Positions 1 through 64,000 of a DNA stretch of 64,000 bases are shown here, piece after piece (position 1 is the first letter of the stretch; each line of letters opens with the position of its first letter). A program made the translations under genes and the position numbers. The stretch lies in assembly GCA_938035525.1 (NCBI GenBank), contig CALHOI010000013.1, positions 1 through 64,000 of the forward strand, given 5' to 3'. The stretch comes from an uncultured Granulosicoccaceae bacterium (GTDB lineage Bacteria; Pseudomonadota; Gammaproteobacteria; Granulosicoccales; Granulosicoccaceae). The notes under the pieces were generated by a model. It was not told the DNA's origin and ran no database searches. It saw only the letters and a list, made by a program, of their open reading frames with translations.

Positions 1-31
1 CAAATGCCCGTAGATCTTCAATTTGCCCCAT
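1..31 (-). CDS. Possible LysR-type transcriptional regulator, N-terminus only (truncated at the left window edge)
   Basis: Minus strand from 31 reads ATG GGG CAA ATT GAA GAT CTA CGG GCA TTT = MGQIEDLRAF, a typical LysR-family start, divergent from the GST gene. Only 10 codons are visible. Confidence 0.4.
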   Translation of the reverse strand, partial: MGQIEDLRAF

Positions 32-154
32 AGTGTTCTAATAATCTGAACTATTATTTCCATAATGCTTATCTGTTCAAAATATTGCAACTCTATAGAA
101 TAGTGAGCGACGGTGCTAATCCGTGCAAATGAAAACAAAAGAGGTGAATGCAGT

Positions 155-1135
155 ATGGGACTTTTACAAGAAGGGCAATGGGTCGACCAGTGGTATGACA
201 CGAAGGCCAGCGGGGGCCGATTTGTCCGTAAAGCGCCCCAGTTCCGAAATTGGATTACTGCAGATGGTTCTGCCGGACCCAGCGGCGATGCCGGATTTAA
301 AGCTGAAGCCGGTCGGTATCACTTATACGTATCACTGGCTTGTCCCTGGGCACATCGCACCTTAATTTTTCGTGCCTTGAAAGGCCTTGAAGAAATGATT
401 CCGATATCGGTGGTGCATTGGTTCATGGCCGATAAAGGTTGGACATTCCAATCGGGTGACGGTGTTGTTGCCGATTCAATCAACAACGCACAGTACATGT
501 ATGAAATTTACACCTCCGCTATGCCCGACTATTCAGGCCGAGTAACGGTACCTGTTTTATGGGACAAGAAAAACAACACCATTGTCTCCAATGAGTCACC
601 TGAAATTATCAGGATGTTCAATTCTGCGTTTGACAACGTTGGAGCAAAAGCGGGTGACTACTACCCAGAAAACTTACGCGCAGAAATCGATATGTTAAAC
701 GAACGCATATATGAACCTGTGAACAACGGGGTCTATAAATCGGGATTTGCCACCACACAGGAAGCCTACGAAGAGGCTGTTGTACCGTTGTTTGAAACAC
801 TCGACTGGTTAGATGAGCGATTGGCCACGCAACGCTATTTAACAGGCAGCACAATCACCGAAGCAGACTGGCGCTTGTTTACGACGCTGGTGCGTTTCGA
901 CCCGGTTTATGTTGGGCATTTCAAATGCAATATCAGGCGCATAGTTGATTACCCGCATTTGTCTGGATACGTGCGCGATTTATATCAGCAGCCAGGCGTG
1001 GCCGACACAGTGAACATGACACATATTAAAAACCACTATTACGCAAGCCACGAATCGGTCAATCCATCACGAGTCATTCCTGTTGGGCCCGATATTGACT
1101 TTATGGCCGCACATGATCGTGCGCGTCTTGCATAA
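155..1135 (+). CDS. Glutathionyl-hydroquinone reductase / Xi-class glutathione S-transferase (YqjG/PcpF-like)
   Basis: MGLLQEGQWVDQWYDT...GRYHLYVSLACPWAHRTLIFRALKGLEEMI...; CPWAHR active-site Cys motif. Start at 155 preferred over the upstream GTG at 113. Confidence 0.85.
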   Translation: MGLLQEGQWVDQWYDTKASGGRFVRKAPQFRNWITADGSAGPSGDAGFKAEAGRYHLYVSLACPWAHRTLIFRALKGLEEMIPISVVHWFMADKGWTFQSGDGVVADSINNAQYMYEIYTSAMPDYSGRVTVPVLWDKKNNTIVSNESPEIIRMFNSAFDNVGAKAGDYYPENLRAEIDMLNERIYEPVNNGVYKSGFATTQEAYEEAVVPLFETLDWLDERLATQRYLTGSTITEADWRLFTTLVRFDPVYVGHFKCNIRRIVDYPHLSGYVRDLYQQPGVADTVNMTHIKNHYYASHESVNPSRVIPVGPDIDFMAAHDRARLA

Positions 1136-1152
1136 ACTATGAAGGTGTCGCT

Positions 1153-1764
1153 ATGTCGCGTGACCACAATGCACCTGAAAAAAGCTCGCAGCTTGTTGAA
1201 CAAGCGCGTGACTGGACTGTTCGTACTGATGCTATGCCATCGGAAATGCAAATTCTATTGGCTGAATATCCTCGCGAAGCATGGGAAGCTCACCCAGGCT
1301 TTAAAGAACTCACAAAACAATGGTTGGGTGCGCATCAAATGTTCCGTCGTTTGAGTAAAACAGTACGCTTTGATGGGCAACATTTTCTTGATGGAAAGCT
1401 GGACGCGCTTGAATACTCTAAAAAGCTTTCTTACCGTGGTGGTGCTCTTGTTAATAACCTGCACGGACATCACGGCTGGGAAGATCACAGTTATTTTCCA
1501 GAACTCTCAGCGGCGGATTCTCGCTTTGATACAGGATTAGCCATACTGGAAAAAGACCATGAGACTCTCCATCTGGTTCTTGATAGTTTTACTGAACTTG
1601 CCAATAAAGTTATTGGATTGCATGCAGAGAATAAATCAGCCATTAACGAGGTTGGGGAATTGCACAAGGATGCGAGCACCATAGAGGCTTTGCTACACAG
1701 ACATTTAGGCGACGAGGAAGAACTGGCTGTGCCAATCATTTTGCACCATCGGTTGCGCGGATAA
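1153..1764 (+). CDS. Hemerythrin-like (HHE) domain protein
   Basis: Spaced His/Glu motifs: HGHHGWEDHSYFPEL, EKDHETLH, LLHRHLGDEEELAVPIILHH. Confidence 0.75.
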   Translation: MSRDHNAPEKSSQLVEQARDWTVRTDAMPSEMQILLAEYPREAWEAHPGFKELTKQWLGAHQMFRRLSKTVRFDGQHFLDGKLDALEYSKKLSYRGGALVNNLHGHHGWEDHSYFPELSAADSRFDTGLAILEKDHETLHLVLDSFTELANKVIGLHAENKSAINEVGELHKDASTIEALLHRHLGDEEELAVPIILHHRLRG

Positions 1765-1769
1765 AAACG

Positions 1770-2819
1770 ATGTCAGAAAAAAGCAAATCAGACAAAGACG
1801 TCAACGCGTCTGTAGAGGAGTCGCAGGAAAATATAAAGTCTCGCCGTGCAAGCGGTGAATTTGTTCGAGGTCTTAGTGGGTTTCGTCATGCGATAGGTGA
1901 TGCAGCATTTCCGGCTGTTCCCAATCGCTACCATTTGTTTGTGGCGTTTAACTGCCCCTGGTGTCATAGGGTGACGCTGGCACGCAATGTTCTGGGTTTG
2001 CAAAACAGTATAAGTCTGGATGTTGCCTTTCCCAGCCGGACAGATGAAGGTGATGCCGTCGCGCCTAACTTATGGGAGTTTAATCCAGATCGAATTGCTT
2101 CTCTCACCGGCGATACTTTGCCCGAGTGCACAAAGGATACAGCTACCGGAAACGCTTATCGTTTAGCCAAACAAATTTACGCTGAATCGGGATCTGATGA
2201 AGGCTCTGTTCCCATACTTTACGACAAATTCACCAAGCAAATTGTCAATAACGAGAGCGCTGAAATTATTCGTATGCTCAATAAACATGCAGGTCAACTG
2301 GGTAGCTCAATAGATGACGCTGAGCGTCCTGATTTGTACCCAGAGAGTGCAAGCGTTAGAGCCCACATAGACTCGCTGAATCAGGAAATTTATCAAGCCA
2401 TTAATAATGGGGCTTACAAAGCGGGGTTTTCTTCTGATCAAACCGTTTATGCGAATGCGTATAAGGCTTATTTCAATACACTGAATAAACTGAACGCCTT
2501 ATTAGGCCAGGATAAACGCCTCTTTTTAACGGGTGATAGCTTTACCGAGGCAGATTTGCGCTTGTACCCAACCCTTTACCGACACGACCCCGTTTATTAC
2601 GTAAGAATGAAGCTCAACGCGGCTAAAATACTCGACTACCCGTATTTATGGCGATGGCTTTGTCGGGTTTACGCTCTGCCTGGTGTGGCGCAAAGCAATT
2701 CACTGGATCATTGCAAGCAGGGTTACTTTGGCAGATCCTGGAACAATGTTGTACCGCTTGGGCCCACTCATCCAATGCCTTACCCAGAAGCTTATTCACA
2801 CCCAGAGTTGGTTGGATAG
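1770..2819 (+). CDS. Glutathionyl-hydroquinone reductase-like glutathione S-transferase (second copy)
   Basis: RYHLFVAFNCPWCHRVTLARNVLGL... and NNESAEIIRMLN...; same family as 155-1135. Confidence 0.82.
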   Translation: MSEKSKSDKDVNASVEESQENIKSRRASGEFVRGLSGFRHAIGDAAFPAVPNRYHLFVAFNCPWCHRVTLARNVLGLQNSISLDVAFPSRTDEGDAVAPNLWEFNPDRIASLTGDTLPECTKDTATGNAYRLAKQIYAESGSDEGSVPILYDKFTKQIVNNESAEIIRMLNKHAGQLGSSIDDAERPDLYPESASVRAHIDSLNQEIYQAINNGAYKAGFSSDQTVYANAYKAYFNTLNKLNALLGQDKRLFLTGDSFTEADLRLYPTLYRHDPVYYVRMKLNAAKILDYPYLWRWLCRVYALPGVAQSNSLDHCKQGYFGRSWNNVVPLGPTHPMPYPEAYSHPELVG

Positions 2820-2903
2820 GTTCAATAACAGCAATGGCCACGCTATCTTGGCTGCAATTTAGCGTGTACACTTTAGCGTTAATGAAAACACTAAAGGTGG
2901 GTC

Positions 2904-3140
2904 ATGCGAGCCTATTTCGTGAATATTAAGTGCAATCTGGGTATGGCATACGAGGTTGCAAATGCCATTGCAGAGCAGGAAATTGCCTCCGAGGTTTACT
3001 CAACCGCTGGTAACTTTGATTTGCTAATAAAGTTGTACCTGGAAGAAGATGTTGATGTCGGGCAGTACGTCAATACGCACGTTCATTCGATTCCTGGTAT
3101 CCGTGATACCGAAACGCTGGTTACGTTTAAAGCATTCTGA
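2904..3140 (+). CDS. Stand-alone Lrp/AsnC ligand-binding (RAM) domain protein
   Basis: 78 aa: MRAYFVNIKCNLGMAYEVANAIAEQEIASEVYSTAGNFDLLIKLYLEEDVDVGQYVNTHVHSIPGIRDTETLVTFKAF; RAM pattern without an HTH. Confidence 0.75.
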   Translation: MRAYFVNIKCNLGMAYEVANAIAEQEIASEVYSTAGNFDLLIKLYLEEDVDVGQYVNTHVHSIPGIRDTETLVTFKAF

Positions 3141-3147
3141 TTTTACT

Positions 3148-3182
3148 AAAAAGCATTACCGGTCAAGGCCGGTCGCTTTTCT
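3148..3182 (+). terminator. Rho-independent terminator-like hairpin
   Basis: aaaaagc-attaccggtcaaggccggtc-gctttt directly downstream of the 2904-3140 stop. Confidence 0.5.
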
Positions 3183-3258
3183 GGAGGCGTCGCTTGGCCA
3201 AATGGGTTGATTTAGAAATCAGTCTTTATTCTCAATTGTTCTACTTTGCTTTGCATTG

Positions 3259-4362
3259 TCAGACTAAGGGCGAAATAGCCGCTTCGAGTATTTCCAAATC
3301 ATCGGAGCAATTGGAAAATTGCGTTTTGGTACCTGGTGGCACGACAAAGGCATCGCCCGCTTCCAAGTCATAAGGTGCTTGTCCGTCAGCCGATAAGGTA
3401 ACGCTGCCCTCCATAACAAAATTAAAGTGTATATCTGCATCGTGACTGCATGCTTGTGGTGATCCTTTATCAAAGCGGGCAATCACCACGCTTGCAATAC
3501 CATTGGTACCTTTAGAAATGCCGGTGTCCCGACACTTAAATTCCGGCATTCGATGTGTCTGCCAAACAGCGTTTGATTTGGTGTGGTGAACAAACCTTTG
3601 TCCATCCCATTCTCGACTGGCATCCCCTTTGCCGTTGGGCAGTACAAAGTCATGGTCGATGGTGGTGATGTGCTCGGCGGGCACACCAATTTCCAACACT
3701 TCTATGTCGGCACTGGCATGACAAACACGGTGCCTGATTTGAGGTGGTTGTGTTACACAGTCACCGGCTTCCAGGCGTATCATGTCACCCTGATCTTCGT
3801 ATAAAACATCGACCCAGCCTTTAAGGCAAAATATAAGTTGAAAGCCGACCGTGTGATAATGAACCATGTCCGGCACCGGCCCGCCATCAGGAATACGAAT
3901 GTGGCTGGCAATGATGGAACCTCCCAGTCGAGAGGGCACCAAGTCTCTGTAGTGCATGCCCGCACGCCCGATAACCCAAGGCGCCTCGTCACGCAATCGT
4001 CTAACAACAAACTCGTGTTGCGTCGCAGGTTGATCAACGATTGGGGTCAGAGTAACAATTTCAATGCGTGTACCATTAGGTGCTACCAGTGATGTCGCGC
4101 CACCGGCAAAGCCCTCAACGTCATCGGTCAATATGCGTAAAGTTCCAGGTGGTACATCTGCGTGCTTATCAATTCGCACGTTTAAACCATGGCCTGAAAA
4201 ACTGGCACTGCTTGGGTCATCGGCCGGATAAATAGAATCAAGTCGCATACCCAGTGTATTAGTGTAAAACGGCAAATCGTTGCGCAACTCTTTGGTGGGT
4301 AGTAACACTTCGGCGCGAATATCGGTTGCTTTCATGTGTGCTTGTTCTCGTCGATTGGTCAT
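3259..4362 (-). CDS. Glyoxalase/VOC-like N-terminal region plus bicupin domains, metal-binding cupin protein
   Basis: KELRNDLPFYTNTLGMRLDSIYPADDP (VOC-like) followed by cupin motifs VHYHTVGFQLIFCLKGWVDVLYEDQ and DIHFNFVMEGSVTLSADGQ..LEAGDAFVVPPGT. Confidence 0.65.
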   Translation of the reverse strand: MTNRREQAHMKATDIRAEVLLPTKELRNDLPFYTNTLGMRLDSIYPADDPSSASFSGHGLNVRIDKHADVPPGTLRILTDDVEGFAGGATSLVAPNGTRIEIVTLTPIVDQPATQHEFVVRRLRDEAPWVIGRAGMHYRDLVPSRLGGSIIASHIRIPDGGPVPDMVHYHTVGFQLIFCLKGWVDVLYEDQGDMIRLEAGDCVTQPPQIRHRVCHASADIEVLEIGVPAEHITTIDHDFVLPNGKGDASREWDGQRFVHHTKSNAVWQTHRMPEFKCRDTGISKGTNGIASVVIARFDKGSPQACSHDADIHFNFVMEGSVTLSADGQAPYDLEAGDAFVVPPGTKTQFSNCSDDLEILEAAISPLV

Positions 4363-4512
4363 GTAGATTGGTCATTTATGGCAATGCCATAACGCTACTA
4401 GACGAGCAAGACTGTATCACGACACGCAGTAATTGAATGTTAGCTTGCTAACAGACTGTACTGTTGCTTGTGGGTTTGTGGTGTAAAGTGCGTGGGGAAT
4501 TTTCAATGCCTG

Positions 4513-4545
4513 GCACTGGTGTCCGCCAAATGCAGACACCAGTGC
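4513..4545 (-). terminator. Strong hairpin downstream of the PhoX-like gene
   Basis: GCACTGGTGTC-cgccaaatgca-GACACCAGTGC, perfect 11-bp stem, about 20 bp past the stop of 4566-6506; weak T-run. Confidence 0.45.
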
Positions 4546-4565
4546 GCAGCTACTAATGGGCGTTA

Positions 4566-6506
4566 TTAACCCACTAAACCTCCATCATCACGTCTAATAG
4601 CGACGACAGCAGAGCGTGCAACCGCATCACCACCTTCAGGCCAGTGACTATTACCTTTTTCCCCAGGGTGCTGAACACCGATAAACATGGTGCGTTTGTC
4701 GGGACTCCAGGTTAAGCCGGTTATTTCACACTCGTTTGGCCCAACCAGAAAGCGACGGATATCACCTGTTACCGGGTCACCTGCTAACATTTGGTTGTTA
4801 CCGTGACCTTCAAACTGTTCGGCGTTTGTATAGTTGCCATCGGTCTGAATCCACAACACGCCATTAGAATCGAACTTAAGCCCGTCGGGTGAATTAAACA
4901 TGTTGTTTTCATTGATGTTGTCCGAGCCTGCATTTAAATCTGTGTGCAGTTTCGGGTTTCCTGCAAGGGCGTACAGATCCCATGCAAAGCCGTTGTTGGT
5001 GTGATCGCCACCGTTTGGACGCCACCTGACAATTTGTCCGTAGATATTTTCATCTCTGGGGTTAGGGCCACTTGCCGGTGTTAAATCGCCGCCAGCATTA
5101 GGCTTGATACCACGGTTCTTATTGTTGGTAAGCGCGCAATAGACTTCAGGCGCTTTGGGATTGGCTGCGACCCACTCAGGCCGGTCCATCGTGGTAGCGC
5201 CGACAGCCGATGCTGCAATACGTGTGTGTACACATACCTCGGCCATATTAGCCATGCCTGCAGTTTCCGGGTTGAGTTCCAGCCATTCACCAGCACCAGT
5301 GTCATGAAACTTTGCAGCATAGAGTTTTCCATCCTCAAGCAGTGAGTCTGTTTCAGCGCCAGGTGCAAACACGCCATTAGACACATACCTGTATAGAAAC
5401 TCGCCGCGCTCATCGTCGCCCATGTAAACCACCACGCGGCCATCGTTATTGATCACCATTTCTGCATTTTCGTGTTTGAAGCGTCCCAATGCGGTGCGCT
5501 TTTTGGGAGTCGACGCCGGGTCGCGCGGGTCTACTTCAACCACGTAGCCAAATCGATTTGGCTCATTAGGATGCTTTGACACATCGAAACGCTCATCGAT
5601 GCTTGCCCAACCGTATCCCCAGTCTTTTGCGGACACGCCATAGCGTTTTAGTTCTGGTGATACTTCATGCTCTTCATTTTCAGCTGAGAAGTAGCCATTG
5701 AAGTTTTCCTCACAAGCAAGGTAGGTACCCCAAGGTGTTCTGCCGTTACCACAGTTGTTGTAAGTACCAAGTGGGGTTGTGCCGGCCGGGTCCGCTGCGG
5801 TTTTAACCAGATCATGTCCGGCTGCAGGCCCTGTGATGGCCATAGGTTCATCCGGTGTGATACGCCGGTTATACGGGCTGTCTTTTACAACACCCCATTG
5901 GCCATCGTCTGCCTGACTTATTTCAACAACGGTCAGGCCTTGGGCCATTTTGCCTTTGAGTACGTCATCGTCGGTTTCGTATTTTCCTTCCTCTCGGTTA
6001 CCCCAGATTATTTTAATGTTGGTGTATTCGTTGTTTACCACCATCAGCGTTTTATCACCGTGGGCGAACACTTCCATGCCATCAATATTGTCGCCAAATG
6101 CCTTCATTTGGCTTTCGCCAGTGCCGCGTGTGGCGTGGTCAAAGTCCACGCCGTCTGACCAAAGAGGGTCACCCCAACGGGTCACCACTTGTGCGCTGTA
6201 ACCCTGTGGCACGGTAATGTCGTCGAGCGTGTTGGCGTCAATCGCATCGAATGCGAAACGGGTTTCTGCTGCCAGTGCCTCTTTGGGTATTAGTGATGCT
6301 ACCCCCATAGAGCCCAGTGCTGCCACGCTGCCCACGGCCATGACGCCTTTCAGCAGACCGCGTCTTGTTAGAGCGGCTTCAAGAATATGGTCGAAATCAG
6401 TGTCTTCGGGTTTTGGGTTGATGAGTTCGTCGAAGTCATCGAACGAAATGTCTTCATCGGGTTGGGAATTAAGCGTGTGTTTTTTATCCAGGTTGTTCTT
6501 TTCCAT
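4566..6506 (-). CDS. PhoX family (DUF839) Tat-exported protein, putative alkaline phosphatase
   Basis: Tat-type signal LTRRGLLKGVMAVGSVAALGSMG; NNCGNGRTPWGTYLACEENFNGYF, KHENAEMVINNDGRVVVYMGDDERGEFLYRYVS. Confidence 0.85.
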   Translation of the reverse strand: MEKNNLDKKHTLNSQPDEDISFDDFDELINPKPEDTDFDHILEAALTRRGLLKGVMAVGSVAALGSMGVASLIPKEALAAETRFAFDAIDANTLDDITVPQGYSAQVVTRWGDPLWSDGVDFDHATRGTGESQMKAFGDNIDGMEVFAHGDKTLMVVNNEYTNIKIIWGNREEGKYETDDDVLKGKMAQGLTVVEISQADDGQWGVVKDSPYNRRITPDEPMAITGPAAGHDLVKTAADPAGTTPLGTYNNCGNGRTPWGTYLACEENFNGYFSAENEEHEVSPELKRYGVSAKDWGYGWASIDERFDVSKHPNEPNRFGYVVEVDPRDPASTPKKRTALGRFKHENAEMVINNDGRVVVYMGDDERGEFLYRYVSNGVFAPGAETDSLLEDGKLYAAKFHDTGAGEWLELNPETAGMANMAEVCVHTRIAASAVGATTMDRPEWVAANPKAPEVYCALTNNKNRGIKPNAGGDLTPASGPNPRDENIYGQIVRWRPNGGDHTNNGFAWDLYALAGNPKLHTDLNAGSDNINENNMFNSPDGLKFDSNGVLWIQTDGNYTNAEQFEGHGNNQMLAGDPVTGDIRRFLVGPNECEITGLTWSPDKRTMFIGVQHPGEKGNSHWPEGGDAVARSAVVAIRRDDGGLVG

Positions 6507-6822
6507 CTTAGTTTTCTCCTGCTGCTTGGTTGTGTGTCTATATTGACTCGGTATTGTTCTCTTGTTGTTCGGGCATGGCGTGCTGCTCAGTGGGACGCTA
6601 GCCAGTACAGACTATGCCTATTGCGATGTTGGTGTCAATCCGGATGTGTGGCCCAGCTAGGCGCGTGAGAATAGGTACTTCTTAAAATCATACCTGGCAA
6701 TTATTAAGCAGCGGTTAAAGATGATGGAGTAATCGATACAGAGTTAACTGCGAGAGAGGTATAGCTTGGATGGGTATTTGAACCATCAGATGGTTAGTTG
6801 AATAAGCGGCAGGGCAGTTGAA

Positions 6823-6852
6823 TAAAAAACCAGCTGCCTCAACGGCAGCTGG
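6823..6852 (-). terminator. Rho-independent terminator
   Basis: On the minus strand: CCAGCTGCC-gttga-GGCAGCTGG followed by TTTTTTATT, 16 bp past the stop of 6868-7392. Confidence 0.75.
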
Positions 6853-6867
6853 GTAATTTGGGGTTGG

Positions 6868-7392
6868 CTATGCGTAGAAACTGCGTGATGAGTTGACAAC
6901 CATGCCACGCTGGTTGGTACCGGTAACTGACACCAGTCTCTGTGGCTGATTAGCGTATTTGTGCCGTGGGAATTGCACTTCGGCCTGCGTTGCGTATGTT
7001 GGTTCAATTTTTACACGCCGGGTGCGACCAGCACCAATAGCATAAGCACTTCGGGCAAAAATAGAATTTATATCAAATGTTTTTTTGCCAGCGTGAATGA
7101 TGCCCGGATGGACATGACGCACAATAACCAGCTTATCACTGTTATTGATCAGTTCGATTGTCGGATCTGGATCAACTGATAGAGCAACAACCAGTTCAGA
7201 GTCAGCACTGATAGCGATAGTTTGTTTATTGCATCTACTTTTGCCAGAGATATCTATCACCGAGCCATTTGCAAAGGATGGCATGGTTGCGATAACTGCG
7301 GTACCACCTAATACTTTTAAAACCGTTCTTCGTTCGTTGTTGACCATTAAGGTTTCCGTTTTCAACATTGTGAAATTATATTTTAAGGGCAT
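6868..7392 (-). CDS. Hypothetical exported protein with Tat-like signal
   Basis: NNERRTVLKVLGGTAVIATMPSFANG signal; beta-rich remainder. Family not recognised; start could be internal. Confidence 0.5.
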   Translation of the reverse strand: MPLKYNFTMLKTETLMVNNERRTVLKVLGGTAVIATMPSFANGSVIDISGKSRCNKQTIAISADSELVVALSVDPDPTIELINNSDKLVIVRHVHPGIIHAGKKTFDINSIFARSAYAIGAGRTRRVKIEPTYATQAEVQFPRHKYANQPQRLVSVTGTNQRGMVVNSSRSFYA

Positions 7393-7496
7393 AATTCAAC
7401 TATCCTTGTAGTTTGCTACAGTTTGTGACATTCACGGCATCATTTCGTGTAATTTGCGTTGCGATAGCCGATCACCATTAGCAGCTGGAGGAATCA

Positions 7497-8051
7497 GTGC
7501 CCGATCTCATCATATTGCATGGTCCGCCCGCTTCGGGAAAACTGACAATTGCTAATGAGCTTAGTCAGATGATCAATGCGCGCGTGTTCCATAATCATTT
7601 AACACTTGATGTGGCAAAGTCCGTACTGGATTTTGGTGCTGCGGGTTTTTGGAATTTGGTGCGAGACCTAAGAATTGTATCCTTGCAATCGTATTTCGCA
7701 CATGGTGCAGGGTATGTCGTCACCACCTGGTGCTACGAGGACCCGGAAGATCTGGAGCTTTACCTGGCTTACAAAAAGATAGTAAATTCAGCGGGGGGTA
7801 GGTTGCTACCGGTGTACCTAAAGTGTGATGCCGTTTCTCTGGAAAGTCGCGTTGGCGCTTTGCACAGGCAGGAAATGGAGAAGTTAACCGACGTCAATAG
7901 ATTAAGAGAGATCTTGGCACAGAAAAATTACGCGGCTATCCCTGATGAATTGTGCATGGAAGTAAACAGTGCAAGCACCGCGGCGAACGAAAATGCGAGA
8001 ATAATTGTATCGCATTTTAAATTAGCATCTACGGCATTAGCACCTACTTAG
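7497..8051 (+). CDS. P-loop kinase/ATPase-like protein (AAA / shikimate-kinase-like)
   Basis: GTG start; MPDLIILHGPPASGKLTIANELSQ with Walker A GPPASGKL. Confidence 0.6.
   Translation: MPDLIILHGPPASGKLTIANELSQMINARVFHNHLTLDVAKSVLDFGAAGFWNLVRDLRIVSLQSYFAHGAGYVVTTWCYEDPEDLELYLAYKKIVNSAGGRLLPVYLKCDAVSLESRVGALHRQEMEKLTDVNRLREILAQKNYAAIPDELCMEVNSASTAANENARIIVSHFKLASTALAPT
8021..8050 (+). repeat. Imperfect 15-bp tandem duplication at a CDS 3' end
   Basis: ttagcatctacggca / ttagcacctacttag. Confidence 0.4.
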
Positions 8052-8145
8052 GGTTCAATGACGTCAGTGAAAATTTAGGATGCAGGCATTTGATGCTGAT
8101 AAATAAATGGTAGTTAAATGGATGCTGAGCATGGCAACAAAAAAA

Positions 8146-8505
8146 TCACACCTCGCAAATCATAAAATGCTTTTTTATAAAAGTACTCACGGTCCATTCG
8201 GTTTTTAGTCCGGCGTCCAAAATAAACCCGTCCCCCGCGGTTACGATAAATTCTTTACCATTGGATGTTTTTATTGTCGCGCCACCCTCTAAAACATGAC
8301 AGAACTCAATGATGCCATTGTATTCGGCCTTGAACACGCCAGCCGTACTTTCCCAGATACCAGAGCGGACCTTCCCATTCTGTCCATTAAATTTAAGCTC
8401 TGAGTGCTGCACAGGTTCACCCGAAATGATGTTAGAACTAATATCGTTCTGGATACGAGGCACATCATGTTCTTTAAAAAGCGTGATCGTTGGTTCCTTA
8501 TCCAT
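8146..8505 (-). CDS. Cupin domain protein (DUF861-like)
   Basis: SGIWESTAGVFKAEYNGIIEFCHVLEGGATIKTSNGKEFIVTAGDGFILDAGLKTEWTV. Confidence 0.75.
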   Translation of the reverse strand: MDKEPTITLFKEHDVPRIQNDISSNIISGEPVQHSELKFNGQNGKVRSGIWESTAGVFKAEYNGIIEFCHVLEGGATIKTSNGKEFIVTAGDGFILDAGLKTEWTVSTFIKKHFMICEV

Positions 8506-8728
8506 CGTAATCGTATTACCTGTTTATTCTATGTTGCGGTTAATCTTTATGCTGTCGCATTGAGTGTTTACTTGCTAGCGTGGTAAGGCCAGCTTCTGTT
8601 ATCGAAATTGTTGCCTGATAAAGTGTTCAGAACTTGACAGTTATTGCTTAACATGTCAATCTTTTTTCTGCCCAAAGATTAAGTTTTATGCATCTTAAAG
8701 CAGCGAAAGCTACCGCAACGGAGCAATC

Positions 8729-9970
8729 ATGAAACACCCCACTATTCTTGTGATTGGAACGTACGACACCAAGCAAGATGAGCTGGATTACATCGCGCAG
8801 TGTATTCAGAAACTATCCGGACATACAAAAACCATGGACGTCAGTGTTCTGGGTGAGGCTGCTAGTCCGTGCGACATATCCAAGCATCAAGTTGCTGCAG
8901 CTGCAAACAGCAGCATTCAACAGGCGATTGATTCTGGCGATGAAAACACAGCCATGCAAACCATGGCCACTGGTGCGTCTGTGTTGGCAGTAAAACTACA
9001 ACGCAGTGGTGAGATCCATGGAGTGATCATATTAGGTGGCACCATGGGAACCGATTTAGCGCTTGATGTGTGTCAAGAGTTGCCTTTGGGTGTGCCAAAG
9101 TATGTGGTATCAACCGTTTCATTTTCGGCTTTGATACCACCAGAGCGTTTATCGCCCGACATTCAAATGATTCTATGGGCTGGTGGTTTATACGGGCTCA
9201 ATTCAATTTGCAAAGCCTCGCTGAGTCAGGCTGCCGGTGCGGTGCTGGGTGCCGCACAAGCCGTTGAAATGCCAGAAACCGATAAACCCCTTATTGGTAT
9301 GACGTCACTGGGCAGCTCTTGTTTGTCTTACATGAAAACCTTAAAGCCAGCATTGGAGGCGCGTGGTTTTGAGGTTGCCATTTTTCATGCTACCGGCATG
9401 GGTGGTATGGCATTTGAAAAAATTGCATCGCAGCGAGGCTTCGTGTGCGTTATGGACTTTGCCTTGCCGGAACTGGGTAATTTGATTGCCGGTTCTGTGG
9501 TTAATGCCGGTGAAGATCGTTTATTAAATGCAGGTCTTGCAGGCATCCCTCAGCTTGTTGCACCCGGCTGTCTTGATCTTATTGACTTTGCAGGTTGGCA
9601 GGATATTCCACATCAATATGCTGACAGGCCATTTCATGCACACAATCGTTTAATCAAAAGTTCTGCCTTGAATAACGAGGAGCGGCGCATAACAGCGCAG
9701 GCAATGGCAGAGCTATTGTCGTCAGCAAAAGCACCTGTTCAAGTACTATTGCCGCTTAACGGTCTGGAGGAATGGGATAAAGAAGGAGGACCAGCTTATG
9801 ATCCCGATGGTCTGGCAGCATTCATTGATGAATCGCGCAAGGTATTCAAACCCCCAATAAAATTAGTCGAGATTGACGCACATATTAATGATCAGGCTTT
9901 TTCCGATGTGGTATTGGAACTGTTTGATGCATGGGTGGCAGACGGCACTGTTGTAAAAACTGTATCGTGA
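8729..9970 (+). CDS. Tm-1-like / UPF0261 family ATP-binding protein
   Basis: TILVIGTYDTKQDELDYI..., GVIILGGTMGTDLALDV, GMTSLGSSCLSYMKTLKPALEARGFEVAIFHATGMGGMAFE. Confidence 0.85.
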   Translation: MKHPTILVIGTYDTKQDELDYIAQCIQKLSGHTKTMDVSVLGEAASPCDISKHQVAAAANSSIQQAIDSGDENTAMQTMATGASVLAVKLQRSGEIHGVIILGGTMGTDLALDVCQELPLGVPKYVVSTVSFSALIPPERLSPDIQMILWAGGLYGLNSICKASLSQAAGAVLGAAQAVEMPETDKPLIGMTSLGSSCLSYMKTLKPALEARGFEVAIFHATGMGGMAFEKIASQRGFVCVMDFALPELGNLIAGSVVNAGEDRLLNAGLAGIPQLVAPGCLDLIDFAGWQDIPHQYADRPFHAHNRLIKSSALNNEERRITAQAMAELLSSAKAPVQVLLPLNGLEEWDKEGGPAYDPDGLAAFIDESRKVFKPPIKLVEIDAHINDQAFSDVVLELFDAWVADGTVVKTVS

Positions 9971-12009
9971 GTGAGTCGCCATACGATATTCTCTTTGAGC
10001 CAGTAAAGATCGGCCCGGTTACCGCACCCAATCGCTTTTATGCGGTACCACACGCAACCGGTCATGGCTGGCATCAACCTAATGGTGCGATTGCGCTAAG
10101 GGCCATGAAAGCAGAAGGCGGGTGGGGAACGGTTGCCGTGCAAATAACCGAAATCTCTGCCGATACTGACATGGCTAATCACCCCATGGAGCGAATCTGG
10201 GATGACTCCGACATACCACGTCATGTTGCGCAAGTAGAAGCCATCAAGCGTCACGGTAGTCTGGCTGCTATTGAGCTTGGACATGGTGGTATGCGTGCTC
10301 GTAATATAACCAGCGGCTTGCCCGTTATTGGCCCAAGTTCGTTTCCTGTACTGCGCCCGGAAGTGCCAGTACAAGCTATGGCAATGAACCACAATGACAT
10401 CAGTGCTTTTCGTAAAGCACATAAAGCCGCAGCGTTGCGCGCTGTCAAGGCTGGCTACGATATTCTTTATGTTTACGCGGCTCACGACATTTCCATTCTC
10501 AGTCATTTTTTATCGCTTAATACCAACAAGCGCACCGATGACTATGGCGGTAGCTTTGCTAATCGTATCCGTTTACTCATGGAGGTCATCGAAGACACAT
10601 TAGAAGTAGCCAATGGCCGCTGCGCTGTGGCACTGCGCTTTAGTGTTGCCGAACCCGGCAAGACAAATGGTTTGACGTCCGACGGTGAAGGTCGTGATGT
10701 TGTCGAGGCGCTGGCAGAGCTTCCTGATTTATGGGATGTCAATATATCCGGTTGGGCCAAGGACAGTGCGACGGCGCGTTTCACCGAAGAAGGGTTTCAA
10801 CTTGGGTATACCGACTTTGTTAAGTCTGTAACCACTAAGCCGGTCGTTGGCGTCGGACGATTTACCTCCCCGGATACGATGGTGTCATTGATTAAACAAG
10901 GGCGGCTCGATTTGATTGGTGCAGCCAGGCCATCAATAGCCGATCCGTTTTTACCGAATAAAATAAAGTCTGGCGAGCTAGATTCAATAAGAGAATGCAT
11001 CGGATGCAATATATGCGTCAGCATGGACAGCTACGGATTGCCCGTACGCTGTACGCAAAACCCAACCATATCCGAAGAGTGGAGACGCGACTGGCATCCG
11101 GAAGCGCCTGCCATTATATCGTCAGCACGTCAATCAACCCGTCATCACTTAATTGTGGGAGCAGGCCCTGCCGGTTTGGAATGCGCATTGACACTGCTAA
11201 AAGCTGGACAGCAAGTGACCATAGCTGAGGCTGATCCTTTGGCAGGTGGAAGGGTTACGAAAGAAAGCGCTTTGCCAGGATTGTCTAGTTGGGCTCGTGT
11301 TCGTGATTATCGATTGCATCAGATTAATCAACATGCTAACGCCAGCTTGTATTTAAACAGCGAAATGAACGCCGACGACATAGCAGCATTTGAATGTGAT
11401 GCAGTTGTTTTAGCTACCGGTGCTACGTGGCGAGCAGACGGTGTTGGGTCAAGCCAATTTGAGCCGTTAACCTTTGGTTCAACAAAGGTTTATTCAGTTG
11501 ATGATATTTTAAATGGTGCAATACCAGCATCAGGTAGCACGATAGTGGTTTATGACGATGACCACTTCTACATGGCCAGTGCTATTGCAGAAAGACTGGC
11601 CAAGCATGGTTGCTCAGTCAGTTATGTTACGCCCTTGCCGAGCATTGCAACCTGGACCGATAACACATTGGAACAAAATGCCATACAAGAGCGCTTGCAC
11701 GGTCTTGGTGTGGCATTGATACCCAACACTCGCTTGCACGACATGGTCAAATTTACTAACGTGTTAACTGGTGCTGATGTCGCTTTGGCCATTGATGAGC
11801 TGGTATTTGTGGGTGCAAGAACCCCTAACGATAAATTAGAGGCCAAGGTATTGAGTATCAACGCAAAATTACCTTTGCACAAAGCGGGGGACTGTCACGT
11901 GCCGGGTATTATACAAGCCGCTGTTTTATCCGGGCACAGTGTTGCACGCAGCCTGCTGGCAGGTGAAAACGTACTGGGTTCGCAACGACGAGAGCAAATT
12001 TCTTTTTGA
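9967..12009 (+). CDS. FMN/FAD and 4Fe-4S NADH:flavin oxidoreductase (trimethylamine/2,4-dienoyl-CoA reductase-like)
   Basis: GTG start overlaps the upstream TGA (GTGA). OYE-type barrel FEPVKIGPVTAPNRFYAVPHATG, CIGCNICVSMDSYGLPVRCTQNP cluster, Rossmann HLIVGAGPAGLECALTLLKAG. Confidence 0.85.
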   Translation: MSESPYDILFEPVKIGPVTAPNRFYAVPHATGHGWHQPNGAIALRAMKAEGGWGTVAVQITEISADTDMANHPMERIWDDSDIPRHVAQVEAIKRHGSLAAIELGHGGMRARNITSGLPVIGPSSFPVLRPEVPVQAMAMNHNDISAFRKAHKAAALRAVKAGYDILYVYAAHDISILSHFLSLNTNKRTDDYGGSFANRIRLLMEVIEDTLEVANGRCAVALRFSVAEPGKTNGLTSDGEGRDVVEALAELPDLWDVNISGWAKDSATARFTEEGFQLGYTDFVKSVTTKPVVGVGRFTSPDTMVSLIKQGRLDLIGAARPSIADPFLPNKIKSGELDSIRECIGCNICVSMDSYGLPVRCTQNPTISEEWRRDWHPEAPAIISSARQSTRHHLIVGAGPAGLECALTLLKAGQQVTIAEADPLAGGRVTKESALPGLSSWARVRDYRLHQINQHANASLYLNSEMNADDIAAFECDAVVLATGATWRADGVGSSQFEPLTFGSTKVYSVDDILNGAIPASGSTIVVYDDDHFYMASAIAERLAKHGCSVSYVTPLPSIATWTDNTLEQNAIQERLHGLGVALIPNTRLHDMVKFTNVLTGADVALAIDELVFVGARTPNDKLEAKVLSINAKLPLHKAGDCHVPGIIQAAVLSGHSVARSLLAGENVLGSQRREQISF

Positions 12010-12128
12010 GTCAAATCGAGACACGCTGAAGCTTGCGCAATCTGATTCAATGAAAAAAACTATTCTTAACTAGTTGCTCAATAATTGGATCAGACTTCAC
12101 GAGACGAACTAAATCTATACTGCGCGTC

Positions 12129-12773
12129 TTACAACATTGCCTCGACTAACACAATGCTTGACGGGTCTTTAATGTTTGAGAATGGTGTTGTATTTTCGTA
12201 GTTAAATGACGCGTATTCGATTTGTGCGCAAACTTTATGCCCAAGCTGATCAACGCATAAACGTTGTGTTGCTGCAGAAGAGAGTTCACCGATAACTTTT
12301 GTGAACCCGAAATCACTGCCAATGTTGTGTGCATGCGAGCGGAGTTGAGTGTAAATTCCACGTTCTCGCGATGTTGGCTTCACCACAGCCATATCGATCA
12401 GTAAACATTCGCCTGGCAGCGCACGGTGGGTTTTACGGTATTGCTCTTCAAGATTTTCCAGTAATGCGTTTACGGGTTTTATTTTTTCGGGTAGTGAGTT
12501 TGCGTTTTGCGGCAACGATGCGTAGTCGCAGCTTACGATACAACCAAGAATTTCATTGGTCACTGCATCGGTCGCGATCAGTGACAACCCTTGTTGCCAC
12601 ATTGCTTTGAAAGGTGCGCGCATGTAGTTGCGGTATTCCTCGATCGAAATTCCCACAGCAGTGTGAAGAACGCTGGATTTGACGAAAACCTCGCAGGCAA
12701 GAGAAAAAGCTGCATCGGCATTCTGGTTAGATATGCGTGAAAAAAGAACGTTATCCGTGTGTCGCGTGCTCAT
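12129..12773 (-). CDS. GNAT-like acetyltransferase
   Basis: AFSLACEVFVKSSVLHTAVGISIEEY..., CLLIDMAVVKPTSRERGIYTQLRSHAHNIGSDFGFTKVIGELSSAATQRL; start MSTRHTDN at 12773. Confidence 0.55.
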   Translation of the reverse strand: MSTRHTDNVLFSRISNQNADAAFSLACEVFVKSSVLHTAVGISIEEYRNYMRAPFKAMWQQGLSLIATDAVTNEILGCIVSCDYASLPQNANSLPEKIKPVNALLENLEEQYRKTHRALPGECLLIDMAVVKPTSRERGIYTQLRSHAHNIGSDFGFTKVIGELSSAATQRLCVDQLGHKVCAQIEYASFNYENTTPFSNIKDPSSIVLVEAML

Positions 12774-12829
12774 GATAAAAAAGTCTGGCCGGTCCGTTAT
12801 TATAGGCACAGTCTTAAAAAAGGATTCTG

Positions 12830-13189
12830 ATGAAAATCACCAGTTTAGTCGCGATGACATTGATATTAGGTAATGTGGGGTGCGCCTCAACACCGAAATT
12901 GGATATAGGCCAATCGTTAGCTCAGCGGCAATGTGAGGAAGTAGGGGCTGCTTCGTCGCTGCACGCAGACCAATCGTACCAAATTCAATTTTTTAATTCG
13001 CGCAAAGAGACCGTGGATCTTTACTGGATAAACTACAAAGGTGAAGAAGAACTGAAACAGACTTTAATGCCTTCAGGGCAGTATGCGGCGACAACCTATA
13101 TTACTCACCCATGGGTTGTTCGAGATCAGGCTGGCCGCTGTTTGGCTTTCTTTAACAGCGACCCAGCCATCATGGTAGACATACGATAA
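12830..13189 (+). CDS. Small exported protein with VHL (von Hippel-Lindau) beta-domain-like sequence
   Basis: Signal peptide MKITSLVAMTLILGNVGCAS, then YQIQFFNSRKETVDLYWINYKGEEELKQTLMPSGQYAATTYITHPWVVRDQAGRCLAFF, matching the VHL-beta pattern (N.S...V.v.WlnfdG....y.tl.pG.......t..g..W.frd). Confidence 0.65.
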   Translation: MKITSLVAMTLILGNVGCASTPKLDIGQSLAQRQCEEVGAASSLHADQSYQIQFFNSRKETVDLYWINYKGEEELKQTLMPSGQYAATTYITHPWVVRDQAGRCLAFFNSDPAIMVDIR

Positions 13190-13192
13190 ATA

Positions 13193-13573
13193 TCAGATCG
13201 CAACCGATTGCGCTGAAAGTTTGATACTCAACTGGAAGCTGCCCTCGTTAACCAGCCATCGACGTATCGTGTATTCCCGAGTGCCACTTTTGTGCATGGG
13301 ATCGGCATCGGCCAGAGCAATGGCCGATTGCAACGATTCTGCGCGATAAATAATCAACCCAACACCTTCCATCAATTCGCCGGTAAGGTCTGATAATGGG
13401 CCAGCCATGACAAGGTTTCCTTGTTGTTCCATTTCTGCCTGATAAGCCAGATGGTCTGGCAAGTTTGCCTGAAGGTTTTCAGGTTTAGCCGGTGTGCTGA
13501 CTATGGCGTACATCTCACAAGCTAGTGAGCCGCGTTCCTGAGCGGCGTTTTTGTATTCTGACCAGGCTGGCAT
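13193..13573 (-). CDS. YCII-related domain protein
   Basis: Start at MPAWSEYKN (13573). MYAIVSTPAKPENLQANLPDHLAYQAEMEQQGNLVMAGPLSD...SLQSAIALADADPMHKSGTREYTIRRW. Confidence 0.75.
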   Translation of the reverse strand: MPAWSEYKNAAQERGSLACEMYAIVSTPAKPENLQANLPDHLAYQAEMEQQGNLVMAGPLSDLTGELMEGVGLIIYRAESLQSAIALADADPMHKSGTREYTIRRWLVNEGSFQLSIKLSAQSVAI

Positions 13574-13767
13574 TTGATTGTCCTCAGAATGTAGTTGTTG
13601 AAAGCCTTTCAACAGGCCAGGACACACTATGAACGAAATAACGAGACATTGCACCCTATCTGGCTTAAATCTCGATATTACTTGACATGAAAGCGAAAAA
13701 TCGTCATAAATAGTGCTCAAATTTGAGCAACTATTTGGCTCCATTAACGGGCTTGTAAGAAGGGCAA

Positions 13768-14430
13768 ATGGCATTAACAGGTGATGAACTGGAGCGAGCT
13801 CGTGCTGAGGCGCAAGAGCAATATCGAGCGTTGCGAGCAAGGAAACCGTACCTTGATGATGACGCGATCGATGTGATTCTTCGCGGTGCACGATCACACT
13901 ATGCATGGCGCTCCGAACCTGTGCCAGAGGAAACGTTAAAAACCCTTTACGAGATCACAGCGTCCGGTCCAACCAGTATGAACACTTGCCCGTCGCGATT
14001 TGTATTTGTGACATCAAAAGAAGGCAAAGAACGACTGGCAAAGTCGTTAAAAGATAAAAACATAGACAAAATGATGGCAGCGCCAGTCACGGCGATCATA
14101 GCCTACGATCTTGATTTTTGGACACAGTTGCCTTTTTTGTTCCCTCATGAAGACCGGCGCCCGTTTTTTGAGGGTAAAACCCAGTACATAGAAGACACTG
14201 CATTCAGGAACTCAACGCTGCAAGGTGGTTACTTTATGATAGCTGCACGCGCTTTAGGGTTGGACGTTGGAGCCATGTCTGGTTTTTCCAACCAGATTGT
14301 CGACGAAGAATTTTTTAAAGACAAGAACTGGAAATCAAACTTTTTGTGCAACCTGGGTTACGCTGATGAGTCAGCTCTGTTTCAGAAGTTGCCACGGTTT
14401 GCATTTGATGATGTCTGTAGCTTTCTTTAG
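13768..14430 (+). CDS. Nitroreductase family protein (RutE/malonic semialdehyde reductase-like)
   Basis: DDAIDVILRGARSHYAWRSEPVPEETLKTLYEITASGPTSMNTCPSRFVFVTSKEGKERLAKSL. Confidence 0.85.
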   Translation: MALTGDELERARAEAQEQYRALRARKPYLDDDAIDVILRGARSHYAWRSEPVPEETLKTLYEITASGPTSMNTCPSRFVFVTSKEGKERLAKSLKDKNIDKMMAAPVTAIIAYDLDFWTQLPFLFPHEDRRPFFEGKTQYIEDTAFRNSTLQGGYFMIAARALGLDVGAMSGFSNQIVDEEFFKDKNWKSNFLCNLGYADESALFQKLPRFAFDDVCSFL

Positions 14431-14475
14431 ACGGCCGCGCCATCTCGTAACCAACATGAAATACTTGGAGACAAT

Positions 14476-14934
14476 GTGAGTTCACAATCCAAAGCCGTGC
14501 TAAGAGCAGCCGCAGAATGTCCATCGCACTCGCTTGCCAATGTCTCTGTACGCGATTTGACCTTCAGTATTGATGAGCCAACAGAGCGCGGTGGTACTAA
14601 CACCGGGCCAACTCCAACCGATACGGCCGTAGCTGCTCTTATTGGGTGTACCAATGTCATTGCTCACAAATGCGCCGGTAAGTTGGGTGTGGATATTGGT
14701 GAATTAACGATTGACGCAAAGTGCTACTTCAATCGTGGTGGCGTAACCCTGGCCGAAGAGGTTGAAGTTCCCTTTGAAAAAATAATATTGACGGTAAAGT
14801 CGAATAGCCAACAGGCTACGCAAGCCCAGCTTGAGGAAGTGGCTGCTGAAACTAAAAAGTATTGCCCATTGTCCAAATTGTTTCTTAACGCTGGAACAGA
14901 AATAGAGCAATCATGGGATATTGCCCTTGATTGA
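14476..14934 (+). CDS. OsmC/Ohr family protein
   Basis: TERGGTNTGPTPTDTAVAALIGCTNVIAHKCAGKLGVDIGELTIDAKCYFNRGG...CPLSKLFLNAGTEIE. Confidence 0.85.
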   Translation: MSSQSKAVLRAAAECPSHSLANVSVRDLTFSIDEPTERGGTNTGPTPTDTAVAALIGCTNVIAHKCAGKLGVDIGELTIDAKCYFNRGGVTLAEEVEVPFEKIILTVKSNSQQATQAQLEEVAAETKKYCPLSKLFLNAGTEIEQSWDIALD

Positions 14935-15118
14935 TAGGCCTACGTGAATAGCAAAAGGCGAAAAGCCTAATCGCAGCGGCAATGCATTACTGCCTCGGCG
15001 AGTCAAAGACACAGAATTTGGTACCGCAAATTATTGCAGTATCGTTGAGAGGATTATTTCTACTAACCAACAGAACCGGCAACGAATAAGACTGGTCGCT
15101 AACTTGAGAGGTATTAAA

Positions 15119-16201
15119 ATGAAAAACCTAACGAAAAGCCTTGCTGTCGCATCAGTGGCGGGTGTCATCGCCATTGCATCTGCGCCAGTTTTTTCAGCAG
15201 AGAAAATTAAAGCCGTCGTGATCGACGGTTACCCGGCTAAAGCCATGTGGGTGAAGGAATTCACTGACTTCTTTATTCCTGAAGTTGATAAAAGACTTGC
15301 CGAGTCCGGTAACTACGAAATGGATTGGCAGGAAAGCTATGGTGGCGCCATTGTTAAACCAAAAGGTGTGCTAGAAGGTGTAAAGCTGGGTCTTGGAGAC
15401 ATTGGCATTGTTACAACTATCTTCCACAACTCAAAGCTACCCAGCCAGGCTTTGTCGGCGGTAACGCCTTTCGTTGCAGCAGATGCCCGCGCAGTAGCCA
15501 AGGCAGTTGATGAAATAGCCAAAGAATTTCCAACCATGCAAAAAGAGTTCGAAAAGCAGAACCAGGTTTACCTGGCAACCGGTGTCGTACTTGATACCTA
15601 TCAGGTATTCAGCTCCAACGAGGTGTCTTCGCTTAAAGACATCGAGGGTGCAAAGGTTGCTGGAGCTGGAATGAATATGCGCTACCTTGAGGGTATTGAA
15701 GGCGCAGCTGGTGTGCGTGGTGGACTAACCGACTTCTATAACATGCTGCAAACTGGCATGGTTGAATCGGCGATGTTGTGGCCAGAAGCTGCCAAGACAT
15801 TCAAAATAGCTGAAGTAGCTCCTTACATGCTCAAGGCTGATCTTGGTGCGGTTAATTCTAAGACCATCACTGTTAATGCTGACTACTGGAACAAGTTGCC
15901 AGAAGAGGTACAAGGCGTGTTACAAGAAGTTGCGGTAGCTTACCGAGATCATGTTGCCAGTGTTGCTATGGACCGTGCAGCGGAAAGTCGAGATGCATAC
16001 GTTGCTGCTGGTGGCACTGTTGTCGAAGTATCAGCTGACGATCGAGCGGCCTGGGCCAATGCCATGCCGAACATTGCTGCTGAATGGGCCAAGGGTCTTG
16101 ATGAAAAGGGAGAGCCTGGTTCGGATATGTTGAAAGCTTATCTGGGTAAGTTGGCTGAAGCTGGCTTCACACCAACACGTGATTGGGCGTCGGAACTTTA
16201 A
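15119..16201 (+). CDS. TRAP transporter substrate-binding protein (DctP family)
   Basis: Signal peptide MKNLTKSLAVASVAGVIAIASAPVFSA; GGLTDFYNMLQTGMVESAMLWPEAAKTFKIAEVAPYM; followed by DctQ and DctM genes. Confidence 0.85.
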   Translation: MKNLTKSLAVASVAGVIAIASAPVFSAEKIKAVVIDGYPAKAMWVKEFTDFFIPEVDKRLAESGNYEMDWQESYGGAIVKPKGVLEGVKLGLGDIGIVTTIFHNSKLPSQALSAVTPFVAADARAVAKAVDEIAKEFPTMQKEFEKQNQVYLATGVVLDTYQVFSSNEVSSLKDIEGAKVAGAGMNMRYLEGIEGAAGVRGGLTDFYNMLQTGMVESAMLWPEAAKTFKIAEVAPYMLKADLGAVNSKTITVNADYWNKLPEEVQGVLQEVAVAYRDHVASVAMDRAAESRDAYVAAGGTVVEVSADDRAAWANAMPNIAAEWAKGLDEKGEPGSDMLKAYLGKLAEAGFTPTRDWASEL

Positions 16202-16211
16202 ATATAAAGCC

Positions 16212-16246
16212 TGTGGGGTGACTGTCTTCACCCCACACTATTTTTA
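16212..16246 (+). terminator. Hairpin/partial terminator between the TRAP SBP and DctQ genes
   Basis: TGTGGGGTGA-ctgtct-TCACCCCACA (perfect 10-bp stem) then ctattttt. Confidence 0.65.
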
Positions 16247-16397
16247 AAGCCTTCAAACGTTTTTGCTAACTTCATTGGCAGATATCGTCGATCTGTAGAG
16301 TTTTTGACTATTGACCTTTTGGTTAATGGATCCTTTTGTCCTGAAACTCTTTTGCGAAGCTCATTCGCGACACTCTTTGGTGATAGAAACAACGATT

Positions 16398-16421
16398 AAG
16401 CCGACGACTAAACCGACCACT
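16398..16421 (+). repeat. 12-bp tandem duplication upstream of dctQ
   Basis: aagccgacgact / aaaccgaccact. Confidence 0.4.
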
Positions 16422-16428
16422 AATTCAA

Positions 16429-17010
16429 ATGATCAGTGTACTCCGAAAAATAGAGCAGCTCGGCAGTCGAGTCGCAACCATAGCCAATGCCCTGGGCACC
16501 CTGGTTGTTCTGGCGCTTGTTATGGTGGTCAACTATGACGTAGTCGCACGAGGCCTGTTTAACAAGCCATTTCACGGTGCTGTTGAGTTGGTACAGTTTT
16601 CAATGGTACTGATCGTTTTTTTACAGCTGCCAGATGTGGTCAGGGTTAATCGTTTAACCAGATCGGATGGCTTCTTGTCCATTATGGGTAATCGCTGGCC
16701 TGCAGTGAGCGCATATCTTAATAGGGTAATAAACCTGGTTGCCTGTGTCTTTATGGTGCTTATTGCTATCGCAATCTGGCCCGAGTTTGTCGAAATGTTT
16801 GAAACTCGAGATTACTTTGGTGTCCCCGGCGTTTTCACTGCACCATGGTGGCCAATCAAGCTGGTCATATTTCTAAGCGCAGTACTGTGCAGTTTGTTGT
16901 TTGCTCTTAAGGTTGTGCTGCCTGATATCGAACAACACAGTAATAACGACGCATCGCATTCGAACGATGACAAAGATCGCGATGATGCGCTCAAGGGTGG
17001 TGTAGCGTGA
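16429..17010 (+). CDS. TRAP transporter small permease (DctQ family)
   Basis: Four hydrophobic segments; NYDVVARGLFNKPFHGAVELVQFSMVLIVFLQLPDV. Confidence 0.85.
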   Translation: MISVLRKIEQLGSRVATIANALGTLVVLALVMVVNYDVVARGLFNKPFHGAVELVQFSMVLIVFLQLPDVVRVNRLTRSDGFLSIMGNRWPAVSAYLNRVINLVACVFMVLIAIAIWPEFVEMFETRDYFGVPGVFTAPWWPIKLVIFLSAVLCSLLFALKVVLPDIEQHSNNDASHSNDDKDRDDALKGGVA

Positions 17011-18314
17011 GCCCTATAGAGATTGGGCTGCTTTCTGTAGCAGCGATAGTTTTTCTTATTTATCTCGGTGTTTATATCCCCATTGCTTTAGGTGTTGTAT
17101 CTTTTGTCTCTATCTGGTTAATGCGAGACAATTTTGACCTGGCCATGAACCTGTTAAAAGTTGCACTTAGCGACAGTGTCATGGAGTACACCTTCGCCAC
17201 CGTGCCGTTGTTTACATTCATGGGAATTGTGGTGTCCAAAGCCGGTTTGGGCAGCGATATTTACGATGTCATGAATGCCAGTTTCCGTAAAATAAAAGGC
17301 GGCATTGGTATGGCCACAGTCGGCGCCAACGCCGTTTTCGCCGCGGTAACGGGTTCTTCTATTGCATCAGCATCGGTGTTCTCAAAGGTTGCTGTACCGC
17401 AAATGCAACGCTACGACTACAACCCGCGTTTTGCTGTTGGTGTTGTTGCAGGCTCGTCCGTGCTGGGTATGATCATTCCCCCTTCAGCCATGCTAATCAT
17501 CTACTCCTTTGTTGCTGAACAGTCGGTAGGAGATATGTTTTTGGCTGGCATCGTGCCGGGTTTAATGTTGGCTGTTGCTTACATTGGCGCGATTGCATTT
17601 GCTGGAAAGTTTTTTCCAAACTTTGTCGGCGGTCGGCCAGCCGATGAGTATGAGCCAATGAGTACCGCGACCGTCGCAGCGAAGACGCTGCCTTTGGTGT
17701 TTTTAATTGTTGTGGTGTTAGGCGGTATTTACACTGGCTGGTTATCCCCGGTAGAAGCTGGTGCGGCAGGTGCTACTGTAGGGTTGCTTATTGCATTTAT
17801 TCGCGGTCGTATGACAGCGGCAACTTTTTGGGAGGCCTTGGTAGAAACCGGTCACATCACTGCCGCCATTTTATTTTTGATTACCGCCGCATCCATCTAT
17901 AGTCGCATGCTTGGCTTGGCAGCACTGCCCAACGAGCTGGGTGATATCATCGCGAATAATCAGTTCAGTTTTGCCATGATCATGGTGCTGTACGTACTGC
18001 TTATGTTGTTCCTTGGTACGTTGCTGGATACCGCATCGATTATTTTAATCGTGGTGCCGCTATTTCTTCCTATTATCGAATCATTGGGAATGAGCCCGGT
18101 ATGGTTTGGTATCGTGACAGTGGTAGGGGCCGAAATTGGTCTGCTAACACCGCCTTTGGGAATCAGTTGTTTTGTTATCAAATCAACACTGAATGACGAT
18201 CGAATAAAACTCAAAGATGTTTTTCTGGGCGCATTACCGTTTGCCTTTGTGATGCTGCTTGTACTGGTGCTGTTAATCATATTTCCATCGTTGAGCACTG
18301 CAATACTGCGTTAG
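17007..18314 (+). CDS. TRAP transporter large permease (DctM family)
   Basis: FATVPLFTFMGIVVSKAGLGSDIY, GANAVFAAVTGSSIASASVF, GAEIGLLTPPLGISCFVIK. Confidence 0.92.
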   Translation: MSPIEIGLLSVAAIVFLIYLGVYIPIALGVVSFVSIWLMRDNFDLAMNLLKVALSDSVMEYTFATVPLFTFMGIVVSKAGLGSDIYDVMNASFRKIKGGIGMATVGANAVFAAVTGSSIASASVFSKVAVPQMQRYDYNPRFAVGVVAGSSVLGMIIPPSAMLIIYSFVAEQSVGDMFLAGIVPGLMLAVAYIGAIAFAGKFFPNFVGGRPADEYEPMSTATVAAKTLPLVFLIVVVLGGIYTGWLSPVEAGAAGATVGLLIAFIRGRMTAATFWEALVETGHITAAILFLITAASIYSRMLGLAALPNELGDIIANNQFSFAMIMVLYVLLMLFLGTLLDTASIILIVVPLFLPIIESLGMSPVWFGIVTVVGAEIGLLTPPLGISCFVIKSTLNDDRIKLKDVFLGALPFAFVMLLVLVLLIIFPSLSTAILR

Positions 18315-18324
18315 AGGACAAACA

Positions 18325-19194
18325 ATGCGTAACGTCACTAAAGACAACATAACGGATGTGTTCGCTGGTTATATGAGCGAGGACACCGATCCCCGAACCA
18401 AAGAAGTTTTAACCAGTCTTGCAAAGCACCTTCATGACTTTGCCAGAGAGACCAACCTAACTCACGATGAATGGCGTAAAGGCCTGGAATTTATGGAGTG
18501 GGCAGGTCGAATCACAAGCCCTGAACGTAATGAGTTTGTATTGCTCTCCGATGTAATGGGTCTATCTTCGCTGGTAGATATGATTCATTCGGTACCAGAG
18601 GCTACCAGCTCATCTGTACTGGGACCATTCCACGTATCAAACCCGCCGCCATTAGCCATAGGTGCAGACATGAAGCGTCACTACGAGGGTGATGTATTGC
18701 TGGTAGAAGGTGTTGTGTACGACACCGATAAAAAACCGCTGGCAGGTGCAACGCTGGATATTTGGCAAACAGCCCCGAATGGCCTTTATTCAAGTCAGGA
18801 CGAAGAGCAAGACATTAGTTCGTTTCATGCGCTTATGACAACCGATGAAAACGGCCGCTATGCCTTTACCACAGTCAAGCCAGTGGAATACACCGTGCCT
18901 AGCGATGGCCCGGTAGGACAGATACTTGATGCGGTCGGCCGACACCCTTGGCGACCGTCGCATCTACATTTTATTACCAGCGCTAAAGGGTGCAAGTCTG
19001 TTGTCACGGAAGTCTTCCCCGATGACGACCCTTATCTCGATCAAGATACCGTGTTTGGGGTTCGCGAAGATCTGGTGATGTCTTACGAGCGACAAGCAGC
19101 TGGGTCATTTCCTGACGGGTTCGAGCTCTCTGGCAAAGTGTCAGGGGAGTATTTGCGCGTCGAGTTTGATTTTGTGTTGGTCAAAGACGATTAA
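18325..19194 (+). CDS. Intradiol ring-cleavage dioxygenase (catechol/hydroxyquinol 1,2-dioxygenase-like)
   Basis: N-terminal helical domain, SSVLGPFHV, GATLDIWQTAPNGLYSSQD, TVKPVEYTVPSDGPVGQILDAVGRHPWRPSHLHFI (Tyr/His ligand motifs). Confidence 0.88.
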   Translation: MRNVTKDNITDVFAGYMSEDTDPRTKEVLTSLAKHLHDFARETNLTHDEWRKGLEFMEWAGRITSPERNEFVLLSDVMGLSSLVDMIHSVPEATSSSVLGPFHVSNPPPLAIGADMKRHYEGDVLLVEGVVYDTDKKPLAGATLDIWQTAPNGLYSSQDEEQDISSFHALMTTDENGRYAFTTVKPVEYTVPSDGPVGQILDAVGRHPWRPSHLHFITSAKGCKSVVTEVFPDDDPYLDQDTVFGVREDLVMSYERQAAGSFPDGFELSGKVSGEYLRVEFDFVLVKDD

Positions 19195-19298
19195 TTGGTC
19201 GCCTGAGTATGTGGCTTGGATTATCGTTTTAATTAATTGTTTTAATTGATCGTATGAATCGACGGCGTCGGTTTATAGCGCGGGCTTAGGAGACAGGT

Positions 19299-19982
19299 TT
19301 ACGGAATAGATAATAAGTTAACCAGGTACAAACCGGTAGTGCGGTAGTGAGAGGCCAGATGCTCGGATGCACGATCTACATCGCGCTCTATAGCGGCTTC
19401 AAAAATATTGTCATGTTCTTCGGCGACATCACGCTTGGCATAGTCGGCGGATTTGCCGGCCAGGTTTCTATATCGAACGTTGAGCGAGTATAGCTGGTCG
19501 CAAAAGCGCAACAGAATTGGAGAGTCACAGGCAGCAATTAGTGCCATATGGAATGCCTTATGGTGTTGTTCGAACACCTGAGGGGGTTCTTGGTAAGCAC
19601 GACTCATGTGGTGATGGGAAAGCACCAGTCTGTCTTCCCATTCCTTTGAGCCTTTTTCAAAACTGGTGCGTAAGGCCAAGTCTTCGAGTTTGCAGCGAAG
19701 GTTAAGAATTTCTTCAAACTGCTCTTTGCTTGCTTTTGCAACGCGAAAGCCCCGCTGGTCTCGGCGCTCGACTAGTTGGTCTGAGGTTAGAAGGCTAAGC
19801 GCTTCCCGTACAGGAGACGCACCGGTGGAGTATGTGTGCTTAAGCGTCTCTACTTTTAGCTTCTCGCCGGGGGGAATGTCGCCAGATAATATGGCATCGC
19901 GAAGCGCCAGGTACGCACGCTGGGTTGTGGATTGGGTGGAAAGGTCAGCATCTTGCTCAGGGTTGAGTTTGGTTACGTCCAT
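19299..19982 (-). CDS. GntR family transcriptional regulator (FCD domain)
   Basis: AYLALRDAILSGDIPPGEKLKVETLKHTYSTGASPVREALSLLTSDQLVERRDQRGFRVA. Confidence 0.9.
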   Translation of the reverse strand: MDVTKLNPEQDADLSTQSTTQRAYLALRDAILSGDIPPGEKLKVETLKHTYSTGASPVREALSLLTSDQLVERRDQRGFRVAKASKEQFEEILNLRCKLEDLALRTSFEKGSKEWEDRLVLSHHHMSRAYQEPPQVFEQHHKAFHMALIAACDSPILLRFCDQLYSLNVRYRNLAGKSADYAKRDVAEEHDNIFEAAIERDVDRASEHLASHYRTTGLYLVNLLSIP

Positions 19983-19998
19983 TTGAATCTCCTGTGCT

Positions 19999-20013
19999 CA
20001 TCACTTGGTGATG
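19999..20013. promoter_or_regulatory. Small palindrome upstream of the GntR gene, candidate operator
   Basis: CATCAC-ttg-GTGATG just upstream of the GntR start codon (19982). Confidence 0.25.
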
Positions 20014-20175
20014 TTAAGTCTTGATAATATCGTTATTTTGATGTTAAATGCAAAAATATCAGATAAAAATGTTCCGGTTGTGCTGAATATTCTGAATTTG
20101 CTGAATGTGCTTAACGTTCCAGTTTGCTGCACGTTGAAGTCAGTTTGTTTCTTTATTTGTATGTGTGATTAATTT

Positions 20176-20215
20176 GTTTTGTAATTGATTGTTTTGTAAT
20201 TGATTGTTTTGTAAT
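20176..20215 (+). repeat. 15-bp tandem repeat (2.7 copies) upstream of 20236-21453
   Basis: gttttgtaattgatt / gttttgtaattgatt / gttttgtaat. Confidence 0.8.
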
Positions 20216-20235
20216 AACTAGTGGAGATAATTGCT

Positions 20236-21453
20236 ATGCGCGAAACGCATTCTGTAGACGGTAAATGGTGGGTTAGTCCTTATAACTTCAAGTCAGATGT
20301 ACGCAATGAGCTGGCATTGCCTCCGAAAGTTGAAATACACGATGCCACTTTGCGTGATGGTGAGCAAACGCCGGGTGTGGTCTTCTCTATTGACGATAAA
20401 ATTAAAATAGCCACCAAACTCAGTGAAGTTGGCGTTGAGCGAATTGAGGCGGGTATGCCTGCCGTATCACCGCAAGATGCTCAGGCAATTAAAGAAATTT
20501 CCAAGCTGGGACTAAACTCTCGCATTTTTACGTTTGCTCGCGCAATGAAGCAGGACATCGACATGGCACTGGAGTGCGGTGCCGACGGCGTAATTATCGA
20601 AGTACCTATCGGTTACCCCAAGCTGGTCACGCAGTTCGGCTGGACTTGGCAGGATGTTTTTAACAAAAGTAAAGAAGTAATTAACTACGCCAAAGAGCAA
20701 GGCTTGTATACCGTGTTTTTTCCCTACGACACCACTCGGGCCAGAGAAGAAGATTTAACCAATCTTTGTAAAGCCATCACTAATGAAGCTATGCCGGATT
20801 CCATCGGTATTGTTGATACCATGGGTTGCGCAACACCCGAAGCAATCAAGTATATGGTTCGGTGGGTGAAAGGCATGACGGGTTTGCCAATTGAAATTCA
20901 TACGCACAACGATTTTGGTATGGGCGTAGCAACAGAACTTGCCGCGGTTACCGCTGGTGCAGAATGTGTACACAGCTGCGGTAATGGTTTAGGTGAGCGC
21001 ACCGGCAACGCCGCTCTGGAAGAATTAATGCTTGGGCTGGATTTACTCTACGGGTATGAAACCGGCTACAAGCTGGACAAGCTACCAGAGCTGGGTGATT
21101 TGTTGTCGTCGTTGTCTAACATCCCTATTGCACGTAACAAGCCGATTTTGGGTCACGGTAATTTTATCCGCGAATCGGGTATCGGTATTCAGTACGTCAT
21201 GGAAGACCCACTGGTTATGTTCGGTACGCATCCAGCCTTAACGGGGCGCAGTGGTGAAGTAGTGCTGGGCAAGAAAAGTGGTAAAGCTTCTATCGTATAC
21301 AAGCTGGGTGAACTCGGATTGGGCGAAGCCGAAGACGAACTGGTTACCGAAATGCTGACTCGTGTAAAGCAAAAGGGTATAGAGAAACGCGACATACTCA
21401 GCGATGCAGAATTTAAATCTATTGTTAGTGAAGTCAGAGACGCTGCTGCTTAG
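20236..21453 (+). CDS. HMG-CoA lyase-like / isopropylmalate-homocitrate synthase-like DRE-TIM enzyme
   Basis: EIHDATLRDGEQTPGVVFSIDDKIKIATKLSEVGVERIEAGMPAVS, LPIEIHTHNDFGMGVA, NGLGERTGNAALEE; LeuA regulatory domain not evident. Confidence 0.8.
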   Translation: MRETHSVDGKWWVSPYNFKSDVRNELALPPKVEIHDATLRDGEQTPGVVFSIDDKIKIATKLSEVGVERIEAGMPAVSPQDAQAIKEISKLGLNSRIFTFARAMKQDIDMALECGADGVIIEVPIGYPKLVTQFGWTWQDVFNKSKEVINYAKEQGLYTVFFPYDTTRAREEDLTNLCKAITNEAMPDSIGIVDTMGCATPEAIKYMVRWVKGMTGLPIEIHTHNDFGMGVATELAAVTAGAECVHSCGNGLGERTGNAALEELMLGLDLLYGYETGYKLDKLPELGDLLSSLSNIPIARNKPILGHGNFIRESGIGIQYVMEDPLVMFGTHPALTGRSGEVVLGKKSGKASIVYKLGELGLGEAEDELVTEMLTRVKQKGIEKRDILSDAEFKSIVSEVRDAAA

Positions 21454-21495
21454 TCTTATTTTGTTTACGCCCCGGAGACAATCCAAGAGGTCACT

Positions 21496-22113
21496 ATGGA
21501 TATAACGCTTTATCATTCTCCGGGTGCGTGCTCAATGGCCACGTACATTTCGCTAATCGAGGCTGGTGCTGACTTTAATGTCAGCATCATCAGCTTGAAG
21601 AATAATGAACAATCATCCCCCGAGTATGCCGCGCTTAATCCAAAGAAAAAAGTCCCATTTCTGGTGGTTGATGGTAAGGGCTTAAGCGAAAACGTGGCAA
21701 TGCAAACCTGGATAGCTGAAAACTACCCGAGCGCAAATTTATTTCCAGCAGATAGCTGGGATCAAAAACGGGCTTTATCTTACATGGGTTGGTTTGGTTC
21801 AGGCATACACCCGCACATCACCCGTCACTTCAAACCGGCAAAGTTTACGTCGGTTACAGAGGCACATACCGATCTAAAGGCGAAAGGCAAAGCCATGTAT
21901 ATGGAGCAAATTGCACTCGTAGAGAGCGAGCTGGCTGATAGAACTTTTTTCTTTGATCATTTTACTGTTTGCGATTCGTATTTTTTCTGGATTTACGAGC
22001 GCGCGCTGCAGGAGGGTTTTGATCTAAGCGGTTTTAAGCAATGTACTGCGCACAATAATCTTTTGCGCACGCGTCCAAGCGTGCAGCAAGTGCTTGCGCG
22101 CACATCTAGCTAA
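21496..22113 (+). CDS. Glutathione S-transferase
   Basis: MDITLYHSPGACSMATYISLIEAGADFNVSIISLKNNEQSSPEYAALNPKKKVPFLVVDGKGLSENVAMQTWIAENYP. Confidence 0.85.
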   Translation: MDITLYHSPGACSMATYISLIEAGADFNVSIISLKNNEQSSPEYAALNPKKKVPFLVVDGKGLSENVAMQTWIAENYPSANLFPADSWDQKRALSYMGWFGSGIHPHITRHFKPAKFTSVTEAHTDLKAKGKAMYMEQIALVESELADRTFFFDHFTVCDSYFFWIYERALQEGFDLSGFKQCTAHNNLLRTRPSVQQVLARTSS

Positions 22114-22132
22114 AATTGGCCTTATGTAATAA

Positions 22133-23077
22133 ATGGTAAGTGCCGAAGCCAAATTGATAAGACACTCTCTTTGCAAAGATGATCTTGATTCAGCATCATT
22201 ACAGCAAAAGAGAGAGCAATGGGAAACGGCCAGCAAAGCGATTCCCACACCTGAAGGTGTTACTGTTCAAACAGTGGAAATAGGTGGTGTGCTCTGTTCC
22301 ATTTGTACGTGTACCGATTTTAAAAGTGATTTGGTAGATGAGCGTACGGGGGATAAATTAGAAAATAAGGTTCACATTAATCAGCGGCATACGGACAAAG
22401 TCATTGTTTATTGTCACGGCGGCGGACTTGAAGGCTCGGCCGAAACGTTTAGAGTCTGGGGTGCTCGGCTCGCATTGTGCACTGGATGTCGGGTTGTGTT
22501 GGTCGATTTCCGCTTAGCACCAGAAAACCCGTTTCCGGCTGCAATCAACGATGTTTTTTCAGTTTGTCGCTCGCTGGCCACTGTCCTGGATGACGTTACG
22601 CAGATTGTGATTGGTGCAGATTCTACTGGCAGTGCGTTGGGTCTGGCATCAATGGTGGAGTTCAGGCAACACAAAGACATCAATGTGGTTAGTGGCTTCT
22701 TTTTGTCACCATCAATAGACCTTACGTTTTCAGGCGACTCTATTGTTTCTAACCATGCTAATGACAAGCTGGTGTCCCTGTTGGTTTTAAAGCACTACGC
22801 GCGCAATTACTGCGACAGCGAAAAACTGAATAACCTGCTTGTATCGCCGTTGTTTGCTGACCTCAGCCATCTGCCTCCAATACTGGTTTTGGTGGATGAT
22901 GGTGAATTACTGCTAGATGATGCCAAGCGCCTGAATAAAAAGCTTAAAGAGGTGGGTGGAACGTGCGATCTGCGTGTGACACATGGCCTATGGCATGCCT
23001 GGCCGCTCTGGGGTGAATTCCCGGAAGCTTCAACATCGTTGGACGCAATAGCGGAGCACGTGCAGCAATTAAATTAA
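22133..23077 (+). CDS. Alpha/beta hydrolase (HSL-like esterase family)
   Basis: HGGG oxyanion motif (VYCHGGGLEGSAE), RLAPENPFPAAINDVF, GADSTGSAL nucleophile region, THGLWHAWPLW. Confidence 0.75.
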   Translation: MVSAEAKLIRHSLCKDDLDSASLQQKREQWETASKAIPTPEGVTVQTVEIGGVLCSICTCTDFKSDLVDERTGDKLENKVHINQRHTDKVIVYCHGGGLEGSAETFRVWGARLALCTGCRVVLVDFRLAPENPFPAAINDVFSVCRSLATVLDDVTQIVIGADSTGSALGLASMVEFRQHKDINVVSGFFLSPSIDLTFSGDSIVSNHANDKLVSLLVLKHYARNYCDSEKLNNLLVSPLFADLSHLPPILVLVDDGELLLDDAKRLNKKLKEVGGTCDLRVTHGLWHAWPLWGEFPEASTSLDAIAEHVQQLN

Positions 23078-23171
23078 TTTGTTCGAAACTTTTGACGGCC
23101 AGAGCTGTCATCAAAACAGGGTGGTGGTTGTAACGTTAGCCATACCTAATCAAAACAGGAGAAATCTACAA

Positions 23172-23882
23172 ATGATAAAAAATAAGCAAATGAAACAGAC
23201 TGTCGCTATAAGCGCTGCGGCAATTGGCCTGGCGTTAACCGGCTCTTTAATCAGCGTAAACGCATCGGCTCAAGACGCCGACATGTCGTTCTTTATAACC
23301 AGTGCTGGTCCGGGTAAGGGCGGCGATCTTGGAGGTTTGGAGGGTGCAGACGCTCACTGTGCATCGTTAGCAAAAGCTGCAGGCTCAGAAAAAACCAGTT
23401 GGAAAGCCTACTTGAGTGTCAGCGCAAAAATTGATCGATCAGGCGATAGCCCAAAGGTGGTATCTGGTGTTGATGCGCGAGACCGTATTGGCACAGGTCC
23501 ATGGTACAACGCCAAAGGCGTCCTTATAGCCAACAATGTTGAAGAGCTGCATTCTGATGGCAACGCTATTAACCTTGAAAATGGTCTGGATGAGAATGGT
23601 ATGCAGGTTAATGGTCGTGGCTCAAAGCCAAACCGACATGACATCCTCACGGGTTCTACCCCACAGGGTCAATACTCCACAGCTGGTGGCGATACCACTT
23701 GCTCTGGTTGGACCAGTAGCGGCGAAGGCTCTGCCATTGTCGGGCATCACGATCTGGTTGGCCTGAGCGATGACAGACACATGGTTAGCTGGAATTCGGC
23801 TCATGGTTCAGCAGGTTGCAGCGCTGAAGCATTCCCTCGCACTGGTGGTGATGGCTTGTTTTATTGTTTCGCCAGCGAATAG
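23172..23882 (+). CDS. Exported protein with endostatin/C-type-lectin-like domain
   Basis: Signal peptide; FFITSAGPGKGGDLGGLEGADAHCASLAKAAGSEKTSWKAYLSVSA...GDTTCSGWTSSGEGSAIVGHHD...GCSAEAFPRTGGDGLFYCFA. Confidence 0.55.
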   Translation: MIKNKQMKQTVAISAAAIGLALTGSLISVNASAQDADMSFFITSAGPGKGGDLGGLEGADAHCASLAKAAGSEKTSWKAYLSVSAKIDRSGDSPKVVSGVDARDRIGTGPWYNAKGVLIANNVEELHSDGNAINLENGLDENGMQVNGRGSKPNRHDILTGSTPQGQYSTAGGDTTCSGWTSSGEGSAIVGHHDLVGLSDDRHMVSWNSAHGSAGCSAEAFPRTGGDGLFYCFASE

Positions 23883-23898
23883 TCTGAAATAAAAAAGA

Positions 23899-23930
23899 CC
23901 CTGTTTCGGAAAATTTCCGATGCAGGGCAC
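23899..23930 (+). terminator. Hairpin downstream of 23172-23882
   Basis: ccctg-tt-tcggaaa-a-tttccga-tg-caggg; weak T-run. Confidence 0.4.
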
Positions 23931-23977
23931 TCCTTAATTTCTCCACCTATGGTGCGACGGCTGTTTAAAATGCTATC

Positions 23978-25228
23978 GTGACTCTCTGCGCAGACGCGAG
24001 CACCTCATGCATGCATCGTAACAAGCTGAGTTTTCTGTTTTTAAATATCGGTCATTTTCTCGACCACTTCTTCATGTTGATTTTTGCAACTGCTGCAGCC
24101 TTGGCATTAACCAAGGAGTGGAGCATAAGTTATGCCGAGCTCATCCCTTATGCTACGCCGGGTTTTATTGCCTTTGGTGTGTGCGCTATTCCCGCCGGAT
24201 GGCTTGCTGACAAGTGGAGCAGGGAAGGGATGATGGTCATTTTTTTTATTGGTATTGGGCTCAGTTCAGTGCTAACAGGCATGGCGAGTACGCCGGTACA
24301 AATTGCTCTGGGGCTAACGTTGATTGGTGTATTCGCTGCAATCTATCACCCGGTTGGCCTTGCTATGGTCGTACAGGGTCGAGTTAAAACCGGTGTGCCT
24401 CTGGCGATTAATGGCATTTTCGGCAATATGGGTGTTGCTTGTGCTGCGCTGCTGACTGGGTTGATGATCGATACAGCTGGCTGGCGTAGCGCGTTTATCA
24501 TTTCAGGTGCTGTAGCGATCGGATTTGGTGTGGTGTATTGGTGGTTTGTTCGATCAGGTAGTTTGTCAGTAACCAAAACAATAGCAAAACACTCAAACGT
24601 CGCTGCGGCACCTACCGGCGCAACGCGCAGCGCGCCATTTTCAATGGCTATGTTGTTTAGAGTATTTGGAATTATTTTTTTTACTACTGCCATTGGCGGG
24701 CTCATCTTTCAAAGCACCACCTTCGCGTTACCAAAGGTGTTTGCAGAACGGTTATCAGACTTTGCCTTTAGTGCTACCACGGTGGGTTGGTACACGTTTA
24801 TTGTGTTCTCCGTGGCAGCCTTTGCTCAGCTTGTTATCGGTTTTTTGGTTGATAACTATTCTGTGCGAATAGTGTTTGCCAGCGTGGCCATTTTACAAGC
24901 CTTGTTTTTTGCCATCATGGTTCAGCTTGAAGGGATAGCTGCGTTTTTTGTTGCGCTTGCTTTTATGTTGGTGGTGTTCGGCCAGATACCCATAAACGAT
25001 GTCTTGGTTGGTCGTATGGCTCGCAGTGAATGGCGAAGTAGAGCGTACGCTGCGCGATACGTGGTCACGTTTTCGGTGATGGCATCCGCTGTACCGCTGA
25101 TAGCCTGGTTACACAATACCTGGGGATTCAGTGCTTTATTTGTTGTGCTGGCTATTGCAGCCATGCTGATCTTTTTTGCCGCCCTGATGCTGCCTGACTT
25201 TGATGAAGCAGAAGGCTTGGTTTCTTGA
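23978..25228 (+). CDS. MFS transporter
   Basis: About 12 TM segments; LNIGHFLDHFFMLIFATAAALALTKEW, GWLADKWSREGMMVIFFIGIG. Start could be ATG 24011. Confidence 0.85.
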   Translation: MTLCADASTSCMHRNKLSFLFLNIGHFLDHFFMLIFATAAALALTKEWSISYAELIPYATPGFIAFGVCAIPAGWLADKWSREGMMVIFFIGIGLSSVLTGMASTPVQIALGLTLIGVFAAIYHPVGLAMVVQGRVKTGVPLAINGIFGNMGVACAALLTGLMIDTAGWRSAFIISGAVAIGFGVVYWWFVRSGSLSVTKTIAKHSNVAAAPTGATRSAPFSMAMLFRVFGIIFFTTAIGGLIFQSTTFALPKVFAERLSDFAFSATTVGWYTFIVFSVAAFAQLVIGFLVDNYSVRIVFASVAILQALFFAIMVQLEGIAAFFVALAFMLVVFGQIPINDVLVGRMARSEWRSRAYAARYVVTFSVMASAVPLIAWLHNTWGFSALFVVLAIAAMLIFFAALMLPDFDEAEGLVS

Positions 25229-25279
25229 TCATTCGATTGCAGCTCTGGGTACATTGCGTTGATAAAACGCACCAGTGAG

Positions 25280-26875
25280 TTAGGCAAACTCTCGAACAAC
25301 ACATCCAGCATTAACTGGCTGCCTTTCCCCGTTGTGCATAGCCAATTGCCCGTTGACCAACACATGCGCAATGCCCGATGCGTAGCGCCGGGGATTTTTA
25401 GCAGTCACGTTGCTGGTAATGCTGGTTTTATCAAACACGCAAATATCAGCTTTAAAGCCTTTTTTTAGTTTACCTCTGTCAGGTAAACCCAGGCGTTCTG
25501 CAGGAATGGACGTAATTTTCTTGATGCCGTCAGACAAACTCAATACCTCTCTGTCCCTGACATAGTATTGAAGAAACCGTGCTGCCCATCCGTAGCCGCT
25601 TAGCGAACCCATGTGATCTTTAAGCACTCCATCGTTGGCAATGGCCACCGTGTCGGAGATAACAGCGCACTCTGGTTGTTGCAAACATAAATCCAGGTCA
25701 CTGTCACGAAAAGATTTAGAAGACCACATGGTGCCCATCATGTTGCCGCCTTCTTCGAGCAATATATCGAATACGGCATCGTAGGGGTCGACACCGCGCA
25801 TGCGACCAATCTCTTCAAAATCAGCGCCAACCAGGTCTTTATTTTCATAGGCGTTAAGCAGCACAATGTCGCTCCATCGACGGGCTTTAACCAACAGCCA
25901 CATGGGTTGTGAATTGGCTTTTATTTTTTCGCGATCTTCTGAGTTTTTTAGTCGTTTTAATACATCATCGATGCTGCCGGCCTGTGCCCACTTGGGAAGA
26001 ATAGCGGCCATCAGCGTATGCGCCCAGTCGTGTGGAATAATATCAAAGGCAATGTCTGCATCGTGCTTGCGTGCCAGTTCAATCATTTCCAGGGTGTGTT
26101 CCATGGCGTAATCGGGTGCGCCGAACTTGGGTTGGATATGAGAAATTTGTAGCTTGGCGCTGGCTTGCCTGGCCGTTGCAATGGCTTCTGCAAAACCAAG
26201 ATCGTAATGCGTGTCTCGGTTTCTTACATGCGTTGCATACAGCCGATTGTGTTTAGCCGCTACCTCGCACAGTGGAACCAGATGCTCAGGAGAGGCCAAA
26301 ATACCGGGGAAATATTCCAGCCCCGACGAAAACCCACCAGCGCCTTCATCCATGGCTGTATCAACCATGCGGGCCATTTGCGCAATCTCATCTTGTTCGC
26401 CGGCACGCAGTTCGTCACCAATAACAGCGCGGTGAATGGTTCCGTGACCAACGAACGCCATAACGTTCACACCCAGATCACTTGCATCCAGCGCATCAAG
26501 GTATTCACTGAAGCTATGCCAGTGATCGTGTTCAATGTCGCTTGTGTACCATGGCGACACCATTGGAATGTTGTCATGCGAGCAAACTGGCGCACAGCTG
26601 ATGCCGCATTGGCCAATGACTTCGGTTGTGACACCTTGATGAACCTGGCTCTCAGCGCGGCCATCGGCAATCAGCGTAAAGTCGGAATGAGTGTGCATGT
26701 CTATAAAACCAGGAGAGACGGTCAGCCCGCTTACATCGATGGTTTTACTGGTATCGTGAATGTCTGTGCTGGAGATTTCTTTAATTAAACCGTCGGCAAT
26801 AGCCACGTTGCCGATAAAACTTTCATTGCCAGTGCCATCAACGATCTCTCCACCTTTCAGAACTAAGTCGTACAT
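25280..26875 (-). CDS. N-acyl-D-amino-acid deacylase / D-aminoacylase-like amidohydrolase
   Basis: MYDLVLKGGEIVDGTGNESFIGNVAIADG, VSPGFIDMHTHSDF, FSSGLEYFPGILAS, KISHIQPK, SDTVAIANDG. Confidence 0.88.
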   Translation of the reverse strand: MYDLVLKGGEIVDGTGNESFIGNVAIADGLIKEISSTDIHDTSKTIDVSGLTVSPGFIDMHTHSDFTLIADGRAESQVHQGVTTEVIGQCGISCAPVCSHDNIPMVSPWYTSDIEHDHWHSFSEYLDALDASDLGVNVMAFVGHGTIHRAVIGDELRAGEQDEIAQMARMVDTAMDEGAGGFSSGLEYFPGILASPEHLVPLCEVAAKHNRLYATHVRNRDTHYDLGFAEAIATARQASAKLQISHIQPKFGAPDYAMEHTLEMIELARKHDADIAFDIIPHDWAHTLMAAILPKWAQAGSIDDVLKRLKNSEDREKIKANSQPMWLLVKARRWSDIVLLNAYENKDLVGADFEEIGRMRGVDPYDAVFDILLEEGGNMMGTMWSSKSFRDSDLDLCLQQPECAVISDTVAIANDGVLKDHMGSLSGYGWAARFLQYYVRDREVLSLSDGIKKITSIPAERLGLPDRGKLKKGFKADICVFDKTSITSNVTAKNPRRYASGIAHVLVNGQLAMHNGERQPVNAGCVVREFA

Positions 26876-26951
26876 GGTTAATGACTCCTTTTAATTTTTA
26901 CCTGTGCTGCTGTACCAAGTTAGATTTGATATATAAAGTTAGTTTTCGAGT

Positions 26952-28241
26952 TTATTTGGCTTCGCCGTAAAATGTGTTTGGCAGCCACAAGGCAATATCG
27001 GGAAACAGTATTAAAACAAGCATACCGATTATGTATGCCAGTATAAACGGCAATACAGCAACTGAAATGCGCTCTATTGATATGCCGCTAATGCGCGCCG
27101 CGACGGTTAAGTTAGCGCCTAGCGGCGGTGTAAGAAACCCGATCTCACAGGTAATGACGGTAAAGATGCCAAAGAATACAGGGTCAATGCCCAGTGAAAC
27201 AGCAAGCGGTAAAAAAACGGCCGTAAACAGAACAATTTGAGCCAGCGATTCCATGAACGTACCAATGAAAATATAAAACACGCCAATCAGTATCAGCACC
27301 AGATAAGGGTTATCGGTGATAGAAGTAATACTTTGTTGTACTGCGCTGGGTACATCGTAAAAGGCGGTTAACTGACCAAATGCCAGCGTTGGCGTAAGCA
27401 ATATAAGAATGCCCGTCAGCAGGGCAGTAAATCGCAGTGCCTCAATGAGTTTTTGTAAGGTCAATTCTCGGTAAATAAATAAGCCCACAAAAAGCGAATA
27501 GAAAACCGCAACACCAGCAGCTTCGGTTGGCGTGAACACGCCACCATAAATACCTCCGAGTATCAAAACAGGTGCGCCGATAGACCATTTGCCGTCCCAA
27601 ACTGCTTTTAAGAAAGGGCTCCATGAGAACGGTTCACCGTTACCACCATAGTTTCTGCGTCGCGCAACTATATAGGTTGTGATCATCAGCAAAATAGTGA
27701 CAAGCAGCCCCGGTAGTAAACCGGCCAGAAATAATCTGGGAATGGATGTCTCCGACACCAGACCGTAGATAATCATCAGATTCGACGGCGGTATCAGACT
27801 ACCAAGAGCGCCAGCGCTGGCCGTGATGGCAGCGGCAAATGGAACGTCATAGCCTTCACGTCGCATGGCTGGTACCGTTACCGACCCTATAGCAGCTGTG
27901 GTTGCCGGGCCAGAGCCAGACAGTGCAGCGAACAGCATGCAGGCGAATACGGTAACAAGGCCCATTGAGCCTCGGTACGCACCGACAAGATTGGTTGCAA
28001 TGGCAATCATCCTCGTAGCCATGCCACCGACTTCCATCAATCGTCCGGCTAACACGAACAACGGAATGGTTAACAGTGGAAACGGCGTTAAGCTGCCGTA
28101 ACCGGTTTGAGCCAGCAGCGTATACGGTATGTCGATCAGAAACAGCGCTAGTGCTGTTGTTAGGCCAACTGAAACAAAAAGTGGGACACCGATTAGCGTT
28201 AGCGCAACAAATACTATTGCCAGAATCAGCAAAGGGCTCAT
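26952..28241 (-). CDS. TRAP transporter large permease (DctM family)
   Basis: PLLTIPLFVLAGRLMEVGGMATRMI, FACMLFAALSGSGPATTAAIGSVTVPAM, TCEIGFLTPPLGANLTVAA. Confidence 0.92.
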   Translation of the reverse strand: MSPLLILAIVFVALTLIGVPLFVSVGLTTALALFLIDIPYTLLAQTGYGSLTPFPLLTIPLFVLAGRLMEVGGMATRMIAIATNLVGAYRGSMGLVTVFACMLFAALSGSGPATTAAIGSVTVPAMRREGYDVPFAAAITASAGALGSLIPPSNLMIIYGLVSETSIPRLFLAGLLPGLLVTILLMITTYIVARRRNYGGNGEPFSWSPFLKAVWDGKWSIGAPVLILGGIYGGVFTPTEAAGVAVFYSLFVGLFIYRELTLQKLIEALRFTALLTGILILLTPTLAFGQLTAFYDVPSAVQQSITSITDNPYLVLILIGVFYIFIGTFMESLAQIVLFTAVFLPLAVSLGIDPVFFGIFTVITCEIGFLTPPLGANLTVAARISGISIERISVAVLPFILAYIIGMLVLILFPDIALWLPNTFYGEAK

Positions 28242-28786
28242 GGATTTTGCTCACTGCTTGCGGGTGTCGGTGTGGTTTCCCACTGCTCCTCAAGCATGCC
28301 CGGGAGCCCTTGCGAGCCGTTGCGGTACCAATGCAAATAAGATTGGAATAGTCTTATAAGCATGAGTGAATAGCCGATAATTAAAATGGTTTGCGGGTAA
28401 AACTGATTGATACCAAGACTTGGACTGATTGTTGGGAACTTCCACATAACGCCTAAGTAATCCCAGCTGACCTTAATCATAAACATGCAGAAGAAGGCCC
28501 AGAACATGTCAGCGATAAAAATGGTGTATTTGCCGAAGCGGCCAGGCAGAGACTGAACCGCAATAATGATGCGTATGTGGAATCTTTCGCGCACACATAA
28601 AGATGCGCCCATGTACACAGCCCAAACCATGCTTACGGCTGCAACTTCCTCTGTCCAGTGCAGGGCGATTTCGAACACGTAGCGCGCAACAACCTGCGAA
28701 AACACGCTGATCGCAATCACCACCAGACACGTGCAGCAGATAAGCTCTTCAAGATGGCGTTCCAGCCATTTAAGCGCGCGCATCAT
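28238..28786 (-). CDS. TRAP transporter small permease (DctQ family)
   Basis: VARYVFEIALHWTEEVAAVSMVWAVYMGASLCVRERFHIRI; overlaps the DctM gene start. Confidence 0.88.
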   Translation of the reverse strand: MMRALKWLERHLEELICCTCLVVIAISVFSQVVARYVFEIALHWTEEVAAVSMVWAVYMGASLCVRERFHIRIIIAVQSLPGRFGKYTIFIADMFWAFFCMFMIKVSWDYLGVMWKFPTISPSLGINQFYPQTILIIGYSLMLIRLFQSYLHWYRNGSQGLPGMLEEQWETTPTPASSEQNP

Positions 28787-28829
28787 GATTTAGTGTGATG
28801 TATTTTTGGAATGGCAATAGCAGATGTAT

Positions 28830-28872
28830 AAAAAATCAAAAGCGGGGAGGTTTTGGCCTTCCCCGCTTTTGG
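28830..28872 (-). terminator. Terminator/attenuator between the TRAP SBP and DctQ genes
   Basis: Minus strand CCAAAAGCGGGGAAGG-loop-CCTCCCCGCTTTTG followed by ATTTTTTATA. Confidence 0.75.
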
Positions 28873-28875
28873 TTC

Positions 28876-29886
28876 CTAGTTGGCTGCTTCCTGAATTTTA
28901 GTCACCAAGTCAACAAACTCTGGACCACGTTTTTCGGCAAAGTCTGCCTGCACGGTTTTAGCTGCGGCTATAAAGTCGGTTTTATCTGGGGTTGTCATTT
29001 TCATACCACCTTCTTCAACCAACCACTTTCGTACTTCATCTGTTTCAGCGGCCACTTGATTACGAAACTCAATGCCTGCATCAGTTGCTGCTCGTTGAAT
29101 CTGTTCACGCTGCTCGTCGTTGAGGCGTTTCATGAATGAGTCTGCAGCGAACAATGGCGCCATCGCGACAAAGTGCTCCAGAATAACCAGGTGAGGTTCA
29201 AACTCGAAGAATTTCATGTCTTTGATAAACGAGGTGCCGTTGTCGCCACCGTCAACCGTACCTGTTTGTAGTGCGGTTGGGGTTTCTGACCAAGCTAGTG
29301 GAACTGGGTTAGCACCAAACGCTTCGAAGGTGGCAAGCATGACTTCGTTTTTCGGCACGCGTACTTTCAGGCCCTTCATATCAGCCATGGTGTTTACTGG
29401 ACGCACCGAGTTGTAAAAATCTCGATAAAGTGCCGGACCAAAACTGAGCAGATGTACACTGGTGTCGGCTTGCAGACGTTCTTTCATAAAGTCGCCAACG
29501 GGTCCGTCAACAACACGTTCCAGATGTTCTTTGTTCTGAAAAACGTAGGGCAATACCGTGACGTCCATCAGAGGCCAATGCGGTGAAATGTTATTGGCGG
29601 TAATAAAGAAGCCATCGACCGTGCCCAGTTGCATGGCTTTAAAGCCTTCATCTTCGGTAGAGATCTGGTTACAGCAACGAATTTTTACTTCAACCGACCC
29701 ACCGGTGTAGTCTTCGGCTTTTGTTTTGAATATTTTAGCGAAACGTCCGTACAAAGAATCTTCTGGCGCACCAAAACCCAGATTCATGGTGACATCGGCT
29801 GCCATGACGCTCGATATGGAGATTCCGATTGACAAGCTCAACGCTAGCGCAGCTGTCGATAAAGCTCTAAATAAGGCTTTTCTCAT
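28876..29886 (-). CDS. TRAP transporter substrate-binding protein (DctP family)
   Basis: Signal peptide; YTGGSVEVKIRCCNQISTEDEGFKAMQLGTVDGFFITANNISPHWPLMDVTVLPYVF; KVRVPKNEVMLATFEAFGANPVPLAWSETPTALQTGTVDGGDN. Confidence 0.92.
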   Translation of the reverse strand: MRKALFRALSTAALALSLSIGISISSVMAADVTMNLGFGAPEDSLYGRFAKIFKTKAEDYTGGSVEVKIRCCNQISTEDEGFKAMQLGTVDGFFITANNISPHWPLMDVTVLPYVFQNKEHLERVVDGPVGDFMKERLQADTSVHLLSFGPALYRDFYNSVRPVNTMADMKGLKVRVPKNEVMLATFEAFGANPVPLAWSETPTALQTGTVDGGDNGTSFIKDMKFFEFEPHLVILEHFVAMAPLFAADSFMKRLNDEQREQIQRAATDAGIEFRNQVAAETDEVRKWLVEEGGMKMTTPDKTDFIAAAKTVQADFAEKRGPEFVDLVTKIQEAAN

Positions 29887-30020
29887 TGTTGCTCCTCCTG
29901 TTATTCTTTAAGTGGTTGCTCAAGAATGACACAGGAAGCGGTTGGTGTACAGATTTTGATGAAAGTGGTCTGTACTACCGTAACAATTGCGGTTTGTCGT
30001 GTGTGTGGGCGCCGGAAAAA

Positions 30021-30050
30021 CTCTGTAGCCTTAATCTCTGTAGCCTTAAT
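30021..30050 (+). repeat. Perfect 15-bp tandem duplication (intergenic)
   Basis: ctctgtagccttaat / ctctgtagccttaat. Confidence 0.85.
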
Positions 30051-30285
30051 AAAGCGCCCTTGTAAACTGCGTGGCGATACCTGTTAATTGAGAATTGCTT
30101 ATTGGGAACTGGTTATTAAGCTACGACGTATGATCTGAGGCGCCTAAGAGATTTATTGTTCATGTTTCGTAACAAAACATCCGTCGGCACTGACTCGGGT
30201 GATTCCATGGCAACTGTTTTGGTATTAGCGACACCGTTGCATCTGTATTTGTATACATTCTCGGGGCAGCAACTACGGTTAAAGT

Positions 30286-30555
30286 TTGATGCAAGGCCAA
30301 TGCAGAAGAGTGCACGATTCTCTTTTGGCGGTGCTATCTCATGCTGGTTTTGATAAGGTTGTGATTAAAAATAAGGAAACCCTGAAAGCAGGGGCCTATT
30401 TTCATCAGCTGCACCATCGCTACTTTGAGTTTAATTACGGTTCGGAAGAAACCCCCGTAGACCGATGGTGTGGCACCTTTCATGACGGTGCATCAGAATT
30501 GGACAAACGTTTTCGCTTACGCAAAAAAGTTTCACTGAAGATATCAGCAGAGTAA
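30286..30555 (+). pseudogene. C-terminal remnant of a fatty-acid hydroxylase / sterol desaturase family gene
   Basis: VHDSLLAVLSHAGFDKVVIKNKETLKAGAYFHQLHHRYFEFNYGSEETPVDRWCGTFHDGASE matches the family C-terminal pattern (FHqLHHrYFe.NYG..e.P.Dkw.GtfHDG). TM regions and upstream His motifs are absent; there is no space for them before dctP. Confidence 0.65.
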
Positions 30556-30561
30556 CGCCAG

Positions 30562-31161
30562 TTAAAAAGTAAATCTCGCTGATAACATCAACCAGTCGGT
30601 GTCGGCTTCCACAATGGTGTAGTCCAGCTCAATGCCTAAGTTGGGCAGCACCTGGTATCCGCCCCCAGCACCGTAGCTCAGACCTGTTTCAGTTGCATCG
30701 GGAACAGCAGAGTTGGATTTTAATTCGAGTTGGACTACTCCAATACGTGTTGTGAAGTACAAATTACCCGAGTCTGAACGGTAAGTGGCGTAAGCGGCGG
30801 CGGAAACAACGTCCACATCAATGCTTCTGACGTTGGCACTCAATACAACGCCACCTGTGACATATTCAATTTCTGCAGACCAGTTGTCGAGGAACTGATA
30901 ACCGAAATTAAACCCAGCCGAAGATTCCTCTTCTACAGATACGCCATCGATGTCACTAACCACCGTTTTGCCACCTTTGAGGCTGGCTGAAAAATCACCG
31001 ATGTCTGCATGCGCAGTAGTTGAACTGATCACACCCACAATAAGCAAGCTAAAAATAATAGTAGGAGTAGCCAACCAACTGCGTAATAAAAACTTGCTGA
31101 AAAGGGTGTCAATACATTTGCGCTTGTTAATACATCTGCACTTGTCAATACAATTGCTCAT
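30562..31161 (-). CDS. Outer-membrane beta-barrel protein (OmpW/OmpA-like porin fold)
   Basis: Signal-like N-terminus; GFNFGYQFLDNWSAEIEYVTGG, YGAGGGYQVLPNLGIELDYTIVEADTDWLMLSARFTF ending in aromatic F. Confidence 0.7.
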   Translation of the reverse strand: MSNCIDKCRCINKRKCIDTLFSKFLLRSWLATPTIIFSLLIVGVISSTTAHADIGDFSASLKGGKTVVSDIDGVSVEEESSAGFNFGYQFLDNWSAEIEYVTGGVVLSANVRSIDVDVVSAAAYATYRSDSGNLYFTTRIGVVQLELKSNSAVPDATETGLSYGAGGGYQVLPNLGIELDYTIVEADTDWLMLSARFTF

Positions 31162-31394
31162 ACTGCATCTCCTTGATTGGCGCAAACTTAACGGCGCAGA
31201 GAAGCCGATGGTAAATGGTTCACGATTTAATGTCTATCTGTGCGCAGCAGAGACTTCTCAGCTACCGTGTTTGTTGTTGCGCTGGTATGATTTTCTCTTG
31301 CGGCGTGAATCAACTGAACATCGAAGTGAATGTACTGGTGCATAATAATTCGGTATAAAAGTAAATCATGATGAAATTTGATTGTTATCAAAAT

Positions 31395-31439
31395 AGATCG
31401 TTACGACAGAGATCGTTATGACAGAGATCGTTATGAAAA
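31395..31439 (+). repeat. 15-bp tandem repeat, 3 copies, just upstream of the JmjC gene
   Basis: agatcgttacgacag / agatcgttatgacag / agatcgttatgaaaa. Confidence 0.85.
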
Positions 31440-31451
31440 GCGAAATGGTAG

Positions 31452-32642
31452 ATGGATAATAAACCCAGTGTTTCAGGCACGTTTGCAAACGATGTGCTGA
31501 ACCCAGTGAGCCTGGATGATTTTTTTACCAGCTATTGGGAGCAACAGCCTCTGCACATTGAACGAACCAGCAATAATCCGTTTGCAACGCTTCTTACTGT
31601 CGACGACATAGAGACAATGCTAACCACCCATGAGTTGTTTTACCCCATTGTCCAGCTAAGCCAATCGGGATTGTCAATTCCTGCCAGCGAATACACCGAT
31701 GCCAACAATAAAATAATCAGTGCTCGTATGTTGAGTAGGCACCAAAGTGGTAGCACCATAGTAATGTCTCACGCACACAAGCTTCTGGGTCCATTAATGG
31801 AGCTTTGCCGCAGCGTTCAACGCAGCCTAATGATGCGTTGTCAAACAAATCTGTATTTATCCCCACCGGGCAAGCAGGGGTTTAACCCGCACTTTGACAC
31901 TCACGATGTTTTCATTCTTCAGGTCAGTGGAACTAAAACGTTTAATTTTTATGCCGGTGGCGCACGTTTTCCGACCAGTGCTGACAGGTTCAACAAAGAC
32001 GTTCACACGATTGGTGAAAAAACCGAAGAGATCAAACTGAGCGCTGGCGATACTTTGTACATCCCGAAAGGTTTTGTGCACGATGCCGTGGCAGATGATT
32101 CAGAGCCATCGTTACATATCACGCTAGGCGTATACCCGGTTCTAATGCATGAGCTAATGGGAGAGTTAATTCAAATAGGTATTGAGACCGATGCAGAATT
32201 AAGGCGCTCGGTCTCACAATCTCTTTGGCAAAATACCGACTCGACTGGTAACAACGAAACGTTGGATGCACTGAGCCAATCTTTAGCAACGGTAGTCAAT
32301 CAGGAAGGACTGGATTTGGCTTTGTCCAGACTGCGAGATGATTTTGCGTTGGACACAACACCGCCCAACAAGGGTATGTTGGCAAACAGCTTCCGAACGC
32401 CAAAGCCTGCAGTGGATGAAACCACAATTGATTGTTCGAACGTGCTTCAAATACAGCGTACGCAGGGTGTGCTCACAGTGCGTGCTTTTGGTGCGGTGCT
32501 CGAATTCAGCGAACCTTATGCCAGCGCAATTGAGTGGTTACGTGATCATCCCGGTGCAACGGTGAAAGATGTGCCCGATCTAACAGAGTCTCAAAAAGCC
32601 GCTTTAGTGAAGAAATTGCATGATTCCGGGCTTGTGCGGTAA
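31452..32642 (+). CDS. JmjC/cupin-4 family 2-oxoglutarate-dependent oxygenase (ribosomal oxygenase-like)
   Basis: NPHFDTHDVFILQVSGTKTFNFY (HxD) and GDTLYIPKGFVHDAVADDSEPSLHITLGVYP (distal His). Confidence 0.8.
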   Translation: MDNKPSVSGTFANDVLNPVSLDDFFTSYWEQQPLHIERTSNNPFATLLTVDDIETMLTTHELFYPIVQLSQSGLSIPASEYTDANNKIISARMLSRHQSGSTIVMSHAHKLLGPLMELCRSVQRSLMMRCQTNLYLSPPGKQGFNPHFDTHDVFILQVSGTKTFNFYAGGARFPTSADRFNKDVHTIGEKTEEIKLSAGDTLYIPKGFVHDAVADDSEPSLHITLGVYPVLMHELMGELIQIGIETDAELRRSVSQSLWQNTDSTGNNETLDALSQSLATVVNQEGLDLALSRLRDDFALDTTPPNKGMLANSFRTPKPAVDETTIDCSNVLQIQRTQGVLTVRAFGAVLEFSEPYASAIEWLRDHPGATVKDVPDLTESQKAALVKKLHDSGLVR

Positions 32643-32740
32643 TTTTTGCCCTAATAGCTCGAAATCGTAACTATTTGATAATTGACATTGCGCTGTCCGG
32701 TTGATAGCTTGGGGCCGAAACGATCAACAGAAGCAGTGCA

Positions 32741-33124
32741 ATGAGCAAGAAAGAAATCGATTCTGGTAATAGTATTGAAGCCCCAGCAAAGACTGAGGTC
32801 GATGGCTATGACTCAGATAGCAATGAGTCAATTGTTGTTCACGATCGCGCCGGCCGTCGACAGTTTATTCGACGCGGAGCGGCATTTGTTGCTATGGGTG
32901 GTGCGGTTGGTGGCTTGGCAATGAACAGCAAGGCTGTTTACGCAGATGACTGTGATCGTAATGCTGGCAGCGAGAAAAACGCACAAGCGCCTGGCTCTGA
33001 TAGCGATACGGGTGAGGGGTCAGACCCTACCGGCTGTGGCCGAGCACCAAAGGCCAAAATCACCCACAATGGTAGTGATATCCACACCGACCATCGGTCA
33101 GCTGTAAAGAAGGTCAAGGTATAG
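32741..33124 (+). CDS. Hypothetical small exported protein with Tat-like signal
   Basis: AGRRQFIRRGAAFVAMGGAVGGLAMNSKAVYADDCDRNAGSEKNAQAPGSDSDTGEGSDPTGCGR. Confidence 0.55.
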   Translation: MSKKEIDSGNSIEAPAKTEVDGYDSDSNESIVVHDRAGRRQFIRRGAAFVAMGGAVGGLAMNSKAVYADDCDRNAGSEKNAQAPGSDSDTGEGSDPTGCGRAPKAKITHNGSDIHTDHRSAVKKVKV

Positions 33125-33333
33125 CATTCCAAGGTTTCTTGGCACGTTCACTAAAACTGTTTTAAACAGTAGTCTCAAGAAGGACATGTGTGTAGAACAC
33201 GTTCCTATCCTCTACGTATCGCATCATCAATAAATAACTTCCATCCCCTGATGGGTTAGTCGTATGCTGACATATCATCAGCGAAGCTCTTTTATACATG
33301 CAGTGCTTCCGGCTCCCCACACAGGTTAACGAA

Positions 33334-33897
33334 ATGATCAATACCGACAGACTGATACTAAGAAACTGGACATCTTCTGATCGCGATAAATTTGTGGCGC
33401 TAAATCAAGACCCGGATGTTATGGCGTATTTTCCCGGAATTTGGGACGAGCAGAGATCATTGGAATTTATTGATTTCTGTGTGGAGCGTATAGAAACAAG
33501 AGGCTGGGGTTGGTGGGCGGTAGAAGAAGCCGCAACAGCTGAATTTATTGGGTTTGTCGGGTTGAATAGTATTCCAGATGAGTTGCCTATTAACGGCGCT
33601 TATGAAATTGGCTGGCGACTGGCAAAGCCCTATTGGGGTAGAGGCTTTGCTACTGAAGCTGCCACAGCATCTTTGCAATACGCGTTTACGATTCTCAATT
33701 TGCATGAAATAGTGGCTTTCACCACCGTTGAAAATCAGCGCTCAAGGCGCGTAATGGAGAACCTGGGCATGCATAACCTGGAGCAGAATTTTCTTCACCC
33801 CAATGTATCCGCAGACTCGGGTTTGCAAGAGCATGTGCTGTACGGCATCATTCGCCCCACTTTTATTAATGCGCAAGCGCAAGCACTATTTGACTGA
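33334..33897 (+). CDS. GNAT family N-acetyltransferase (RimJ-like)
   Basis: MINTDRLILRNWTSSDRDKFVALNQDPDVMAYFPGIW...YEIGWRLAKPYWGRGFATEAATASLQYAF. Confidence 0.9.
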   Translation: MINTDRLILRNWTSSDRDKFVALNQDPDVMAYFPGIWDEQRSLEFIDFCVERIETRGWGWWAVEEAATAEFIGFVGLNSIPDELPINGAYEIGWRLAKPYWGRGFATEAATASLQYAFTILNLHEIVAFTTVENQRSRRVMENLGMHNLEQNFLHPNVSADSGLQEHVLYGIIRPTFINAQAQALFD

Positions 33898-33941
33898 ACC
33901 GGCCAATTCATACTTTTGAAAATTAGAGATTCTAGAATTTA

Positions 33942-34796
33942 ATGAAGACAAGAGTATTGCCAATCGCTATATGTTTTTTGGCCGTGCTAGGGGCAGTGCT
34001 CGTCTGGATTGCTGGCTCCATACTAACCAAGCCCGTGCCCGAGCAGTTTAACGCTACACCGCAAGCGGCGAGCCCTGTCGAGTTTGATTCGCAGTCAAGA
34101 TCAACAATCCGTGGTTGGTTATATGAAGCAACTGAGCCGGTGGCACTGGCGGTACTTATGCATGGTGTCAGATCTAACCGTGGACAAATGGTAGCCAGGG
34201 CTGAGCACCTGCAAAGCCTGGGTATCACCGCCATGGTGTTTGACTTTCAAGCTCACGGTGAAAGTACCGGTGAAATCATTACGCTTGGGTATTTAGAATC
34301 GCTGGATGCACAGGCAGCTGTGGATTTTGTTAGTGAGCTCAATCCAGAGTTGCCGAAATTGGTTGTTGGCGTTTCAATGGGCGGGGCCGCCGCTATCATG
34401 TCGGAGCCAGCACTGGAGATCGACGCGCTGATTGTGGAATCGGTTTATCCGGATATTAAAACGGCCATTGGTAATCGACTGGCAAGTAGACTTCCCGGTG
34501 GGCGGTTACTGACACCGTTGTTATCGCTCCAGATAAAACCCCGGATCGGTGTTTCAGCAGATGAGTTAGCGCCCGATCAATACGCAAAAAATGTGGACGT
34601 GCCGACATTGGTTTTATCGGGAAGAAAAGACCGTCGAACCACCGTTGCAGACACTCAAAGGCTTATGAACGCTCTCAATGGTGAAAAACAGCTTTATTTT
34701 TTCGATAGTGCGGGTCATGATGATCTGGAGCGGTTTGACAGTAAACAATATTGGGGCGTGGTAGAGCCTTTTATTAAAGCGCAGCTCGGCTTTTAG
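33942..34796 (+). CDS. Alpha/beta hydrolase with N-terminal membrane anchor/signal
   Basis: VLMHGVRSNRGQMVARAEHLQSLGITAMVFDFQAHGESTG, GVSMGGAAAIM, DSAGHDDLERF. Confidence 0.85.
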   Translation: MKTRVLPIAICFLAVLGAVLVWIAGSILTKPVPEQFNATPQAASPVEFDSQSRSTIRGWLYEATEPVALAVLMHGVRSNRGQMVARAEHLQSLGITAMVFDFQAHGESTGEIITLGYLESLDAQAAVDFVSELNPELPKLVVGVSMGGAAAIMSEPALEIDALIVESVYPDIKTAIGNRLASRLPGGRLLTPLLSLQIKPRIGVSADELAPDQYAKNVDVPTLVLSGRKDRRTTVADTQRLMNALNGEKQLYFFDSAGHDDLERFDSKQYWGVVEPFIKAQLGF

Positions 34797-34837
34797 GCAT
34801 ACTGACTTTAATCAGTTTACACGTAGGGGTTTTGACT

Positions 34838-35080
34838 ATGAGCGCAGAAACGCTTACACAATTTTTCATGTGGTGCGTTGTAATCAATGGCCTGTTGTTG
34901 ATGGTTTGGACCTTCTCTTGTGTCGTCATTCCCGATACCGTCTACAACTTACAAAGCAGGTGGTTTCCCATGTCCCGGGAGCACTACAATATTACTATGT
35001 ACTCTTTTTTAGGTCTGTTTAAAGTGATTTATATTGTATTTAATGTTGTGCCCTGGATTGCTTTGTTACTGGTAAAGTGA
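34838..35080 (+). CDS. Small membrane protein, DUF6868-like
   Basis: MSAETLTQFFMWCVVINGLLLMVWTFSCVVIPDTVYNLQSRWFPMSREHYNITMYSFLGLFKVIYIVFNVVPWIALLLVK. Confidence 0.65.
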   Translation: MSAETLTQFFMWCVVINGLLLMVWTFSCVVIPDTVYNLQSRWFPMSREHYNITMYSFLGLFKVIYIVFNVVPWIALLLVK

Positions 35081-35104
35081 GGCGTTAAGGAGAAATTCAC
35101 CATC

Positions 35105-35938
35105 ATGTCGCTAACTGAAAAACCTTGCATAATCTGTATTGCCATTACCGGTTCGGTGCCAACTAAAAAAGATAACCCTGCTGTTCCCACAAGCATCACT
35201 GAACAAATCGAAAGCACACATGCAGCTTTTGAGGCTGGTGCTACTATTTGTCATGCGCATGTGCGCAATGAAGATCAAACACCATCAAGTGATCCTGAAA
35301 AATTTGCAGCACTTAAAGCTGGCGTTTTAAAACACTGCCCGGGAATGATTATCCAATTTTCCACCGGAGGCCGTTCCGGTGCTGGTAAAGAGCGAGGCGG
35401 TATGCTGCCGCTTAAACCTGATATGGCATCGCTGGCCGTTGGTTCCAATAATTTTCCCACCCGCATCTACGAAAACGCCCCCGACCTCATCGACTGGCTT
35501 GCTGCACAAATGTTGGAGCACAGTGTGATGCCTGAGATCGAAGCCTTTGACTTAAGCCACATTTTTCAGGCAGCTAACATGTGTGCAGATGGTCGGCTTC
35601 AAAGCAAACCCTATATCCAGTTTGTTATGGGGGTAAAAAATGCCATGCCGGTCGATCGTGATGTATTCGACTTTTATATTAAAACCACAGAACGGCTGCT
35701 GCCCGAGGTGCAGTGGTGTGCTGCTGGCATCGGGGCCGGTCAGATCATGGTGAACGAGTGGTGTGTTGCCGCGGGTGGGCATACTCGCACTGGACTCGAA
35801 GACAATGTTCGATTGAACAAAAATACCTTAGCCCCGTCTAATGCAGCGCTGGTGCAGCGGGTGGTCGAATTGTGCGAAAAGTACGACCGGCCGGTCGCTT
35901 CAACCAGCCAGGCGCGGCAATTGCTCGGGTTACAATAG
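35105..35938 (+). CDS. BKACE family (3-keto-5-aminohexanoate cleavage enzyme-like)
   Basis: IIAITGSVPTK-type start, GATICHAHVRNEDQTPSSDPEKF, IIQFSTGGRSGAGKERGG, GIGAGQIMVNEWCVAAGGHTRTGLEDNVRL. Confidence 0.9.
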   Translation: MSLTEKPCIICIAITGSVPTKKDNPAVPTSITEQIESTHAAFEAGATICHAHVRNEDQTPSSDPEKFAALKAGVLKHCPGMIIQFSTGGRSGAGKERGGMLPLKPDMASLAVGSNNFPTRIYENAPDLIDWLAAQMLEHSVMPEIEAFDLSHIFQAANMCADGRLQSKPYIQFVMGVKNAMPVDRDVFDFYIKTTERLLPEVQWCAAGIGAGQIMVNEWCVAAGGHTRTGLEDNVRLNKNTLAPSNAALVQRVVELCEKYDRPVASTSQARQLLGLQ

Positions 35939-36025
35939 AAAACCATCGCACAACCGGATACGTATAAAGTGGCATTGCTTAATCGGGCACCGTTTAAATA
36001 GGCGCCGTATAATTAGGAATGAATC

Positions 36026-36508
36026 ATGACAAAACGTTTAATTAATCGCCGTCACTTCTTAACTACTGCTGTGGTAACGTCAGTTGCTCCGGCCTACATA
36101 GTGCGTGCGCATGCTAACGGCGTTGCTGCAACAAAGTCAATGCGGGGCGGATCAAACAACTACTTACCGGGCGCACCAATAGTCGATCGCATTGGCGGTG
36201 GTGGGTTCATGATGACGGGTACAGTTCGTCGGGCTGGTGATGGAGCGCCATTGGCAGGACAACGTATTCAAATTTGGGCCCACACAACCGAAGGTCACGA
36301 GCGTGATCAACACAGTCACGGCGCTACCTTGACCGATGAGAACGGTGAGTTTCGCATGGACATGCCGCAAATTGTGCCGGCATTCGGACAGGCGCATGGA
36401 CACCTAGCTTATGACAGTGATGACTTCAAAACGGTTTTTTTACGCCCGGTTATGTCGAGCTCAAAAGATAAGACCTTAAGTGCCCACTTTGTTCTTGCAC
36501 CTGCCTAA
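36026..36508 (+). CDS. Exported intradiol-dioxygenase-fold protein (protocatechuate dioxygenase-like, Tat-type signal)
   Basis: NRRHFLTTAVVTSVAPAYIVRA; GTVRRAGDGAPLAGQRIQIWAHTTEGHERDQHSHGATLTDENGEFRMDMPQIVPAFGQAHGHLAY. Confidence 0.7.
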   Translation: MTKRLINRRHFLTTAVVTSVAPAYIVRAHANGVAATKSMRGGSNNYLPGAPIVDRIGGGGFMMTGTVRRAGDGAPLAGQRIQIWAHTTEGHERDQHSHGATLTDENGEFRMDMPQIVPAFGQAHGHLAYDSDDFKTVFLRPVMSSSKDKTLSAHFVLAPA

Positions 36509-36601
36509 ACGGACTAACGTTTTTTATTATTTCCGCAGGCGCTTTCACGCGCGCCTTAACACATATTTTCGCATGCACACTTTAGCGTGTGGATTAACAA
36601 C

Positions 36602-37192
36602 ATGAACCGCTCGCGCGCCATTCTTGTGTGGGTAGCGCTTATCGCTGTTGCGGTTGTCCCGCTTGTGGCCGCAAGCCAGAGCCCCTTGATGGCATGGCGT
36701 CAGCCCGTTTACATCGTCGCTGGTTTTGCCGGAATTGCTGCGCTGGCCTTATTGTTATTTCAACCGCTTTTGGCCATCGCACGCCTGCCGGGTTTGTCGT
36801 TGCGCAACAGCAGAAAAGCGCATCGCTTCGTTGGCAGTGCTTTAGTTTTGCTGGTGGTTGCTCATGTTGTTGGTCTTTGGATAACCAGCCCACCCGATGT
36901 TATTGATGCATTGTTGTTTTCGTCAGCCACGTCGTTTTCGGTTTGGGGTGTGGTGGCGATGTGGTGTATTTTTCTGGCAGCTGGCTTGGTTGTGATTCGT
37001 TATCGCTTACCGTTGAAGCCGGCAACCTGGCGCTACGCGCATTTAGTGTTAGTAAGCATCAGTGTGCTGGGTAGCGTGGTTCATGCGATGAAAATTGAAG
37101 GAACAATGGAAATGGCGTCTAAGATAGTGCTTTGCTTGCTGGTACTGGTGTCTATTGCATTAGCCTTGCTGAATCGAATCAGTAAAAACTGA
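36602..37192 (+). CDS. Ferric-reductase-like transmembrane protein
   Basis: Multiple TM segments; RKAHRFVGSALVLLVVAHVVGLW...YAHLVLVSISVLGSVVHAMKIEG. Confidence 0.75.
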   Translation: MNRSRAILVWVALIAVAVVPLVAASQSPLMAWRQPVYIVAGFAGIAALALLLFQPLLAIARLPGLSLRNSRKAHRFVGSALVLLVVAHVVGLWITSPPDVIDALLFSSATSFSVWGVVAMWCIFLAAGLVVIRYRLPLKPATWRYAHLVLVSISVLGSVVHAMKIEGTMEMASKIVLCLLVLVSIALALLNRISKN

Positions 37193-37209
37193 CCTTAACG
37201 TTACGTAAA

Positions 37210-37258
37210 AAAATGGCCCGACAGACATACCGAAAATTCGGTAGCTGGTCAGGCCATG
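37210..37258. terminator. Bidirectional hairpin between convergent genes
   Basis: tggcccgac-agaca-taccga-aaat-tcggta-gctg-gtcaggcca preceded by an A-run. Confidence 0.5.
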
Positions 37259-37261
37259 CTT

Positions 37262-37285
37262 TATGTAGCTCTCTATGTAGCTCTA
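37262..37285 (+). repeat. 12-bp tandem duplication
   Basis: tatgtagctctc / tatgtagctcta, followed by a degenerate tatagct. Confidence 0.6.
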
Positions 37286-37326
37286 TATAGCTGTGTTTAT
37301 ATCGCTACTACGTTTAGTCCGCTTGA

Positions 37327-40071
37327 TCAATCCAGATAAGTTTCAAACTCCGAGATTGCGAACTTGGCGTTGTTATTGGTGTTGTCAATAACAAAGCTGA
37401 GCTTGCCCACTTCTCTGGTCTCAAATTTTATCAAAGCAACCCCAGGCGCTGAATTATTCAGACCCGTGCCCCGTGCAAATTCGTAACCGGTGGAATGATC
37501 AACCAAGCGCCAATCGCGTACGGCACCCTCGTATCCTGCTGCTTCTTTTATGATTACTGTATTCATTTTTTCTGCACCGTTTTCCCATTTTAAAGAAACA
37601 CGACCGCCGTTATATGCGGGAATCCAGATAGTATCGGCGTTACCGTCATGAACGTTTGCGTAGCTCGAGCCACCTTGCAAGCTTCGACCATCCGATGTTG
37701 CTTTCAGGCTCAGGTTTTCGCTGGCAGGGCCTGATGCCTGAGTATTTTCATCTGTATTAGCGCCCGACTCTGATGCGTCGTACAAATAGAATTTCTCTGC
37801 CGGCTCTAAATACCAATCTCTGTATTGCGAACCGCCACTGGCAACCCATTGAGAAAACTCGGGGTATGCCATTCCGATATCAACGTATTCCTCGGGATAG
37901 TAGATCTGATATGGAACGTTAAGCACCCATGGTAAGTTGTTCTTTGATACGTAAAATCGGTCAACACCGTTCGAGGCATCATCACCTGTACCAAACATGG
38001 AAACATCTTGTCCGTGCGTTGGCTGGTGATTAGGCATATGAATTTCAAAATCCTTAACTGCACCGTTTTCAGTGTAAAGCGCTGTGTTGTCTGAATCAAA
38101 TCGCGTATAGCCCGCAGTACCCGGCGCGGTTTTGTGCGCTGTCAGGAACGGATTGTAAGGTGGTTGGCCAATATCAGATAACGCAACCGGATTAGCGAAG
38201 GTCAGCTCAAATGAGAATTCCGATGCATCGCGGTTATCGCACTCAGATACTGTATTAAATGTCCAGCAGCCGGCTTCCTCACCACGCTTTGCGTAGGTCC
38301 ATGCATCATCAAAGATTTGATAAGCCAGTTTACTTGGGTCTGCGATAGGGCTAACCGTTGCTTTGTTGAGCAATGCCGATTCAACATTGTCAGCAAACGC
38401 GCTATCACCGAAAGACACAGCGAAGCCGTTGTGAAATGCTGCACCACGTGCTTCCAGGATATATTTAATGGATATATCTTTTACTTCTTTTTTACCATTA
38501 AACACTTCTTTTACTTTGTATCGAACAACCATGTCGTTCATGTCAAAGTCGCCCAGCACAGGCCAGTTATCTTCAGCTAACAAAGTCGCCCAGCCTTTTT
38601 CGGCAGGGTAGTATCGTACAAACGCGCGCTCAGGATCATTGTCATCAATGTCGTCAGCTACTAGTACGCCGTCATTATCCGCATCCGCAATGGTGTTATC
38701 TTCTTCGTTGATGTCAGGAATCAAGTTGGCGTTAACCAGGGCATCAGCCGGAAAAATATCCAATTGAATCACCAGGTCATTGTAATCTCGGTCACTTTCA
38801 CCGGTATCGAAACGTATGTCTTCTGCGGCTAGCCACAATCTACGCGTGTTGGTTGCTGTGTCGATCACATCGTTCGCTATTAACAGCATGTGCTTCGCAT
38901 CAGATTTATCGTTTTCAGGGTTCAAGGCGTCTAAAGAGTAGAATCGTTGTCCATTGGTTCCCTGGCCTCGATTGTGAATCCAGCCGTTTGCATTCAAGTA
39001 AAAACCGATGGCGTCATCGCCACTTGCCGGATCAATCTCTCCCAAAGACACAGAGTCCCCGGATTGCATATAACCACCACTGCCTCGGTAAGATGTGTTC
39101 GGGAATAAAATGGTGGCAGAATCCAGTGATGCCTAATCACTGGGTAAATCGTTGGAGTTGAATTTAAAGAAACCGAATGTATTTTGGTAGCCAGCGCTTT
39201 CTTGAAGAAAGCTCACGGTTACTTTGGCTTTTTTATTAAAAACCAGGCTGCGTTGCTCCTGGCTGGCATTAAGGTATTTTGCAGGAGGCTTGTTGCCTTC
39301 CTGAATAATTTTTGCCAGTTTCGTAAATTGGTTTTTATCCAACGATGATCGACATTGAGTACCCGCGGCATCAGTTTCTACATTACACACCGTACCCCAT
39401 TGTGCACGAGGAAGGTGACCGTAGTACCAATGATAATTCTGGTTGAACGGTTGTAAAAAATAATCAGCAGTAGCTGCGCTTCTGCTCTGAAAATCGAATA
39501 CTGGCTCACCGGTTAGGTCTGAAGGATTAATCGGGTCAACTATTTCTGTAGCTACACCTGCAGGTCCAAAAACCCATGCAGCTTCGGCACCCTGTGCGGA
39601 CGTTTCGTCAACGGGTACAACCGCTGTTGCTGAAACGCCAATCAGTTTTGTTTTAACATATACATGTGCAGCGGATAGTGCATGTGCGGATACATTGACA
39701 GTCGTTTCTATACGACCTTCGTTGTCAGTGTAACCAGAGAATATCTCTGCCACTTGTTGAAGTTCAAAATCGGTTGGTTCGCGATCATCATCAACAGCAC
39801 TTTGTGGCATATCGAATACTGAAACGCGGGTGTTCGCAGCAAGCTCGCCGCTAACGTCGTGCAGCACAAGTGATAGTTTGATTTGCTTATCATTAGACCA
39901 ATCAAACAGTGCCGGCACATCCAGGTCGGCTGTGCTTTGGCTAGCTGCCCCTAAAGCGGGTTGGTTTTGTTCTTGATTGTAGCCTTCTGTTCCGCTACCG
40001 CCGCAGGCACTAAGTAAGACTGCTATGGAGCACGCCGCCGCCGTTGATACTCTCTTGTTACTTATCTTCAT
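37327..40071 (-). pseudogene. LruC-domain-like secreted lipoprotein with C-terminal F5/8-type discoidin-like domain, interrupted by one in-frame TAG
   Basis: ORFs 39133-40128 and 37327-39069 are in the same frame. Joined reading: ...YQNTFGFFKFNSNDLPSD-*-ASLDSATILFPNTSYRGSGGYMQSGDSVSLGE...; only the TAG at 39135-39133 separates them. N-terminus MKISNKRVSTAAACSIAVLLSACGGSG (start 40071). Confidence 0.75.
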
Positions 40072-40350
40072 ACTGGTCAACCCTCTATTAGATTGGTCTC
40101 CGCCATTCCAATCGCGTCGCACAGTCAACTGGTGTCATTTCCGTTGTTGATTGGGTATCGGCCGTGTAATGATCCAGCCCCAATAGGCGTTTGTGTACTG
40201 GCCCATAAATAACAGCCAGGGTGCTTGAATTTTGTGATGAGTGGACGGGTTGTCTGCCAGATACGGTTAAGGGATGCGAACTGAGCCATTTTTGGCTCTA
40301 TGTGGGGCTGACTGAATATGAGAAATGGCTACGCTTTTATAGCGTAAAAA

Positions 40351-40389
40351 TAGAGCGTAAAAATAAAGCGAAAAAATAAAGCGAAAAAA
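40351..40389 (+). repeat. 13-bp tandem repeat, 3 copies
   Basis: tagagcgtaaaaa / taaagcgaaaaaa / taaagcgaaaaaa. Confidence 0.75.
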
Positions 40390-40410
40390 GTGATGCTGTT
40401 GGGGTTTGCA

Positions 40411-41589
40411 TTAACGCCAGTTTAAAGCTCGTACAAATTGTCGAATGTCTTTTATTAGCAGCTCTGGTTCTTCCATTGCAGCAAAATGACCACCACGTGG
40501 CATTTGCGTCCATTGTGTGATGTTGTAGATTCGCTCAGCATAGCTTCGCGGTGGCCAGGCCAAGAGTTCTTTGGGAAAGACTGCACAGCCAGTGGGTACT
40601 TCAACTCTTTTGCCGGTGGTTGACAGTACTCTTCCACCTTCTTCACGACGACCAAAATATATCCATGAAGCAGAGTTGAACGTGCGAGTCACTATGTAGA
40701 TCATGATGTTTGTCAGCAATTGATCTTTGGTATAAACACTCTCTATATTGTCGTCTTTTATATCAGACCAGCCATGCATTTTCTCGAGTATCCACGCAGC
40801 TACACCGACGGGGCTGTCCATCATGGCGTAGCTTAGTGTCTGTGGCTTAGTGGCCTGCTGGGTGCGGTAACCATCTTGCATGATTTGATCTTGTTCAAAT
40901 TGGGTAGCCCAGGCTTTTTCTTCGCTGGTTTGTGGGCCGTCCTTGTGACGCATGGTCAGGATATTAATATGTATAGCTGAGCAAGCAGGGGCGTGCTCAT
41001 AACCCAACCAGCTACAAATGGCGCCTCCCCAATCTCCACCTTGGGCAATGTAATGTTTATAACCCAGTACATCGGTCATTAAGGTGTTGAACATGGCCGC
41101 CATTTTTCTTGGGCCGAACGGACGAGGAGGGCAACCTGAAAAACCAAAGCCTGGTAGTGAAGGAGCAACGACGTCGAATGCGTCTTCGATGTTACCGCCG
41201 TGTTTTTCGGGGTGGGCCAATAGATCGATAAAATCCAGAAACTCAACGATGCTACCTGGCCAACCATGGCTGATGATCAGTGGTTTTGGATTTGGTCCGC
41301 TGCCTTTTTTATGAATAAAATGAACGTCGACACCATCAATTGGCGTTTTGAAATGCGAGAACGAGTTAATTAGTTGTTCTTGTTTTTTCCAGTCAAAATC
41401 GCTCACCCAGTATTGGCAAATCGATTTCATGTAGTCCAGATTAGTGCCGTACTCCCAACCACCATCAACTGGCATTTCGTGCCATGGGTAGTGTGCCACG
41501 CGATTTTTTATAGCGCTGACGGTTGCATCATCGATGTTGACTTCAAAGGGGGTGATTGAGGTCATGGAATTTTTCCAATGCTGTGCCAC
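40411..41589 (-). CDS. Epoxide hydrolase family protein (EHN domain, alpha/beta hydrolase)
   Basis: TPFEVNIDDATVSAIKNRVAHYPWHEMPVDGGWEYGTNLDYMKSICQYW, ISHGWPGSIVEFLDFIDLL, IAQGGDWGGAICSWLG, RGGHFAAMEEPELL. Confidence 0.92.
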   Translation of the reverse strand: MAQHWKNSMTSITPFEVNIDDATVSAIKNRVAHYPWHEMPVDGGWEYGTNLDYMKSICQYWVSDFDWKKQEQLINSFSHFKTPIDGVDVHFIHKKGSGPNPKPLIISHGWPGSIVEFLDFIDLLAHPEKHGGNIEDAFDVVAPSLPGFGFSGCPPRPFGPRKMAAMFNTLMTDVLGYKHYIAQGGDWGGAICSWLGYEHAPACSAIHINILTMRHKDGPQTSEEKAWATQFEQDQIMQDGYRTQQATKPQTLSYAMMDSPVGVAAWILEKMHGWSDIKDDNIESVYTKDQLLTNIMIYIVTRTFNSASWIYFGRREEGGRVLSTTGKRVEVPTGCAVFPKELLAWPPRSYAERIYNITQWTQMPRGGHFAAMEEPELLIKDIRQFVRALNWR

Positions 41590-41634
41590 CTGAACAACGC
41601 GAGTACAGGTGGCACGCTGTATCAGTTGTGCAAA

Positions 41635-42066
41635 TTAGCCACCGGTGTCAGCAACCAGTCCAACTGCTTCAATACCGGCTACGCAGCAGGCTTCATCGTT
41701 GTCTGATATATCGCCGGTGATACCAACAGCGCCTAATAATTCACCGTCTTTAGATCTGATTAACACGCCGCCGGGAACAGGCACCAGTGCGCCATCACAC
41801 AAACTGTTAAGTGCCTGGATAAAGAAAGGTTCGGCTTTGGCCCGCTCAAACAAAGCGCGGGAACCCATGCCAACCGAGTAAGCACCGTAAGCTTTGCCAT
41901 GTGCAACTTTTGGGCGAATCTGGCTGGTGCCATCCTGGCTTTCACTGGCTTTTATGGCACCTCCAGCACCCAACACTACAACGGCCATTGGTTTAAAGCC
42001 TTGTTTTTTTTGTTCTTCAAGTGCGTGTTTTATGATGTCTTTAGATTGAGCTAGCGTAAGTCCCAT
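41635..42066 (-). CDS. GlcG/HbpS family heme-binding-like protein (DUF336)
   Basis: MGLTLAQSKDIIKHALEEQKKQGFKPMAVVVLGAGGAIKASESQDGTSQIRPKVAHGKAYGAYSVGMGSRAL...VPGGVLIRSKDGELLGAVGITGDISDNDEACCVAGIEA. Confidence 0.9.
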   Translation of the reverse strand: MGLTLAQSKDIIKHALEEQKKQGFKPMAVVVLGAGGAIKASESQDGTSQIRPKVAHGKAYGAYSVGMGSRALFERAKAEPFFIQALNSLCDGALVPVPGGVLIRSKDGELLGAVGITGDISDNDEACCVAGIEAVGLVADTGG

Positions 42067-42183
42067 TTTATTGTCCTGATGAGTTAGCGTAACGAGATGA
42101 TATTAGGATGGGCCAAGTATACCCCTATCTGAACTTTACTATAGAATCAGGGATTGGGCGCTTAATCCGGGGTCGCATATTTA

Positions 42184-45100
42184 ATGTCATTTCGAATCTT
42201 CTCCACAAAGAATCGCCCAGTGCACCTGGGACCATACCCCCTGGAACGACTGGCGCGTTCTGCCGATTTGGATTTGTCTGATACACCTTGTCTTAAGCCA
42301 TTAAGCTTTCATCGACCTGAACAACCTCAGTCCATTGTCAATGCCATGGGAGAATTTCAGGCGATGATGGATGCAATACGCGACGGACTGGTCAACAAGA
42401 CTCCATCGACCATTCCCGCTTGTCAGCAAGAACGCGCTAATCATTTAAAAGCGTTTGGGTATTTTTCAGATGCTTCTATGGTTGGCATTACGCGTATCCC
42501 TAAGACTGCGCGACTCGATACGCAATTACGAAATCCCGACATAGACCGCTTGTCTGAAGAACTGAAAACCCGGCAGACCAAAACATTGGCTTCTGGCATT
42601 GACGTTATTATGGCGAACCTCAAAGAGGCAATGGAAGCGCCGCCTGCCAGTGCTAATCATCACACTCATGCCATTGTTTTTTTAGTTGAACACCTGCGCG
42701 ATCCCTCACCATTAGAGCCAGGGAGCGAATGGATACTGAACGCACAAGATCATCGTGCTTGCTTAAGGGCATCAGAGATAGCGGTTGTTTTAGCAAACTA
42801 CATCCGTATATTGGGATTTGATGCGCTCGCTCATACACCAACCAGCACAGATATCGATCTTAACCAGCTTAGTGTGGCAGCTGGGCTGAGCTGGTTAAGC
42901 AATGGAGAATTGCAAGCACCTTGGTTAGGCAGAAAATTTGGCGTTGCAGCAATAACGACAACACTTGAAATGGCAACCGATAAACCGCTTTGTGCCAGGC
43001 AACCCTGGTTTAGCACCAAAGGGCCTGCCTGGTGGATGGGAAACGGCTTTGAAAAAAATGCGTTTAATCGCGATGCTTATGCCAGGCGAAACTATGTTGA
43101 CGGTGCACACCCGTTTGAAACATTGAATCGCCAGGAAGTTCCTACAACTTATATCGATGAAGCCAATGTAGCGCGCGTTCCTAAGCGTGCAGATATGTTT
43201 GCACGTTCTCAGTTTGGCGATATGGGAAAGTCAATTCAACAAGGAGCCACTGGAGGCCATTATGTGCGTAAGTCGGCAACGGCTTCGGCGCAACGAACCA
43301 TGTTAGGCGCGTTTGTACTGTTGCAAGACGGCGATTCGGCTAATGGCGCGAAGCCAACGGATGCACTAATCAATGCGGCCAATATTAAAGCGGCCTCTTA
43401 TTTTCTTGGCGTTGATGCTGTTGGGCTAAGTCGGTGTCCAGAATGGACATGGTACTCACATGACGCGGTAGGGGAGCCTATTGATCCACCGCACAATCAG
43501 GCGGTGAGCATGATCATAGATCAAGGCTATGAAACCATGGAAGGTGCCAGCGGTGATGATTGGATATCTGTTGCGCAATCTATGCGGGCTTATTTGCGTT
43601 TTTCGTTGATCGGCGGTGTTATCGCCAAGCACATACGTAACCTTGGATACAAAGCTAAAGCGCATTCCGTTATGGATGGCGAAGTTCTGCAGCCTCCGCT
43701 ATTGCTGTTGTCTGGCCTGGGAGAGGTCTCGCGCATTGGCGAAGTCATACTTAATCCGTTTTTAGGGCCGCGATTAAAATCGGGCGTGGTGACTACTGAT
43801 ATGCCAATATCACACGACAAACCGATTAACTTTGGCCTGCAGAAATTTTGCGAACAATGTAATAAGTGTGCGCGTGAGTGTCCGTCGGGTGCCATTACAG
43901 CTGGCCCAAAGTTAATGTTTAATGGCTACGAAATATGGAAGTCCGATAGCCAGCGTTGCGCTAACTATCGAATCACCACTGAAGGTGGCGCAATGTGTGG
44001 ACGTTGCATGAAAACCTGCCCCTGGAATCTGGAAGGGCTGTTTGCTGAACGCCCGTTTAGATGGGCTGCCATGCGAATGCCTAGTGCGGCTCCAACGCTG
44101 GCAAAATTAGATGACCTTGTTGGTAATGGTGGTCTTAATGAAGTAAAAAAATGGTGGTGGGACATTGGTCTTAAAGAAGACGGTGCCTATCATCCGGTTG
44201 AAGCTCCCGTTAACCGGCGCGATTTACAAAGAGAGCTAAAACTAAAATACGAAGATCAAACCCTGGCAGTGTATCCCGCGCCCTTAGCCCCGCATCCCTA
44301 TCCCTTTCCTTTTCCTATTGACAGGGAAGCCGGTATTGAAGCGTATCAAGCGATGGTAACCGCCGAACAGTACCAGGCAAAGCTGGCAAATGGTGAGCGA
44401 GATCACCTGCATATTTACACTAATGACGGCACGTCCCCAGTAATCAGAGTTCAAGTTTCTAAAGTGGAGGCCATGTCGGATAGCGTAACCAAATATGAAT
44501 TTAAGTCCCTGGATGGCGCCGAGCTGCCGCCGTGGACGGCTGGGGCGCATTTGGATATTGTGGTTGCACCCGAGTACTTACGACAGTATTCCATGTCCGG
44601 CAACCCAAACGATAAATCGGTTTATCAAATTGGTGTGTTACGTGAAGATCAAGGGCGTGGTGGCTCCAGGTTGATGCACCGGATATTTACCCTTAATAGA
44701 AAAGTCTTTATTTCCAAACCGATCAATCATTTTAAGTTAGACGCCAGTGCGTCAAAAACATTTCTTATGGGCGGTGGAATTGGTGTGACCCCAATGATAG
44801 CGTTCGCGCATAGCCTGTACGCAGAGGGTAAAGACTTTGAATTACATTATTCGGCACCGCAGAAAAACAGTGCCGCTTTCATGAATGACTTAGCGCAATT
44901 CCCCTGGGCATCGCATGTTAGCTATTACTTCTCAGATCAGAGCAATCGCGCCAACTTTGATGCCATTCTGGCAGGTTATAAAGCAGGGTGGCACGTGTAT
45001 TCCTGTGGTCCTGATCGTTACATGAGCGCCGTAACGGAGGCCGCACAGCGACAACAATTTCCAGACAATGCCAGACACCTTGAATACTTTAATGTGCCAG

Positions 45101-45387
45101 AATTACCCGATTACGTTAATCATGATTTCCGGTTAAAGCTTAAGAAATCAGGCAAGGAATTTTTAGTGCCTGCAGATAAGAGCGCCACTGATGTGCTGCT
45201 GGAAAATGGTATTCATGTAGACGTAAAGTGTTCTGATGGGCTTTGCGGTGTGTGCCAGTGTGGGCTGGTAACCGGCGAGGTTGAACATCGTGATTTTGTT
45301 TTATCGAAGCAGCAGCAGCAAAGCACCGTTATTCTTTGTCAGTCCCGTGCGCTTAAGGCAGATGGCCTTATAGAAGTAGACCTTTGA
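42184..45387 (+). CDS. Self-sufficient catabolic reductive dehalogenase: RdhA fused to a flavin reductase and plant-type [2Fe-2S] ferredoxin domain
   Basis: Two cobalamin/RdhA-like regions, 2x[4Fe-4S] motifs CEQCNKCARECPSGAI and CGRCMKTCPWN, ferredoxin-reductase-like GGGIGVTPMIAFAH, C-terminal CSDGLCGVCQCGLVTGEVEHRDFVL...CQS. No Tat signal. Confidence 0.85.
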   Translation: MSFRIFSTKNRPVHLGPYPLERLARSADLDLSDTPCLKPLSFHRPEQPQSIVNAMGEFQAMMDAIRDGLVNKTPSTIPACQQERANHLKAFGYFSDASMVGITRIPKTARLDTQLRNPDIDRLSEELKTRQTKTLASGIDVIMANLKEAMEAPPASANHHTHAIVFLVEHLRDPSPLEPGSEWILNAQDHRACLRASEIAVVLANYIRILGFDALAHTPTSTDIDLNQLSVAAGLSWLSNGELQAPWLGRKFGVAAITTTLEMATDKPLCARQPWFSTKGPAWWMGNGFEKNAFNRDAYARRNYVDGAHPFETLNRQEVPTTYIDEANVARVPKRADMFARSQFGDMGKSIQQGATGGHYVRKSATASAQRTMLGAFVLLQDGDSANGAKPTDALINAANIKAASYFLGVDAVGLSRCPEWTWYSHDAVGEPIDPPHNQAVSMIIDQGYETMEGASGDDWISVAQSMRAYLRFSLIGGVIAKHIRNLGYKAKAHSVMDGEVLQPPLLLLSGLGEVSRIGEVILNPFLGPRLKSGVVTTDMPISHDKPINFGLQKFCEQCNKCARECPSGAITAGPKLMFNGYEIWKSDSQRCANYRITTEGGAMCGRCMKTCPWNLEGLFAERPFRWAAMRMPSAAPTLAKLDDLVGNGGLNEVKKWWWDIGLKEDGAYHPVEAPVNRRDLQRELKLKYEDQTLAVYPAPLAPHPYPFPFPIDREAGIEAYQAMVTAEQYQAKLANGERDHLHIYTNDGTSPVIRVQVSKVEAMSDSVTKYEFKSLDGAELPPWTAGAHLDIVVAPEYLRQYSMSGNPNDKSVYQIGVLREDQGRGGSRLMHRIFTLNRKVFISKPINHFKLDASASKTFLMGGGIGVTPMIAFAHSLYAEGKDFELHYSAPQKNSAAFMNDLAQFPWASHVSYYFSDQSNRANFDAILAGYKAGWHVYSCGPDRYMSAVTEAAQRQQFPDNARHLEYFNVPELPDYVNHDFRLKLKKSGKEFLVPADKSATDVLLENGIHVDVKCSDGLCGVCQCGLVTGEVEHRDFVLSKQQQQSTVILCQSRALKADGLIEVDL

Positions 45388-45394
45388 CGGTATC

Positions 45395-45820
45395 TCAAAC
45401 TACCAATAACATCATTTTCCAGATATAAGCCAGCAGGGCCAGTGTGCCAGCAGCCAGGATACTGCTAATGATACCGGCGACGGGCCCGGCCAGCCAACCG
45501 AGCAGCCCTATAGATAGAGTGAAAACAAACAGTGCCATCGTTGCGCTTGTGGTACCAATAAATCGGGTATTTCTTATAACTTGCTCTGTTGACGCGCTGA
45601 TGTTTTCAAGTGAGGCAACTTCAATGGTTAATCTGACATCAACATACAGTGCAACCAGAAAAAGCAACGTGGCCATCAATAACAGCACCAGGCAAACGGT
45701 GCGAATGGGGCGTGCAGCATCGACTTGCAGAATGTTAGCTGCAACGGTTAGTGAGAAGCCGGCAAGCAGGCCACTGAGAAAAGCAACCTGGCCAGTTTGT
45801 AGTTCTAGTAGTTCTTGCAC
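45395..45820 (-). CDS. Hypothetical integral membrane protein
   Basis: About four hydrophobic segments in 141 aa; no family recognised. Confidence 0.55.
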   Translation of the reverse strand: MQELLELQTGQVAFLSGLLAGFSLTVAANILQVDAARPIRTVCLVLLLMATLLFLVALYVDVRLTIEVASLENISASTEQVIRNTRFIGTTSATMALFVFTLSIGLLGWLAGPVAGIISSILAAGTLALLAYIWKMMLLVV

Positions 45821-45895
45821 TTTCGGAACCTGCTAGGTATAAGACTGGTATGGTCAGTAGTATAAGCCAACAATCTGTAGATAGTGAGAGAAAGT

Positions 45896-46201
45896 ATGAG
45901 CGAACCTGATACTAATCCTGAGTCGGAGCAAAATCGCCGTTTTAGAAAAATGGCTGATCGCTTTATTGACAATGCGAATAGGCAGCTAAATGATACTGAA
46001 CCAACGATGGTTAACTCAGCCTTTATGTACGGAGCCTCGCGTTTCTGTGCGTTTGTGACTGTGCAGAAATCAGGGTCTCTGGAGCGTTTCGACGAAATGC
46101 ACGATGAAGCGGTGGAATACTACGCCGATGAGTTTAAAAAAATGCTACTGGAAAACCTCAAACACTATCGCGACGCGTTTGAAAAAGAGAGCGCAAATTA
46201 A
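45896..46201 (+). CDS. DUF3144 domain protein
   Basis: NRRFRKMADRFIDNANRQLNDTEPTMVNSAFMYGASRFCAFVTVQK. Confidence 0.75.
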   Translation: MSEPDTNPESEQNRRFRKMADRFIDNANRQLNDTEPTMVNSAFMYGASRFCAFVTVQKSGSLERFDEMHDEAVEYYADEFKKMLLENLKHYRDAFEKESAN

Positions 46202-46229
46202 CTATTGCTAACAGCTTGCACAAAGTCCA

Positions 46230-48725
46230 ATGAAAATGAATGAGCTGCCTTCACATGCTTCGGTTGTCGTTGTGGGTGGTGGCATCATGGGCTGTTCAAC
46301 ACTTTATCACTTGGCCCGTATGGGCGTTAGCGATGCCATCCTACTTGAGCGAAACAAGATCACATCGGGTACCACCTGGCACTCTGCGGCTCAGGTGCGC
46401 GCCTTAAGAAATTCCAAAAACCTCACCCGCATGATCCAATACTCGGTTGAGCTATACAGCCAGCTGGAAAAAGAAACCGGACAATCGGTTGGCTGGATTC
46501 AGGAAGGCTCTTTATCGTTAGCAACAAACCCCGATCGCCTTATTCACATAAAAAGACAAGAGGCTTTGGCGCGCGCCTATGGTATTGATGCAAAGTCCAT
46601 CTCCAGCGCTGAGGCTTGTGAGCGTTGGCCGCTGATGAATGGTGACGATGTGCTTGGCGCTGTGTGGTCACCAGACGATGGGCGAGTTTCACCAAGCGAC
46701 GTTTGTGCAGCGCTGGTTAAAGCGGCCAAAAATGCTGGGGTGACATTGTTTGAAAATACAGGCGTTACTGGTGTGACCACTCGCAACGGCCGGGTATACA
46801 GTGTTGAAACAACGCAAGGTTCGGTTCGCTGCGATGCCATTGCCTTGTGTGCGGGGCTTTGGTCCAGGGAAATAGGTGCTATGGCTGGAGCTGAAGTACC
46901 CGCTCTTGCTTGTGAGCATTTCTATTTATTGACCAGACCCATATCAGGTATCACCGGCAATACACCGACTTTGTCAGATCACGATAACAGCCTTTATATC
47001 CGGGATGATTCTGGCGGGTTGTTGGTTGGTTGTTTTGAGCCCATGGGCAAGCCCATTAAACCTGGCGTTCTAGACAGTCATTTTGAATTTGGCCTACTGC
47101 CTGAAGATTGGGACCATTTTCAACCGATGATGGAACGTGCACTGCACCGACTTCCCGTTTTGGAACACGCTGAAGTCAAAATGCTGCTAAACGGCCCAGA
47201 GAGCTTTACCCCGGATGGTACGTTTATGTTGGGTGAGACAGCTGAAACGCAAGGGCTATTTTTAGGCTGTGGAATGAACTCTGTTGGTCTGGCTTCAGGA
47301 GGAGGTGCCGGGATGAACTTGGCTCATTGCATCGTGCATGGCGCTCCTGCATACGACTTAAGCGAGGCCGATGCGAAGCGATTTGCGCCAGTATTCAACT
47401 CAATAGACCACTTGATGGCGCGCGCACCAGAAATTTTGGGCACACACTACGATATTGCCTACCCTGCAAAGCAGCTAAAAACGGCAAGGAATATAAAACG
47501 ATTGCCATTGCATGATCAGCACATGAACGATCGGGCTTTTACAGGTCAGTTTTTCGGCTGGGAGCGACCGCTGTATTTTAATGCCTGCGCTAAACCTGAT
47601 CTTACGTTTGGAAAGCCAACCTGGTTTGACAACGTGAAAGCCGAGGTCATGGCAGCACATCAAAGTGCTGCTGTATTTGATTTATCTTCGTTTGGAAAAA
47701 TTGATGTCACCGGAACCGATGCACAGGCCTTTATGATGCAGGTCTGTGCTGGTTTTGTTGATCGTGCTCCGGGCTCGGTGGTTTACACGGCAGTTTTAAA
47801 CCATAACGGTACCTATGAAAGCGATATAACCGTGTGGCGTTTAGGTCAAAATCATTACCGATTAATTGTTGGTACCACGGCAATAAAGAAAGACATGGCT
47901 TGGTTTAGTCGTGCAGCTCAGGGCTTGGCAGCTGATGGAAAAGGAACGCGCTATAACGTAGTGGTCAGTGATGTTTGCGAAAACAGTGCGGTATTGGCGT
48001 TGATGGGCCCAGAGGCAACCACCATAGCTGCCTCATTGGGGGCCGAGCTAGATGATCTTGGCTACTTTAAGCACACGACTGCTACCTTTGCCGGCATAAA
48101 AGTGACAGCTGCCAGGATGTCTTATGTGGGTGAAGCGGGATGGGAAATTGCCTGTAAATCGAGTGACGTTAATGCGCTGTACCAAGCGTTGAGACATGCC
48201 GGTGCAACACCTGCCGGGCTATTCGCACAAACATCCATGCGTATAGAAAAAGGCTTTCGAGCCATGGGGCACGAACTGGACTCTGATGTATCACCGGTTG
48301 ATGTTGGCTTAAGTGCGTTTACCCGACCGGCTGGCGGTTTCACAGGATATGATGAGATGCAAAAACGCATTAGCACCGGCCCAACACAGCAGGTTGTGTC
48401 GTTGACTTTCGACGATCAATCGCTCGTCCCTCTGGGGCATGAGCCGGTTATTGTTAATGATCGTATTGTAGGCAAAACAACGTCGTGCGCATTCGGTTAT
48501 CGCGTGGGCAAACCGGTGGCGTTGGCACAAGTATCAACCGAGCTTTTATTACCTGACTTATCATCTGAGAAGCTGTCATCTGAAAAGCTATTATCTGAAA
48601 AGTTATCATCAGGCCGGTTATCAGCGGCTAACGTGGAAGTGGATATCGCGGGCGAATTAGCATCCGCAACCGTGAGTATGTCACCACTTTACGACGCAGA
48701 CGGTCTTCGAATGAAGCGCCTGTAA
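46230..48725 (+). CDS. FAD-dependent oxidoreductase-GcvT fusion (dimethylglycine/sarcosine dehydrogenase-like)
   Basis: ASVVVVGGGIMGCSTLYHLARMGVSDAILLERNKITSGTTWHSAAQVR; C-terminal GcvT part ALMGPEATTIAASLG, SYVGEAGWEIAC, KGFRAMGHELDSDVSPVDVGL. Confidence 0.9.
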   Translation: MKMNELPSHASVVVVGGGIMGCSTLYHLARMGVSDAILLERNKITSGTTWHSAAQVRALRNSKNLTRMIQYSVELYSQLEKETGQSVGWIQEGSLSLATNPDRLIHIKRQEALARAYGIDAKSISSAEACERWPLMNGDDVLGAVWSPDDGRVSPSDVCAALVKAAKNAGVTLFENTGVTGVTTRNGRVYSVETTQGSVRCDAIALCAGLWSREIGAMAGAEVPALACEHFYLLTRPISGITGNTPTLSDHDNSLYIRDDSGGLLVGCFEPMGKPIKPGVLDSHFEFGLLPEDWDHFQPMMERALHRLPVLEHAEVKMLLNGPESFTPDGTFMLGETAETQGLFLGCGMNSVGLASGGGAGMNLAHCIVHGAPAYDLSEADAKRFAPVFNSIDHLMARAPEILGTHYDIAYPAKQLKTARNIKRLPLHDQHMNDRAFTGQFFGWERPLYFNACAKPDLTFGKPTWFDNVKAEVMAAHQSAAVFDLSSFGKIDVTGTDAQAFMMQVCAGFVDRAPGSVVYTAVLNHNGTYESDITVWRLGQNHYRLIVGTTAIKKDMAWFSRAAQGLAADGKGTRYNVVVSDVCENSAVLALMGPEATTIAASLGAELDDLGYFKHTTATFAGIKVTAARMSYVGEAGWEIACKSSDVNALYQALRHAGATPAGLFAQTSMRIEKGFRAMGHELDSDVSPVDVGLSAFTRPAGGFTGYDEMQKRISTGPTQQVVSLTFDDQSLVPLGHEPVIVNDRIVGKTTSCAFGYRVGKPVALAQVSTELLLPDLSSEKLSSEKLLSEKLSSGRLSAANVEVDIAGELASATVSMSPLYDADGLRMKRL
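48561..48620 (+). repeat. 15-bp (5-codon) in-frame tandem repeat inside the FAD-GcvT fusion gene
   Basis: tcatctgagaagctg / tcatctgaaaagcta / ttatctgaaaagtta / tcatcaggccggtta = SSEKL-SSEKL-LSEKL-SSGRL. Confidence 0.9.
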
Positions 48726-48778
48726 GCGGCCCAATTAGTTTGGCGCTTTAAAAAGCAACTAAATTAAATGCCACTAAA

Positions 48779-49273
48779 TTAAGCGCTCGTTTCAGTGGCC
48801 AATTTTGTGGCCGTGACAATAACACCGTCAGTGTCGGCATAAACGTAGTCGCCAGGGTTAAAAACTGCATCGCCAAAAGACAGGCTTTGGTTTCGTGTTC
48901 CCTGGGTAACTGGAATGTATTTTCTAGAGCATGTGCCCAGCGCGTACAGCGCTACAGGAATGTCCTTTATCTGTAGAGTGTCCCTGATATACCCGTTCAC
49001 AATGATGCCCACATACCCATTGGCCTGCGCGAACTTCATCAGGTTTTCACCGACAATGGCGTAGTACGCTCTTCTAGCGTCCACGACGACGACTTTGCCA
49101 TCGCCTTGCTCGTCCCGCAGAAGAGTGATGAGGTCTGCATTGTTGCGGTCCAGCTCAATGGTGACGACCTCGCCCTGACACATCGATGCGCCACCAAAGT
49201 TGGCGTACCCAGGGCCCAGCACTGTCACGGAATCGGGATGGTTGTCAGCTAAATCTGCGGTGAAGTCGACCAT
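48779..49273 (-). CDS. RraA-like family protein (RraA / HMG aldolase fold)
   Basis: DSVTVLGPGYANFGGASMCQGEVVTIELDRNNADLITLLRDEQGDGKVVVVDARRAYYAIVGENLMKFAQANGYVGIIVNGYIRDTLQIKDIPVALYALGTCSRKYIPV; start MVDFTADL at 49273. Confidence 0.8.
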   Translation of the reverse strand: MVDFTADLADNHPDSVTVLGPGYANFGGASMCQGEVVTIELDRNNADLITLLRDEQGDGKVVVVDARRAYYAIVGENLMKFAQANGYVGIIVNGYIRDTLQIKDIPVALYALGTCSRKYIPVTQGTRNQSLSFGDAVFNPGDYVYADTDGVIVTATKLATETSA

Positions 49274-49399
49274 TATTTGTTCCTTGCTCCCGTTGTGCGT
49301 CCAAAAGACCTTGCCGTGAGCCATGAAGATACCATTATCTGGGTGTCTGGAAGCATAGGGTTTGATAAAATACCCAGCATATTCGAAGGCTCACCAACC

Positions 49400-49825
49400 A
49401 TGAAAGTCGTCACTGGCGTCATAGGCAACGATATCCACGTCGTTGCCAACAGGCTTATGGACTTATCGCTCAATGCGAGGGGCTATGAGGTATTCAATTT
49501 AGGTGTAAACACCCATCTGGAAGAGTTCTTTGATGCCGCCGTTGAAACCGGTGCAGACATTCTTCTGATTTCGTCGCTCAATGGCGAAGCAGAAGGCTGG
49601 GGCAGGGAAGTTAAAATCCACAAGGCCAAATACAAGAGCCTTGACGGACTGACCATGATGATTGGTGGCAATTTGACGGTGGGTAGCGGGAACGCGGACG
49701 ACATAGTGCCGCGATTTAAAAATTACGGTTTCGACCTTGTGTGTCACCAAATTGATCTCAATACAGGTCTGGATATGCTTGAAGCCCATTTGCAAGAGAA
49801 ATTGCAGGAAGAATCGCAGGCATGA
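49400..49825 (+). CDS. glmS-like: Glutamate (methylaspartate) mutase small B12-binding subunit (GlmS/MutS/MamA-like)
   Basis: MKVVTGVIGNDIHVVANRLMDLSLNARGYEVFNLGVN (DxHxx[A]), ILLISSLNGEAEGWG (SxL), MMIGGNLTVG (GG). Confidence 0.88.
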   Translation: MKVVTGVIGNDIHVVANRLMDLSLNARGYEVFNLGVNTHLEEFFDAAVETGADILLISSLNGEAEGWGREVKIHKAKYKSLDGLTMMIGGNLTVGSGNADDIVPRFKNYGFDLVCHQIDLNTGLDMLEAHLQEKLQEESQA

Positions 49826-51186
49826 GTCAGTTACAAGAAGAAAGAGAAATCATACTCGGTAACGAAAACGTTGACTCATTCGATTTTGACGAGGTCCGTG
49901 AATTTGTTAAAGGGGCAGATGAGCAACTGTTTATCTCTCATCATTTCGACACCAAAGATAAAATGCTGGTACAACCTCGCGGCGGTTTTCCTACCTACGA
50001 AAAACAGTTTGCCTTGTATGAATTTTTTGTAGATGCCAACGTTGATGTATTGCCACTGACAATTGACTCTAATACGCGGCTTAATGACTACACCACCGCC
50101 AAAAAAATGCTGCGCCTAAGTGAAGCAAACGAAATCGATATGTTGAATGGGTACCCGTTGGTTAATCATGGGTATCGCAGTACCCGGAAAATGATGACCC
50201 ACTTTAACCACCCTGTGAGCTTGCGTCACGGCACGCCTGATGCGCGCCTGCTAATTGAAATCGCAATTGCTTCGGGTATTTTTGAAATTGAAGGTGGTCC
50301 CATAACCTACTTGTTGCCTTATTCAAAAAACTTTCCGTTAGACAAGGCTTTTTTGTACTGGAAGTACGTTGAGCGTGTTTGTGCCGATTACTCTACGCTT
50401 AATAAGCCGATTAACCGAGAATCATTTGGGCCGCTAACCGCGACTCTGGTGCCACCTTCTATCACGATTGTTATTCAGCTTCTAGAGATGCTGCTATCAC
50501 TGGAAGAGGGCGTCAAATCATTCTCCGTGTCGTTTGCGCAGCAAGGCTCTATGATTCAAGACATCGTCACAGGCAAAGTCACGCGAGCACTTGCCAAACA
50601 CTATGCGGCCCAAATCGGTTGTGAAGATGCGGCTATTCATCTTGTATACCATCAATGGATGGGGGCGTTCCCAACCAATCGCGATTCTGCCGATCAACTG
50701 ATTAACATGTCGACCGTGATTGCTTCCATGGTTGGCGCTGATAAAATCATCACAAAAACGCGGGAAGAGGCGGTAGGTATACCCACCAAAGAAGCAAACG
50801 CTCAAACCGTTGCCAATACTCAATACACGCTAAACATATTGGGTGGGCTGCCAGCTATTGTGGATGAGCAAGAAGAAGAAATCTTAACGGCCGAGGTGCA
50901 CGCCATTATGGAAGCTGTGTTTAACGACCCGGCTGATACGTTGTGGCGAAAAGTGTTTAACTCAATAAAGAGTGGTGTTATAGATGTGCCGTTTTCACCG
51001 CATATAATAAACCACAACGAAATGATCACTATTCGAGACGCTCAGAAGAATATTCGTATTATCAAGCGTGGCAATGTTCCCATACCCGATCGCTGTTTCG
51101 AATATGAAAAGTCATGTTGTGATCTAAACAAAGATACCACCAGCATAGTAAACGACATTATCCAAGATATTGGAATCATGCAGTGA
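49822..51186 (+). CDS. glmE-like: Glutamate (methylaspartate) mutase large catalytic subunit (GlmE/MutE/MamB-like)
   Basis: VQPRGGFPTYEKQ, LTIDSNTRLNDY, SLRHGTPDARLLIEIA, FEIEGGPITYLLPYSKNFPLDKAFLYWKY; ATGA overlap with the upstream gene. Confidence 0.9.
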   Translation: MSQLQEEREIILGNENVDSFDFDEVREFVKGADEQLFISHHFDTKDKMLVQPRGGFPTYEKQFALYEFFVDANVDVLPLTIDSNTRLNDYTTAKKMLRLSEANEIDMLNGYPLVNHGYRSTRKMMTHFNHPVSLRHGTPDARLLIEIAIASGIFEIEGGPITYLLPYSKNFPLDKAFLYWKYVERVCADYSTLNKPINRESFGPLTATLVPPSITIVIQLLEMLLSLEEGVKSFSVSFAQQGSMIQDIVTGKVTRALAKHYAAQIGCEDAAIHLVYHQWMGAFPTNRDSADQLINMSTVIASMVGADKIITKTREEAVGIPTKEANAQTVANTQYTLNILGGLPAIVDEQEEEILTAEVHAIMEAVFNDPADTLWRKVFNSIKSGVIDVPFSPHIINHNEMITIRDAQKNIRIIKRGNVPIPDRCFEYEKSCCDLNKDTTSIVNDIIQDIGIMQ

Positions 51187-52403
51187 GCGGCTCATCAGAA
51201 ACAAATTCAGCAAACGACAAGTTGCTTATTGATATTGGTAGTACCTACTTTAAAGTCAGTACCTCCGGTTCTATCGAGCAACATTTTCGAGATTTTAATA
51301 AGCGAATACTCGACGACTTGCTTCATAAAAGTGGCGAAACCGTACAGCGGTTTAATGCAAAGGATATACATATTTGCTCTTCTGCCAATGGCGGATTAAG
51401 TACTTTGATCATTGGGCTCACGCAGTCCTATTCTTTAAAATACGCCACTAACATCGCTTACAATTCAGGAATCAATGTTATTGATTCCTTGATATTTCAA
51501 AATATTGAAGACTACTCGATTCCAAGCGATCTGATAGACGTTGTCATTATCGTTGGTGGTATTGATTCCAACAGTGGCTTGTTTGATGACCGGCTCAACC
51601 AATATCTTGCCAAGCTGAACTACTCAAATGCTGTTTATGTTGGAAATGCTCAAGATGGAGCGAAAATGGCGTCTACAGTCAAGCGCTTGGTGGTTTTGCC
51701 TAATATTATTGATGATCGTTTGCACATAGTAGAAAAGCATTTAAAAGATTATCTGACCAATCTTTATCAGCAAGACATCGAAGGTAAGGAAGATATCAAG
51801 CACCTGTACGAGATCACCGATAATCAAATATTCTCAACCCCATTTGTTGTCAATAAATCTCTGCCGCTGATTAATGCATCTTTTTCTGTGACCGATCCTT
51901 TTATTCTGTTAGACATTGGTGGCGCGACAACAGATGTTCACTATTCCAAAGACTTGGTAACCGACAACATCGTTACCGAGCAGGGCCATGATCGTATTGT
52001 GTTTAAAAAGTTAGGGGTTTATAAATCCAGACAATCCCTGATTTTTACCGCTGAACAAAACGAATACGCCTATGAATTATTGATGCACTTAAAAGTGACG
52101 GAAAATATCTACGAAGAGCACAGCGATAAAGCCACTAAAATATTGATGCAACTGGCTATTTTTCTGGTGTTATGCAAAATGTCTCACTACAGGCCGGCTT
52201 ATGTCACTTTGAAGCTATTGGCAATGAATTCCATTGTGTTTACCGGCGGTATAACAAAGGTGCTCAATACTGAAGACGTAGAAGATGTTGTCGCCTTTTT
52301 CTATCGAAAAATTCTTAATTCCGATCATAAGCCGCGAACGGTATTGGATACAAATTACGACATCTGGACACTGGGTGCCAAGGACCATGCAATATGTCAA
52401 TAA
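51183..52403 (+). CDS. glmL-like: MutL/GlmL family protein (glutamate mutase-associated ASKHA-type protein)
   Basis: KLLIDIGSTYFKVSTSG, ICSSANGGLSTLIIGLT, VIIVGGIDSNSG, FILLDIGGATTDVHYSKD, VFTGGITKVL; GTGA overlap with glmE-like. Confidence 0.85.
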   Translation: MSGSSETNSANDKLLIDIGSTYFKVSTSGSIEQHFRDFNKRILDDLLHKSGETVQRFNAKDIHICSSANGGLSTLIIGLTQSYSLKYATNIAYNSGINVIDSLIFQNIEDYSIPSDLIDVVIIVGGIDSNSGLFDDRLNQYLAKLNYSNAVYVGNAQDGAKMASTVKRLVVLPNIIDDRLHIVEKHLKDYLTNLYQQDIEGKEDIKHLYEITDNQIFSTPFVVNKSLPLINASFSVTDPFILLDIGGATTDVHYSKDLVTDNIVTEQGHDRIVFKKLGVYKSRQSLIFTAEQNEYAYELLMHLKVTENIYEEHSDKATKILMQLAIFLVLCKMSHYRPAYVTLKLLAMNSIVFTGGITKVLNTEDVEDVVAFFYRKILNSDHKPRTVLDTNYDIWTLGAKDHAICQ

Positions 52404-53965
52404 ACTGTATTCGAACGCTACTTGAATCTGCCGCGCAGTCTCATCCCGATAAAGTTGCAATCAAGTTTGAAGAAAAGCAACTAACCTACTCAGAATTACT
52501 TTCGCGTGTTAATCAGGTTGCCTTATATCTTCAGGAGCTTGATTTCCCTAAAGGAACGCGTGTCGGGTTGTATGCCAAAAAGGATGTACCGCAAGTCATT
52601 GCTATTTTAGCTATTTTGTCCACTGACTATATATTGGTGCCACTGACTCGATTACTTAAAGCGGAGCAGGTACAGTACATTATCGATGATTGTGGTATTC
52701 AGTGTGTAATAACCGATAAGCTAAAGCTTGAAAGCATCGAAGAAATTGATTTTGATGGCCATATCGTTTCTATAGAAACGACCGGCAAAGATATTCCCTC
52801 TTTTGAAGAGATATTTAAGTACTACAACAAGCCTTATCATTGCGAAATCAATGGTCACGACAACGCCGTTATCACGTACTCGTTCGGTTTAACCGGAACG
52901 CCTAAAGGCATTGTTATTTCGCATCGTAACTTAATCGATTCTGCCCGTGTTGTTTCTGAATACCTTGATTTAAATGAAAATGACGTTATCTCTGGTTTGT
53001 TGTTGTTTAATTTGGACTATGGACTCAATCAGATTTTCTGCGCGTTGTTAAATAACGCAACGCTGGCATTGCACCGCTTTATTTTGCCTGGTGATTTTTT
53101 TAATCACCTTATAAATGATGAAGTCACCGTTCTGCCACTGATGCCGGTGAACATATCGCAGATATTTGACGAAGACTTATACGTGCCACCCAGTGTGGAA
53201 TTATTTGATAAGGTCCGAATCATTACATCCTCGGGTGGCAATGTGACGCAAAGAATGATCGAGGATTGTGCCAATACATTTCGACACTGCCAGTTTTACT
53301 CCATGCATGGACTTACCGAGGCATTTCGTTCTACCTATCTAGATCCATCACAAATCAGAATACGCCCCGATTCTATTGGTAAGGCCATCCCCGATGTGGA
53401 GCTTTATGTCATTGATGAAGACGGAAACGAGTGTGAGCCTCGCGCTGTGGGCGAACTGATTCACAGAGGTGGCTATATTTATCGAGGTTTCTGGAATGCT
53501 CCAAAAGAAACCTCAGAGCGATTTAAATCTGTTCAAATACTCAAAAATGTCCTCGATTTGCAAGGGCAACTTGTTGATGAGATTGTCGTTGCTACCGGGG
53601 ATTACGTGTACAAAGATGAGGAAGGCTACTTGTACTTTGTTTCTCGACGCGACGACATGATCAAAACCAGTGGTTTTAGGGTGTCACCTTATGAGGTGGA
53701 GTCTGTGGTTGAGAAAAATTTACCGCAGATACAACAGTGTGCTGTTTTTGGAATCGATAATCCAAAGATAGAGGAAGAGATCGTCATGGTGTATTCAGCA
53801 CCTGGGAAAATTTCAGAAAAAGAAATTACTTTCGAGCTTAAAAAACACCTTGCCTCCTATATGGTGCCAAGCCGAATTGTTTATCGTAAATCGCTACCCA
53901 TGGTACAGAGCGATCGGAACCAGATAAACAAGGACGAGCTAAAGCGCGAAATAATCGGTGACTAG
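52394..53965 (+). CDS. AMP-dependent acyl-CoA ligase/synthetase, resembling exosortase-associated ligases
   Basis: TYSFGLTGTPKGIVISHRNL (A3), SMHGLTEAFRSTYLDPSQIRIRPDSIGKAIPDVELYVIDEDGNECEPRAVGELIHRGGYIYRGFWNAPKETSERF, VATGDYVYKDEEGYLYFVSRRDDMIKTSGFRVSPYEVE. 10-nt overlap with the upstream gene. Confidence 0.88.
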   Translation: MSINCIRTLLESAAQSHPDKVAIKFEEKQLTYSELLSRVNQVALYLQELDFPKGTRVGLYAKKDVPQVIAILAILSTDYILVPLTRLLKAEQVQYIIDDCGIQCVITDKLKLESIEEIDFDGHIVSIETTGKDIPSFEEIFKYYNKPYHCEINGHDNAVITYSFGLTGTPKGIVISHRNLIDSARVVSEYLDLNENDVISGLLLFNLDYGLNQIFCALLNNATLALHRFILPGDFFNHLINDEVTVLPLMPVNISQIFDEDLYVPPSVELFDKVRIITSSGGNVTQRMIEDCANTFRHCQFYSMHGLTEAFRSTYLDPSQIRIRPDSIGKAIPDVELYVIDEDGNECEPRAVGELIHRGGYIYRGFWNAPKETSERFKSVQILKNVLDLQGQLVDEIVVATGDYVYKDEEGYLYFVSRRDDMIKTSGFRVSPYEVESVVEKNLPQIQQCAVFGIDNPKIEEEIVMVYSAPGKISEKEITFELKKHLASYMVPSRIVYRKSLPMVQSDRNQINKDELKREIIGD

Positions 53966-53995
53966 CTTACATAGCATCCGGTATTAGTCATGCTT

Positions 53996-54682
53996 TTATT
54001 TCTCCAGCACGTCTATCAGTACTTCATTCCTTCTAAACGGTGGTAGAGTCCATGGTGCGTTGTATCCAGCCCAGCGTGCTGGTGATGATTCGATTAATCC
54101 CTGCGATGCAATCCATTGACTCAGCGCTACCGAAAATTTATCTTTGTTTTTGTTGGTCGCTCTGCCACTGTAGCGAACGGTAGCAACGCGCTTGGCCGGT
54201 ATCTCTTCTAGGCTGACATCAGGGTCAGTTGGTTTAGGTGCATTATCCAAAGAATAGGTTTTGGGCAGTACAAAGGCATAACGCCAAGCATCAGCGTCTT
54301 TTTGTGCAATAACGGGAGCCGTCATCGCAATCTTTTCGCCGTTGTCATTGGCTTTAGCGCCAAGTTCAGCAAGCACGGGTGCCGTCATTGATATTTTTTC
54401 GCTGGCCTGATTCGCACCGGATATATAGCGGAATAAGCGCCTGAATGCTTTGTTGCCAGCTTCTTTAAAATCGGCTTCAACCAGAGTTTCTGCTATCACG
54501 TACGAATCGTATTCTCGAATTTCAAATTGCTTATCTTTTAAAACGAGCTTGTAAGGAGCTTCTTCAACTGATTCAACACCGAACACCGTGCACGCTGTGG
54601 ATAACAAACTGGTCACAACAAGGAGCAGCTGTTTTGCGGCGATTTGAAATCGTTTTGGTTGATTTGGAGTGCGCTTGAGCAT
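53996..54682 (-). CDS. SOUL family heme-binding protein
   Basis: VESVEEAPYKLVLKDKQFEIREYDSYVIAETLVEADFKEAGNKAFRRLFRYISGANQASEKISMTAPVLAE...RNEVLIDVLEK. Confidence 0.9.
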   Translation of the reverse strand: MLKRTPNQPKRFQIAAKQLLLVVTSLLSTACTVFGVESVEEAPYKLVLKDKQFEIREYDSYVIAETLVEADFKEAGNKAFRRLFRYISGANQASEKISMTAPVLAELGAKANDNGEKIAMTAPVIAQKDADAWRYAFVLPKTYSLDNAPKPTDPDVSLEEIPAKRVATVRYSGRATNKNKDKFSVALSQWIASQGLIESSPARWAGYNAPWTLPPFRRNEVLIDVLEK

Positions 54683-54859
54683 ATCTGAGTGTGGCCTTGC
54701 AGGTTGGAGATAGATAGTTGGTTAGTACGCCGGCGGGCCGTCATTGGATTAACTGTCTGTTCGCCTTGGCGTCAGTCCTGTCGTTGATGCGCTGAATAAT
54801 GCTCATCTTTTTCTTCTCCAATTCTTGACAGAGTACAGAATTGGACGTAGCATGCAGTT

Positions 54860-55306
54860 GTGAAGAAATCAAAGCCAATTCCAGAAGCATTGGATGTTGC
54901 TCAGGCGCTCAAAGCGGCGGGGCTGCAGGTAACCGCGCAACGATTGGCAGTGTATCAGGCCGTCGAGTCAAACCCGCACGCCATGGCAGACGAAATATCG
55001 CAAAAAGTCCGATCAGAGCTAGGCGTCATATCAAAACAGGCCGTTTACGATGCGCTTAATGCTATGTCAGAGCACGGTATTATCCGGCGAATCCAACCAG
55101 CTGGCTCAGCCGCCCGATACGAGCACCGAGTCGATAATCACCATCACTTGATATGTCGATTGTGTGAAAACCTGATTGACGTTGATTGTGCTGTGGGCAA
55201 AGCACCGTGTTTAAAAGCTGAGCACGATCATGGATTCGAAATTGACGAAGCGGAAGTCACCTATTGGGGAATCTGTCCGAGTTGTCAAAAAGACACTGTG
55301 TCCTAA
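54860..55306 (+). CDS. Fur/PerR-family transcriptional regulator
   Basis: GTG start; [30 protein letters not shown]...[21 protein letters not shown]...[25 protein letters not shown]...GICPSCQ. Confidence 0.9.
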
Positions 55307-55395
55307 TAACGCATTCAGCGCTTTGTTTAAAACGGTAGCAGTAAAAACTGAAGTAAAAAAGAAGTGGAAAAAATCAGACGATATCAACCTGTAGG

Positions 55396-57632
<2,237 letters not shown>

Positions 57633-57660
57633 GTCGATAAAGCAGTGCTTTGGTAAGTAG

Positions 57661-57690
57661 AAAGCCGTCCATTAATGGGCGGCTTTTTTT
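57661..57690 (+). terminator. Rho-independent terminator downstream of katG
   Basis: AAGCCGtCC-attaat-GGgCGGCTT followed by TTTTT. Confidence 0.85.
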
Positions 57691-57849
57691 ATGCCGTTTA
57701 TCAACATTGCGAATAGGGGCAATGGGGTGCGTAAAGTCAATGAATCAAATGGACTTTATCAGCATCGGCTCCGCACTGGTTGTTTCCGGCACTGAAATCT
57801 GGCAGGCCAGTATATTTAGCGTTTTGTTTGTAGCTGGCATTTGTTGCGC

Positions 57850-60800
57850 TTAATTTGTGACTCTACCTAATTGCGCCTCGATAATATCGCCGTACAGGCT
57901 GTTGTCATCGCCTGCATAAACTAAACCTGACGCCAGTTTGCTGGCCAAAATAGCGTATTTCACTTTTTCTGGTAAGTTGGACTGAATACGGGGCGCAAAT
58001 TCTAACGACTCCCTGATTAACTTTGGCATATGCGCTAGCATGGCTTTTTGCTGCTTGGGCATTTTTATTTGTTCTGGATTTGATTCAAAATAGTTGAACA
58101 TGCGCTCGTAATGATTGTTTATTTCCTGACTTAACAAGCCAGAAATTTCTGTATAAGTTTGGCTGCCGTCTAATTCCCGGTATTTACGAATAACAGCCAA
58201 GGCTTCTGTTTCTGCCATTTGGTTAAGAATATCAATAACGTCATTGACGTATTCCGCTTTGTGTTCCAGAAATTCGTTATCAGAGAACACCAGATTTGCA
58301 ATAATTTCATAAGAGGACGAAATAACACCGCATTTATTAGCTGATGCGTCGCGCATAATAACCACATCTTTTTGTTGCAATAGGCTTCGAGCGGCTGGCG
58401 TTATAAATGAGTTTGCCCCTTCGACTATAATCTTTGCGCTTGGCACACCTTCATCATCAAAGAAACGATCAGCATTGTTCTCGTTAATGGTTTCGGGTCG
58501 ACCACCAGCGGGAATAAACAAATCAGTGTTGACAGTGAATATCTCATTGTTGAACATTTTATAAAACTTATCAGTGGAGACCCAGGTTTCCTCAAGGCCA
58601 GAATCTGTCATGGTGAGTTTTTTATAAACGTCACTGATACCTTCTTTTCGGGTTTGCATGCGATACAGTATGAAGCCACCTGGATGCAGCGCTTCTGGGT
58701 TGTAGCCTTCAATATCGTCTTGTAAAACAATTTGGGAGAGCGCTTTTTTATCCAGTCCATCTGGATCAAACAACGCACCGGTACCGTCGACTATCAATTT
58801 AATGGCTACTTTGGGGCAGCGCTCAAGTAGCAATCTCATGCCATTGCCTGCAACATCGCCGTTGGGCCCACCAGTGAACTTTACGCTGAATGCATCCTTG
58901 TGCATGTCAATGCCAAATGCCTTCATGGTGACTTCAGCGAACCGTATAACGCCAATAGAGGTTACGCCGTACTCCTTGTGGTTAATACCGATTTCCTTAC
59001 TCGACATAATGCCTTTGCCTAGCAAATAACCGCGCCTTTCTGCCAGCCTGGCCATGCGCTCTATCATGATGTTGTGCATGTTTTCGTCAGGACCCAGCTC
59101 TATGGGTTCTTCCTGTTGGTAATAGTCAACGACCCTTGGGTCTTTAGCGTGGCCATTTTCGCCAGTTACAAACAAATCAAGAAACGCGTTGGCAAAAGCA
59201 TGTTGCATCTTATAAAGATACTGGTCGCGTTGTTCTTTTGTGGTGCGAGGGTCAATATTGAGAATAGTAACCATCTTGGAACCACCTTCATAGATATCCT
59301 TATTTTTTAAGTGCTGCGTGTGGGCTAACACATAGTTTTCTTTAAACAATGTGCTGGCGTTGTTAGCGTAGTCATCGCTGCTTTGTGTAATAACGGTTCG
59401 CCACCCGCCACGTGCGATATCCGAAAAGCCAATATGGAAACCACTGCCACGCCGGCCAGAAAAGAATGTGATGCGAAAAGGCCGTTGTGCGGGTAGATCG
59501 TCGGTAAATTCGGGTCCAAGCTCTTCAAGGTACTGAGGATTTAGGCGAAAGCTCAATGCATGCTTCTCAATGACAAAGAAGTTACTTTTTAAACAGTGCT
59601 TGATAAAAGAGAGTGCGCAGCGAAAAACCACGCGTCTAAGATTGTCAATAACTCTTCGGCCCGAGTTGAAGTTTTCGATTAGCTCAGTGACTGCGGCCAG
59701 CTTGCTGGAGTAGTTGTGTTCTCTGTTTTCAAGACCAGGCTCAAAGCGAACATAAAACAGTGCGACCAGCTCCAGACTGATGTTGGGGTTGTTATGAAAA
59801 GCACGGGCAATGTTATCGCGATCAAACACCTCGGGAGCATTGTGCGCCAGATTGGTATGGCAAAAGCCGACAAGTGCCGCTATTAGCGTGGAATCCGGAC
59901 CACTCATAATGCCGCTTTTAATGAGGGTTGCATAACCTGGTGCTGTGGTGGACGTAATTTGGGTGCTATACAGCTCGCGTTTTAACTTGGTGTACAGCGG
60001 GGATGTTTCGTGCAGGTCTGACTTGTCCCGGGGTTTTACGTAAAAGGTAGCCAGAAAGTAGGGCGTTAATCCGTTGGTTACGCTTAAGTGGTAAGCACGC
60101 CTTACGCCGATATCTATTCGCTGAAATACTTCCAACACCTGTTGCAGAAAACCTGCATGGGGTGGATTGGTTACACCAAACGAAATTCGGGTCTCTTTGT
60201 ATTCAGTTGGCTCTACACTCAAGAAGATACCGCTGTTTATTTGAGTCGAAATATACGTCCGCATGACTCGCGCAACCCGTTCTGGTGGCGATGTTATTAC
60301 GTACTCCATATTGCTGGTGCCAAACACCGCCAGTACATCTTCAATGCGCTCATCGCTTATGTCTGGAAAGTCGTTTTTCACGTGAGTGATAATTTCATCA
60401 CGTCTGGCTACTGGGATAGTGGCAGGTTGGCTTTGTACATTTGATGGGTCTTGTGGAAGCTGAAAATCGCAGCGTAATACCTCCAGTGCAGACTGGCTAT
60501 TCGGGAGTGAATTAAACGACGTGGTAATTTCGGCGTAGCTCAGCGGTATGTCTGGCAGCTCGGCTATGGTTCTGTATATTGAGCCCAAAGACGACTTCTG
60601 CGCGATCATCATCCGATCATCTCTGTCAAGCAGAGTGACTTTTTCAAACGTGTCGAGTTTATCCAGACTCAGTGTCAGCAGGGTTAACGCTTCTATTTCG
60701 TTTTTATTCAGATTAAGGAAATAAGGGCTCATTTCCTTTTTTATCCATTCCAGGTTGACATCCGCCTGGGACCGGTACTGAATCAGGTTTGTTTGAATAC

Positions 60801-60906
60801 TGTCAGCTACGGTTTTTGTGGAGTTGGGCATTAAGTTATATCCTGAGCAATCTGCCATCGTTTGAGTGGCATTGGCGTGGCTTTGGTAGGGCTTGCGCGT
60901 TGTCAT
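57850..60906 (-). CDS. NAD-dependent glutamate dehydrogenase, large-subunit type (about 1018 aa)
   Basis: GFSDIARGGWRTVITQSSDDYANNASTLFKENYVLAHTQHLKNKDIYEGGSKMVTIL, KFTGGPNGDVAGNGMRLLLE, IVEGANSFITPAARSLLQQKDVVIMRDASANKCGVISSSYEI. Exact start uncertain. Confidence 0.85.
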   Translation of the reverse strand: MTTRKPYQSHANATQTMADCSGYNLMPNSTKTVADSIQTNLIQYRSQADVNLEWIKKEMSPYFLNLNKNEIEALTLLTLSLDKLDTFEKVTLLDRDDRMMIAQKSSLGSIYRTIAELPDIPLSYAEITTSFNSLPNSQSALEVLRCDFQLPQDPSNVQSQPATIPVARRDEIITHVKNDFPDISDERIEDVLAVFGTSNMEYVITSPPERVARVMRTYISTQINSGIFLSVEPTEYKETRISFGVTNPPHAGFLQQVLEVFQRIDIGVRRAYHLSVTNGLTPYFLATFYVKPRDKSDLHETSPLYTKLKRELYSTQITSTTAPGYATLIKSGIMSGPDSTLIAALVGFCHTNLAHNAPEVFDRDNIARAFHNNPNISLELVALFYVRFEPGLENREHNYSSKLAAVTELIENFNSGRRVIDNLRRVVFRCALSFIKHCLKSNFFVIEKHALSFRLNPQYLEELGPEFTDDLPAQRPFRITFFSGRRGSGFHIGFSDIARGGWRTVITQSSDDYANNASTLFKENYVLAHTQHLKNKDIYEGGSKMVTILNIDPRTTKEQRDQYLYKMQHAFANAFLDLFVTGENGHAKDPRVVDYYQQEEPIELGPDENMHNIMIERMARLAERRGYLLGKGIMSSKEIGINHKEYGVTSIGVIRFAEVTMKAFGIDMHKDAFSVKFTGGPNGDVAGNGMRLLLERCPKVAIKLIVDGTGALFDPDGLDKKALSQIVLQDDIEGYNPEALHPGGFILYRMQTRKEGISDVYKKLTMTDSGLEETWVSTDKFYKMFNNEIFTVNTDLFIPAGGRPETINENNADRFFDDEGVPSAKIIVEGANSFITPAARSLLQQKDVVIMRDASANKCGVISSSYEIIANLVFSDNEFLEHKAEYVNDVIDILNQMAETEALAVIRKYRELDGSQTYTEISGLLSQEINNHYERMFNYFESNPEQIKMPKQQKAMLAHMPKLIRESLEFAPRIQSNLPEKVKYAILASKLASGLVYAGDDNSLYGDIIEAQLGRVTN

Positions 60907-61353
60907 ATTACCTTAAGAAACTCAACATTGATGACAATTCCAGGATTAAAATCGATGTAGTTTTATTACTAATTTCAGACCAAGTAAGCGCTGGTATTTC
61001 GGACAATATTAATGTCTCTGTGTGCAGTTCTGATCTATGTATGCATTAACAGATCAGCTTATTTTTTTATGTAACTTAGCGGCTCGTGCTGTCACTGATT
61101 TCTTGCTGCGATTTTGCAGCCTGAGCAGGTGAGGCAATACCCAGTTGCGTAACCTCTGTCGCTACTTGACCCATTCGGTTTCTCTTTTTAGATTCGCTTT
61201 ATTGCATTGGAGGCTTGTAACCGGCTCAAGTCTGCACAAGCTGCTCGCCGGTAACACAATAATTCACATTCACTCCAGGTAGCAATTAAAGCGTCAAAAT
61301 TCGGTATAAACCGCCTTTTTCTGGCCCAAATCCGTGGTGATAGTCGTATCGCT

Positions 61354-61398
61354 GGCGTGTGGTTACAAGGTGGCGTGTGGTTACAAGGTGGCGTGTGG
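61354..61398 (+). repeat. 18-bp tandem repeat, about 2.5 copies
   Basis: ggcgtgtggttacaaggt / ggcgtgtggttacaaggt / ggcgtgtgg. Confidence 0.85.
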
Positions 61399-61547
61399 TG
61401 GCACAAATGTGGCATGCGCTACCGATACGTGCTAGCCCGGATTTTCTGACTTCACTTAGTTGAGGATTTTCTGGATGGTACTCACATTAACTATTATAGC
61501 CACGATCAGTTGTTGTATGGACCGTGTCTTCAAAGACGGACAACGCG

Positions 61548-63848
61548 ATGAAGAAAAATTTCTACCTGCCAATGACAGCAAGTCTGTTGTTGGGTTCCTT
61601 TATGGTTCATTCACCAGCAAGTGCATCGTCACTGGTTGTGGATGATCTTTTAACTGCCTCTAATTTGACAACGCCATGGCAAGAGTGTGGAACAGACTCT
61701 CTGGCGATCGATGTTTCTAACCTTGATGCCGGTGGGTGTGCATTTCGCACAACACCTGCTGAGCCTGGTGTGACTTACAGCATGACTTGTGGAGTACAGG
61801 TAGTTAAATACGCAAGTATTACATTGGCCTTCCTGGATGCTGACGACAACACATTAGCAACAGAGGTCACCGAAGTGTTTGAGCACGTTTCTGGCGCTTA
61901 CACAGCAACATTACAAGCACCGGCGGGCAGCGTTACAGCAGCCATTGGTATTTATGGTGAGCCGGGCTCTGCATTCCAGGACTGCGTTCTGGTTGATGTC
62001 GACCCTATGCCCGAACCTACAAAAGGATCCATTGCAGGTAGCACTTGGTTTGATGAGAGCGGTGACTCTGTCTTTGACGGTGTAGAGAGTGTTATTTCAG
62101 GTACACCGGTATCACTGATTTTTGAAGGCTCGATTCTGGACCAAACAACAACCGATGCCAATGGCCAATATTATTTTGGTAATCTGGATGTTGATGCCTG
62201 TTATACCGTTAGCTTTGGCGCTGTAGACAGCACTGTAGAGCTTGGTGCTACCGGTTCTGACAATGATGCTGGCGCCAACGGTGTGACTCAGGACATCTGC
62301 TTAACAGAACTTGATGCAGATATCGTTGATATTGACGCTGCATTTGTTGCAGTTCCTCCGCCTGAACCACCAGCAGATCTGACCATCTGTGGTGTAGCCT
62401 GGGTAGACGTTGACGGCAACGGCATGTTCGATGGCAGTGACTCAACACTGTCGCATGTAGATGTTCAATTAATCGAAGACGGTGTTGGACCAATTGCTAC
62501 TCAAGCCAGTAACGCTAACGGCAACTACGCGTTCGCTGATTTAACCGAAGGCAGCTACTCTATTCAATTTTCGATTCCTGATGGTCATGAGCCTACAGTA
62601 AGTGCAGGTAGTGCAGCCGCTGGTAAAAGCTACATTGGTGATACCGGCGCAACACCTGTTTTCAGTCTTGTCGCGCCTGAGTCATCTGATGGCACTGCTT
62701 GCACCATTGAAAATGTTAATGGCGGCTTTTTCGAGCTACCTGTAGCGCTGGAACCTACCGTTGCTAATGACGACGAAGTAACCCAGGAAGTTGGCACCGA
62801 CTTTAACGTCGCTGTGCTGGATAACGACGATGCCTGTGACGGCGTTTACGAGCTTAACCTGTTGGGTCACAATGTTCCGGGAAATGTTTCTATTAATACT
62901 GAAACGAATGAATTTCTCGTCTCCAGCACACAAGAAGCGGGTACTTACTCAATTGAATACGGAGTACGGGGTAACTGTGGTTCTTATGACACAGCGACTG
63001 TAACCGTCGAGTTAACTGAACCACCGATTGTCGTTCTGCCTGATGCGCCAGATGCACCTGTATGCCGTATCGAAACCGGTGGTAACAGTAGTAACGGTGG
63101 CGTTGACGTATTTAACGTGAATGAAAATGGTTTTAGTGCTCAGTACAACATGTACGACAGAAACAAGAACTTGGTAGTAACAGTTGATTCTGATGACTAC
63201 ACGCACAAAATCTACATTGGTCAGAGCACCAGTCAATGGCGTCAGCCGTACATTGGTAGCTGGGAAATTGAATGGAACGGTACAAACTACGGTTACTATC
63301 AAGTTTCTATTTTCTATGTATCAGCACTTGAAAATGGTGTGGAATCAGCACTCACAGAGTGTGATCGTACTTTGGTATCACCGATTGCTTTAGATCTTGA
63401 CAACAAGGGTCGGATTCAACGCATTAATGGTGAGTTCGAGGTTGACTTAAACAATGATGGTATTAACGAAGCCCTAAGCCAATGGTTTGCACCATCTGCT
63501 GGCATATTGGTTACCAGCGGCGCTAGTGGCCAAATCAGTGGTCACCAGTTGTTTGGAAATGTGCCTGGTGTTTATACAGACGGTTTTGCCGAGTTAGCCA
63601 CTTTGGATGTGAATAAAGATGGTCTGCTTAGTAGCAACGAGCTGGATGGTTTAGCCATCTGGAATGATCTAAACAGCAATACAGTTGTTGATGCTGGTGA
63701 GATGTCTAGCCTGGTCGATCATCAAATTGTTAGCCTGGGGTTACGTCACTATAAGTTTATGTCACGTGCTACAAAATCCAACGGAAAGAGCATTCTGATG
63801 GAAGATGTTTGGTTACCTCATGCACCTATGGCGGCCTTATCCAAATAA
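61548..63848 (+). CDS. Secreted multidomain surface protein: SdrD_B/Cna-B-like repeats, Ig-like segment, EF-hand/dockerin-like Ca-binding motifs
   Basis: Signal peptide; GSIAGSTWFDESGDSVFDGVESVISGTPVSLI and ICGVAWVDVDGNGMFDGSDSTLSHVDVQLI; ANDDEVTQEVGTDFNVAVLDND; DLNNDGINEALS and DVNKDGLLSSNELDGLAIWNDLNSNTVVDAGEM. Confidence 0.8.
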   Translation: MKKNFYLPMTASLLLGSFMVHSPASASSLVVDDLLTASNLTTPWQECGTDSLAIDVSNLDAGGCAFRTTPAEPGVTYSMTCGVQVVKYASITLAFLDADDNTLATEVTEVFEHVSGAYTATLQAPAGSVTAAIGIYGEPGSAFQDCVLVDVDPMPEPTKGSIAGSTWFDESGDSVFDGVESVISGTPVSLIFEGSILDQTTTDANGQYYFGNLDVDACYTVSFGAVDSTVELGATGSDNDAGANGVTQDICLTELDADIVDIDAAFVAVPPPEPPADLTICGVAWVDVDGNGMFDGSDSTLSHVDVQLIEDGVGPIATQASNANGNYAFADLTEGSYSIQFSIPDGHEPTVSAGSAAAGKSYIGDTGATPVFSLVAPESSDGTACTIENVNGGFFELPVALEPTVANDDEVTQEVGTDFNVAVLDNDDACDGVYELNLLGHNVPGNVSINTETNEFLVSSTQEAGTYSIEYGVRGNCGSYDTATVTVELTEPPIVVLPDAPDAPVCRIETGGNSSNGGVDVFNVNENGFSAQYNMYDRNKNLVVTVDSDDYTHKIYIGQSTSQWRQPYIGSWEIEWNGTNYGYYQVSIFYVSALENGVESALTECDRTLVSPIALDLDNKGRIQRINGEFEVDLNNDGINEALSQWFAPSAGILVTSGASGQISGHQLFGNVPGVYTDGFAELATLDVNKDGLLSSNELDGLAIWNDLNSNTVVDAGEMSSLVDHQIVSLGLRHYKFMSRATKSNGKSILMEDVWLPHAPMAALSK

Positions 63849-63877
63849 GCGAGTACCATTAACTAAAAGGTTTTATT

Positions 63878-64000
63878 ATGAAATTTACAAATAAAAATGT
63901 GGTAACCGGGATCGCTTTAACTGCCTCACTGTTACTGGCCGCCTGTGGTGGTTCCAGTGGTGATTCGGGTAGTGGTGCCAGCAATGTCATAGTATCTAAT
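63878..64000 (+). CDS. Putative lipoprotein, truncated at the right window edge
   Basis: MKFTNKNVVTGIALTASLLLAACGGSSGDSGSGASNVIVSN; lipobox LLAAC; open to the window end. Confidence 0.75.
   Translation, partial: MKFTNKNVVTGIALTASLLLAACGGSSGDSGSGASNVIVSN

Follow-up and report, generated by a model that had tools for sequence, protein, structure and literature searches.

A conserved glutamate mutase module with a divergent RraA-family gene and a ligase-family protein of altered ATP loop, probably serving an undescribed biosynthetic route

Gene content, layout and conservation of the module

The window (the whole stretch of 64,000 nucleotides analysed, from an uncultured Granulosicoccaceae bacterium) carries the genes for both subunits of a glutamate mutase, followed on the same strand by genes for a probable reactivating chaperone and a ligase-family protein, and preceded by a divergent RraA-family gene:

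48779..49273, minus strand: gene of the RraA / HMG-aldolase family (PF03737), here called rraA-like and transcribed divergently from glmS; start at 49273 probable
49326..49334, minus strand: extended -10-like promoter element for rraA, AAGATACCA as on the plus strand; relaxed match
49362..49371, plus strand: extended -10-like promoter element for glmS, TTGATAAAAT; separated by 36 nt from the divergent rraA-side element
49400..49825, plus strand: glmS-like gene, B12-binding small subunit of glutamate mutase (open reading frame and family profiles)
49822..51186, plus strand: glmE-like gene, catalytic subunit of glutamate mutase (open reading frame, profile and catalytic residues)
51183..52403, plus strand: mutL/glmL-like gene, probable mutase-reactivating chaperone (GTG start; PF13941; linkage)
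52394..53965, plus strand: AMP-ligase-family (ANL) protein, sister of TIGR03098, with a non-canonical ATP loop and without the A10 lysine

In the list of open reading frames of the window, the glmS/glmE, glmE/mutL and mutL/ligase pairs overlap by 4, 4 and 10 nt; these values agree exactly with the sequence-only reading, which had described a translationally coupled four-gene operon. The module was compared in 80 related genomic loci, taken from 226 matching stretches, of Gammaproteobacteria, Betaproteobacteria and Campylobacterota. The glmS/glmE overlap (4 or 1 nt) recurred in 76 of the 80, and the 4 nt glmE/mutL overlap in 69. In all testable loci mutL was adjacent to glmE and downstream of it (74 of 74), and the ligase gene followed mutL (72 of 72), so the synteny that the earlier reading had proposed to look for is kept in relatives. 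The four genes are real and coupled, but the unit is larger than four genes: that reading had overlooked the divergent rraA-family gene, which forms one unit with the operon through a shared promoter region, and many loci add an aminotransferase gene. This larger unit changes the likely chemistry.

The rraA-like gene was present in the module flank in 63 of 73 testable loci, and was both divergent and within 1.5 kb of the module in 60 of them; Aliarcobacter loci had no adjacent rraA. A back-to-back pair of promoter motifs was found in 44 of 57 rraA-glmS intergenic regions (0.24 expected), spaced by 34-37 nt in 41 of these 44 loci. The window copy, with a relaxed rraA-side element, departs from the strict pattern, and the start at 49273 was preferred over an ATG at 49324 because the latter overlaps the promoter element. 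A conserved divergent promoter pair, predicted from these motifs, links rraA to glmS.

Distances between the module genes were correlated (0.47-0.79, exceeding all 500 permutations), indicating co-evolution, and the genes tested were under purifying selection (dN/dS of about 0.02-0.16 in close pairs). The module was sporadic, occurring in 5 of 369 genomes of the class, and GlmE identity across phyla reached 95%. It is best explained as a co-regulated, horizontally spread metabolic unit. Other contexts were considered and rejected: plasmid-borne copies (none on PLSDB plasmids, where the best GlmE was about 40% identical), riboswitch control (no Rfam family in the 46-56 kb part of the window) and a defence system (no PADLOC match).

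The mutase core and the conventional methylaspartate pathway

GlmS matched the B12-binding domain and the methylaspartate mutase S family (NF002612) above cut-off. Its D11 and H13 were invariant in all 80 copies; within the cobalamin motif DxHxxG these Asp and His residues were kept, and the Gly was replaced by Ala throughout (80 of 80). GlmE matched Met_asp_mut_E (PF06368) with 395 bits, and scored slightly under the cut-off of the TIGR01503 equivalog for methylaspartate mutase E (375.7 against 390.1 bits). Eight catalytic or substrate-binding residues, numbered as in the Clostridium cochlearium enzyme (R66, R100, R149, E171, Y177, Y181, K326 and E330), were all kept in 81 of 81 GlmE proteins. 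Since all eight are present, GlmE is very probably the catalytic part of a working AdoCbl-dependent glutamate mutase, which would convert glutamate to 3-methylaspartate. The MutL-like protein matched PF13941 with 90.8 bits, above the Pfam cut-off and far under that of the GlmL equivalog, and is probably the reactivating chaperone of the mutase. A cobalamin adenosyltransferase is encoded in the same genome.

The same mutase reaction opens methylaspartate fermentation and the methylaspartate cycle, and the module could in principle serve one of these with a distantly encoded methylaspartase. Methylaspartase (PF07476) had no match in the genome of the window, an assembly whose completeness of 88% makes absence there, taken alone, weak evidence; only partial, enolase-superfamily-like matches were found in 29 further module-carrying genomes. 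The absence of methylaspartase, which the sequence-only reading had wished to see checked genome-wide, therefore extends to 30 module genomes, none with a convincing match. Known methylaspartate pathway operons (glmS-glmL-glmE-mal-CoA transferase-CoA lyase) share homologous GlmS, GlmE and GlmL/MutL with the module, GlmE being about 37-40% identical, but true operons of this kind carry mal, CoA-transferase, CoA lyase and a fumarase-type hydratase (mesaconase) beside glmSE, none of which is conserved here; ligase and RraA genes stand in their place, and the module's GlmE and GlmL fall under the NCBIfam equivalog cut-offs. The conventional pathway was rejected for want of methylaspartase, and we regard it as very improbable.

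The RraA-family protein and a candidate route to 2-oxobutyrate

In the RraA-like protein E93-x20-R114-D115 was invariant in 65 of 65 copies, corresponding to the Arg-Asp pair of HMG/CHA aldolase type with an upstream acidic metal ligand. The module proteins share PF03737 and this active-site pair with the RraA / HMG-CHA aldolase family, but form a separate clade tied to glutamate mutase: most shared 60-80% identity with the window copy, whereas another RraA copy in one module genome (G010) was about 30% identical. The clade has an invariant Gln at the RraA metal-motif position (E-x20-RDxxQ), where one RraA metal motif presumably has Glu or Asp. RraA-family function is versatile, and its members can be non-enzymatic. 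HMG/CHA aldolase, a relative of RraA, decarboxylates oxaloacetate, and the same Arg and Asp are required (PMC5065237).

An aspartate/aromatic-type aminotransferase gene (NF006719, 573 bits) was found near the module in 33 of 80 loci, the window not being one of them; it was displaced yet still close in three (L042, L051 and L063). Most of the Granulosicoccaceae, Campylobacterota and Betaproteobacteria had no such gene in the vicinity of the module. The module aminotransferase is distinct from the housekeeping copy, with 49% identity between the two in one genome (G008).

The explanation that we favour for the module as a whole, though only tentatively, is a mutase reaction whose product is first transaminated and then decarboxylated by the RraA-type protein to give 2-oxobutyrate, alongside a ligase-like member that is non-canonical; what we infer here is the part played by the ligase and every step downstream of the mutase. 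GlmS and GlmE, kept active by the MutL/GlmL-type reactivator, would convert glutamate to (2S,3S)-3-methylaspartate for biosynthesis and not fermentation. This would be transaminated to 3-methyl-oxaloacetate, by the module's own aspartate-type aminotransferase in loci that have the gene and by a housekeeping aminotransferase in the remaining loci, the window included. The divergent RraA-family lyase may then decarboxylate 3-methyl-oxaloacetate to 2-oxobutyrate, which could feed isoleucine synthesis. Among the nine routes listed in PMC7476758 is one, cited there, that reaches 2-ketobutyrate through glutamate mutase, and its chemistry (glutamate to methylaspartate to 2-oxobutyrate) is the one proposed here; no gene set assigned to it was found in the open-licence literature.

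Several observations count against this explanation. Threonine deaminase IlvA is encoded in the genome of the window and in most relatives (23 of 30 over cut-off), so a second source of 2-oxobutyrate is unneeded for isoleucine, and a rescue of IlvA-lacking genomes is likewise not supported. The scarcity of the aminotransferase gene in the groups named above, the Aliarcobacter loci without an adjacent rraA, the invariant Gln and the existence of non-enzymatic RraA proteins weigh in the same direction. Nor does such a route require the ligase, which was found with neither a carrier protein nor a partner decarboxylase. Alternatively, the 3-methylaspartate might go into another product, for instance an exported metabolite, a signalling compound or a cell-surface compound, and RraA might be an aldolase or a regulator without enzymatic activity. 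The sporadic spread and the high GlmE identity across phyla resemble accessory, transferable traits and, together with the versatility of RraA proteins, fit this reading, but the conserved neighbours of the module include no gene for transport, tailoring or polymer formation, and the aminotransferase and RraA genes suit a simple keto-acid route; we think it improbable.

The ligase-family protein and the significance of the module

The ligase matched AMP-binding and AMP-binding_C, and a full ANL fold was predicted for it (AlphaFold pLDDT 82.7; PDB matches to ANL enzymes with a TM of about 0.8). Asp403, Glu309 and Arg429 were retained, and A4 Asp208 and Arg312 were invariant in 72 of 72 proteins. 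The A3 ATP-loop signature, which we take to be [STG][STAG]G[ST][STEI][SG], was altered in every one (0 of 72 matched). The A10 catalytic lysine was replaced by Arg in the window copy and by R, Q or E in 12 of 12 Granulosicoccaceae relatives; its loss across the whole ligase family was rejected, as Lys is present in most families outside Granulosicoccaceae, for instance in Colwellia and in Campylobacterota such as Sulfurimonas. The earlier suggestion that the ligase may act on methylaspartate is weakened by these changes: with the ATP-loop signature lost in all members and the A10 lysine lost in the window's family, ordinary ATP-dependent ligation seems doubtful.

The top NCBIfam match was the exosortase-A-associated ligase TIGR03098 (438 bits, under the cut-off of 592). 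Both families have the DYGLxQ and GLTEAFRS motifs, the amino-binding Asp and the conserved Arg, but they are only 32-36% identical, and true TIGR03098 members have a classical loop (YTSGSTG), the A10 motif NGK, and a decarboxylase and carrier protein next door. Three TIGR03098-type proteins (L093, L094 and L114) matched the A3 signature.

Entries 3wvn and 3wv4, which we assume to be structures of VinN, were among the PDB matches of the ligase, VinN being one of many ANL relatives with a similar score. In the biosynthesis of the vicenistatin starter unit by VinH, VinI, VinN, VinO and VinL, a glutamate mutase (VinH/VinI) is likewise combined with a stand-alone ANL enzyme activating an amino acid (VinN), a proven precedent (PMC11284099). 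By analogy, the module ligase might adenylate 3-methylaspartate or glutamate and load a carrier protein or other acceptor, giving a peptide, amide or beta-amino-acid building block. The invariant Asp208 and Arg312 are compatible with this, but TIGR03098 has both as well, so they do not point to a methylaspartate or glutamate substrate in particular. The module differs from the vicenistatin enzymes in its altered ATP loop and in having no VinO-type decarboxylase, carrier protein or polyketide synthase; its conserved neighbours include neither a carrier protein nor an NRPS or PLP decarboxylase, no partner decarboxylase or carrier protein was found alongside the ligase, and just one of 13 module genomes had a TIGR03099 match over cut-off, which lay on a different contig from the module. 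With the A10 lysine also absent from the window's family, this reading is unlikely.

Somewhat less unlikely is that the protein is a pseudo-enzyme which, together with MutL, serves the mutase as chaperone, sensor or adaptor. Its gene overlaps or closely adjoins mutL in 72 of 72 loci, and the ATP-loop and A10 changes occur in a protein that keeps its fold and Asp403, Glu309 and Arg429. The A10 lysine is, however, kept in most members outside Granulosicoccaceae, a pure scaffold would not need the invariant substrate-pocket residues Asp208 and Arg312, and glutamate mutases known to us work without any ligase-like partner. Under the favoured route to 2-oxobutyrate, the ligase-family protein would be obligate but non-canonical: we would expect it to bind the amino acid or an adenylate, with a role in channelling, transferring or gating the C5 intermediate and not that of an ordinary ATP-dependent ligase.

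The open-licence literature gave no account linking RraA or these taxa to a glutamate mutase, in line with the sequence-only reading, which had proposed a candidate undescribed B12-dependent pathway. Conserved as a unit in distantly related groups of aquatic bacteria, and accompanied by none of the known follow-up enzymes, the module probably serves an undescribed biosynthetic route. It is well supported, whereas its product is one that we infer: possibly, glutamate mutase, RraA-family lyase and ATP-loop-altered ligase-family protein form a B12-dependent pathway that leads from glutamate to a product which is new or unexpected and that has passed by gene transfer among Gammaproteobacteria, Betaproteobacteria and Campylobacterota; the reaction of the ligase-family protein in it may differ from those usual for adenylate-forming enzymes.

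The glutamate mutase reaction is a textbook example of B12 chemistry, but to our knowledge it has few uses: fermentation, the haloarchaeal acetate cycle and the supply of building blocks for antibiotics. Cultured carriers of the module include Colwellia echini, Neptuniibacter caesariensis and Amphritea balenae. The conservation of a co-regulated module in cultured marine bacteria and in Campylobacterota, where none of the known downstream enzymes accompanies it, points to a further use. Its ligase-family protein offers a natural test case for what becomes of an adenylating-enzyme fold after loss of the standard ATP loop and, if the route ends at 2-oxobutyrate, the module would supply genes for a glutamate-to-isoleucine route that has been listed since 1962.

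Gene set, conservation and spread of the module

Five genes were assigned to the module in the window, and the names of the four on the plus strand were backed by profile family matches:

48779-49273, minus strand, RraA-family gene (rraA) upstream of glmS
49326-49334, rraA-side putative extended -10-like box, deviating from the pattern
49362-49371, glmS-side putative extended -10-like box, 36 nt from the rraA-side box
49400-49825, plus strand, glmS (open reading frame, family match)
49822-51186, plus strand, glmE (open reading frame, family match)
51183-52403, plus strand, mutL (open reading frame, family match)
52394-53965, plus strand, ligase (open reading frame, family match)

Against the NCBIfam equivalog models, the window's GlmE fell just short of its cut-off and its MutL protein missed the one for GlmL by a wide margin, which marks a divergent branch; the nearest relatives of the locus were from Granulosicoccaceae. 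The overlapping four-gene operon of the sequence-only reading stood, with overlaps of 4, 4 and 10 nt at the glmS/glmE, glmE/mutL and mutL/ligase junctions, but the unit also includes the divergent rraA, invisible from overlaps. Facing extended -10-like boxes (A[AT][AT]NTANCA and TTGNTA), mostly 34-37 nt apart, were found in 44 of 57 rraA-glmS intergenic regions vs. 0.24 expected from shuffled sequences, an expectation that serves as a guide and not as a strict test, since the motif was first spotted by eye in the sequences later counted. The pair occurred across families and in both phyla (loci L024, Sulfurimonas; L030, Oceanospirillaceae; L049, Halieaceae), and from this shared divergent promoter-like arrangement rraA is taken as part of the same unit. 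The rraA start at 49273 was preferred over an ATG at 49324, which lies too near the promoter element.

Two other genes of the window (both plus strand) were noted. One (42184-45387) encodes a fusion protein of 1067 aa that carries 4Fe-4S and, at its C terminus, 2Fe-2S domains; it looks by eye like a self-sufficient reductive-dehalogenase-type (B12) enzyme, but no reductive-dehalogenase Pfam domain was matched in it; the other (46230-48725) encodes an FAD-dependent oxidoreductase plus GcvT-type protein, dimethylglycine dehydrogenase-like, with a short imperfect repeat (SSEKLSSEKLLSEKLSSGRL) in its C-terminal region.

A scan of 85,462 species, each represented by a single genome, gave 226 stretches that encode a GlmE relative. 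The best 80 of these, many from draft or metagenome assemblies, were compared; being the closest, they describe the near family. Among them, the four-gene synteny was conserved: mutL was immediately 3' of glmE at 74 of 74 testable loci, and the ligase gene 3' of mutL at 72 of 72. A divergent rraA lay within 1.5 kb at 60 of 73 testable loci, and at 63 of 73 the flank contained rraA at some position; it was displaced within 6 kb at L007, L009 and L073, and in genome G007 was about 12 kb from the ligase gene on the same contig. These best 80 came from Granulosicoccaceae, Colwelliaceae, Oceanospirillaceae, Halieaceae, Alteromonadaceae, Vibrionaceae and other families, and also from Betaproteobacteria and Campylobacterota (Sulfurimonas, Arcobacter).

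The module was sporadic: among 369 genomes from the window's class just 5 encoded a GlmE relative, and it was missing from two same-genus members and one same-family member of the window organism. We read the module as having spread between groups by gene transfer, because Campylobacterota and Pseudomonadota GlmE were up to 95% identical and the Betaproteobacterial copies nested with Oceanospirillaceae in the tree. Judged from substitution patterns, the module genes are under strong purifying selection; dN/dS was about 0.02-0.16 for the closest pairs in the genes tested, and when the window was compared with its nearest relatives, synonymous sites were saturated while GlmE protein differed by only about 4-6%. 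Locus L014 (JABDKO010000004.1), labelled Rhodothermales, is probably a mis-binned contig, since its GlmE was placed inside Granulosicoccaceae. In the Aliarcobacter MAG STC_124 the module occurred on two contigs (L057 and L060) whose GlmE were identical, which reflects either duplication or a bin of mixed origin.

The probable glutamate mutase and known pathways

Over positions 45-430 the window's GlmE aligned to the solved Clostridium cochlearium enzyme, and R66, R100, R149, E171, Y177, Y181, K326 and E330, the catalytic and substrate-binding residues of that structure, were conserved in 81 of 81 GlmE sequences. The cobalamin-ligand His of GlmS and its Asp were retained; the glycine of DxHxxG was alanine throughout. 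Glutamate mutase requires adenosylcobalamin, and the window's genome encodes a PduO-type cobalamin adenosyltransferase. With all eight GlmE residues kept, GlmS/GlmE very likely form a working glutamate mutase. Four Campylobacterota genomes with the module (G018, G023, G026, G027) had no PF02572 or PF01923 cobalamin adenosyltransferase match.

The lack of methylaspartase, noticed earlier in the window, extended to its genome (3.6-Mb assembly, 88% complete), where PF07476 had no match; five of 29 other module genomes gave short, partial matches over cut-off (28-41 bits), such as enolase-superfamily proteins give. Pathway operons on Gemmobacter and Ensifer plasmids carry mal, CoA-transferase, CoA lyase and hydratase genes beside glmS/glmE, none of which was conserved at module loci. 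Known glutamate mutase pathways share a similar first step with the module, but not methylaspartase. The vicenistatin set VinH/VinI/VinN also pairs a mutase with an adenylating (ANL) protein (PMC11284099), but its carrier and decarboxylase are absent from the module. The module's ligase also lacks the ATP loop typical of classical ANL enzymes. On these grounds the module belongs to neither class, and no published description of it was found in the openly licensed literature.

Two other glutamate-mutase-like clusters were seen. On the Methylobacter sp. YRD-M1 plasmid NZ_CP091425.1 (L112:4898-10258), genes for an asparagine synthetase A-like protein, a B12-binding protein, a protein of 505 aa that matched no Pfam family, a GlmE-like protein sharing 33% identity with that of the window, and an EamA transporter suggest a methylasparagine-type product. 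A divergent GlmE-GlmS-GlmL set (L092:1201-4063; GlmE 27% identical to the window's) in gammaproteobacterial genome G043 adjoins a gene that looks MmgE/PrpD-like by eye.

The ligase-family protein

The top curated match of the ligase was TIGR03098, exosortase-A-associated ligase (438 bits vs. a cut-off of 592), with 32-36% identity to true TIGR03098 proteins; the decarboxylase and carrier protein genes adjoining true TIGR03098 ligases were absent from module loci. The predicted structure was a full ANL fold (pLDDT 82.7) resembling many adenylating enzymes, and Asp208, Glu309, Arg312, Asp403 and Arg429 were invariant in 72 sequences; Asp208 lies where amino-acid-activating enzymes have their amino-group-binding Asp. 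Amino acid and nucleotide binding are thus probably retained. The ATP loop, the least confident region of the model (165-167), reads S-F-G-[LMIV]-[TS]-G in 72 of 72 ligases; the classical signature matched none of the 72 and did match three TIGR03098-type proteins. In most other families the ligase retains the A10 lysine; in 12 of 12 Granulosicoccaceae relatives Arg, Gln or Glu stands in its place, and in the window's own copy Arg. Because of the altered loop and missing lysine, efficient ATP-dependent adenylation is doubtful, above all in the window's family. The protein is given no step in the route proposed below; its expected role is to handle, transfer or gate, and the rival readings are a real ligase and a pseudo-enzyme.

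The linked aminotransferase and a proposed route

Clustering of all neighbouring genes revealed a single further recurrent partner, an aspartate/aromatic-type aminotransferase (NF006719), at 33 of the 80 loci. At L042, L051 and L063 it was displaced by some kilobases and still nearby, which argues for a functional tie to the module. It is separate from the housekeeping copy (49% identical in G008); in the window's genome there is only a 44% homologue, located elsewhere.

In the proposed route, the mutase, backed by its residues, would convert glutamate to 3-methylaspartate; transamination, proposed from the linked aminotransferase, would yield 3-methyl-oxaloacetate; and the RraA-like protein, by analogy with its family's chemistry, may decarboxylate this to 2-oxobutyrate. 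The related HMG/CHA aldolase decarboxylates oxaloacetate, dependent on the conserved Arg and Asp (PMC5065237), and E-x20-R-D was kept in 65 of 65 module RraA sequences. A published list includes a route that reaches 2-ketobutyrate, for isoleucine, by way of glutamate mutase (PMC7476758); such a purpose is weakened by IlvA over cut-off in 23 of 30 module genomes, the window's included. The module may serve a keto-acid route, provide an activated amino acid or act through a regulatory ligase-like protein, and all three stand as candidate readings.
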